Below, one piece after another: positions 1-37,159 of a stretch of DNA of 37,159 nt (position 1 is the stretch's first letter; every line of letters starts with the position of its first letter). The stretch is taken from assembly GCA_018240895.1 (NCBI GenBank), contig JAFEEX010000007.1, forward strand, positions 1 to 37,159, given 5' to 3'. Source of the DNA: Pseudomonadota bacterium. Lineage in GTDB: Bacteria; Pseudomonadota; Alphaproteobacteria; Sphingomonadales; Sphingomonadaceae. The notes beneath the pieces were generated by a model. That model worked only from the letters and a program-made list of their open reading frames with translations. It ran no database searches and was not told the DNA's origin. The position numbers and the translations under genes were made by a program.

Positions 1-552
<552 letters not shown>

Positions 553-557
553 TTTTG

Positions 558-680
558 CCCTCTCCCCTTCAGGGGAGAGGTTACGCAGACTTGATCGCGC
601 AGCGATCTGGTCGAAGTTGGAGAGGGGCCTGCCGCGCTTGCTTCCCCCTCTCCCAACCCTCTCCCCTGAAGGGGAGAGGG
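558..680. repeat. Intergenic inverted-repeat element between atpD and atpC
   Basis: Two near-identical palindromes flank this gap. One is at 559-580 (CCTCTCCCC, 4-nt loop, GGGGAGAGG) and the other at 657-680 (CCCTCTCCCC, TGAA, GGGGAGAGGG). Between them GTTGGAGAGGGG (616-627) pairs with CCCCTCTCCCAAC (about 645-657), so the whole block can fold. This is the look of a dispersed REP-like intergenic element. It sits inside the atp operon, so it may act on mRNA stability or on the epsilon to beta ratio; that is inference. Confidence 0.7.
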
Positions 681-695
681 CTTTGAGGAACCACG

Positions 696-953
696 ATGGC
701 ATTGCACTTCGAACTCGTCACCCCGGCCCGCCTCGTCCGTTCGGACGATGTCTATATGGTCGTCGTCCCCGGCAGTGAGGGTGAGGAGGGCGTGCTGGAA
801 GGTCACGCGCCCTATATGACCACGATGAAGGACGGCGTGCTGAAGATCTACAAAAGCGAAGGCGCAAGCCCTGAGGAAATTCAGGTCCAGGGCGGTTTTG
901 CCGAAGTCAGCGAAAACGGGCTGACCGTGCTGGCGGAACACGTCGCCGGCTGA
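696..953 (+). CDS. atpC: ATP synthase F1 subunit epsilon, short form
   Basis: 85 residues. The sequence [51 protein letters not shown] is the N-terminal beta-sandwich of the epsilon subunit, which sits on the rotor stalk and couples F1 to Fo. The usual family length is about 130-140 residues, with a C-terminal helical hairpin that can inhibit ATP hydrolysis. Here the protein stops right after the sandwich, so that hairpin is absent. There is no sign of a frameshift, because the stop is followed directly by the operon terminator. It is the last gene of the atp operon. Confidence 0.95.
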
Positions 954-982
954 TGGGCCGGCTGACGGCTGTACCGGAACCT

Positions 983-1021
983 GAACAAAAAAGGCGGCTT
1001 TGCAGGCCGCCTTTTTTGTTC
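983..1021. terminator. Bidirectional intrinsic terminator
   Basis: A perfect 16-bp stem (983-998 with 1006-1021) has the sequence GAACAAAAAAGGCGGC on the left arm and a 7-nt loop. The GC-rich core is flanked by A6 and T6 runs, so it reads as an intrinsic terminator on both strands. It ends the atp operon from the left and the DUF1801/PhzF set from the right; the stop codon of the latter overlaps the arm. Confidence 0.93.
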
Positions 1022-1367
1022 AGCCTGCACCGTTCAATGCGGCAGCGCGGCGGAACAGCGCCATCAAGGCGGCATCATCAACCGGATCGTTCGGGCCGAT
1101 ATCGATCGCGCGCCGCACCTTGCCATCAAGGCTGGAATTGAACAGCCCATCCGGATCGGCAATCCGGGCCCCCTGGGCAAAGGTCAGCTTGACCTTGTCC
1201 TTGTAGATTTCGCCAGTGCAGATAATCCCGTTGAGCGACCAGGTTGGAACCCCGCCGGGGTTTCCGGGCCTTTTCCACTTTGCCTCCTCAACCGAGGCAG
1301 GCAGCGCCTGGGTTATCAGCGCGCGAATCCGCTCCAGCAATGCGGATCGCCAATCGTCCCCGGTCAT
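1020..1367 (-). CDS. DUF1801 domain protein
   Basis: 115 residues from the ATG at 1367. The sequence EEAKWKRPGNPGGVPTWSLNGIICTGEIYKDKVKLTFAQGA, followed by DPDGLFNSSLDGKVRRAIDI, is typical of the DUF1801 (YdhG-like) fold, whose biochemical role is not known. The start overlaps the stop of the PhzF-like gene by 4 bases (ATGA), so the two are translationally coupled. A longer in-frame reading to 1556 exists but would run back through the PhzF gene, so the short form is preferred. Confidence 0.8.
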   Translation of the reverse strand: MTGDDWRSALLERIRALITQALPASVEEAKWKRPGNPGGVPTWSLNGIICTGEIYKDKVKLTFAQGARIADPDGLFNSSLDGKVRRAIDIGPNDPVDDAALMALFRRAAALNGAG

Positions 1368-2200
1368 AACTCGACCGTTCCCGTCACGCAGGTTACGCAG
1401 TCTCCGCCAACGTGAATCGCGTCCCCTTCGATGCGAATCGAAACATGGCCGTCCCGTCCCACCTGCCGGCCCTGGCTGGTGACATAGGCATCGCCGGCGC
1501 TTACCTGCCCCGACACCAACCGAAAGGCGGCAACCGCGCCGTTGCCGCTGCCGCACACCGGATCTTCGCGAATGCCATCACCCGGCGCGAAGCTGCGGAC
1601 GACAACGCGCTCACCCTCTGCCGCGAACACCGTCGCGCCGGTCATCCCGCGCGGCATGTAATAGGTCGCCAGCCGCGCCTCATCGTACGCCAGGTTTTCC
1701 AGCGCGGCGATTCCCTCCAGTTCGGCCACCAGCCACACCGGCCCGACATCGACTGCCCGCGCGCAGCCCTTCACACCCGCGCCAATCCAGGCGGTCGCTT
1801 CCGGATCAGGCAGATCCGTCAGGGAATAGCGCGGCAGCCGGAATGATTGCCGCCCTGCCCCAACCGCCAGTTCAACCAGCCCGACCGCGCACTGCTGCAC
1901 CAGCCGCCCGTGCTTTACCCTGGCAATTCCGGCCTCAATCACCGCATGGGCCGTGCCAAGGGTTGGGTGCCCGGCGAAGGGCAGTTCCGCCTGCGGGGTG
2001 AATATCCGCACCCGATAATCCGCCGCCGGATCGGTTGGCGGCAGAACGAAGGTTGTTTCCGAAAGGTTGGTCCAGTTGGCAAAGGCCTGCATTTCCGCAT
2101 CATCAAGGCCATCGGCATCAAGCACCACGGCCACGGGATTGCCGCGATAAGGAACGGCGGTGAAAACATCGACCTGGCGAAACGGGCGGCTGCGCGGCAC
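1364..2200 (-). CDS. PhzF family isomerase/epimerase
   Basis: 278 residues from a GTG at 2200 that has GGAGAG five bases upstream. RPFRQVDVFTAVPYRGNPVAVVLDADGL is the classic PhzF N terminus, followed by WTNLSETTFVLPP with the family's catalytic Glu, and FTPQAELPFAGHPTLGTAHAV. The C-terminal half has DPVCGSGNGAVAAF. PhzF proteins have a diaminopimelate-epimerase-like fold; most outside phenazine clusters have unknown substrates, and no phenazine genes are seen here. It is coupled to the DUF1801 gene downstream. The family is clear, the reaction is not. Confidence 0.92.
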   Translation of the reverse strand: MPRSRPFRQVDVFTAVPYRGNPVAVVLDADGLDDAEMQAFANWTNLSETTFVLPPTDPAADYRVRIFTPQAELPFAGHPTLGTAHAVIEAGIARVKHGRLVQQCAVGLVELAVGAGRQSFRLPRYSLTDLPDPEATAWIGAGVKGCARAVDVGPVWLVAELEGIAALENLAYDEARLATYYMPRGMTGATVFAAEGERVVVRSFAPGDGIREDPVCGSGNGAVAAFRLVSGQVSAGDAYVTSQGRQVGRDGHVSIRIEGDAIHVGGDCVTCVTGTVEL

Positions 2201-2213
2201 GGGGTGCTCTCCT

Positions 2214-2675
2214 TCAGTCAGCGGGAGGCACGACCGGGCGGTAATTCCACCGCACCGCATCGCTGCCATCCAGCCTTGAAATTTCCGCCATCAGCAATTT
2301 GCCCTGCCGCCAGTAATGGATGCGTTGGGGAAAATCGGCGGCCGGATTGGTGAATTCAACCGATTCGCCGCTGCGCAGCGCCTGACGGAATTCGGTTGCG
2401 GGTTTGCCCTGCGGCTGGGCGAAATAGCTGATCGATCCATCCGCCTTGCGCTCAATCCGCGCCAGTTCCCATGACCGGACCTGCGGCCCGAACCCGCTTC
2501 GCGATGTGCCAAGCATCACCCCGCCCTTGGCGTCAGTCCACATCTCGTCACTCCACGATGCGCCGTCCTCCATCATCCAGGTTCCGGCCATGAAGGCGGG
2601 CATAACATCGTCGGTGCGGGCTTGAGCGGTAAGCGGCGTGATGGCGAATATCATGCCGGCCAGCAGTTTTTTCAT
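2214..2675 (-). CDS. Small secreted DUF6265-like protein
   Basis: 153 residues from the ATG at 2675. An N-terminal signal peptide (MKKLLAGMIFAITPLTAQA) is followed by a compact domain with FMAGTWMMEDGASWSDEMWTDAKGGVMLGTSR, and later EFTNPAADFPQRIHYWRQGKLLMAEISRLDGS. This pattern resembles the DUF6265 beta-barrel family often seen as periplasmic proteins. Function is unknown. It ends 13 bases before the PhzF-like start and is probably co-transcribed with it. The DUF number is from memory of the motif pattern, not a search. Confidence 0.65.
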   Translation of the reverse strand: MKKLLAGMIFAITPLTAQARTDDVMPAFMAGTWMMEDGASWSDEMWTDAKGGVMLGTSRSGFGPQVRSWELARIERKADGSISYFAQPQGKPATEFRQALRSGESVEFTNPAADFPQRIHYWRQGKLLMAEISRLDGSDAVRWNYRPVVPPAD

Positions 2676-2969
2676 GCGACAGCCTTTGCCCAACAAGAAC
2701 CGGGTCCGCAGCGTAGCGACAGTTGCCATATCTGGCAAAGGGCGGGTGCCTGAGCGGCAGAAGGCTGACCATCCTTGAATGCTGCCTGAAAAGGAATTTG
2801 GTGAAATGAGTGGGCAAATTCGTGGCCCGCTGCGCAATCCGGGAAATGCTGTGGTGCTGCGACGCATTAGGATTTCCTAAAAGTTTCCGGCCTATTCACC
2901 AAGCCCATAAGGCACGCGGTAGCCATGTCACAGCTATGCCAGCCGCCTGAATTTGAGGGTAGAAACACG

Positions 2970-4505
<1,536 letters not shown>

Positions 4506-4587
4506 AGCTGCCCGATCTGTGGACATGTGACGGTTTTCGCCGGTGACCTGAGCTCCCAGAGCGCGGGAGCAGGAGACCGACGAGATG

Positions 4588-4713
4588 ATGAATCATTCAG
4601 AAGAGTTCAAGAAGGACGCTGTTCGTATTGCGCTGACCAACGGGTTGCCGGCACACCGCAGCGGAGGGCAAGCGCAGTTTGTGGAGCGCTGGGTGCGAAT
4701 AGGCAAAACGTGA
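4588..4713 (+). pseudogene. IS3-family transposase orfA remnant
   Basis: The reading MNHSEEFKKDAVRIALTNGLP matches the N terminus of IS3-type OrfA (helix-turn-helix half). After this point the frame becomes unrelated (AHRSGGQAQFVERWVRIGKT) and stops at 41 residues, against about 90-100 for an intact OrfA. No orfB is present. Debris probably starts close to 4515, just after the cpaF stop, and runs to the element boundary at 4834. It is a broken insertion sequence outside the tRNA-borne element. Confidence 0.7.
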
Positions 4714-4834
4714 AGATCGCGCCTGTACTCGACGCAATCAGAGCAGAAATTCATCGATCCTGGACCGTCAACCGAATGGGTAAGCACTTTGGGCCAGTGC
4801 GATGCCCCGGAAACCGCCAAACTTAAAGTAATGG

Positions 4835-4851
4835 TGGTAGCGGAGGAGGGA
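4835..4851. repeat. Distal attachment site copy (att core)
   Basis: Exact 17-bp copy of the tRNA-Met 3' end, in the same orientation as the copy inside the tRNA gene. The bases on each side do not match the tRNA, so only the crossover segment was duplicated. This marks the left end of the element. Confidence 0.9.
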
Positions 4852-4909
4852 TATTTTTTCGCAGCTAACGTATTAATTTTGCATTGCAATATCCTTCTTG
4901 AAGACCGCG

Positions 4910-4930
4910 ATACCCCCAACGATACCCCCA
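4910..4930 (+). repeat. Paired ATACCCCCA arm-type integrase sites, left end
   Basis: Two copies of ATACCCCCA begin at 4910 and 4922, 12 bp apart and about 60 bp inside the att core. The same 9-mer occurs three times near the integrase at the other end. Placement inside both ends fits integrase arm-binding sites; binding is inferred. The rest of 4852-5222 holds no recognisable gene, only the hairpin at 5167-5197. Confidence 0.6.
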
Positions 4931-5166
4931 AGCTGGGACTTTTGCGATGAACCGTATTGGCAGTCAGACGAGCCGAATTCGACAAGGGCCGTCTCATCGG
5001 GAACCGCTGACATTGCTGACTTTCACGGTGCCTTGAGCCGGTTGTCCAAGACGGTCCTCCATTCATGTGACAGATCACAAACATTCGGACCGGGCTCTTG
5101 CGGACCCCAAGGCATCGCAACTGAAGTCTGAAATTCCGGTCCGAACAACCGATGCAAACGCGTTGA

Positions 5167-5197
5167 GGAAGGCGGATGCGGTGAGCATCCGCCTTCC
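5167..5197. terminator. 13-bp hairpin after the cus operon
   Basis: A perfect 13-bp stem (GGAAGGCGGATGC at 5167-5179 with 5185-5197, loop of 5) lies 26 bp past the cusF stop. It is at the right place to end the leftward cus operon. There is no T-run on that strand, so it may protect the 3' end of the mRNA rather than act as a classic intrinsic terminator. Confidence 0.6.
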
Positions 5198-5222
5198 GGT
5201 TCGGCATTGCGCGGAGTGGTCG

Positions 5223-5594
5223 CTATTGCGCCCTGCGGATGCTCGTTACCGATCCGGCCTTTCCGTCCCAGTCGATCTCGAAACTGACTCTGTCGCCTTT
5301 GGCGATTCCCTTGAGCATGTCGGGCTTGGCCGTGAACCCCATGGTCATACCTGGCCAACCCAGGCCACTCATTGGACCGTGCTCAAGCGTGATCGTGCCC
5401 TTCGCGGCGTCGATCGCGGTGACCGTGCCAACCGCCATGCCATGCTGCATGGTGCTGGCCATCGGCATATTCGCCATGTTGCCGGACATCATGGTCGCAC
5501 TCGGCGTGGGCGCGGGGGCTTCCGCCTGTTTCTTGCAAGCTCCAAGCGAGACTGCCAGCGCAAGGCTGGACGCAATCACGAGGGTTTTCTTCAC
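5223..5594 (-). CDS. cusF: CusF-like periplasmic copper/silver-binding lipoprotein
   Basis: 123 residues from a GTG at 5594 whose bases overlap the cusA stop (GTGA), with GAAGGAG upstream. The N terminus is a lipoprotein signal with the lipobox SLGAC, so the mature protein is probably membrane-anchored. A Met-rich linker ([19 protein letters not shown]) precedes the CusF barrel: [31 protein letters not shown]. The H...W..M.M pattern matches the Cu(I)/Ag(I) site of E. coli CusF (His36, Trp44, Met47, Met49). It should hand periplasmic Cu(I) or Ag(I) to the CusCBA pump encoded just upstream in the same operon. Confidence 0.92.
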
Positions 5595-8500
5595 TTCGTT
5601 TCTCCTTCGGGTTTAGGTTGGGACTTGCGGCGCATCAGCAGGTAGGCCGCGGGGATGATCAGCATCGAGAGCAGCGGCGCGGTCAGCATGCCGCCGACCA
5701 TTGGTGCGGCGATTCGGCTCATGACTTCCGAACCGGCGCCGCCGCCCACGAGGACGGGGAGCAAGCCGGCGAGGATCACTGCGACAGTCATAGCCTTGGG
5801 GCGCACCCTGAGCAGTGCGCCTTCGCGCACTGCTGCAGTGACAACGCCATCGTCGCGGGCCTCCAAGGCCTGTTTGAGGTAGATCAGCATGACCACGCCG
5901 AACTCGGCGGCGACTCCTGCCAGCGCGATAAACCCGACCGCACTCGCCACCGACTGATTGAAGCCGAGCCAGTAGAGCAGCCACAGCCCGCCTGTCAGCG
6001 CGAACGGCAGCGTGCCCATGATCAGCAGCGCTTCGTCCCAACGCCGAAACGTGAGGTAGAGCAGGCCGAAAATGATCGCGAGGGTTACGGGAATGACGAG
6101 TTTCATCCGCTCTTTGGCGCGGACAAAGAACTCGTACTGGCCGGTGTAGGAGACACTCACGCCAGGCGGCAGTTGCACCTTGGCGGCGATCGCCCCGCTG
6201 ATGTCGTGGACCAGCGCCTGCATGTCGCGGTCGCGGCCATCGACATAGATCCAGGTGACCGGCCTGCCGTTCTCGCTGCGCAGCATCGGCGGGCCATCGC
6301 TGATCCTGATTGCGGCTACGGTGCCGAGCGTGATCTGCTGGCCCGACGGCGTCAGTACCGGCAGATTGGCGAGCTTGTCGGGACTGTCGCGCAGTTCGCG
6401 CGGATAGCGCACGGAGATCGGGTAGCGCGCCAGGCCCTCGACGGTCTGGCCCACGCTCTCGCCGCCGATCGCGCCGGAGACCACCGACTGAACATCGGCG
6501 ACATTGAGGCCGTAGCGCCCCGCTGCGGCGCGGTTCACATCGACGTCGATGTAGCGCCCACCGCTCAGCCGCTCGGCAAGCGCCGAGACGACGCCGGGCA
6601 CGGTCTTGACCACCTGCTCGATCCGCCTCGCGGTGGCATCGATCTCGGCAAGGTTGGAGCCCGCGACCTTGATCCCGACCGGGCTCTTGATCCCGGTCGC
6701 CAGCATGTCGATACGGTTGCGGATCGGCGGAATCCAGAAGTTGGCGAGCCCTGGCACCTTCACCCGTGCGTCGAGCTCGTCGACGAGCTTCTCCGGCGTG
6801 ATGCCGGGGCGCCATTGCTCGCGCGGCTTGAACCGGATCGTCGTCTCGAACATCTCCAGTGGCGCCGGATCGGTGGCGCTGTCGGCGCGGCCCGCCTTGC
6901 CGAACACGCTTTCGACCTCGGGCACGGTCTTGATCAGCCGGTCGGTCTGCTGAAGCAATTTGCCCGCCTCGGCTGCGGAAAGACCGGGCAACGCCGAGGG
7001 CATGTAGAGCAAGTCGCCCTCGTTCATCTGCGGCATGAACTCGCCGCCGACCTGGCTGAGCGGCCAGAGCGTGGTTGCAAAGACCAGCGCGGCGGCTACG
7101 AGCGTGTGCTTCGGATGGACCAGCACCCAGTCGATTGCGGGCCGATATAAGCGCGCCAGCCAGCGATTGACCGGGTTGGCTTCCTCGCTCGGAATGCGTC
7201 CCCGGATCAAGAGGCCCATCAGCACCGGGATCAGCGTGATCGAAAGGAAAGCGGCGGCGGCCATCGCATAGGTCTTGGTGAAGGCGAGCGGCGCGAACAG
7301 ACGTCCTTCCTGCCCCTGTAGCGTAAAGATCGGCAGGAACGAGAAGGTGATGATGAGGAGGCTGAGGAACAGCGCTGGACCGACTTCCGAGGCAGCGTTC
7401 GTCACAATCCGCCAGCGAGTCGACTGGTCCGGCTCGCGATCAGGATTTTCGTGATGCCAGCGTTCGAGATGCTTGTGCGCGTTCTCGATCATCACCACCG
7501 CCGCATCGACCATCGCGCCGATGGCGATGGCGATGCCGCCCAGCGACAGGATGTTGGCGTTGAGGCCCTGCAGCCGCATGACGATGAAAGCGATCAGAAT
7601 GCCGAGCGGCAGGGTCAGGATCGCGACCAGCGCCGAGCGCGCGTGCCAGAGGAACAGGCCGCAGACCAGTGCGACGATGACGAACTCCTCGATGAGCTTG
7701 TCGTTCAAATTCTCGACCGCGCGGTCGATCAGTCCCGAACGGTCGTAGGTCGGCACGATCTCGACGCCGGGCGGCAGGCTTTTCTTGAGTTCCTCCAGCT
7801 TGGCCGTGACCCCCTCGATCACCGCACGCGCGTTCTGGCCCTGGCGCATGACGATGACCCCGCCCGCGACCTCGCCCTCGCCATTGAGCTCGGCGATACC
7901 GCGCCGCATCTCCGGGCCGACCTGGACAGTGGCGACATCGCCCAGAGTCACCGGCACGCCACCTGTGGCGGTGCGCAATGGCACGGCGCGGAAATCGTCG
8001 AGGGTCTTGAGGTAACCGCTGGCGCGCACGGTGTATTCGGCACCCGCCATCTCAACGCTCGCGCCGCCGGTCTCCTGATTGGCGCGTTTCAAGGCATCGC
8101 CGACTTCGCTTGCCGTCACCCCAAAGGCGGCGAGCTTCTGCGGATCGACGACGACCTGATACTGTTTGACCATGCCGCCGATGCTGGCGACTTCGGCGAC
8201 GCCGGGCACGGTCTTCAGTTCGAAGCGCAGGAACCAGTCCTGCAGGCTTCTGAGCTGGGCGAGGTCATGCCCGCCGGTCCTGTCGACCAGCGCATATTCG
8301 TAAATCCAGCCCACCCCGGTCGCATCCGGGCCGAGCGATGCCTTCGCGCCTTCAGGCAGGCGGCCCTGCACCTGGCTCAAATATTCGAGCACGCGGCTGC
8401 GCGCCCAATAGAGGTCGGTGCCATCGTCGAACAGCACATAGACAAAGCTGTCGCCGCTGAACGAATAGCCGCGCACCACCCGCGCGCCGGGAACCGAAAG

Positions 8501-8719
8501 CATGGTCGAGGCGATCGGATAGGTGATCTGGTTCTCGACGATCTGCGGCGCCTGGCCGGGATAGCTGGTTCGGATAATGACCTGCACATCGGACAAGTCG
8601 GGCAGTGCATCGATCGGAGTGGTCCTGACCGCGACGATGCCGATTGCGGTCAGCACCAGCGCAGCAGCAATCACCAGGTTACGCCCCCTGACCGAGGCGC
8701 GGATGATCGCCGCGATCAT
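5591..8719 (-). CDS. cusA: CusA-type heavy-metal RND efflux pump
   Basis: 1042 residues, full length for HME-RND pumps. The fourth TM region reads [21 protein letters not shown], the form found in Cu/Ag pumps rather than the DFG form of CzcA. The three methionines of the CusA transport path are in recognisable contexts: [14 protein letters not shown] and [12 protein letters not shown]. The protein exports Cu(I)/Ag(I) across the envelope as a trimer with CusB and CusC. The start overlaps the cusB stop by 4 bases and the stop overlaps cusF, so tolC-cusB-cusA-cusF form one tightly coupled leftward operon. Confidence 0.96.
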
Positions 8720-9948
8720 TTGTCACCCCCGATCGGACGGGCCGCGACACCGGTCAGGCTCGCCTCGGAATCGAGCAGGAACTGGCCGGAAGCGACGATC
8801 TTCTCGCCTGGAGCGAGCCCCGCGACGATCTCGGTCTTGCCTCCGCCCTCGCGCCCGGTGCGCACCTCCGCCGGACGGTAGCGGCCATCGGGCAGCGCCA
8901 GCATAACCAGGGTGCGCGCGCCGGTGCGGATCACCGCTTCGCTAGGGACCAGCAGGGCTTGCCCGCCGCCGTCACCCAGAGCGACGCTGGCGAACATACC
9001 CGGTCGCAGGCGTCCGGCGCGATTGGCGAGCTCGATCCTCACGGTCAGCGTGCGGCTCTCGGCCTGCGTGGTCGGGAGGATCGCGATCACCCGTCCGGTG
9101 AAGCTCTCGCCAGGAAAGGCCGCCAACGTCACACTGGCGTTCTGGCCGATCTTGACCGCGCCCGTCTGTGCCTCGGGCACGGCGGCATTGAGCCAGACGG
9201 TGCCGATGCCGGTGACCTGCGCCAGCGTTTGGCCAGGCGCCAACGTGACTCCGCTGCGCGCATCCAATGTCTGGATCACCCCTCCAATCGGCGAAGTGAT
9301 CGTGACGGTGCCGTTGGTCCGGCCGGTGCGTTCAACCTGTGCGATCAGGCTCTCCGGCATGCCCATCAGCCTGAGTCGCTGGCGCGCGGCGGTAGTGAGG
9401 TCCGGCCTGCCGAGCCGCCTCACCGCGAGGAACTCGCCTTGCGCGCCGCCCCATTCGGGCAATTGAACGTCCGCAATCGGTGTTCCCGCGCCGATCACAT
9501 CGCCCGGCGCCCGGCCATAGACCCGCGTCACGAAGCCGCCTGTGCGGGCCTGGACGACGGCGACGTTGCGCTGGTTGAAGTCGATCGTGCCGGTGACGGT
9601 GAGCGACGACGGCAGCGTGCCCATCTCCGCCGCGACCACGCGCAGGCCAAGATTTTGCCGGGCGGCCGGGTCGATGTTCACCCCCGGCGCAGCGTTTGTT
9701 GCGGACCCCTCGTCGGCATATTTGGGAATGGTTTTCATCCCCATCGACGACAGCGAATTGGGATTATCGTAGTGCTCGGCCGGCACCATCGGATCGTACC
9801 AGTAGAGCACCTTGCGTGCCGGTTGGGCCGATCCCGCTTCGCTGGCCGAACCATGCTGGCCGAGCCAGTATCCGCCGCCGCCCGCGACCATTGCAATCGC
9901 CAGTGCTCCGGCACCCCAGCGCGCCGTCTGTTTCGCGTGCCAGTTCAT
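8716..9948 (-). CDS. cusB: CusB-type RND periplasmic adaptor
   Basis: 410 residues. One N-terminal TM/signal segment is followed by a metal-binding stretch, [33 protein letters not shown]. Its DPM and MGM methionines correspond to the CusB N-terminal Met site that accepts metal from CusF. Then come the membrane-fusion-protein parts: a barrel-sandwich hybrid ([31 protein letters not shown]), a short hairpin and the C-terminal beta domains ([38 protein letters not shown]). It bridges the CusA pump and the outer-membrane channel. Both ends overlap neighbours by 4 bases, showing translational coupling. Confidence 0.95.
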
Positions 9949-11174
9949 GGCTGCACTCCCCCATAGGTGTAATTGATCCGTGCCGCGTCGCGTGCGACCT
10001 GCGCCTCACGCGCCAGCGCATCGACCTCGGCTTCAGCCAGCGCCAGCGTCGAGAGCAGTGCGCTGCCGAGATCGAGCTTGCCCGCGGCGTAGCTCGCCAT
10101 GTCGAGTTCGGCCCGGCGCTTGGCCAGCGGCACCAGCGTGGCGCGGGCATTGGTCAACTGCTGCAGGTGCATGGCGTAATCGGCCAGATCAGCATCGAGC
10201 TCGGCCAGAAGATCGCGCTCCCCGGCGGCGCGGGTCAGCCGCGCCTTGCTCTCATCGCTCTCGCGCGCCGCGATCATCGGGTCCTGGCGGCGCTTCCCGA
10301 ACAGCGGCAGGTCGATCGTGACCGAGACCGAAACCATGTCGCCGTAGGCCGGATCGCGGCGTCCGTAGGACGTACCAATCCGCCAGTCGGGGCGCTTGTC
10401 GGCGCGTGCAAGCTCGGTGTCCGCTTCGGCGGCGCGGGCTCGGGCATCGAGCGCCTGGAGGCGCGGCAGTGAGGCCACATGCGCCCGCAACGCTGGGCCA
10501 TCGACGTCGAGCATGGGCGGATCTCCGGTCACATCCGCGTCGGGATCGCCGGTCAGGCGGGCAAGCCGCGCCCGGGCCTTGGCAACCGCAGACCGAAGTT
10601 CGGCGCGCCGGTCCTCGACAGCGGCGCGCAGTTGCTCGGGTTCGAGCGCCTGGCTTGGCCTGGCGGAACCAGAGGCGAGCCGCGCCGAAACCGTTGCCTG
10701 CAAGTCGCCTAGCGCATCGTTGAGCTGGTCGAGCTGCACCAGTTGCCGTTTGGCGTAGTAGAGATCGATCCACGCCAGCGCGGTCTCGAGCCGGACATTC
10801 TGCGCCTCGACCGCAGAATCGGCTTCGGCCACGCCAATGGTCGCTTGCGCGCGGGAGCGCTGGGCGTTGCGCTTGGCGGAATTGGGAAAGGCCTGCTCGA
10901 CGCCGACCCGCGTCATCGTCATGCTGTCGCGGCCGAAGGTGAATGCCGGCGGCCCCGAGACAGGGAAATTGTCGACGCCGACGGTCAGCGTGGGATCGGG
11001 CAGACGGCCGGCAGCGACAGCTTCCGACCTCGACGCCTCGACACCGGCCTCGCTAGCTTGAAGCGACGGAGCTGTGCGCACCGCCTTGTCAAGCGCGGCA
11101 TCGAAGGTCAGCGGCTCGGCAAGTGCAGCTATCGGGATCGCCGCGAGCAGCGGCGCCAGAGCAAGTCTTCGCAT
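9945..11174 (-). CDS. cusC: CusC/CzcC-type outer-membrane efflux channel (TolC family)
   Basis: 409 residues from the ATG at 11174, preceded by AGGAG; the frame stays open to 11252 but without a better start. The signal peptide MRRLALAPLLAAIPIAALA lacks a lipobox Cys. The mature protein has two OEP-type helical repeats, for example DPTLTVGVDNFPVSG in the first and PDWRIGTSYGRRDPAYGDMVSVSVTIDLPLFGKRRQDP in the second. It forms the outer-membrane duct of the Cus tripartite pump. It is first of the four coupled cus genes, with a strong hairpin upstream at 11233-11266. Sequence alone cannot tell CusC from CzcC; the partners favour CusC. Confidence 0.92.
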   Translation of the reverse strand: MRRLALAPLLAAIPIAALAEPLTFDAALDKAVRTAPSLQASEAGVEASRSEAVAAGRLPDPTLTVGVDNFPVSGPPAFTFGRDSMTMTRVGVEQAFPNSAKRNAQRSRAQATIGVAEADSAVEAQNVRLETALAWIDLYYAKRQLVQLDQLNDALGDLQATVSARLASGSARPSQALEPEQLRAAVEDRRAELRSAVAKARARLARLTGDPDADVTGDPPMLDVDGPALRAHVASLPRLQALDARARAAEADTELARADKRPDWRIGTSYGRRDPAYGDMVSVSVTIDLPLFGKRRQDPMIAARESDESKARLTRAAGERDLLAELDADLADYAMHLQQLTNARATLVPLAKRRAELDMASYAAGKLDLGSALLSTLALAEAEVDALAREAQVARDAARINYTYGGVQP

Positions 11175-11232
11175 GGGAATCTCCTGATCGGGAGAGCCAT
11201 GGCCATTGCCGAAACGAAACCAGGGACATGCG

Positions 11233-11266
11233 GGCGCCGGCGAAGGGGGCATACTTCGCCGGCGCC
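11233..11266. other. 13-bp hairpin upstream of cusC
   Basis: A perfect inverted repeat pairs GGCGCCGGCGAAG (11233-11245) with 11254-11266 across an 8-nt loop. It lies between the stop of the small Met-rich gene (11313) and the cusC start, inside what looks like one leftward transcript. There is no T-run. It may be an mRNA processing or stability element that separates expression of the small genes from the pump. Confidence 0.6.
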
Positions 11267-11312
11267 ACGCGCCCGGCCGTGTTTATTATCGGCTATCGGC
11301 CAGGCAATCGCC

Positions 11313-11579
11313 TTAGCCGGCCGAGGGCTTTTCAGCCTTGCCCGGCATGTTCATCATGCAGGCGGCGTGGTCAGCCTTCATCATGGCGCAATCGCAATTG
11401 GCCATGCTGCTGTCGGCGTCCTTGATCCAGACCCGGACGCGCGAAGGAAAGGTCGACTTGGGGCCGTGCGAGGGCTGGTCGCGCCACTCCCAATGGCCGC
11501 CGGCAGTGGCCTGAGCCGAGGCGATGGATGCCGTAGCGAGTGCCGCCGCAACGGCGGCGAGCGTCAGAATGGTCTTCAT
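11313..11579 (-). CDS. Small secreted Met/Cys-rich protein, possible metal binder
   Basis: 88 residues. A clear signal peptide (MKTILTLAAVAAALATASIASAQA) is followed by a short mature chain with WEWRDQPSHGPKSTFPSRVRVW and then a metal-ligand-rich tail, CDCAMMKADHAACMMNMPGK. I know no named family for it. Three Cys, five Met and one His in about 20 residues, and its place just ahead of cusCBAF, suggest a periplasmic Cu(I)/Ag(I) buffer or chaperone; this is inference. Hairpins stand on both sides of the gene. Confidence 0.75.
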   Translation of the reverse strand: MKTILTLAAVAAALATASIASAQATAGGHWEWRDQPSHGPKSTFPSRVRVWIKDADSSMANCDCAMMKADHAACMMNMPGKAEKPSAG

Positions 11580-11612
11580 GTCAAAAATCCTTGGTTGAAC
11601 TGTGGGGAGGCA

Positions 11613-11638
11613 CGCGGCGAATGTAGAGGTTCGCCGCG
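11613..11638. other. Intergenic hairpin between two small secreted-protein genes
   Basis: CGCGGCGAA (11613-11621) pairs with TTCGCCGCG (11630-11638) across an 8-nt loop. It sits between the 123-residue gene and the 88-residue gene. Like the hairpin at 11233-11266 it has an 8-nt loop and no T-run, so it fits a role in mRNA processing better than termination. Confidence 0.5.
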
Positions 11639-11650
11639 CGCCGCTGGGGT

Positions 11651-12022
11651 TCAGCCAAGGCGTGCGGGTGGTTCGGGTTCGGGACCGAAATTACGGCCGA
11701 CAAGGGGGGGTGCAGGGGCGAGCGCTGGCGGCATGGCGCGCAATTCCGGCGTCACGTCGGATGCCAGGGGCGGCAACAGCGCTGGCGACGCCGCGCAGCC
11801 CATCTTGGCGACGCAGTCGGGCGTCATGCCCTTGCACGGTTTGCCGGTCTCCGGCTGCTTCTTGGCGAGCCCCATCATCTTCGCACAATCAGCGCTCATC
11901 GATGCGGCGGCAGCCAAATGCTCGGCCTTCTCGACCGGCATGGCATGGGCAAACGCGCTCCCCTGGCCGATCAGGCCAAGCAGTGCTCCCAGGAGCAGCA
12001 GCAAGGGGAACCAACGTTTCAC
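11651..12022 (-). CDS. Small secreted Cys/Met-containing protein of the copper cluster
   Basis: 123 residues. The signal peptide MKRWFPLLLLLGALLGLIGQGSAFA is followed by HAMPVEKAEHLAAAASMSADCAKMMGLAKKQPETGKPCKGMTPDCVAKMGCAAS, with four regularly spaced Cys next to Met or Lys-Met pairs. A Pro-rich C-terminal tail follows. It resembles small hypothetical proteins found beside sphingomonad copper genes as I remember them, but has no known function. The four Cys in an oxidising periplasm could form two disulfides or bind metal. It is transcribed with the cus genes downstream. Confidence 0.72.
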   Translation of the reverse strand: MKRWFPLLLLLGALLGLIGQGSAFAHAMPVEKAEHLAAAASMSADCAKMMGLAKKQPETGKPCKGMTPDCVAKMGCAASPALLPPLASDVTPELRAMPPALAPAPPLVGRNFGPEPEPPARLG

Positions 12023-12110
12023 TTCGATCTGCCTCTTACCCTGTCCTTCAATTGTTTGGAATACTTAGCACGAACAGCGGCGGATGTCTTGATCCAACAC
12101 AAATCGGCTG

Positions 12111-12380
12111 TCAGCGATCGAGACCGGCGAACAGATTGTAGAACAGGGCGAACAAGGCGCCCGCGATCAGTCCGAAGGCGAGCGACCAGCACAGGCCCAC
12201 GGCCAGCGCGGTCGTCGAGGCCGCTTCGGCATTGGTGAACAACTGCAGGTACATATGCGTTGCGGGCCCGATCGGCAGCAGGGCGCCGATCCAGCAGAGG
12301 AGATAGAACGCAAAGGTGGTGGCTGCCGCGGTGATCGCCACTCGAACGACGCCGAGCCTTTGGGGTGAAGTGCCGGTCAT
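12111..12380 (-). CDS. Small two-TM membrane protein (DUF5676-like)
   Basis: 89 residues from the ATG at 12380, with GAGAGGGGAAAG upstream. Two hydrophobic helices (VAITAAATTFAFYLLCWIGALL and LAVGLCWSLAFGLIAGALFALFYNLFAG) flank a loop with GPATHMYLQLFTNAEAAS. The helix-loop-helix layout and the C-terminal GLIAGALFALFYN resemble the DUF5676 family, though this is by eye only. Function unknown. It is the first gene of the leftward series that leads to cusCBAF. An FNR-box-like dyad lies upstream. Confidence 0.65.
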   Translation of the reverse strand: MTGTSPQRLGVVRVAITAAATTFAFYLLCWIGALLPIGPATHMYLQLFTNAEAASTTALAVGLCWSLAFGLIAGALFALFYNLFAGLDR

Positions 12381-12465
12381 ATACTTTCCCCTCTCCGATC
12401 GTTGTGGGGGCTGCAAGCCCCGGCGGTGAGTTGCCGTATCATTGCCAGCCCAGGCGCCAGAGGCA

Positions 12466-12479
12466 TTGATCTTGGTCAA
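12466..12479. promoter_or_regulatory. FNR/Anr-like dyad
   Basis: TTGAT-CTTG-GTCAA differs in one base from the FNR/Anr consensus TTGATnnnnATCAA. It lies about 86 bp upstream of the two-TM gene that heads the leftward cus series. Oxygen-linked control of copper genes would make sense, since Cu(I) dominates without oxygen, but one near-match in 37 kb is modest evidence. Confidence 0.35.
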
Positions 12480-12499
12480 TTCGGTATGTCGAAGCCGGA

Positions 12500-13786
<1,287 letters not shown>

Positions 13787-13813
13787 GAATTCAGCCTGCG
13801 AATTGTTTGCCGG

Positions 13814-14221
13814 TTATTGGTGCCGCCCCCGACGACCTTCCGCAAGGCCGGCAAGGATCGGGCAATCCGGGCGCGCATCGCCGCTGCATCCGTCCGCCAG
13901 ATCGAGCAGGGTCTGGCGCATCGCTTCGAGGGCGGCAGCCTTGCGGGCGAGATCGCCGGCATGTTCCAGGGCGATGGCCTTGACCTCGCTGCTGGCCCGC
14001 GTCCGGTCGTCCCACAGGGCGAGCAGCGCGGAGATTTCGTCGATCGAAAAACCGAGATCGCGCGCGTTGGCGATGAAGCGCAAGCGCTCGAGCGAGCGCG
14101 GGGGATAGTCCCGATATCCGTTGTCGCGCCGATCTGGCGGGGGCATCAGTCCGATGCCCTCGTAGTGGCGGATCATGCGCTGAGACACGCCCGTCGCCGT
14201 CGAGACCTGCCCGATGTTCAT
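13814..14221 (-). CDS. cueR: CueR-type MerR-family copper(I) regulator
   Basis: 135 residues from the ATG at 14221. The winged helix is canonical ([39 protein letters not shown]), followed by the dimerisation helix. The metal loop reads CSGDARPDC, the Cys-x7-Cys spacing of CueR (Cys112/Cys120). The helix before it has SSEVK, with Ser at the place of CueR Ser77 that marks sensors of monovalent metals. It should sense cytoplasmic Cu(I)/Ag(I) and turn on the copA operon. It overlaps the DUF2933 gene by 4 bases, so copA-DUF2933-merR are one coupled operon with autoregulation. Confidence 0.9.
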   Translation of the reverse strand: MNIGQVSTATGVSQRMIRHYEGIGLMPPPDRRDNGYRDYPPRSLERLRFIANARDLGFSIDEISALLALWDDRTRASSEVKAIALEHAGDLARKAAALEAMRQTLLDLADGCSGDARPDCPILAGLAEGRRGRHQ

Positions 14222-14421
14222 GGGCGATCGCCGTTCGGTCTTGGATTGCGGCCGTGATGATGACCGCCATGGAAGAAGTGCAGTAGCGGACAGGCGAACA
14301 GGAAGGCGTATGGCAGCAAGCCAAAAAGGTGCGCGCGGTGTTCCGGGTAGAACAGGAACGCGGCGATCAGCGCCGCCGAAACGAGCGCCAGGACCCACGC
14401 GCGTTTGCTGGAGAGATTCAT
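14218..14421 (-). CDS. DUF2933 small membrane protein
   Basis: 67 residues with two short hydrophobic helices ([17 protein letters not shown] and [22 protein letters not shown]), ending in a His-rich HGGHHHG tail. This is the look of DUF2933 proteins, often found next to copper ATPases. A Cys-Pro in the second helix and the His cluster could contact metal; role unknown. It overlaps copA by 4 bases upstream and merR by 4 bases downstream. Confidence 0.78.
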
Positions 14422-16760
14422 AGATCGATGCTCCTGAGCCGCAGCGAATTGCCGATGACGCTGACCGAGGACAGCGCCATCGCCGCCGCAGCGATGATTG
14501 GTGAAAGCATGAGGCCGAACAGCGGATAGAGCGCGCCCGCCGCCACCGGGATACCTGCGACGTTGTATGCAAAGGCGAAGAACAGGTTCTGGCGGATGTT
14601 GCCCATGGTCGCGTGGCTGAGACGGCGCGCGCGGACTATCCCGGTGAGGTCGCCCTTGAGCAGCGTGACCCCCGCGCTTTCGATCGCGACATCTGTGCCG
14701 GTGCCCATCGCGATGCCGACGTCGGCAGCGGCGAGCGCGGGCGCATCGTTGACCCCGTCGCCGGCCATGGCGACGATCCGCCCCTCATCGCGCAAGCGCT
14801 TGACGATCGCGCCCTTCTGGTCGGGCAGGACATCGGCTTCGACATTGTCGATGCCAAGGCGCCGGGCGATCGCATCGGCGGTGACGCGGTTGTCGCCCGT
14901 GAGCATGATGACGTGGATGCCGCCCTCGGCCAGCGCCTTGAGTGCATCCGGCGTGGTCTGCTTGACCGGATCGGCGATGCCAATGGCACCCGCGATCCGG
15001 CCGTCGATGCCGAGGAAGATCGCGGTCGCGCCTTCGCTGCGCAGGCGATCAGCGCGCGCCGCAAGGAGCTGCGTCGGGATGCCCTGTTCATCGAGGAAGC
15101 GGGCATTGCCGGCAACGAGCCGGCGTCCGTCAACCACGCCGGTAATGCCTTTGCCGACCGGCTGGTCGAACTCGCCGGGCTCGCTGATCGTCAGGTTTTT
15201 CGCCTCGGCAGCCTTGACGATGGCCAGCGCCAGCGGGTGCTGGCTGCCGCGCTCGAGGCTGGCGGCAAGCCGGAGTACCTCATCTTCCTCAAATCCGTCC
15301 GCCGTTTCGACGGCAATCACGGCGGGCTTGCCTTCGGTCAGCGTGCCGGTCTTGTCGACGACGAGCGTGTCGACCTTCTCCATCCGTTCGAGCGCCTCGG
15401 CGTTCTTGATGAGGATCCCCGCCTGCGCGCCGCGCCCGACGCCGACCATGATCGACATCGGCGTGGCAAGGCCGAGCGCGCAGGGGCAGGCGATGATCAG
15501 CACCGCCACGGCAGCGATCAGGCCATAGCCCATCGCCGGGGCCGGGCCGACCAGCGACCAGACGGTAAAGGCGATTCCCGCGACCGCGATCACCGCGGGC
15601 ACGAACCAGCCCGAAACGGTGTCGGCGAGCCGCTGGATCGGCGCACGGCTGCGCTGGGCGTCGGCGACCATCTGGACGATCCGCGCCAGCATGGTGTCGC
15701 GCCCGATTCTTTGGGCGCGCATGACGAGGCCGCCGGTCTGGTTGATCGTTCCGCCGATCAGCTTCGATCCCGCCTCCTTGGTGACGGGCATGGATTCGCC
15801 GGTGACCATCGACTCGTCGACCGTGCCGCGCCCTTCCAGCACCACGCCATCGACCGGCACCTTCTCGCCTGGGCGGACACGCAGCGTATCGCCGACGAGC
15901 ACCTGGTCGAGTGCGATTTCCTCGTCGCTGCCATCGGCGCGGACCCGGCGAGCGAGCTTGGGCGAGAGATCGAGCAGCGCGCGGATCGCGCCGCTGGTCG
16001 TCTCGCGGGCGCGCAGTTCGAGCACCTGGCCCAGCAGCACCAGTACGGTGATGACCGCGGCCGCCTCGAAATAGACCGCGACCGAACCATCCGGCGCGCG
16101 GAACGCAGCGGGGAACACGCCCGGCGCAAGCGTTGCCGCCATGCTGTAGGCCCAGGCAACGCCGGTGCCCATCGCTATCAGGGTGAACATGTTGAGATGG
16201 CGGGTTTTGATCGAGGTCCAGCCGCGTTCGAAGAACGGCCAGCCGGCCCACAGCACCACCGGCGTCGCCAGGACCATCTGGACGAGATTGCCCAGACGGC
16301 CGCCGAGTATATGGCGCAGACCGGTCAGATGCCCAGCCATCTCGAGCGCCACGACCGGCAGGGCCAGGACCAGGCCGATCACGAAGCGCCGCTTCATGTC
16401 CGCATATTCGGGCGAGGGACCATCGTTCAGCGTCGGGGTCATCGGCTCGAGCGCCATGCCGCAGATCGGGCAGCTTCCCGGCCCCGGCCGCTGGACTTCG
16501 GTGTGCATCGGGCAGGTCCAGATGGTGCCTTCGGGCACGGCTTCGACCGCGCGGGGCGTCTCGCTCAGATAGCGCGCCGGATCGGCGCTGAACTTTGCGA
16601 GGCAGCCTGCGCTGCAGAAATAGTGATGCGCTTCGCCATGGGTGGCGACATGCGGCGTGGTCGCCGGATCGACGTTCATCCCGCAGACGGGGTCGGTTTC
16701 CATGCCGTGTGATGCGCCGGAATGGGCGCAGTGGCTGTGATCGTGGGGCGACTCGGCCAT
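14418..16760 (-). CDS. copA: CopA-type P1B copper-exporting ATPase with YHS and Met/Cys N terminus
   Basis: 780 residues from the ATG at 16760 with AAGGAG eight bases upstream. The N terminus has no CxxC ferredoxin-like HMA domain. Instead there is a His-rich start, a YHS domain ([31 protein letters not shown]) and a second module ([27 protein letters not shown]). The ATPase core has the TGE loop (MVTGESMPV), CPC in the TM6 ion path ([13 protein letters not shown]), the [10 protein letters not shown] phosphorylation site and [10 protein letters not shown]. The last TM pair has [11 protein letters not shown] and [15 protein letters not shown], typical of Cu(I)/Ag(I) pumps. It exports cytoplasmic Cu(I) to the periplasm. 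Confidence 0.96.
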
Positions 16761-16793
16761 TCGTCTTGCTCCTTAAGTCGCCCCTTCATGAAC

Positions 16794-16816
16794 CTTGACA
16801 TCATGTCATGGTCAAG
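16794..16816 (-). promoter_or_regulatory. Putative CueR-type operator/promoter of copA
   Basis: On the minus strand a 23-bp imperfect dyad begins CTTGAC and ends GTCAAG, with ATGACATGA in the middle, 34 bp before the copA start. TTGACC can serve as the -35; the dyad then fills the long 19-bp spacer that MerR-family activators use. The -10 (CATGAA) is weak. The regulator encoded in the same operon is the natural ligand. Confidence 0.6.
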
Positions 16817-16830
16817 CGGGAAATGTGCTG

Positions 16831-17571
16831 TCAGAAATTCATATGATGCAGCCCGCCATGCATGAATGTCCCGCCAAGGAATCCCTGGACCAGCACCGCC
16901 AGCGTCAAAAGCCCGAGTAAGGCGACGAACATCTTGTCGCCCGCGCGGTCCTCGTGAAACCGGCGCAGCCCCGCCCAGGCGAGCAGGGGCGCGGCAATGA
17001 CGATCGCCATGCCGAGATAGCGGTGCGCGGTGAGAATGAGGTTGCGGTCCCACAGATAGAACCCGCCGGCGAACCAGCCCAGCGGCATGGCGACAACCGC
17101 ACCGGCCGCGCCGGTCACCAGCATGATCCGCGCAGACGTGCGCCAGACCTTGCGCCGCCGGACAATCCCCAGCGCTTCCGCCGCAAAGGCGCTGACGATC
17201 AGGGCAATCGGGAAATGGATGACGACGACATGGAACTTGCCCAGCCAGATCATCAGCCGCTGACCGAACGGCTTGTCGCTGTTGTCCGGCGCTTCGTCCA
17301 TGTCCATGCCGTCCATCGAACCGTGGTCCATCGCCATGGCATCGTCCGCTTCGGGCGCCGGGGTCGAACCGTCGGCCATCATCGGCACCGCGCCCTGGTC
17401 CGCCAGCGCCTTCATGTCCGCCTGGCTCATGCCGCCAGCCTGTTCGGTTTCGGGCGTCCCGGGTCCGGCGCCCATATCGCGCGGATCATCGTGCGCCCAA
17501 AGGGCGGTGCCGCTCGCCGCGCCGACGAGCGCAAGAGCGAGGGCGGCGTTGCGCAGGACACTGGGTTTCAT
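16831..17571 (-). CDS. DUF2231 membrane protein with Met/Asp-rich periplasmic region
   Basis: 246 residues. A signal-like N-terminal helix precedes an acidic, Met-rich region (MAMDHGSMDGMDMDEAPDN). Four TM helices follow, with FHVVVIHFPIALIVSAFAAEALG and AHRYLGMAIVIAAPLLAWAGLRRFHED, the pattern of DUF2231 (heme- or metal-linked membrane family). The C terminus is GTFMHGGLHHMNF. Its His pairs inside helices and terminal Met/His suggest copper or heme contacts; role unknown. It lies between copC and copA in the same leftward direction, with a strong hairpin separating it from copC. Confidence 0.78.
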   Translation of the reverse strand: MKPSVLRNAALALALVGAASGTALWAHDDPRDMGAGPGTPETEQAGGMSQADMKALADQGAVPMMADGSTPAPEADDAMAMDHGSMDGMDMDEAPDNSDKPFGQRLMIWLGKFHVVVIHFPIALIVSAFAAEALGIVRRRKVWRTSARIMLVTGAAGAVVAMPLGWFAGGFYLWDRNLILTAHRYLGMAIVIAAPLLAWAGLRRFHEDRAGDKMFVALLGLLTLAVLVQGFLGGTFMHGGLHHMNF

Positions 17572-17608
17572 GAGCGGATGCCCTTTCTCGGCTGGACAGT
17601 CGGGAGTG

Positions 17609-17637
17609 CGGGCGCGCCGTCCATGGCGGCGCGCCCG
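17609..17637. terminator. 11-bp GC hairpin between copC and the DUF2231 gene
   Basis: CGGGCGCGCCG (17609-17619) pairs with CGGCGCGCCCG (17627-17637) around a 7-nt loop. It sits 6 bp past the copC stop in the leftward direction. No T-run follows, so read-through into the DUF2231 gene is likely and the hairpin may stabilise the copC message. Confidence 0.5.
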
Positions 17638-17642
17638 GAGAC

Positions 17643-18023
17643 TTACTTCACGGTGAAGGCGATCTTGCCGCTCTTCACCTCGCGGTCGTCGCCTGCGGCC
17701 ATCCAGCGCAGTTCATAACCGCCCGCCATCAGCGCGCTCTTGGGCATGACCATCACCGACTTGCCATCCTTGCCCATCATCACCGAGACGGGCATCGCCA
17801 TGGTGTGGCCCGCGGCCATGCCGGGCATCGAGGTCATGACCAGCTGGATGCGGGTGTTGGCGGGCCTGATCTTCTCGTTGAACACCAGGTTGATGTGCTG
17901 GGGCCTGGCAACCGTCGAATTGGCGGCGGGGGTCGAGGACACCAGTTGCGGGTGCGCCGAGGCAATTGCAGGCGCCGTCAGTGCGAGCGCGGCGAGGGCA
18001 AAGGCAAGTTTACGATTACGCAT
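17643..18023 (-). CDS. copC: CopC-type periplasmic copper-binding protein
   Basis: 126 residues from the ATG at 18023 with AAGGAG upstream. The signal peptide MRNRKLAFALAALALTAPAIASA is followed by HPQLVSSTPAANSTVARPQHINLVFNEKI, the CopC start in which the mature N-terminal His binds Cu(II). A Met-rich stretch (MTSMPGMAAGHTMAMPVSVMMGKDG) forms the Cu(I) side, then YELRWMAAGDDREVKSGKIAFTVK closes the beta barrel. It carries copper in the periplasm. No separate copD is seen. Expression probably starts from the ECF-type promoter at 18056-18081. Confidence 0.94.
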   Translation of the reverse strand: MRNRKLAFALAALALTAPAIASAHPQLVSSTPAANSTVARPQHINLVFNEKIRPANTRIQLVMTSMPGMAAGHTMAMPVSVMMGKDGKSVMVMPKSALMAGGYELRWMAAGDDREVKSGKIAFTVK

Positions 18024-18055
18024 GGGTGTTCTCCTTGGCAGCGTGTCAAAAGCGA

Positions 18056-18081
18056 ATACGCGGGCCAGGGCTCCATCCCTC
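18056..18081 (-). promoter_or_regulatory. ECF-type promoter of copC (GAGGG-N16-CGTAT)
   Basis: On the minus strand GAGGG (18081-18077), preceded by CATTTT, is followed after exactly 16 bp by CGTAT (18060-18056). The expected start of transcription is near 18049, leaving a short leader with AAGGAG before copC. The same two boxes at the same spacing occur at 18105-18130 and 19453-19478. Confidence 0.7.
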
Positions 18082-18104
18082 AAAATGAACACAAGGAATT
18101 TTTC

Positions 18105-18131
18105 GAGGGATCGGCGATCGCCCCGCGTATA
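18105..18131 (+). promoter_or_regulatory. ECF-type promoter of the cnrYXH-like operon
   Basis: GGAATTTTTC leads into GAGGG (18105-18109), then 16 bp, then CGTATA (18126-18131). The start codon of the cnrY-like gene lies 28 bp past the -10. The motif is back to back with the copC promoter in a 135-bp divergent gap, so one sigma factor could fire both. Confidence 0.72.
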
Positions 18132-18158
18132 GGATGCGAGGCAATAAGGAGATTGTCC

Positions 18159-18437
18159 GTGCCCGACCTTGATCAGATTTTGAGCCGCCTTGGCGCGACC
18201 GCCGTTCCGCTGGAACTTGCCGCGATCGACGACGCTGTATTCGCCGGATTGGCCCGCAGCCGCCGTGAGGCCATGGCGGCTTCGCGGATGACAGGCATCG
18301 CCGCCAGTCTCGCGCTGGTTGCGGGAGTGGCGGGCGGCGGGATTTCCGCCATCGCCCAGGCTGCGGCCCGGCCGCTGTCCCCCTTCGCTGCCGATACCGC
18401 ACTCGCTCCGTCGTCCCTGCTCGCGGTTCATCCGTGA
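18159..18437 (+). CDS. CnrY-like membrane anti-sigma factor (putative)
   Basis: 92 residues from a GTG at 18159 with AAGGAG seven bases upstream. A cytoplasmic N-terminal part (PDLDQILSRLGATAVPLELAAIDDAVFAGLARSRREAMAASR) is followed by one TM helix (MTGIAASLALVAGVAGGGISAIAQAA) and a short periplasmic tail. Size, topology and position match CnrY of Cupriavidus (about 95 residues), which holds the sigma factor CnrH at the membrane. There is little sequence to compare, so the call rests on gene order Y-X-H and topology. The next gene begins about 3 bases before this stop. Confidence 0.65.
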   Translation: MPDLDQILSRLGATAVPLELAAIDDAVFAGLARSRREAMAASRMTGIAASLALVAGVAGGGISAIAQAAARPLSPFAADTALAPSSLLAVHP

Positions 18438-18889
18438 GCTGGAGCAAGCGCCTCGTGCTGATCGCGCTGGTCGCCTTCGCGGCGGCGCTGGGCGGCACAT
18501 ATCTTGGCCGGGCGATCTTTGTCGACCGGACTCCCCGCGAAACCGAACTGCACGCGCTTCTGCACCGTCAGCTGAACCTCGATGCCGCGCAGCAGGCCAG
18601 GATCGACGAAATCGAGCGGCGCTTCGCGGTGCGCCGAACCGCGCTTGAACTCGAGATGCGCGCGGCCAACGCCCATCTCGCCGCCGCGATCGAGGCCGAG
18701 CACGGCTATGGTCCGGAAGTTACCGCCGCGATCGATCATACCCACATGGTCATGGGCGAAATGCAGAAAGAGACGCTCGAGCATCTCTTCGCCATGCGCG
18801 GCGTCCTGAGGCCCGACCAGGCGGCACTGTTCGACCGGAGCGTTACGAAAGCACTGACCGCTGACGCCCAGTCCGCCGCGAAAAGGTGA
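18434..18889 (+). CDS. CnrX-like periplasmic metal sensor
   Basis: 151 residues (start GTG at 18434). One N-terminal TM helix (LVLIALVAFAAALGGTYLG) anchors a helical periplasmic domain. His40, His44, Glu61, His117 and Met121 (HALLH, DEIE, EHLFAM) match the CnrX nickel/cobalt ligands His42, His46, Glu63, His119 and Met123 with a constant offset of 2. CnrX senses metal and releases the sigma factor through CnrY. The stop overlaps the sigma-factor start (GTGA). The motifs are seen; the numbering of CnrX is from memory. The natural metal here may be copper or silver, given the neighbours. Confidence 0.85.
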   Translation: MSWSKRLVLIALVAFAAALGGTYLGRAIFVDRTPRETELHALLHRQLNLDAAQQARIDEIERRFAVRRTALELEMRAANAHLAAAIEAEHGYGPEVTAAIDHTHMVMGEMQKETLEHLFAMRGVLRPDQAALFDRSVTKALTADAQSAAKR

Positions 18890-19461
18890 ACCTGGACCTA
18901 TCCGATTGCAACGATGCGGACCTCGCGGCTCTTGCCCGCGCGGGACGGCAGGAGGCCTATCGCGAGTTGCTTGCCCGGCACCGCGCACCGGTATTCCGCG
19001 TGGTTCGTGCTGCCATCGGCGACGACCACGAGGCGCTCGACATTGTCCAGGAAGTGTTCATTGCCGCATTTGCGGCGCTCGATCGCTATGACCCGGAACG
19101 CCCGTTCGCCGTCTGGCTCAAGCGGATCGCGCTGAACAAATGCCGCGACTGGGCACGGCGGCGGCGCGTGCGCGCGTTCTTCACCCGCGCTGCACCGCTG
19201 GAGGAAGCCTTTGCGGTGGCGGACGATGCCGCTCTCCCCGATGCGCAGGCCGAAAGCCGCGCCGAACTGGCCGGTGCCTCCGCCGCAATAGCAAGCCTGC
19301 CGCATCGCTTGCGCGAGGCTCTGGTGTTGCGGACGGTTGACGGCCTTAGCCAGGCCGAAGCTGCCGAGGTGCTCCAGGTAAGCGAGAAGACCGTCGAAAC
19401 CCGGCTTTACCGGGCCCGAACCAGGCTCAAGGAACAACTCGACGGAATTTTTGAGGGGTAG
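18886..19461 (+). CDS. ECF sigma factor, CnrH-like
   Basis: 191 residues from a GTG at 18886. Region 2 reads YRELLARHRAPVFRVVRAAIGDDHEALDIVQEVFIAAFAALDRYDPERPFAVWLKRIALNKCRDWARRR, and region 4 reads LPHRLREALVLRTVDGLSQAEAAEVLQVSEKTVETRLYRARTRLKEQL. There is no extra domain. It should direct RNA polymerase to the GAGGG-N16-CGTAT promoters found upstream of copC, of its own operon and of the multicopper oxidase just downstream. It is the third gene of the Y-X-H set, with overlapping stops and starts. Confidence 0.93.
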   Translation: MNLDLSDCNDADLAALARAGRQEAYRELLARHRAPVFRVVRAAIGDDHEALDIVQEVFIAAFAALDRYDPERPFAVWLKRIALNKCRDWARRRRVRAFFTRAAPLEEAFAVADDAALPDAQAESRAELAGASAAIASLPHRLREALVLRTVDGLSQAEAAEVLQVSEKTVETRLYRARTRLKEQLDGIFEG

Positions 19462-19479
19462 CGCGATCAGCCGCGTATG
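19453..19479 (+). promoter_or_regulatory. ECF-type promoter of the multicopper oxidase operon
   Basis: GGAATTTTT runs into GAGGG (19453-19457), then 16 bp, then CGTATG (19474-19479). It overlaps the end of the sigma-factor gene. With a start of transcription near 19486, the ATG at 19477 would be excluded, which supports translation from 19516. Confidence 0.7.
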
Positions 19480-19515
19480 ACTTTCCAAAGGTCCTCATCT
19501 CTTCGGGTGTCCCCC

Positions 19516-21279
19516 ATGAATCCAATCGTATTCGACCGTCGTTCCCTGATCCGCGCCGCTGCTGCTGGCGGGGGCGCCTATGTCCTGTCGGCTGCGCTGC
19601 CGGTCTGGGCGCGCAGTGGAACGCCGGGTCTTGCCGCGCCGATGGCGACGGTATCGGGCGACGACATTGCGCTTTCGATCGGTCACACGATGGTCTCAGC
19701 CGGTGGTCGCGAAGGGCATGGCGTGGGTATCAACGGTGCCTCACCTGGGCCGGTCATCCGGCTGAAGGAAGGGCAGAAGGTCCGTCTCGCGGTCACCAAC
19801 ACGCTCGCGGAGGAAAGCTCGATTCACTGGCACGGCCTGCTGGTGCCGTTCCAGATGGACGGCGTTCCTGGCGTGAGTTTCCCGGGAATCGGGCCGGGAC
19901 AAACCTACAATTACGAGTTCGAGGTCAGGCAATCCGGCACTTACTGGTATCACAGCCATTCGGGCATGCAGGAAGCGATGGGCATGTACGGCGCGATCGT
20001 CATCGATCCCACCGGACCCGATCCGGTCGCCTTTGACCGCGAACATGTGATCCTGCTCGCCGACTGGAGCTTCACCCATCCGCACACGCTGCTGCGCAAG
20101 CTCAAGGCGCAGGGCGGCTACTTCAACATGCAGAAGCAGACCTTGTCGGGCCTGCTCGCGGGCAAGGACCAGTCGGCCAAGGATCGCCGGATGTGGGGCG
20201 GAATGCGGATGGACCCGACCGACATCTCGGACGTGACCGGCTCAACCTACCATTTTCTCGTCAACGGGCATGACAGCATGGCCAACTGGACCGGGCTGTT
20301 CGCGCCCGGCGAGCGGGTGCGCCTGCGGATCATCAACGCCTCGGCAATGACCAATTTCAACGTCCGGATCCCCGGGCTGCCGATGACGGTAGTCGCAGCC
20401 GACGGGCAGAACGTGCAGCCGGTCGAGACCGACGAGTTCCAGATCGCCATCGCGGAAACCTACGATGTGATCGTAGAGCCCAAGTCCGACGAGGCCTACG
20501 GCTTCATTGCCGAGGCGATCGACCGGTCGGGCCAGGTCCGAGCCACATTGGCGCCGCGACTCGGCATGGTCGCGCCGATCCCGGCGATCCGCGAACGCCC
20601 GCTGCTCACGATGAAGGACATGGGCATGGGCGAGATGGACATGTCGGGAGGCGACATGGCCGGGATGGATCACAGCAAGATGGCGGGCGGCGACATGGCC
20701 GGCATGGACATGTCGGGAGGAAGCATGAACATGCGCGATCCCTCGGTCGCGCCGCAGGTCAAGATGGGACCGGGGGTGGCGACCTTGGCACCGATGCCGA
20801 TGGACCGCACCGGAGAGCGGCCGACCGGGCTCGAGAAAGTCGAGCACCGGGTGCTGACCTATCATGACCTGAAATCGCTCGTGCCCAACCCTGACACGCG
20901 CGCGCCTTCACGCGAGGTCGACCTCCACCTGACCGCCAACATGGAGCGCTACATGTGGTCCTTCGACGGCCAGAAGTTCAGCGAGAACACCGAGCCGATC
21001 CCGTTCCGGCACATGGAGCGCGTGCGCGTCAATCTCATCAACGACACGATGATGCCGCACCCCATACATCTGCACGGGCATTTCTTCGAGGTCGTGACCG
21101 GTAGTCCCGGCCATCATCCAGTCAAGCATACGGTCAATGTGCTCCCGGGCGGCAAAGTCTCGTTCGACCTGACCGCTGATGGCCTCGGCGACTGGGCATT
21201 CCACTGCCACATGCTGCTGCACATGATGTCAGGCATGTTCCGAGTGGTGACTGTCCGGCGCGAGGAGGAAGGCGCATGA
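19516..21279 (+). CDS. copA: CopA/PcoA-type periplasmic multicopper oxidase
   Basis: 587 residues from the ATG at 19516; an upstream ATG at 19477 lies within the predicted promoter. A Tat signal is present (FDRRSLIRAAAAGGGAYVLSAALPVWA). The cupredoxin domains carry the copper motifs IHWHG, YWYHSHSG, HPIHLHGHFFEV and WAFHCHMLLHMMSGMF. A Met-rich loop (MKDMGMGEMDMSGGDMAGMD and onward) holds extra Cu(I) sites. It oxidises Cu(I) to the less toxic Cu(II) in the periplasm. copB follows with a 4-base overlap. This is not the same protein as the CopA ATPase encoded at 14418-16760, despite the shared name. Confidence 0.96.
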   Translation: MNPIVFDRRSLIRAAAAGGGAYVLSAALPVWARSGTPGLAAPMATVSGDDIALSIGHTMVSAGGREGHGVGINGASPGPVIRLKEGQKVRLAVTNTLAEESSIHWHGLLVPFQMDGVPGVSFPGIGPGQTYNYEFEVRQSGTYWYHSHSGMQEAMGMYGAIVIDPTGPDPVAFDREHVILLADWSFTHPHTLLRKLKAQGGYFNMQKQTLSGLLAGKDQSAKDRRMWGGMRMDPTDISDVTGSTYHFLVNGHDSMANWTGLFAPGERVRLRIINASAMTNFNVRIPGLPMTVVAADGQNVQPVETDEFQIAIAETYDVIVEPKSDEAYGFIAEAIDRSGQVRATLAPRLGMVAPIPAIRERPLLTMKDMGMGEMDMSGGDMAGMDHSKMAGGDMAGMDMSGGSMNMRDPSVAPQVKMGPGVATLAPMPMDRTGERPTGLEKVEHRVLTYHDLKSLVPNPDTRAPSREVDLHLTANMERYMWSFDGQKFSENTEPIPFRHMERVRVNLINDTMMPHPIHLHGHFFEVVTGSPGHHPVKHTVNVLPGGKVSFDLTADGLGDWAFHCHMLLHMMSGMFRVVTVRREEEGA

Positions 21280-22484
21280 AAATCCTGCTCGCTACCGCAG
21301 CTGCAATCGCCATGGCATCGCCAGCCGCCGCGCAGATGGACATGAACATGCCGGGAATGTCGATGCCCGCGAAGCCAGCGGCGAAGCCACCCGCAAAGGC
21401 CAAGCCAAAGGCTAAACCCGCCGCAGCCAAGCCGAAAGCCAAACCTGCCAAGCGTCCTGCGAAGGCAAAACCTGTCAGGAAGCCGACCACTCCTCGCCAT
21501 CAGGCAGCACCTGGAGGTCCGCACCCGGCCAGCCACGACATGTCCGCCATGCCGGGAATGGACATGTCGCAGCCCGAGGCTGCTCCGGCCGCTCAACCAA
21601 ATCCAGCGGCGTCGGCGCCCGACGGCGACATGCAGTCGATGCCCGGCATGGATATGGCGAAGCCGGATGCGGGGGCTGAACCCGCCCCGCAAACAGGTGA
21701 CGACATGTCGGTCATGCCGGGAATGGAACCGGCCGATAGTCCGATAGGCAGTGCGCCTGCCCCCGCGCCGCCCGAGGATCACGCCGCCGACGCGATTTTC
21801 GATCCGGCAGTGATGGCTCGCTCCCGCGAAGCCTTGCGGCGCGAGAACGGCGCCTTCAGCGGATCGATGGTGTTGTTCGATCTTGCCGAGTACCAGGCGC
21901 GCAAGGGGCGCGATGGCTATCGGTGGGAAAGCGATGCCTGGTTCGGCGGCGACATCAATCGTCTGCAGATCAAGACCGAGGGCGAGGGCCGTTTCGGCAA
22001 GCCGATCGAAGATGTCGAGGTTCAGGCGCTCTATTCGCGCGCCATCTCGCCATTCTGGAATGCCCAGATCGGCGTCAGGCATGACATCGTGCCCAATTCC
22101 TCGCGCACCTATGCCGTGGTGGGCGTCGAGGGCATCGCGCCCTACTGGTTCCACGCGACGGGGCAGCTGTTCCTGTCCGACAAGGGCGATGTTCGCGGTC
22201 GGCTCGAAGGCAGCTACGATGAGCGCATCACGCAGCGGTTGATTCTCCAGCCTCGCGTCGAGCTCAATTTCTCTGCGCAGGACATGCCGGCAATTGGTGT
22301 GGGCTCGGGCCTGTCGAGTTTCGAACTCGGTGCGCGCGTGCGCTATGAGATCCGCAAGGAATTCGCGCCTTACGTCGGGGTGGAGTGGTCTGGGAAGACC
22401 GGCGATTCCGCGCGTTACGCCCGTCTCGCCGGCGACAAGCCGAATACGGTCCAGTTCGTGGCTGGCGTGAGGTTCTGGTTTTGA
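21276..22484 (+). CDS. copB: CopB/PcoB-type outer-membrane copper resistance protein
   Basis: 402 residues with a strong RBS (GAGGAGGAAGG). The signal peptide MKILLATAAAIAMASPAAA is followed by MDMNMPGMSM. A long Lys-Ala-Pro run comes next (about residues 30-75), then repeated MPGMDM-type motifs to about 150. The CopB beta-barrel domain starts near DHAADAIFDPAVMARSREALRRENG and ends in FVAGVRFWF, an outer-membrane C-terminal Phe. It forms a pore or binder for copper at the outer membrane together with the oxidase. The Lys-Ala-Pro stretch is unusual for the family. Confidence 0.93.
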   Translation: MKILLATAAAIAMASPAAAQMDMNMPGMSMPAKPAAKPPAKAKPKAKPAAAKPKAKPAKRPAKAKPVRKPTTPRHQAAPGGPHPASHDMSAMPGMDMSQPEAAPAAQPNPAASAPDGDMQSMPGMDMAKPDAGAEPAPQTGDDMSVMPGMEPADSPIGSAPAPAPPEDHAADAIFDPAVMARSREALRRENGAFSGSMVLFDLAEYQARKGRDGYRWESDAWFGGDINRLQIKTEGEGRFGKPIEDVEVQALYSRAISPFWNAQIGVRHDIVPNSSRTYAVVGVEGIAPYWFHATGQLFLSDKGDVRGRLEGSYDERITQRLILQPRVELNFSAQDMPAIGVGSGLSSFELGARVRYEIRKEFAPYVGVEWSGKTGDSARYARLAGDKPNTVQFVAGVRFWF

Positions 22485-23215
22485 GAAAAAAGCAACGTAT
22501 TCACATCCTTGCCAGCCGCTTTCACAAGTGGCTGTCCCTGTTCATCGGTGCGCAGGTTCTGATCTGGTTCGCGAGTGGCGCGCTGATGAGCTTCCTGCCG
22601 ATCGACAAAGTCCGCGGCGAACATTTGGTCGATCGTGAACGCGTCGTCCCGATCCCGGTCGGTTTGACCCTCGTCTCGCCCGACAGGATAAGGGAGCAGA
22701 CAAGCGAGCCAGTCGAGGCGATGACCTGGCACATGGTGGACGGCAGGCCAGTCGCCGAGGTGACGACGGCCAAAGGCATCCGGCTCTACGATGCGGGGAC
22801 CGGACAACTGCTCCCGCCGGTCGACGCCCCGATGGCGACACGCATTGCCGAGGCCGCCTGGAAGCCAGAGGCCAAGCCTGGCTCTACCGTTTCGCGCGTA
22901 ACCAAGGAGAGTCCGGAATACCGGGGCGCGCTGCCCGCGTGGCAAATCGCCTTCGCCGATCCCGATCACACCAGCGTTTTTGTTGCCGAGGACACCGGCA
23001 AGATTACCGCCACCCGCACCGGCGTCTGGCGGCTCTACGATTTCTTCTGGAGCCTCCATATCATGGACTGGAAGGACCACGAGGATTTCAACACCTGGTG
23101 GTTGCTGGCCTTCGCCATTGGTGGGCTAACGCTGGGGCTTACGGGGACGGTCCTGCTGTTCATGCGCTGGCCGGTGCGGCGGCGGAGCAGGCGAAAAAGG
23201 ACGCAAGCTGTTTAA
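22481..23215 (+). CDS. PepSY domain membrane protein
   Basis: 244 residues from a TTG at 22481 that overlaps the copB stop (TTGA); no in-frame ATG fits better. Two TM helices, near the N terminus (WLSLFIGAQVLIWFASGALMSFLP) and the C terminus (WWLLAFAIGGLTLGLTGTVLLFM), bracket a periplasmic domain with PepSY features (VAEVTTAKGIRLYDAGTGQLL, VFVAEDTGKITATRTGVWRLYDFFWSLHIMDWKDHEDFN). PepSY-TM proteins often serve in metal reduction or uptake. As last gene of the oxidase operon it may move electrons or copper across the inner membrane; role not established. Confidence 0.82.
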   Translation: MRKKQRIHILASRFHKWLSLFIGAQVLIWFASGALMSFLPIDKVRGEHLVDRERVVPIPVGLTLVSPDRIREQTSEPVEAMTWHMVDGRPVAEVTTAKGIRLYDAGTGQLLPPVDAPMATRIAEAAWKPEAKPGSTVSRVTKESPEYRGALPAWQIAFADPDHTSVFVAEDTGKITATRTGVWRLYDFFWSLHIMDWKDHEDFNTWWLLAFAIGGLTLGLTGTVLLFMRWPVRRRSRRKRTQAV

Positions 23216-23503
23216 CCAGGTCGGAATTCCCGCCTGTCGCGGATCGCCCCCTCCTACCTGGCAGCGCCTGATTGGGATACGTGGAACGCGCGTTGGAGTC
23301 ACATGCGACTGCTGCCGCTGGCTGCGGCCAAGATGCCGCAATGAACGAACGATGACTTCACTACCGACTTTTATCCATACTGGCCTTTCCGGTCAGCCGA
23401 AATGACAGTCATCGGAAATTGATTAATTTGGCCGCAGCATGGGCGCGCTATCGTATTTGAAAACAGCCCCAAGAACCAGCTTCGAGAGGTGAACATCGCG
23501 CAT

Positions 23504-23755
23504 TGAACCGCCCCGGGATTGCCGGAGGCCCAAACTCCTGAGAGGAAGGGTCTACGATGAGCAAGACGACGAAAAACGTTTGCCCCTGAAGTTCGTGATC
23601 GGGCGTTCCGCATGGTGCTTGACCAAGAGGGCGAGTGTCCGTCCAGTTGGGTGGATATCGCCTCCATTGTTGCCATGATTGGTTGTTCCGGCCACACGCT
23701 GCTGAAGTGAGCGAAGAAGGCCGAGGCTAATCGTGCGAAGTGTCAACAGGCCACT
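23504..23755 (+). pseudogene. IS3-family end and orfA remnant
   Basis: At 23504 a terminal-inverted-repeat-like sequence (TGAACCGCCCCGGGATTGCC) begins. The orfA start (ATG at 23557, MSKTTKNV) follows, frameshifted after about ten codons. In another frame it continues as PEVRDRAFRMVLDQEGECPSSWVDIASIVAMIGCSGHTLLK, then a TGA where Trp is expected, then AKKAEANRAK. No orfB remains. It lies inside the element, downstream of the PepSY gene; 23216-23503 holds nothing I recognise. Its right edge runs into the 3' end of the AlpA-like gene. Confidence 0.75.
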
Positions 23756-23984
23756 TACAGTCGTGCCGCGCGCACGATGCCATCCACTGTTCGACTTCAC
23801 TTTCAATCCATATCGTGCATCTCGCACCTAGCGAGCGAGAACGTGGGAACCTGCCCTCGGACATACGCTGATATATCGCCGAACGCTTTAATCCCACGCG
23901 CTCTATGACTTCTGGCAGGCGCATGAAGCGCTCGCCCCTGCGTTGACTGGATCCCAGACTCGGCTCGGATATGTCGATGACCAT
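23727..23984 (-). CDS. AlpA-like small DNA-binding regulator
   Basis: 85 residues. FMRLPEVIERVGLKRSAIYQRMSEGRFPRSRSLGARCTIWIESEVEQWMAS is the winged-helix pattern of AlpA/phage Cox-type proteins, which act as excision or integrase-expression factors of tRNA-integrated elements. The last ten or so residues come from DNA that matches the IS3 remnant, so the original C terminus may have been replaced. The start could also be the Met at 23924, with AGGGG upstream. It is the best candidate for an excisionase partner of the integrase at 26929-28182. Confidence 0.8.
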   Translation of the reverse strand: MVIDISEPSLGSSQRRGERFMRLPEVIERVGLKRSAIYQRMSEGRFPRSRSLGARCTIWIESEVEQWMASCARHDCKWPVDTSHD

Positions 23985-23998
23985 CTCTCACGCGACCT

Positions 23999-24478
23999 TC
24001 AGACGCGTTCGCCAATCGCGTCGCTACGTCGATTGAGTTCCGCAATGTGTTGCTGGAGAGTCCGTGCTAGTAACTTGGCGGTGCCGTTGGCCCACCGAGG
24101 ACGCAGTTCGTCGATGTTGTCGCCAAGCTGTTCGACGATCTCGATCGGTGCGCGTCTCAACAGTTCGCCCAGAAAGCGGGCAGGTCCGGTACCGCTTTGA
24201 CCCAAGGCAAAATCTTCCCCGATCAGCTGGAGCAACAACAAAGTTTCCTCGCCAGCATGTTCGGCAGCATCCAGGATCGCCAATAGCTCGTTGAGCGTAA
24301 CTGGCCGGTCCCCTGCAAGCGAGCGCCTCAGGCTGTCCCGCTTCATGCCAGTTAACCGCGCAATCTCAGAATTCGACTTGCCGCTCTCACGGACCGCACG
24401 CTCAAGCAGACGTGCGACGCGGGCAGGAAGATCGGAGGGGGACTGGTCCATGGCGGCTCGATTCGAACAGTTGAGCAT
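23999..24478 (-). CDS. XRE-like helix-turn-helix regulator
   Basis: 159 residues from the ATG at 24478, which has GGGGA nine bases upstream; the alternative Met at 24451 has no RBS. The N-terminal region ARVARLLERAVRESGKSNSEIARLTGMKRDSLRRSLAGDRPVTLNELLAILDAAE is a phage-repressor-type HTH. The C-terminal part (RRAPIEIVEQLGDNIDELRPRWANGTAKLLARTLQQHIAELNRRS) is helical and may oligomerise. It is probably the master regulator of the element backbone. Repeats that it could bind lie just upstream (24501-24536 and 24568-24657). Confidence 0.75.
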   Translation of the reverse strand: MLNCSNRAAMDQSPSDLPARVARLLERAVRESGKSNSEIARLTGMKRDSLRRSLAGDRPVTLNELLAILDAAEHAGEETLLLLQLIGEDFALGQSGTGPARFLGELLRRAPIEIVEQLGDNIDELRPRWANGTAKLLARTLQQHIAELNRRSDAIGERV

Positions 24479-24500
24479 TCAGCTATCCCCGGAGGATATC

Positions 24501-24536
24501 TGTAGGAAAGCAAAAAGAACATATAAGGAACATATA
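24501..24536. promoter_or_regulatory. Backbone operator region 1: TTTCCTACA and two GAACATATA repeats
   Basis: On the plus strand TGTAGGAAA (24501-24509, complement of TTTCCTACA) is followed by GAACATATA at 24517 and 24528, 11 bp apart. It lies directly upstream of the XRE-like gene. TTTCCTACA recurs at 24726 and 25986, and the complement of GGAACATATA recurs at 26007-26016. Confidence 0.55.
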
Positions 24537-24567
24537 GGAATTCTATAACGGGACACGAATCGATCCT

Positions 24568-24657
24568 CGCGCAAATCCGCGCATGATTCGCGCATCGGTG
24601 CGCACCCCTCGCGCTTGAGGCCGCCAAATGCGCGCAATGTTGAGGCTTTTCCGCGCA
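24568..24657 (+). repeat. Helically phased CGCGCA direct-repeat array
   Basis: CGCGCA, or a one-base variant, begins at 24568, 24578, 24589, 24599 (TGCGCA), 24610 (CGCGCT), 24631 and 24652. Steps are 10, 11, 10, 11, 21 and 21 bp, that is one or two helical turns throughout, so all copies face the same side of the DNA. The array sits between the XRE-like gene and the pilin-like/primase-like genes. It looks like an iteron or operator array; no protein is known to bind it. The 325-bp gap 24479-24803 holds this array and the flanking operator motifs only. Confidence 0.75.
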
Positions 24658-24725
24658 CACAATCTGGCAAGACGCACCGATCAACCAAATTCGACCCCGA
24701 TTTCGGCAGAGGAAGCCTTTCCCGA

Positions 24726-24734
24726 TTTCCTACA
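24726..24734 (+). promoter_or_regulatory. Backbone operator region 2: TTTCCTACA
   Basis: TTTCCTACA followed by GCCGTTCT, 70 bp upstream of the small gene at 24804. It matches the boxes at 24501 (reverse) and 25986, pointing to shared control. Confidence 0.45.
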
Positions 24735-24803
24735 GCCGTTCTTCTCCGCACCTAGAACGTACAGCGAACATCTGCTGTGCCACCCAAACGGAGAAGTGTC
24801 CCC

Positions 24804-24962
24804 ATGAATGCCCTCGCCCTCCCCCAGATCCGCCGCGGCAACAGCCTCGGCAAGTTTGCCTGCCTGGCGCTCCCGATCGCGATCGGCGCACTTGCCGCCA
24901 GCGCGGCCTATGCCGGCGCCGACACCACCTTCGCGCCTGCCCTGCAGAAGTTCACCTCCTGA
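24804..24962 (+). pseudogene. Possible truncated conjugative pilin (TraA-like) gene
   Basis: 52 residues from the ATG at 24804 with GGAGA upstream: a basic N terminus (MNALALPQIRRGNSLGKF), a long signal-like helix (LALPIAIGALAASAAYA), then GADTTFAPALQKFTS and stop. From memory, ADTTF.PAL.KFT is how the mature pilin of F-like systems in sphingomonad plasmids begins, after which about 70 more residues with two TM helices should follow. Those are missing, so I read this as a 3'-truncated pilin. It could instead be an unrelated small exported protein. No other transfer-pilus gene is present. Confidence 0.45.
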
Positions 24963-24989
24963 CGAGGCCCAAGTCCGTCAGGGGCCTCG
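24963..24989. terminator. Hairpin between convergent genes
   Basis: CGAGGCCC (24963-24970) pairs with GGGCCTCG (24982-24989) across an 11-nt loop. It lies right after the small pilin-like gene and 34 bp from the stop of the leftward primase-like gene, so it may serve both. No clear T-run. Confidence 0.45.
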
Positions 24990-25023
24990 CAAGGCCCCAA
25001 GCCATCTTTCCTCTCTGCAATGC

Positions 25024-25920
25024 TCAAACCGCCCTGCGGACCCGGTGTATCAGCACGTCATTCCAGTCCTCTTCGGTCCGCTCGGGCCGTCGGGTGACGA
25101 TCCGGCGACCCTCGCGAAGATACGCTTCGCGGGCTCGCTCTTCGGCAAGCAGGCCGCCGGCATCGTTATCGACGAACAGATGCAACTCGCGCACCGATTC
25201 CGGGATCGTGACGAGACCGAACCGCTCGTTACCGAGCGTCGCCCAGCAGGGGATGCCAAACAGCTGCATGGCCGAGAGCGCGGTCTCAATCCCTTCGGCA
25301 AGACCCAGGCGGCCGCCGCGCGGGAATGCCAGGCGCACCGAGCCTGAGCCCGGGCTGCCGAGCGAGCGCTTGGGCTGCTCGAACGACGCAAGGCGGTCAT
25401 AGTCGGGGTCGAGGAAGGTCCGGTTCAGCGCCAATACGCTGGCATCGTTGCGCACCGCAGCGACCATCGCTGGCAGGAAGCGCACCGCACCCTTGGGTCC
25501 GAGCGGCATGCGCGGATGGAAGCGCAGGTCGGGCGATGAAACGGCAATTCCCCGTCCCGCGAGATAGCGCTCAGCCGGCGTGCCAGCCAAAGCCGAGGCC
25601 TCGAGCCATAGCCGAAACGCATTGCGATCGGTGACGTCAACGCGCGGCTGGACCGTGATCGGGCCGCTTGGTCCATCGAACAGGTCCGAGATCCGCACCC
25701 CGAGTCTGGCCATGGCCTGCATGACCGCGTCGTTGCTGCAACCCGCAAAACAATGGATCAGCACCGCGCGCTTACCGAGCGTGACGCTGAGAGAAGGCGT
25801 GCGATCGGCATGGGCTGGACAGCAGCACATGCCCTTCGAGCGCGACCAGGTCCCGCCCAGTTGCTCAACGATTTTCCTGGCACGCGTTTCGAGCGCATCG
25901 CGGCCGTAACCTTTGGACAT
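25024..25920 (-). CDS. CHC2 zinc-finger/Toprim primase-like protein
   Basis: 298 residues. The N terminus has a CHC2-type zinc finger (GMCCCPAHADRTPSLSVTLGKRAVLIHCFAGCS) as in phage and plasmid primases. A middle region (about 100-190) leads to a Toprim fold with the Glu motif GLAEGIETALSAM and the Asp pair in LHLFVDNDAGG. The end is TEEDWNDVLIHR. Such proteins (DUF7146/Toprim) are common on alphaproteobacterial plasmids and integrative elements and are thought to prime DNA synthesis during replication or transfer. No helicase domain or partner gene is seen. It reads toward the pilin-like remnant. Confidence 0.85.
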   Translation of the reverse strand: MSKGYGRDALETRARKIVEQLGGTWSRSKGMCCCPAHADRTPSLSVTLGKRAVLIHCFAGCSNDAVMQAMARLGVRISDLFDGPSGPITVQPRVDVTDRNAFRLWLEASALAGTPAERYLAGRGIAVSSPDLRFHPRMPLGPKGAVRFLPAMVAAVRNDASVLALNRTFLDPDYDRLASFEQPKRSLGSPGSGSVRLAFPRGGRLGLAEGIETALSAMQLFGIPCWATLGNERFGLVTIPESVRELHLFVDNDAGGLLAEERAREAYLREGRRIVTRRPERTEEDWNDVLIHRVRRAV

Positions 25921-25985
25921 GGGGCATCTCCATCATGACATGCCTCCACCCGCGCAGCCTCCGCTCTGCGCCGCTGACAATCGGT

Positions 25986-26016
25986 TTTCCTACAAGTTGC
26001 GTTCTATATATGTTCC
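25986..26016 (+). promoter_or_regulatory. Backbone operator region 3: TTTCCTACA with TATATGTTCC
   Basis: TTTCCTACA (25986-25994) is followed by CGTTCTATATATGTTCC; the last ten bases are the complement of GGAACATATA. It lies in the divergent gap between the primase-like gene and the transglycosylase gene, 31 bp before the start codon of the latter. An A/T-rich core may double as the -10. Confidence 0.55.
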
Positions 26017-26046
26017 ACTCCGATTCGGCCAGAGAAGGAATTGCAC

Positions 26047-26709
26047 ATGGCGCAAAAAGAGATCGGGAGATTGCTCGCGGCAGCGGCACTGTTGGTGGGA
26101 AGCCCTGCCCTCGCCCAGGATGACAATCTGACCGGCATGCCGTCGGAAAGCGCAGCCGCTGGTTACCGGGTTGATGGATCAGCAGGAGACTTCCAGCTTG
26201 TGACTCACGGCGTCTGGCAAGCGCCTGTGCAGATTGCAGGGCCTGTCCTGATACCTACCCAGCCGACCGGCTTGGATCCGTCGAAGCTGCGCAGAATCCG
26301 GAAAACTCCAACGAATCAGCCTAGTTTTCGAAGGGCCGCTTACCTGCCTCACGTCTATGCCGCCGAAGCGCAGTACGGATTGCCCACTGGGCTCCTCGAC
26401 GCGCTGATCTGGACCGAATCGCGCTACAATCCATTCGCGGTGAGCGGCGCCGGCGCTGCGGGACTTGGTCAGCTGATGCCGAAGACGGCGCGTGAGCTTG
26501 GAGTCGCCAATCGGTTCGATCCGCGCGCAAACCTGTGGGCCGCAGCGAGATACCTCCGCCAGATGCTCGACAAGTTTGGAGTCGTCCATCTCGCGGTCGC
26601 GGCCTATAATGCAGGCCCTGGTGCTGTCGAGCGCGCCGGTGGCATTCCGCTCAACGGTGAGACCCCGTCCTACGTGCGGAACGTCCTTTCGTTTTGGGGG
26701 ACCAAATGA
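26047..26709 (+). CDS. VirB1-like lytic transglycosylase
   Basis: 220 residues from the ATG at 26047 with AAGGA upstream. The signal peptide ends near PALAQ, a linker follows, and the C-terminal SLT domain reads [55 protein letters not shown]. It contains the catalytic Glu (TES), the GLGQLMP motif and [13 protein letters not shown]. It cuts peptidoglycan, as VirB1-type proteins do for conjugation machines. Its neighbours are mobile-element genes, so it is probably a leftover of a transfer module. The stop overlaps the next gene by 4 bases. Confidence 0.9.
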
Positions 26710-26924
26710 GTTCGAGTTACGGGAATGGCAGCAGCACGCGCAAACGGGTGAGCGGAGTGCTTAATCACGGAGGCCGCGGGCTGAACATCCTTACCGATGC
26801 CGGGGACCTATGGGTTTTTGACCGTGAAGATGTCGATCCCGAACTACTCGGTCGCCGAGTCACAGCTGAAGGGACACAGGCCGGTTATGACCGCCTTCAA
26901 GTCGAATGGATCGGGGAAATCTAA
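26706..26924 (+). CDS. Small DUF5818-like protein
   Basis: 72 residues from the ATG at 26706, coupled to the transglycosylase gene by [61 protein letters not shown] looks like a small OB-like beta barrel and resembles the DUF5818 family of sphingomonads; this is from memory. Function unknown. It ends 4 bases from the stop of the convergent integrase gene. Confidence 0.65.
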
Positions 26925-26928
26925 TCCT

Positions 26929-28182
26929 TCAGGCAGCTCTTCTCCTGCCCTTTGAAATGTTCACTACCTTGCCGCCGCCAAGGTGGTCGGCCCAATCCTG
27001 CATCATGCGGCGTCGAGGAGCTAGATACTCAGCAGCATTGTAGGCCCCCCGAACCTCATTGCTTTCCGAGTGTGCGAGTTGCAGCTCAACCCAGTCTTCA
27101 TGGTACTTGCGTATCCACATCACTGGCTTGCCGACCTCGACGAGTTGCTCGTTGGCCCAGGTACTCGCCAGACCTCGAAAGCCATGTACCGTCTGCCGAG
27201 TATGGTATCCCAGCCGATAAAGTGCGTAGATCATCGTGTTCTCAGAAATGGGCTTTTTGGGCATGCTGCCTGGAAATAGGAATTCTCCTTCCGTCTCTTC
27301 GATCATGCGTTTGGCAATTGCCACTGCCTGCACGGACAACGGAACAAGGTGCTCACGGCCCATTTTCATTCGATGCGCAGGAATGCGCCAGATCGGCTGC
27401 TTGCCATCAAGATCTTCGAACTCGGATTTCACGGCAAAACGCAGTTCCTTCGTCCTAACCCACGTAAGCAGCGCAAACATCACAGCATCGCGGGTAATCA
27501 GGGACCTGCGCTCGCCCTCTGCCTGATAGGCCTCGAGCTTTTCTAAGAGCGTCGGGACCTCACTGAGTGGTATCCGGCTCATATGTTTCACACGGGGCCG
27601 AGGCTTCAAGGCTCCCCGCAAGTGCGCCGTCGGGTCTGAGGCAGCCAAGCCGCACGCAATTGCAAACTGGAAAACCTGACCCACGCCCTGTTTGGCCCGT
27701 CGGCTGATATCGAGAGCGCCGCGAGCCTCAATCTTGCGCACCATTTCAAGCACGTCTGGTGGCGTGATTTCTTGCATCGGTTTCGTTCCAAGAAACGGAA
27801 AGACGTCCCGCTCCAAACGTGACCAAACGCGTGCTGCATGCGCAGGATCGAGTGCTGACTTTCGATTCTCGTGCCAACGCTCAGCAACGACGCGAAAGGC
27901 CTCGCCGCCATCTGGCGTCAGTGCTGCCTTGTTCTTCATCGGGTCAATGCCCTCCGCAAGGAGTGCCTTGGCTGCGGTTCTCTTATCTCTGGCGGCTGCC
28001 ATGCCGACGCCAGGGTAGGCTCCAAACGAAAGGAGCTTTTCCTTGCCGCCAAATCGATACTTGAGGCGCCAAAGTTTGGCTCCGTTCGGCTGGACCAGCA
28101 AGAACAGCCCCTCTGCATCTGAGAGCTTGTAGGCCTGCGCCCTGGGCTTTGCATTTTTGGCTGCGATTTCAGTCAGAGGCAT
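26929..28182 (-). CDS. intP4: Tyrosine-type integrase (P4/DUF4102 family)
   Basis: 417 residues from the ATG at 28182 with AAAGGAG eleven bases upstream; the frame stays open to 28254. The N-terminal arm-binding domain is DUF4102 type (MPLTEIAAKNAKPRAQAYKLSDAEGLFLLVQPNGAKLWRLKYRFGGKEKLLSFGAYP). A core-binding domain follows, then the catalytic domain with Arg in LLTWVRTKELR, HGFR, the HSESN box and the nucleophile Tyr in RGAYNAAEYLAPRR. It would insert and excise the element at the tRNA-Met gene about 180 bp away. It looks intact. Confidence 0.96.
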   Translation of the reverse strand: MPLTEIAAKNAKPRAQAYKLSDAEGLFLLVQPNGAKLWRLKYRFGGKEKLLSFGAYPGVGMAAARDKRTAAKALLAEGIDPMKNKAALTPDGGEAFRVVAERWHENRKSALDPAHAARVWSRLERDVFPFLGTKPMQEITPPDVLEMVRKIEARGALDISRRAKQGVGQVFQFAIACGLAASDPTAHLRGALKPRPRVKHMSRIPLSEVPTLLEKLEAYQAEGERRSLITRDAVMFALLTWVRTKELRFAVKSEFEDLDGKQPIWRIPAHRMKMGREHLVPLSVQAVAIAKRMIEETEGEFLFPGSMPKKPISENTMIYALYRLGYHTRQTVHGFRGLASTWANEQLVEVGKPVMWIRKYHEDWVELQLAHSESNEVRGAYNAAEYLAPRRRMMQDWADHLGGGKVVNISKGRRRAA

Positions 28183-28236
28183 TGGGGGTATCGCTCCTTT
28201 CCGATACGTTTCGAGAATACCCCCAAAATACCCCCA
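28183..28236. repeat. ATACCCCCA arm-type sites, right end
   Basis: ATACCCCCA is at 28217 and 28228 (plus strand), with one inverted copy at 28183-28191 overlapping the integrase leader. With the pair at 4910-4930 this makes five copies, all near the element ends. The copy in the leader could let integrase repress its own gene. Confidence 0.6.
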
Positions 28237-28250
28237 CACCAAATCTGGCT

Positions 28251-28280
28251 GCAAGCGGAAGCAAGCGGACCCAAGCGGAC
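28251..28280 (+). repeat. Three tandem 10-bp repeats (GCAAGCGGAA type)
   Basis: GCAAGCGGAA, GCAAGCGGAC and CCAAGCGGAC follow each other without gaps. Each is one helical turn, between the arm sites and the att core. They could be bound by an excisionase or directionality factor such as the AlpA-like protein. Confidence 0.6.
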
Positions 28281-28361
28281 GCGAATCGCGTCTAAGTACG
28301 TTGATTTAAGGTGATTTTATGGAAGAATGCGGACGCATGAGGAAGCGTCCGGAAGTGGGAA

Positions 28362-28378
28362 TGGTAGCGGAGGAGGGA
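28362..28378. repeat. Proximal attachment site copy (att core) in tRNA-Met
   Basis: TGGTAGCGGAGGAGGGA, the 3' end of the tRNA on the complementary strand, identical to 4835-4851. Confidence 0.9.
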
Positions 28379-28438
28379 CTCGAACCCCCGACACGCGGAT
28401 TATGATTCCGCTGCTCTAACCGGCTGAGCTACTCCGCC
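28362..28438 (-). tRNA. tRNA-Met (anticodon CAT), integration target
   Basis: 77 nt with CCA encoded. The acceptor stem GGCGGAG pairs with CTCCGCT, the D-arm is AGCTCAGCCGGTTAGAGC and the anticodon stem GCGGA/TCCGC encloses loop ATCATAA. The T-arm is GGGGGTTCGAGTCCC. Anticodon CAT and an ordinary G1-T72 closing pair point to elongator Met; an Ile2 tRNA (lysidine modified) is less likely. The 3' 17 nt are duplicated at 4835-4851, so the element carried a replacement 3' end and the tRNA stayed intact. Confidence 0.95.
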
Positions 28439-28504
28439 CCAAGGGGTGCTGGGCCAGCGGGAACGCCGGGCAGGCGGCGCACATAGGTTGCTGCGCGGCG
28501 GCGG

Positions 28505-29050
28505 TCAAGGCCGCTGTTTGCCGCGAAATGGCCAGACGCCCGCCCTGTCCCACCGCCCCGGGTGATAGCAGTACAGTCCAAGCCCGGCAAAGCGGAAGCG
28601 GTGGGCAATCATCCCCGCTTTCAACTCCTGTTGAAGCGCCTTGGCAGTGGCCGTATCCACCTTGTTCTGGATGGTTATGTGCAAACGCGGCGAGTGGCGA
28701 TCCTGCGCCGTCAACGCGCCGTGGAAATGCGCGGCGATCATTGCCCGGATCGCCAGCATATCCGCGCTGCGCACCGCAACCGCCGTTCCCGTGCCGAGAT
28801 CCATCAGTCCGCCCACAAGTGCATCCGGAGCCGCGAATTCGGCTACGTGGCGCGCCAGCACACGGCCAAGTTCCCCCCGGAGCGATGGAGCAAAGCCGTG
28901 GAACAGCGTGACATGGGCGGCAAGCACATTGCGTTCAGCCGGATAGTGCGCCTGACGCAAAGCGTCAGCCCAGCGAAAAATCTGCGGGGGCAGCTCAGCC
29001 GTGACGATATACGGTGCAGGCGGCGGCCGGGAGGGAGGGGAAGCGGCCAT
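28505..29050 (-). CDS. 2'-5' RNA ligase family protein
   Basis: 181 residues. Two HxT-type motifs of the 2H phosphoesterase fold are present: HVTLF (about residue 46) and HITIQ (about residue 124), about 78 residues apart as the family expects. The N terminus is Pro-rich and the real start could be a little further in. Bacterial members (ThpR/LigT) have RNA ligase or cyclic phosphodiesterase activity in vitro, with unclear cell roles. It stands alone on the chromosomal side of the tRNA. Confidence 0.82.
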   Translation of the reverse strand: MAASPPSRPPPAPYIVTAELPPQIFRWADALRQAHYPAERNVLAAHVTLFHGFAPSLRGELGRVLARHVAEFAAPDALVGGLMDLGTGTAVAVRSADMLAIRAMIAAHFHGALTAQDRHSPRLHITIQNKVDTATAKALQQELKAGMIAHRFRFAGLGLYCYHPGRWDRAGVWPFRGKQRP

Positions 29051-29239
29051 CGCCTACACCTTCCCGTTCAAACAGTTTCGAGCTCGGTTGGTTCCCGGAT
29101 CAAAACGTCAGACAGCATTTCGGGTGCCTACCAGGCCAGCGGGGCCGCTGTCCGTAGCAGTTTCGTTGAAGTCGGAATTCTCAAACCATTCGACTATCGT
29201 CATGTTACCATCCATCCTTGCACAACCCCAATTGCGCAT

Positions 29240-29305
29240 ATCAAAACCCACATAACCCTTATCGACCAGCAATGTCCTTGCTTCGGGCAAAGCCGCCTGA
29301 ACCAT
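29240..29305 (-). pseudogene. Short IS5-like transposase remnant
   Basis: On the minus strand VQAALPEARTLLVDKGYVGFDM resembles the conserved ALP.A..LL.DKGYD segment of IS5-family transposases; the sequence then turns into unrelated residues. It is only about 20 codons long and has no visible ends, so it is a weak call. The rest of the 29051-29542 gap shows nothing I can name. Confidence 0.35.
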
Positions 29306-29542
29306 CTGACAGCAGCCGGATTTTGTCCGGTCAGGGATACTTGTCCGGTTGGCACATCACAAACACATCAGTGGCCAGCAGGCCGCATCCCCGCTGACTG
29401 CCTAGAACACCCGATAAGACCGTTCAGCATTTGGGCGGGGTTCGGCCTGGTCGATCAGGTTGTGGTCCGGCGTAGCCGGCAGTGCCTTCACGTATCAAAG
29501 TGGGACGGACGGAATTTAACCGGGAGTACGCACTTCCCGGCC

Positions 29543-29573
29543 TTGACAAATACTTGGTTAAAATTGGTTTAAT
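29543..29573 (+). promoter_or_regulatory. Possible sigma-70 promoter of the PEP-CTERM protease gene
   Basis: A consensus TTGACA (29543-29548) is followed after 19 bp by TTTAAT (29568-29573) in an A/T-rich patch, 71 bp before the start codon. The spacer is longer than the ideal 17. A small hairpin (CCGGGAG/CTTCCCGG) lies just upstream. Confidence 0.45.
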
Positions 29574-29643
29574 ACGCCCATTGGAGATGTGGGCACCCGA
29601 TTCGACCTGGAACGGGTAGTGACGTCTAAACGGGGGATAGAAT

Positions 29644-30789
29644 ATGAAGCTCAGTTCGCGCGCTTTTGCGACCGCTGCAATCGTTGCCACCTTTGCCGCT
29701 CCGGCCCTGGCCGGCACCGCCACGGGCACTTTCAAAGGTTCGACCTGGCAGGCCGCAAGCACCATCATCGGCCAAACCTCAACCGCGACGGCCGCTGGCG
29801 GCGGCAACCCGATCTATACTGCACCGATGCCGCAATACAGCGGCGTTACCTCGCTGATCATGAACCATGGCACGGGCGGAAATTTCATCTGCTCGGGCAC
29901 GCTGGTCAGCGCAACCAAGATCGTTACCGCAGCCCACTGCGTCAGCGGTGGCGGCGGGGCTGTCGACCCCAGCCTTGTGACCACGACGGCCTATTTCTAT
30001 GGCGGCAGCAACCCCGATACGGTCGTGCCGTTCAACCCGGCTTCGACGGGCATCACAATCTCAAGCGTTGCGGTAAACCCGCTCTACACCGGCGAAACGA
30101 TCGACCAAAACGATATTGCCGTGCTGACGCTGTCCTCAGCCGCGCCGGGATTCGCCAAGATCTATGGGATGGATTTTTCCGGCATCACCCAAGGTGAAGA
30201 GTTTAACGTTGCCGGATACGGCGGGCGTTCGGACACCGGCGGTGCGGTTGGCGTCAACCTTAGCACCGGCCGGTTGCGCCAGGGCCTGAACACCTATGAC
30301 TTACAACTTGGCGATGCCGATTTCGGCGGTCAGTGGGCGTCTATCCTGGGATCGACCGCGCAGATCGATCAGGTGTGGATGTCGGACTTCGACAATGGCA
30401 CCCTGGCCAATGATACCGGCTGTCAAATTGCGGTGTTCGGGTTTGGCGCTGATCCAAACAAGTATTGCACGTCCTATCTTGGCGCGCGTGAAGTCAACCT
30501 GGCGGGCGGCGATTCGGGCGGGCCGAACTTCGTCAACGGCAAGCTTGTGGCGGTCAATTCGTTCGGACTGACCTTCGGCAAGGATTGGGGTGATATTGAC
30601 AACAAGCTCAACGACACGTTCGGCGAATTCTCGGGCTACGCCCCGCTTTACGCCAGCAAGGTGTTCGTCCAGACGGCGGTCGGGGTTCCCGAACCGATGA
30701 CCTGGGCCTTGATGATCGTTGGCTTTGGCATGATTGGCGCTTCAACCCGCCGCAGGCGCAAGGCGGCAGGGGTTCCAGCAATCGCCTGA
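29644..30789 (+). CDS. PEP-CTERM-anchored trypsin-like serine protease
   Basis: 381 residues. The signal peptide ends at PALAG. The trypsin fold shows all three catalytic motifs: IVTAAHC (His), DQNDIAVL (Asp) and NLAGGDSGGP (Ser). The C terminus is the sphingomonad PEP-CTERM signal: VPEPMTWALMIVGFGMIGASTRRRRK, with a Pro-Glu-Pro motif, a TM helix and a basic tail. Such proteins are processed by exosortase and placed at the cell surface or released. The start is preceded by a purine-rich GGGGGATAGAAT. It stands alone with its own promoter; the substrate is unknown. Confidence 0.93.
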   Translation: MKLSSRAFATAAIVATFAAPALAGTATGTFKGSTWQAASTIIGQTSTATAAGGGNPIYTAPMPQYSGVTSLIMNHGTGGNFICSGTLVSATKIVTAAHCVSGGGGAVDPSLVTTTAYFYGGSNPDTVVPFNPASTGITISSVAVNPLYTGETIDQNDIAVLTLSSAAPGFAKIYGMDFSGITQGEEFNVAGYGGRSDTGGAVGVNLSTGRLRQGLNTYDLQLGDADFGGQWASILGSTAQIDQVWMSDFDNGTLANDTGCQIAVFGFGADPNKYCTSYLGAREVNLAGGDSGGPNFVNGKLVAVNSFGLTFGKDWGDIDNKLNDTFGEFSGYAPLYASKVFVQTAVGVPEPMTWALMIVGFGMIGASTRRRRKAAGVPAIA

Positions 30790-30859
30790 ATTTCGCCATA
30801 GGGACTACGATTCATGTCGGCGTCATTGATGCCGGCTCTTCGAACCAATCATGTGATCT

Positions 30860-30912
30860 GGTGGCACTCCGCGATCATCGCGAAGTGCCACCTGCATCCC
30901 GAAACCGGGATG
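30860..30912. terminator. Long palindrome plus hairpin after the protease gene
   Basis: GGTGGCACT...AGTGCCACC encloses CGCGAT/ATCGCG, giving a 33-bp palindrome (30860-30892) with one mismatch pair. Right after it, CATCCC GAAACC GGGATG (30895-30912) folds as well. It lies 70 bp past the protease stop and could end its transcript, though there is no T-run. The remainder of 30790-31264 has no recognisable gene. Confidence 0.5.
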
Positions 30913-31264
30913 ATCATTGTCGATCACGATGTTTATCCGGCGCGCGAAATGGCCCCAAGCCCTGCGGCGGCAGCTTGACCCTGCCGAGTACGCGCCGTCC
31001 ACCGGTACATGACGAAAACCTCAGTCACCGACAGGCAACAGACCTCCCCTCCGCGGCGGCCTTGAACAGGTCATGTCGTGGTTTGAAGTTTGGCGCATTA
31101 CAGATCGGGATGATGGCGCCCGGTGAGAATACGTGCACCACCGGCAGAATGGATAATTGCGGAAGCGTCAGCCGCTTAGCGATTTAACCGGACGATTAAA
31201 ACAGTTGCGTCCTGGTGTCCGAACCGCCATTCAATCGGAATGCCGTGAGAGGAGACCTGTTCCG

Positions 31265-33250
31265 ATGAATCGCCCCACCCTGGCTCTGTCCACCTTGGCC
31301 GTGCTGCTCAGCGGCACCGCCGCTTTCGCTCAGACCACCACTCCCACGGCAGCCGCCGATCCAGCATTGCAGCCCAAGCCGGCCAGCGCCGCGACCATCG
31401 CCGCGCAAAAGGCTACCGCGCAGGCGTTGCCGGCCGAGGACGGGCGCGACGCGGCATTCGCCAAGCAAGGGTTCATCGCCAGCCGCACCGATCCGCTGAT
31501 CCGCAACGCGGCGGACCAGCCGGTGTGGAACCTGGCGGGCTATGACTTCGTCACCGGCCCCGCCCCGGCCACGGTCAACCCCTCGCTGTGGCGCGAGGTG
31601 GGCAATCTGCGCCAGCATGGACTGTTCGCGGTCAGCGACGGGGTCTGGCAGGTCCGCGGCTTTGACGTTTCGAACATGACCGTGGTGCGCGGCGCGACCG
31701 GCTGGATCCTGATCGATCCGCTGACCACCCGCGAAACCGCCGCCGCGGCGCTGGAACTGGTCAATGCCAGGCTGGGCGCGCGCCCGGTGAGCGCGGTGAT
31801 CTACAGCCACAGCCATGCCGACCACTTCGGCGGAGTGCGCGGCGTGGTGAGCGAGGCTGACGTCAAGACTGGCAAGACGGCGATCATCGCCCCGGCACGT
31901 TTCATGGAAGAAACGGCGTCCGAAAACGTCATGGCCGGGGCGGCGATGGGCCGCCGCGCGACCTTCCAGTTCGGTACGGCCCTGAAGCCCGGTCCGCAGG
32001 GACAGATGGGATCGGGCATCGGCATGGGCACCTCGGGCGGGGAGATCACCCTGATCGCGCCGACCGATACCATCACCCGCACCGGCGAGACGCGCACGAT
32101 CGATGGTGTACCGCTGGAATTCCAGATGGTGTCGGGCAGCGAAGCGCCGAGCGAACTCAACGTCTATATCGTGCAGCAGAAGGTGCTGCTTTCGGCAGAG
32201 ATGAGCACCTGTTCGCTGCACAACATCCTCACCCCGCGTGGGGCCAAGGTGCGCGATACCCATGCCTGGGCGGGTTACCTTGACGAAGCGCTGAAACTTT
32301 ACGGCCAGCGCAGCGACGCGGTGATTTCCAGTCATTGCTGGCCGCGGTTCGGCCAGGGCGAAGTTGCATCGATGCTGGCATCGCAGCGCGACAATTATCG
32401 TTACCTCCACGATCAGAGCGTCCGGCTGATGAACCGGGGCGAGACCCAGACCGAGATCGCCGAGCAGCTGGTCCAGCCGCCCGAACTGGCCAAACAGTGG
32501 TACAATCACGGCTATTACGGCACCTACAGCCACAATTCGAAGGCGATCTATCAGTTCTATCTCGGCTGGTACGATGCCAACCCGGCCAATCTCAATCCCT
32601 GGCCCCCGCAGGACCGCGCCAAGCGCTATGTCGCGGCGATGGGCGGCGCGGCCAAGGTGCTGACCAGCGCGAAGGCGGCGATGGCGGCGGGCGATTACCG
32701 CTGGTCATCAGACCTGCTCAATCAACTGGTCTTTGCCGATCCGGCCAACAAGCAGGCCCGCGTCTTGCTGGCTGACAGCTATGAACAGCAGGGTTATCAG
32801 GCCGAAAGCGGGATATGGCGCAACCAGTTCCTGTCCGCCGCGAACGAACTGCGCAGCGGCTATCGCGCTGCCCCGGCCCGTACTCAAAGCGCCGACATGA
32901 TCGCCGCGGTGCCCACCCAGATCCTGCTCGATTCGGTCGCTACCCGGTTCGATCCGGCGCGGATGGGCGGACGCAAACTGGCGGTCAACCTGGTCATGCC
33001 CGAACGCAGCGAGACTGCCGGGGTTGAGGTCACCGGCACGACGATGATCGCGCGGATGGAGCCGATGGCCAATGCCGACGTCACCGTCACCGCCCCGCGC
33101 CGGGCGCTGCTGGGCCTGCTGTTCCTCAAGCTGCCGCTGGAACAGCTTGAGATGGCGGGACTCAAGGTGGAGGGCAACCGCGATCTGGCGCAAGCCTGGC
33201 TCAATGCGATTGATCCGGTGCCCAACGGGTTCACGATTGTCGAACCGTGA
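31265..33250 (+). CDS. SdsA-type alkyl/linear primary alkylsulfatase
   Basis: 661 residues from the ATG at 31265 with GAGGAGA upstream; an earlier start at 31157 is unsupported. A signal peptide (LALSTLAVLLSGTAAFA) is followed by the metallo-beta-lactamase domain with YSHSHADHFGG and further ligands (SAEMSTCSLHNI, SSHCWPRFG). Then come a dimerisation region (LMNRGETQTEIAEQL to WYDANPANLNPWPP) and a C-terminal SCP2-like domain (VNLVMPERSETAGVEVTGTTM). It hydrolyses alkyl sulfates such as SDS in the periplasm, releasing sulfate and the alcohol. It stands alone, with a zincin gene convergent. Confidence 0.94.
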   Translation: MNRPTLALSTLAVLLSGTAAFAQTTTPTAAADPALQPKPASAATIAAQKATAQALPAEDGRDAAFAKQGFIASRTDPLIRNAADQPVWNLAGYDFVTGPAPATVNPSLWREVGNLRQHGLFAVSDGVWQVRGFDVSNMTVVRGATGWILIDPLTTRETAAAALELVNARLGARPVSAVIYSHSHADHFGGVRGVVSEADVKTGKTAIIAPARFMEETASENVMAGAAMGRRATFQFGTALKPGPQGQMGSGIGMGTSGGEITLIAPTDTITRTGETRTIDGVPLEFQMVSGSEAPSELNVYIVQQKVLLSAEMSTCSLHNILTPRGAKVRDTHAWAGYLDEALKLYGQRSDAVISSHCWPRFGQGEVASMLASQRDNYRYLHDQSVRLMNRGETQTEIAEQLVQPPELAKQWYNHGYYGTYSHNSKAIYQFYLGWYDANPANLNPWPPQDRAKRYVAAMGGAAKVLTSAKAAMAAGDYRWSSDLLNQLVFADPANKQARVLLADSYEQQGYQAESGIWRNQFLSAANELRSGYRAAPARTQSADMIAAVPTQILLDSVATRFDPARMGGRKLAVNLVMPERSETAGVEVTGTTMIARMEPMANADVTVTAPRRALLGLLFLKLPLEQLEMAGLKVEGNRDLAQAWLNAIDPVPNGFTIVEP

Positions 33251-33262
33251 GCCGCTTCTGGA

Positions 33263-34198
33263 TCACGCCGCCAGTCGCGCCAGTTGCTCTTTGACTGCTT
33301 GCTTCAATTCTACGCCGTTCCTGCGCGCAAGCGCGGGCAGTTGCTGGCCAGCGCCAATAGCCCGGGCGACGGCAAGACCCAACAGATAGCCCATGCGGCT
33401 ATAAGCGATACCGGTTTGGTCAGCAAAGAAGAACCGCGCGTAATCAGCCTGTTCGCGAGATTCGAGGATCGGCAAAATTTCGCGCGCTGCCTTGCCGATC
33501 TCTCCAGCGGGCGCCGAAGCCAGAGTCTTGTCCAGCAATATGTCGGCAAGGCTGGCACCGGGATTCAGGCGTTCAGACAGGTAGGTAGCAAGCCCCTCGG
33601 CCCACAATGCCTGATAGAGCGTTGGTTCGCCCGTATCGTTGAATTCGGGATTGGCCTGCGCATGATAGACATGAAAACTCTCGTGATCGAACAGCACCTT
33701 CAGGTCCGCCTTCGGCCCGTAAAGCTTGGCAATCATGTCTGCGCCGAAGAACACGCTTGGCACGCCGTCCCAGGTCATCGACCGGCCATCGAAGCTTCCA
33801 AAGCTTATCAGAAAAACGGTGCGCGAGCGTGCAGGTTCAAAATCACTGAAGACGCTTTTGAACCCTGCTTCATGCCCCCGATAGGCCGGTGGAATCCGCC
33901 GCGAAACTTCGCGGACCTGGCCTTCAAGCTTGATGAAATCGGGCAGCCATTGGCGAACTTGATCCTGGGCGATGGTTACTTGCGCGCCGGCATAGATTGC
34001 CTTGTTGGCGGCAACGTAGTGGCGAAAAATGTATTCAGCGGTATCGCCGCTGCGCTTGGCGCGCGCCCATATCCGCCAAAATTCGGTCAGCATATCGGGC
34101 AGTCGCGGTTGCGGCGGGGGCGCTGCGATCAAAGCACCAGGCCCGGCCATCACCAGCCCCGACACCGCCGTACCGATCAGAACATCCCTGCGCCTCAT
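33263..34198 (-). CDS. Secreted zincin-like putative metalloprotease (DUF2268-like)
   Basis: 311 residues. A twin-arginine-like signal (MRRRDVLIGTAVSGLVMAGPGALIAA) precedes a soluble domain with VLFDHESFHVYH, an HExxH zinc site. About 30 residues on comes WAEGLATYLSERL, with a Glu that can be the third ligand (gluzincin arrangement). This resembles DUF2268-type predicted proteases. No substrate is known. It ends 12 bp from the sulfatase stop, convergent, and starts 51 bp after mltG in the same direction, so it may be the last gene of the acpP-fabF-mltG series. Confidence 0.75.
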   Translation of the reverse strand: MRRRDVLIGTAVSGLVMAGPGALIAAPPPQPRLPDMLTEFWRIWARAKRSGDTAEYIFRHYVAANKAIYAGAQVTIAQDQVRQWLPDFIKLEGQVREVSRRIPPAYRGHEAGFKSVFSDFEPARSRTVFLISFGSFDGRSMTWDGVPSVFFGADMIAKLYGPKADLKVLFDHESFHVYHAQANPEFNDTGEPTLYQALWAEGLATYLSERLNPGASLADILLDKTLASAPAGEIGKAAREILPILESREQADYARFFFADQTGIAYSRMGYLLGLAVARAIGAGQQLPALARRNGVELKQAVKEQLARLAA

Positions 34199-34249
34199 TG
34201 CTCGTCCCTTCCGGTTTTCCTCCTCGCGGGGTCGGCTGGCAATCTTGCC

Positions 34250-35227
34250 TCAAAAATCCCCGCGCGCTTTGCGCAGGGTGTACCACTTTTCTACATTGGC
34301 GTTGTGTTCCTGCAGGGTTGCGGCGAAGACGTGGCCGCCGGTGCCGTCCGCCACCATGTACAGCGCGTTTGTTTGTGCCGGGTTGAGCGCGGCTTCGATG
34401 CTGGCGCGGCCCGGGTTGGTGATCGGTCCCTTGGGAAGGCCGATCATCGAATAGGTGTTGTAATCATTCACCGCCTGAATTTCGGACTGGCGGATGCGGC
34501 GACCCAGCGGCTTGCCCTTGGTGACCGGGTAGATGATCGTGGGATCGGCCTGAAGCGGAATCCCCTGCTTGAGCCGGTTGGAATAGAGCCCAGCCACAAT
34601 CCGCCGCTCATCCGGCTTGCCGGTCTCTTTCTCGACGATGGAGGCAAGCGTCAGCGCCGCCTCCGGCGTCGACACGGCAATGTCCTTGGCCCGTTTTTCC
34701 CACAATTCAGCCAGGGTGCGCTGCATGGCTGCCTGCATCCGCAGGACCACGGCCTGGCGGCTTTCGCCTTTTCCGATCTCGTAGGTATCGGGCAGGATTG
34801 ATCCTTCGGCGGGTACGTCGATCGAACCGGTCAGGTTGCCCTGCGCCATCAACCGGTCATAGACCATGATCGACGGCATCCCTTCAGGCACGGTGACGAA
34901 GCGGCGCAATACCTCGTCCCCCTGAATGATCCGGAGAATGCGCGCCGGGCTGGCCCCCTTGGGCAGCAGGAATTCGCCCGCCTTGATCGGCGCCCCGCCG
35001 GCCAGAATGCGCGCGCGCAGCTTGAACGCTGAGGCGGAGGAAATTGCCCCTTCCGCCTGCAATTTGTCCGCAACGCCGGCCAGGCTTGCCTTTTCGGGCA
35101 CGACAAAGGCGGTGTTCTTGGCGAGCGGCCCCGCTGAATACCATCCACCAAAAAACCAGGTGCCAATGACCAGCAGAAGCGCGCCCGCCACGACCAGCGG
35201 GGCGCGGCCCCAGCGCGAACCCAGCAT
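34250..35227 (-). CDS. mltG: Endolytic murein transglycosylase MltG
   Basis: 325 residues. One N-terminal TM helix (PLVVAGALLLVIGTWFFGGWYS), then the YceG domain: AFVVPEKASLAGVADKLQAEGAI (LysM-like), VTVPEGMPSIMVYDRL, and the catalytic region LASIVEKETGKPDERRIVAGLYSNRLKQGIPLQADPTIIY. The C terminus has NTYSMIGLPKGPITNPGRASIEAALNP. It cuts nascent glycan strands at the inner membrane. The start overlaps the fabF stop by one base, the common acpP-fabF-mltG order. Confidence 0.96.
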   Translation of the reverse strand: MLGSRWGRAPLVVAGALLLVIGTWFFGGWYSAGPLAKNTAFVVPEKASLAGVADKLQAEGAISSASAFKLRARILAGGAPIKAGEFLLPKGASPARILRIIQGDEVLRRFVTVPEGMPSIMVYDRLMAQGNLTGSIDVPAEGSILPDTYEIGKGESRQAVVLRMQAAMQRTLAELWEKRAKDIAVSTPEAALTLASIVEKETGKPDERRIVAGLYSNRLKQGIPLQADPTIIYPVTKGKPLGRRIRQSEIQAVNDYNTYSMIGLPKGPITNPGRASIEAALNPAQTNALYMVADGTGGHVFAATLQEHNANVEKWYTLRKARGDF

Positions 35228-36489
35228 CAGCCTTCCACGGCCTTGACGATTACCGCCGCATTGGTGCCGCCAAAGCCGAACGAATTGTTGAGCGCGGCCC
35301 GCACCCGGCGTTTGCGGGCCTTGTGCGGAACCAGATCGACGCCTTCGGTCCCCTCGTCAGGATTGTCGAGGTTGAGCGTTGGCGGCACGATCTGATCGCG
35401 GATGGCAAGGATGCAGAAGATCGTCTCAACCGCGCCGGCCCCGCCCAGCAGGTGGCCGATTGCCGACTTGGTGCTGCTCATCGATGCGCCGGTCAGATCA
35501 TCGCCCAGCACCCGCTTGACCGCCCCCAGTTCGATCGTATCGGCCATGGTTGAGGTGCCGTGCGCGTTGACATAGTCAATGTCGCCCGGTTCCATCCCCG
35601 CCTTCCTCAGCGCCATGCGCATCGCCAGTTCCGCGCCCTTGCCCTCAGGGTGCGGCGCGGTGACGTGATAGGCATCGCCCGACAGGCCATAGCCAACCAC
35701 TTCGGCATAGATCTTCGCCCCGCGCGCCTTGGCGTGTTCATATTCCTCTAGCACGACCACGCCCGCGCCCTCACCCATGACGAAACCGTCGCGGTCCTTG
35801 TCATAGGGGCGGCTGGCCTGTTCAGGCCGATCGTTGAAGCTGGTGTTAAGCGCGCGGGCCTGGGCAAACCCGGCCACGCCCAGCGGGTTGATGGTGCTTT
35901 CCGATCCGCCCGCCAGCATCACGTCGGCATCGCCATCCTTGATCATCCGCGCCGCATCGCCAATCGAATGCGCGCCGGTGGAACAGGCGGTGACGACCGC
36001 ATGGTTCGGCCCCATCAGCCCGTATTTGATCGAAACCTGACCGCTGATCAGGTTGATCAGGCGGCCGTGGACAAAGTGCGGGGAAACCCGACCCGGCCCC
36101 TTTTCATGCAGAACGATCGATTCGCTCTCAATCCCGGGCAGCCCGCCGATGCCCGATCCGATCGAGCAGCCGGCACGCAATTTCAGGTCTTCATCCATTT
36201 CGGCAAGGCCGGCATCTTCAATCGCCTGTCCGGCGGCATCGATGCCATAGACGATGAACGGATCAACCTGGCGCTGAACCTTGTGATCCACCCGCTTGTC
36301 CGGATCGAAACCGTAAGGGTGATCCTTCGGCTTGACCTCGCACGCGATGGTGCACTTTTGCCCGGCCGTATCGAAGCGGGTGATCTGCCCCGCCCCGCTT
36401 TTGCCTGCAAGCAGATTGGCCCAGGTGGTTTCGACATCACCACCCAGCGGGGTGACAAGGCCAAGCCCGGTAACAACGACACGGCGCAT
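35227..36489 (-). CDS. fabF: 3-oxoacyl-ACP synthase II
   Basis: 420 residues from the ATG at 36489 with TTGGAG upstream; the reading from 36549 would begin inside the terminator-like hairpin. MRRVVVTGLGLVTPLGGDVETTWANLLAGKSG opens the protein. The catalytic Cys is in VVTACSTGAHSIGDA and the two His are in VNAHGTSTMAD and SAIGHLLGGAG. It extends acyl chains in type II fatty acid synthesis using malonyl-ACP. It lies between acpP and mltG in the same direction. Confidence 0.97.
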   Translation of the reverse strand: MRRVVVTGLGLVTPLGGDVETTWANLLAGKSGAGQITRFDTAGQKCTIACEVKPKDHPYGFDPDKRVDHKVQRQVDPFIVYGIDAAGQAIEDAGLAEMDEDLKLRAGCSIGSGIGGLPGIESESIVLHEKGPGRVSPHFVHGRLINLISGQVSIKYGLMGPNHAVVTACSTGAHSIGDAARMIKDGDADVMLAGGSESTINPLGVAGFAQARALNTSFNDRPEQASRPYDKDRDGFVMGEGAGVVVLEEYEHAKARGAKIYAEVVGYGLSGDAYHVTAPHPEGKGAELAMRMALRKAGMEPGDIDYVNAHGTSTMADTIELGAVKRVLGDDLTGASMSSTKSAIGHLLGGAGAVETIFCILAIRDQIVPPTLNLDNPDEGTEGVDLVPHKARKRRVRAALNNSFGFGGTNAAVIVKAVEG

Positions 36490-36515
36490 CGCGGTCTCCA
36501 AATCGTAAAAATGCA

Positions 36516-36546
36516 ACAGGCCCAGCCCGTTATGGGCTGAGCCTGT
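36516..36546 (-). terminator. Attenuator-like intrinsic terminator between acpP and fabF
   Basis: ACAGGC.CAGCCC (36516-36528) pairs with GGGCTG.GCCTGT (36534-36546) around GTTAT, 12 pairs with one mismatch. On the leftward transcript the stem is followed by TGCATTTTTA. It would stop part of the polymerase after acpP, giving more acyl carrier protein than FabF. Confidence 0.75.
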
Positions 36547-36618
36547 CAAAGACCGTAAATTCCGTCAACTGGCCAGAAACGGCCGGTCGCCCGAATGTCC
36601 GGTCAAGGTTCAGGGCAA

Positions 36619-36855
36619 TCAGCCCTTGTGTTCGTCGATGTACTTGATGGCATCGGAAACGGTGCTGATCTTCTCGGCAGCATCGTCGGGGATTTCGACG
36701 CCGAATTCCTCTTCGAAAGCCATCACCAGTTCAACGATATCGAGCGAATCAGCGCCCAGATCGTCAATGAAGCTGGCATCTTCGGTAACCTTGTCAGCCT
36801 CGACGCCGAGGTGCTCGACGACGATCTTCTTAACCCGGTCGGCGGTGTCGCTCAT
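36619..36855 (-). CDS. acpP: Acyl carrier protein
   Basis: 78 residues from the ATG at 36855. [78 protein letters not shown] is a full-length ACP, with the phosphopantetheine-bearing Ser in GADSLD. It carries acyl chains for fatty acid and lipid A synthesis. It is followed by a partial terminator and fabF. Confidence 0.98.
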
Positions 36856-36945
36856 GGATGTGTCCCTTCGTGAACGGCAGATAAACAGATGTTGCAATGC
36901 GCCCTAGAGAACGGCGCGGGGGAAGGCAAGAGGGGGGAGGCCAAC

Positions 36946-37159
36946 TTACCCTTTCGGCGGCTCAACGATACGTATGTGCAGTTCGCGCAGTTGCTTCGTA
37001 TCAGCCGGACTGGGTGCGCCCATCAGCAAATCCTCGGCGCGCTGGTTCATCGGGAACAGCGTGATTTCGCGCAGGTTCTGCACGCCGCACAGCAGCATCA
37101 CCATCCGGTCAATCCCCGCGGCCATGCCGCCATGCGGCGGCGCGCCATATTGGAAAGCG
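36946..37159 (-). CDS. aspS: Aspartyl-tRNA synthetase, C-terminal end (partial)
   Basis: The frame runs in from the right edge of the window. It ends [80 protein letters not shown] and GIDRMVMLL are class II motif 3 parts, and the FPMNQ tail is typical of bacterial AspS. It charges tRNA-Asp (and tRNA-Asn in organisms with a non-discriminating enzyme). Only the last 70 residues are visible; the call rests on those motifs. Confidence 0.95.

Follow-up and report, generated by a model that had tools for sequence, protein, structure and literature searches.

The window, by which we mean the whole stretch of 37,159 nucleotides that was analysed, very probably carries a copper branch of the CnrYXH signalling circuit, in which a CnrH-type sigma factor would drive three promoters: that of copC, that of its own Y-X-H operon and that of an operon for a multicopper oxidase and CopB. 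In many proteobacteria, the control of periplasmic copper genes is usually attributed to two-component systems or to CueR. The circuit type is already known, and what is new to us is the copper branch, a promoter code found across the order and an HxxM signature in the sensor. The features concerned are as follows.

13832–14221, minus strand: cueR, 78% identical to the annotated CueR of Novosphingobium sp. ES2-1, beside the copA ATPase gene
14418–16760: copA ATPase gene, adjoining cueR
16792–16812, minus strand: candidate MerR/CueR-type operator before copA, one mismatch to ACCTT-N11-AAGGT
16831–17571, minus strand: DUF2231 membrane protein (PF09990)
17643–18023, minus strand: copC (PF04234, E 1e-14), putative target of the leftward promoter
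18056–18081, minus strand: predicted promoter of copC, TGAGGG-N16-CGTAT, +1 near 18048, leader 25 nt
18105–18130, plus strand: predicted autoregulatory promoter of the Y-X-H operon, +1 near 18138, leader 21 nt
18159–18437, plus strand: cnrY-like gene (Y), probable membrane anti-sigma factor, 92 residues, GTG start
18434–18889, plus strand: cnrX-like periplasmic metal sensor (X), PF13801; CnrX/CnrR structures, E 5.3e-17
18886–19461, plus strand: CnrH-type ECF sigma factor (H), CnrH 4cxf, E 5.7e-35; sigma regions 2 and 4
19453–19478, plus strand: predicted promoter of the oxidase-copB operon, +1 near 19486, leader 30 nt
19516–21279, plus strand: multicopper oxidase of the CopA/PcoA type, putative target (TIGR01480, 806.8 bits, cut-off 478.95)
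21276–22484, plus strand: CopB outer-membrane protein, putative target (PF05275, E 3.3e-85)
22481–23215, plus strand, start inferred: PepSY-TM protein (PF03929, in the longer frame 22385–23215), possible third gene of the oxidase operon

The genes Y, X and H follow one another with overlapping ends. The solved structure nearest to the sigma factor is CnrH (the runner-up to 4cxf has an E value of 6.2e-22), and the protein ends just past region 4; ECF20 we take to be the label for CnrH-like ECFs. The Y protein has no Pfam or NCBIfam match, and a single-sequence search of the PDB gave nothing relevant. Its profile, in which the starts were picked automatically and some Y frames are wrong (e.g. 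those of L075 and L076), matches the CnrY profile over nearly the full length (probability 95.5, E 1.5e-8), and this profile-profile match places it with the short class II (CnrY-type) membrane anti-sigma factors. On the right side, the PepSY-TM gene overlaps the copB stop, and the N-terminal part of CopB contains a repeated Met-rich segment (21535–21727). On the left side, the DUF2231 gene is possibly co-transcribed with copC, and relatives of its product (40–44% identity) sit behind copies of the promoter motif in the loci L168, L221 and L128.

Promoter sites and the proposed circuit

The motif GAGGG-N16-CGTAT occurs at three sites in the window, 18081–18056 on the minus strand and 18105–18130 and 19453–19478 on the plus strand, in full agreement with the preliminary description. 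In 100 dinucleotide shuffles of the window, the mean number of matches was 0.01 and none reached three. The whole genome, scanned as 3,167,855 bases in 104 contigs with a completeness given as 89%, has three matches, all at this locus, and none to the reversed pattern; frequent occurrence at random sites, which had been named as an outcome that would speak against the regulon, is not what is seen. Chance repetition of a short motif could be argued from a core of only 10 fixed bases, but it is ruled out by the genome-wide count and by the reversed, swapped and complement controls, and with the strong conservation among relatives and exact-site controls near zero its probability is negligible. 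The form GAGGG-N15-GCGTAT with one mismatch gave 31 matches in the genome (28 beyond the exact three) versus 21 for the reversed form, so that a wider regulon is not clearly indicated in this genome when one mismatch is allowed.

The 135 bp that separate copC from the cnrY-like gene (18024–18158) hold two of the sites back to back, as had been described, with 23 bp between their −35 boxes, and the third overlaps the 3′ end of the sigma gene. The start codon follows the end of CGTAT after 28 nt in Y and 32 nt in copC, which fits the range of 20–35 bp claimed before, but after 37 nt in the oxidase (ATG at 19516), which is slightly above it.

On pMOL28 of Cupriavidus metallidurans, the start sites of cnrY and cnrC lie 23 and 24 bp upstream of the genes, in positions that agree with earlier primer extension, and cnrYp and cnrCp are non-RpoD promoters under CnrH (accessible part of PMC9045368). 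In the pMOL28 sequence, both mapped starts lie after CGTAT with seven bases between, and upstream of CGTAT stand AAGGG-N17 in cnrYp and GAGGG-N17 in cnrCp. The starts in the window are predicted near 18138, 19486 and 18048 because this spacing was taken over by analogy. In the window, promoters with the mapped cnr elements thus precede both Y and the first target that follows H, with a spacer of 16 versus 17.

We infer the binding of the sigma factor, the start sites, the release mechanism and the identity of the metal, which is called copper because of the target genes, and propose the following circuit. In the resting cell, the sensor X would hold the membrane protein Y, and Y would sequester sigma H. 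Copper, or possibly silver, would bind to X in the periplasm, upon which Y would free H, and RNA polymerase with H would start at the three promoters (−35 TGAGGG, −10 [T/C]GCGTAT, 16 bp from GAGGG to CGTAT). The leftward output would be copC and perhaps the DUF2231 gene, while the rightward outputs would be the Y-X-H operon itself, giving a positive feedback, and the oxidase-copB operon, started from the end of the sigma gene. The export of cytoplasmic Cu(I) by copA would be run apart, probably by CueR.

The motif in related genomes

The earlier proposal that the sigma factor drives copC, its own operon and the oxidase operon is supported, as far as sequence can speak, by the likeness to CnrH, by the same −35 and −10 elements as in cnr and by a spacing and position kept in 149 relatives. 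These are 149 of the listed sigma matches (E ≤ 1e-30, in genomes of the order), fetched with up to 5 kb per side (1.53 Mb); related genomes and shared plasmids are among them, so that the counts are not independent. GAGGG-Nx-CGTAT occurs in these loci 267 times with spacer 16 and seven times with spacer 17, while the reversed motif at spacer 16 occurs once. Spacers 13 (14 matches) and 22 (seven matches) are also raised in these sigma regions (L075–L223), and every other spacer from 10 to 23 is found at most once. At least one exact site with spacer 16 or 17 is present in the fetched stretch of 135 of the 149 loci and none in 14, and 37 loci have no such site within the three expected windows. 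Relative to the sigma match, the sites cluster about 790 bp before it (leftward), about 760 bp before it (rightward) and about 560 bp after its start.

Exact sites (spacer 16 or 17) stand before Y in 84 of the 149 loci and behind the sigma gene in 76 of the 129 with an adjoining oxidase and 5 of the 20 without, and an exact leftward site is found in 55 of the 84 loci with a divergent copC versus 3 of the 65 without (Fisher p 1.3e-15). When one mismatch and spacers of 15–18 are allowed, the numbers rise to 140 of 149 before Y (controls at most 19), to 123 of 129 before an adjoining oxidase and 6 of 20 otherwise (controls at most 4), and to 79 of 84 leftward with divergent copC and 34 of 65 without (controls at most 6 and at most 2), the controls being three control motifs run over these windows. 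The leftward near-sites in loci without divergent copC, like the loci that lack an exact site, count against the proposal. When the loci lacking a divergent copC were scanned in a slightly different way, 35 leftward near-sites came up, 34 of them with an open frame behind, which is methyltransferase-like in 22 (one lineage), DUF411-like in three, a P-type ATPase, a DUF2231 relative and a Met/His-rich frame in two each, and single others in three. The 22 methyltransferase-like loci, with the one-mismatch leftward motif, include L195–L209 and L211–L216.

In four of nine loci with a displaced oxidase, the motif lies 34–80 bp before the oxidase match, which supports the proposal; in the other five, a point against it, there is no exact motif within 600 bp upstream. 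Of 52 motif copies found away from the three standard places, 50 are followed by an open frame, and these frames include DUF305-, DUF411- and Met/His-rich-like genes, displaced oxidases, a P-type ATPase and a DUF2231 relative (L128), as well as TonB-receptor-like and cytochrome-like genes and a few of no evident kind (names given by sequence likeness; ATPase and DUF2231 checked by blastp). The regulon had been presented as self-contained, but its extent varies among genomes, with relatives adding DUF411-, DUF305- or Met/His-rich-like genes or a P-type ATPase behind the motif.

A logo of 181 distinct promoter windows with spacer 16 gave, at the positions not used for selection, T (82%) or C (17%) before GAGGG, T at position 7 (69%), [T/C] at position 20 (95%) and G at position 21 (97%). 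The refined element is TGAGGG-N-T-N12-[T/C]GCGTAT. The T-rich run described ahead of GAGGG is present at the sites in the window but is not conserved among the relatives, which keep just one T, and the run is ruled out as a component of the element. Similarly, the CCG or CCCG noticed ahead of CGTAT shrinks in the relatives to a conserved [T/C]G, part of the −10 element [T/C]GCGTAT.

Among 396 genomes of the order, the sigma factor (E ≤ 1e-30) is found in 143 and the refined motif in 97, with one reversed match in all. Motif and sigma factor occur together in 94 of these 97 genomes, while 49 have the sigma factor without the motif and 250 have neither (p 6e-50). The form with a T-run (TTTTN) coincides with the sigma factor in 28 of 32 genomes. 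Among the exceptions to the refined motif, G365 has a sigma relative just under the cut-off (E 3e-28, one-locus search), and G209 (L058) has back-to-back motifs at an oxidase-copC pair with no match to Y-X-H or the sigma factor in the 3-kb locus, possibly an orphan regulon. In G224, G248, G270, G314 and G393, three sigma relatives per genome are found among the matches listed, and in each of these genomes the three apparently share one promoter code.

It could be supposed that the sites are read by another ECF sigma factor, or that a copper regulator (CopR, for instance) uses them as operators, with the sigma gene a bystander, and the 14 of 149 sigma loci without an exact site nearby would agree with this. 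However, the bipartite elements are the same as in the mapped cnr promoters, the spacer is nearly fixed and the motif is accompanied by the sigma factor in nearly all genomes that have it, all of which makes a bystander role very improbable. We therefore keep to sigma H as the factor that would read the three promoters.

Sensor ligands and control by metals

The ligands of the metal in CnrX, taken by us from the CnrX structures, are H42, H46, E63, H119 and M123, and the sensor in the window has all five identical. Among 153 aligned sensors, the first four are kept in 153 and M123 in 151. Thus, the primary ligands are those of a nickel/cobalt sensor, which is a point against a copper circuit. 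It would fit a reading in which the promoters belong to this sigma factor while a different divalent metal (Ni, Co or Zn) acts as inducer and the copper genes are cargo downstream. Against this stand the targets of the relatives, which are copper-type, with a multicopper oxidase in the fetched stretch of 140 of the 149 loci, and the residues H104 and M107, present in copper-linked sensors and absent from CnrC-linked ones. We regard another inducing metal as unlikely, though less so than a bystander sigma factor, and copper as the probable signal.

Positions 104 and 107 of the window sensor are His and Met in all 152 sensors besides CnrX, which has Glu and Ala, and position 90 is His in 142 of the 153. 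All seven CnrC-linked sensors (L071, L224–L227, L339 and L340, some of them nearly identical) have Pro, Glu and Ala at 90, 104 and 107, while the oxidase-linked sensors in two further locus sets all have H104 and M107. The pair is not universal, since L286 and L289, with neither a multicopper oxidase nor CnrC behind the sigma gene, have Tyr or Phe at 104; in their sensors Asn replaces the first ligand. In a tree of 210 distinct sigma sequences, the six distinct CnrC-linked ones fall in one split (support 0.78). These patterns suggest a copper branch in which the sensor bears an additional, putatively metal-related feature, HxxM. We tentatively go further and consider it conceivable, short of probable, that there is a distinct CnrYXH branch dedicated to copper, widespread in Sphingomonadales and reaching Caulobacter and Phenylobacterium, whose CnrX-type sensor keeps the whole nickel/cobalt ligand set and uses a conserved HxxM (H104 and M107, often with H90) to help read copper, with a promoter code barely changed between branches. 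If so, the sensor alone would have undergone the change of metal specificity, and promoters could be shared by several sigma factors of this kind within a cell. The nickel/cobalt and copper branches, with the same five ligands and a diagnostic HxxM, would make it possible to test directly how a periplasmic sensor switches metal. The length of the spacer was discarded as a marker of the metal branch, since spacer 16 also occurs in an Azomonas locus linked to CnrC and spacer 17 in some copper loci.

The copA gene and the cus operon had been thought to be under separate control, and no exact copy of the motif stands ahead of either in the window, so that in this genome the motif is rejected as a controlling element of cus or copA. 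For copA the claim gains from the adjacent cueR and from the dyad at 16792–16812, one mismatch off ACCTT-N11-AAGGT, which we take to be the MerR/CueR operator consensus (0.28 matches of this type are expected by chance in the window); for cus, what is shown is the absence of the motif. From these sequence features, copA is probably controlled by CueR, apart from the sigma circuit. In relatives, a P-type ATPase gene lies behind an exact motif in four loci (L085, L086, L088 and L096) and behind a one-mismatch motif in two further ones (L167 and L192).

Mobility of the locus and comparison with known systems

The copper block is also found on plasmids of Novosphingobium, Sphingobium and others, and 35 of 68 sigma-bearing plasmid records are typed as conjugative. 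In three fetched plasmid records, copC-copD runs leftward and Y-X-H-oxidase-copB rightward, and two standard sites are exact in each (those of Y and copC in L072, those of the oxidase and copC in L073 and L074), with the motif as islands in an otherwise diverged intergenic stretch. Furthermore, [A/G]AGGG-N16/17-CGTAT occurs at least once in 74 of 80 loci from a genome collection, a set that includes Caulobacter, Phenylobacterium, Cupriavidus, Azomonas and Stenotrophomonas. A transferable sigma circuit appears to govern periplasmic copper genes in many members of the order and on conjugative plasmids, and a predictable promoter code would allow such regulons to be read straight from genomes.

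In the window, 17 identical bases occur at 4835–4851 and 28362–28378, the second copy being the 3′ end of a tRNA-Met gene (28362–28438, minus strand), beside which lies a gene for a phage-type integrase (26929–28254, minus strand). Another genome of the genus has, at the same tRNA-Met, a relative of this integrase (77% DNA identity; L363). It may be that a 23.5-kb island at the tRNA-Met carries the copper genes and the cus genes. The left end of the island stays a proposal because no empty site was found in 14 related loci (flanks of at most 1.5 kb, some ended by contig ends): blastn placed the left flank of the window next to the tRNA in none of them, and tblastx gave no empty tRNA-Met site among the matches listed for these 14 loci.

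In a literature search we met no description of a copper CnrYXH system, a weak result because most subscription papers lay outside the search. Several ECF systems can be compared, each from the accessible part of its source. SigF-NrsF of Caulobacter (PMC8224329) is likewise an alphaproteobacterial ECF sigma system involved in copper stress but differs in its anti-sigma factor and targets, and in the part of the paper available pcoAB are absent from the list of genes that go up under every condition tested. In Acinetobacter, SigAb (PMC12153292) is an ECF that copper stimulates and whose operon includes anti-sigma genes; there, however, these genes are placed downstream, and the copper genes belong to the indirect regulon, the direct one being small. 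CorE and CorE2 of Myxococcus (PMC8103513) are also metal-responsive but are grouped with ECFs having a C-terminal regulatory extension, whereas the sigma factor in the window stops just after region 4.

The closest system is cnrYXHCBAT, the nickel/cobalt determinant of pMOL28, which has in common with the window the overlapping genes in the order Y-X-H, a promoter ahead of Y and one behind H, both with the same −35 and −10 elements, and the same five sensor ligands. The spacers differ (16 here, 17 in cnr), the sigma factor is 43% identical to CnrH, the sensor has the added HxxM relative to CnrX, and the window has an extra divergent promoter towards copC. The targets here are the multicopper oxidase, CopB and CopC, whereas in cnr they are an RND efflux pump (CnrCBA). 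Because the oxidase and CopB, and not CnrCBA, lie behind H, the locus is assigned to the CnrYXH type of circuit and not to the Cnr efflux determinant.
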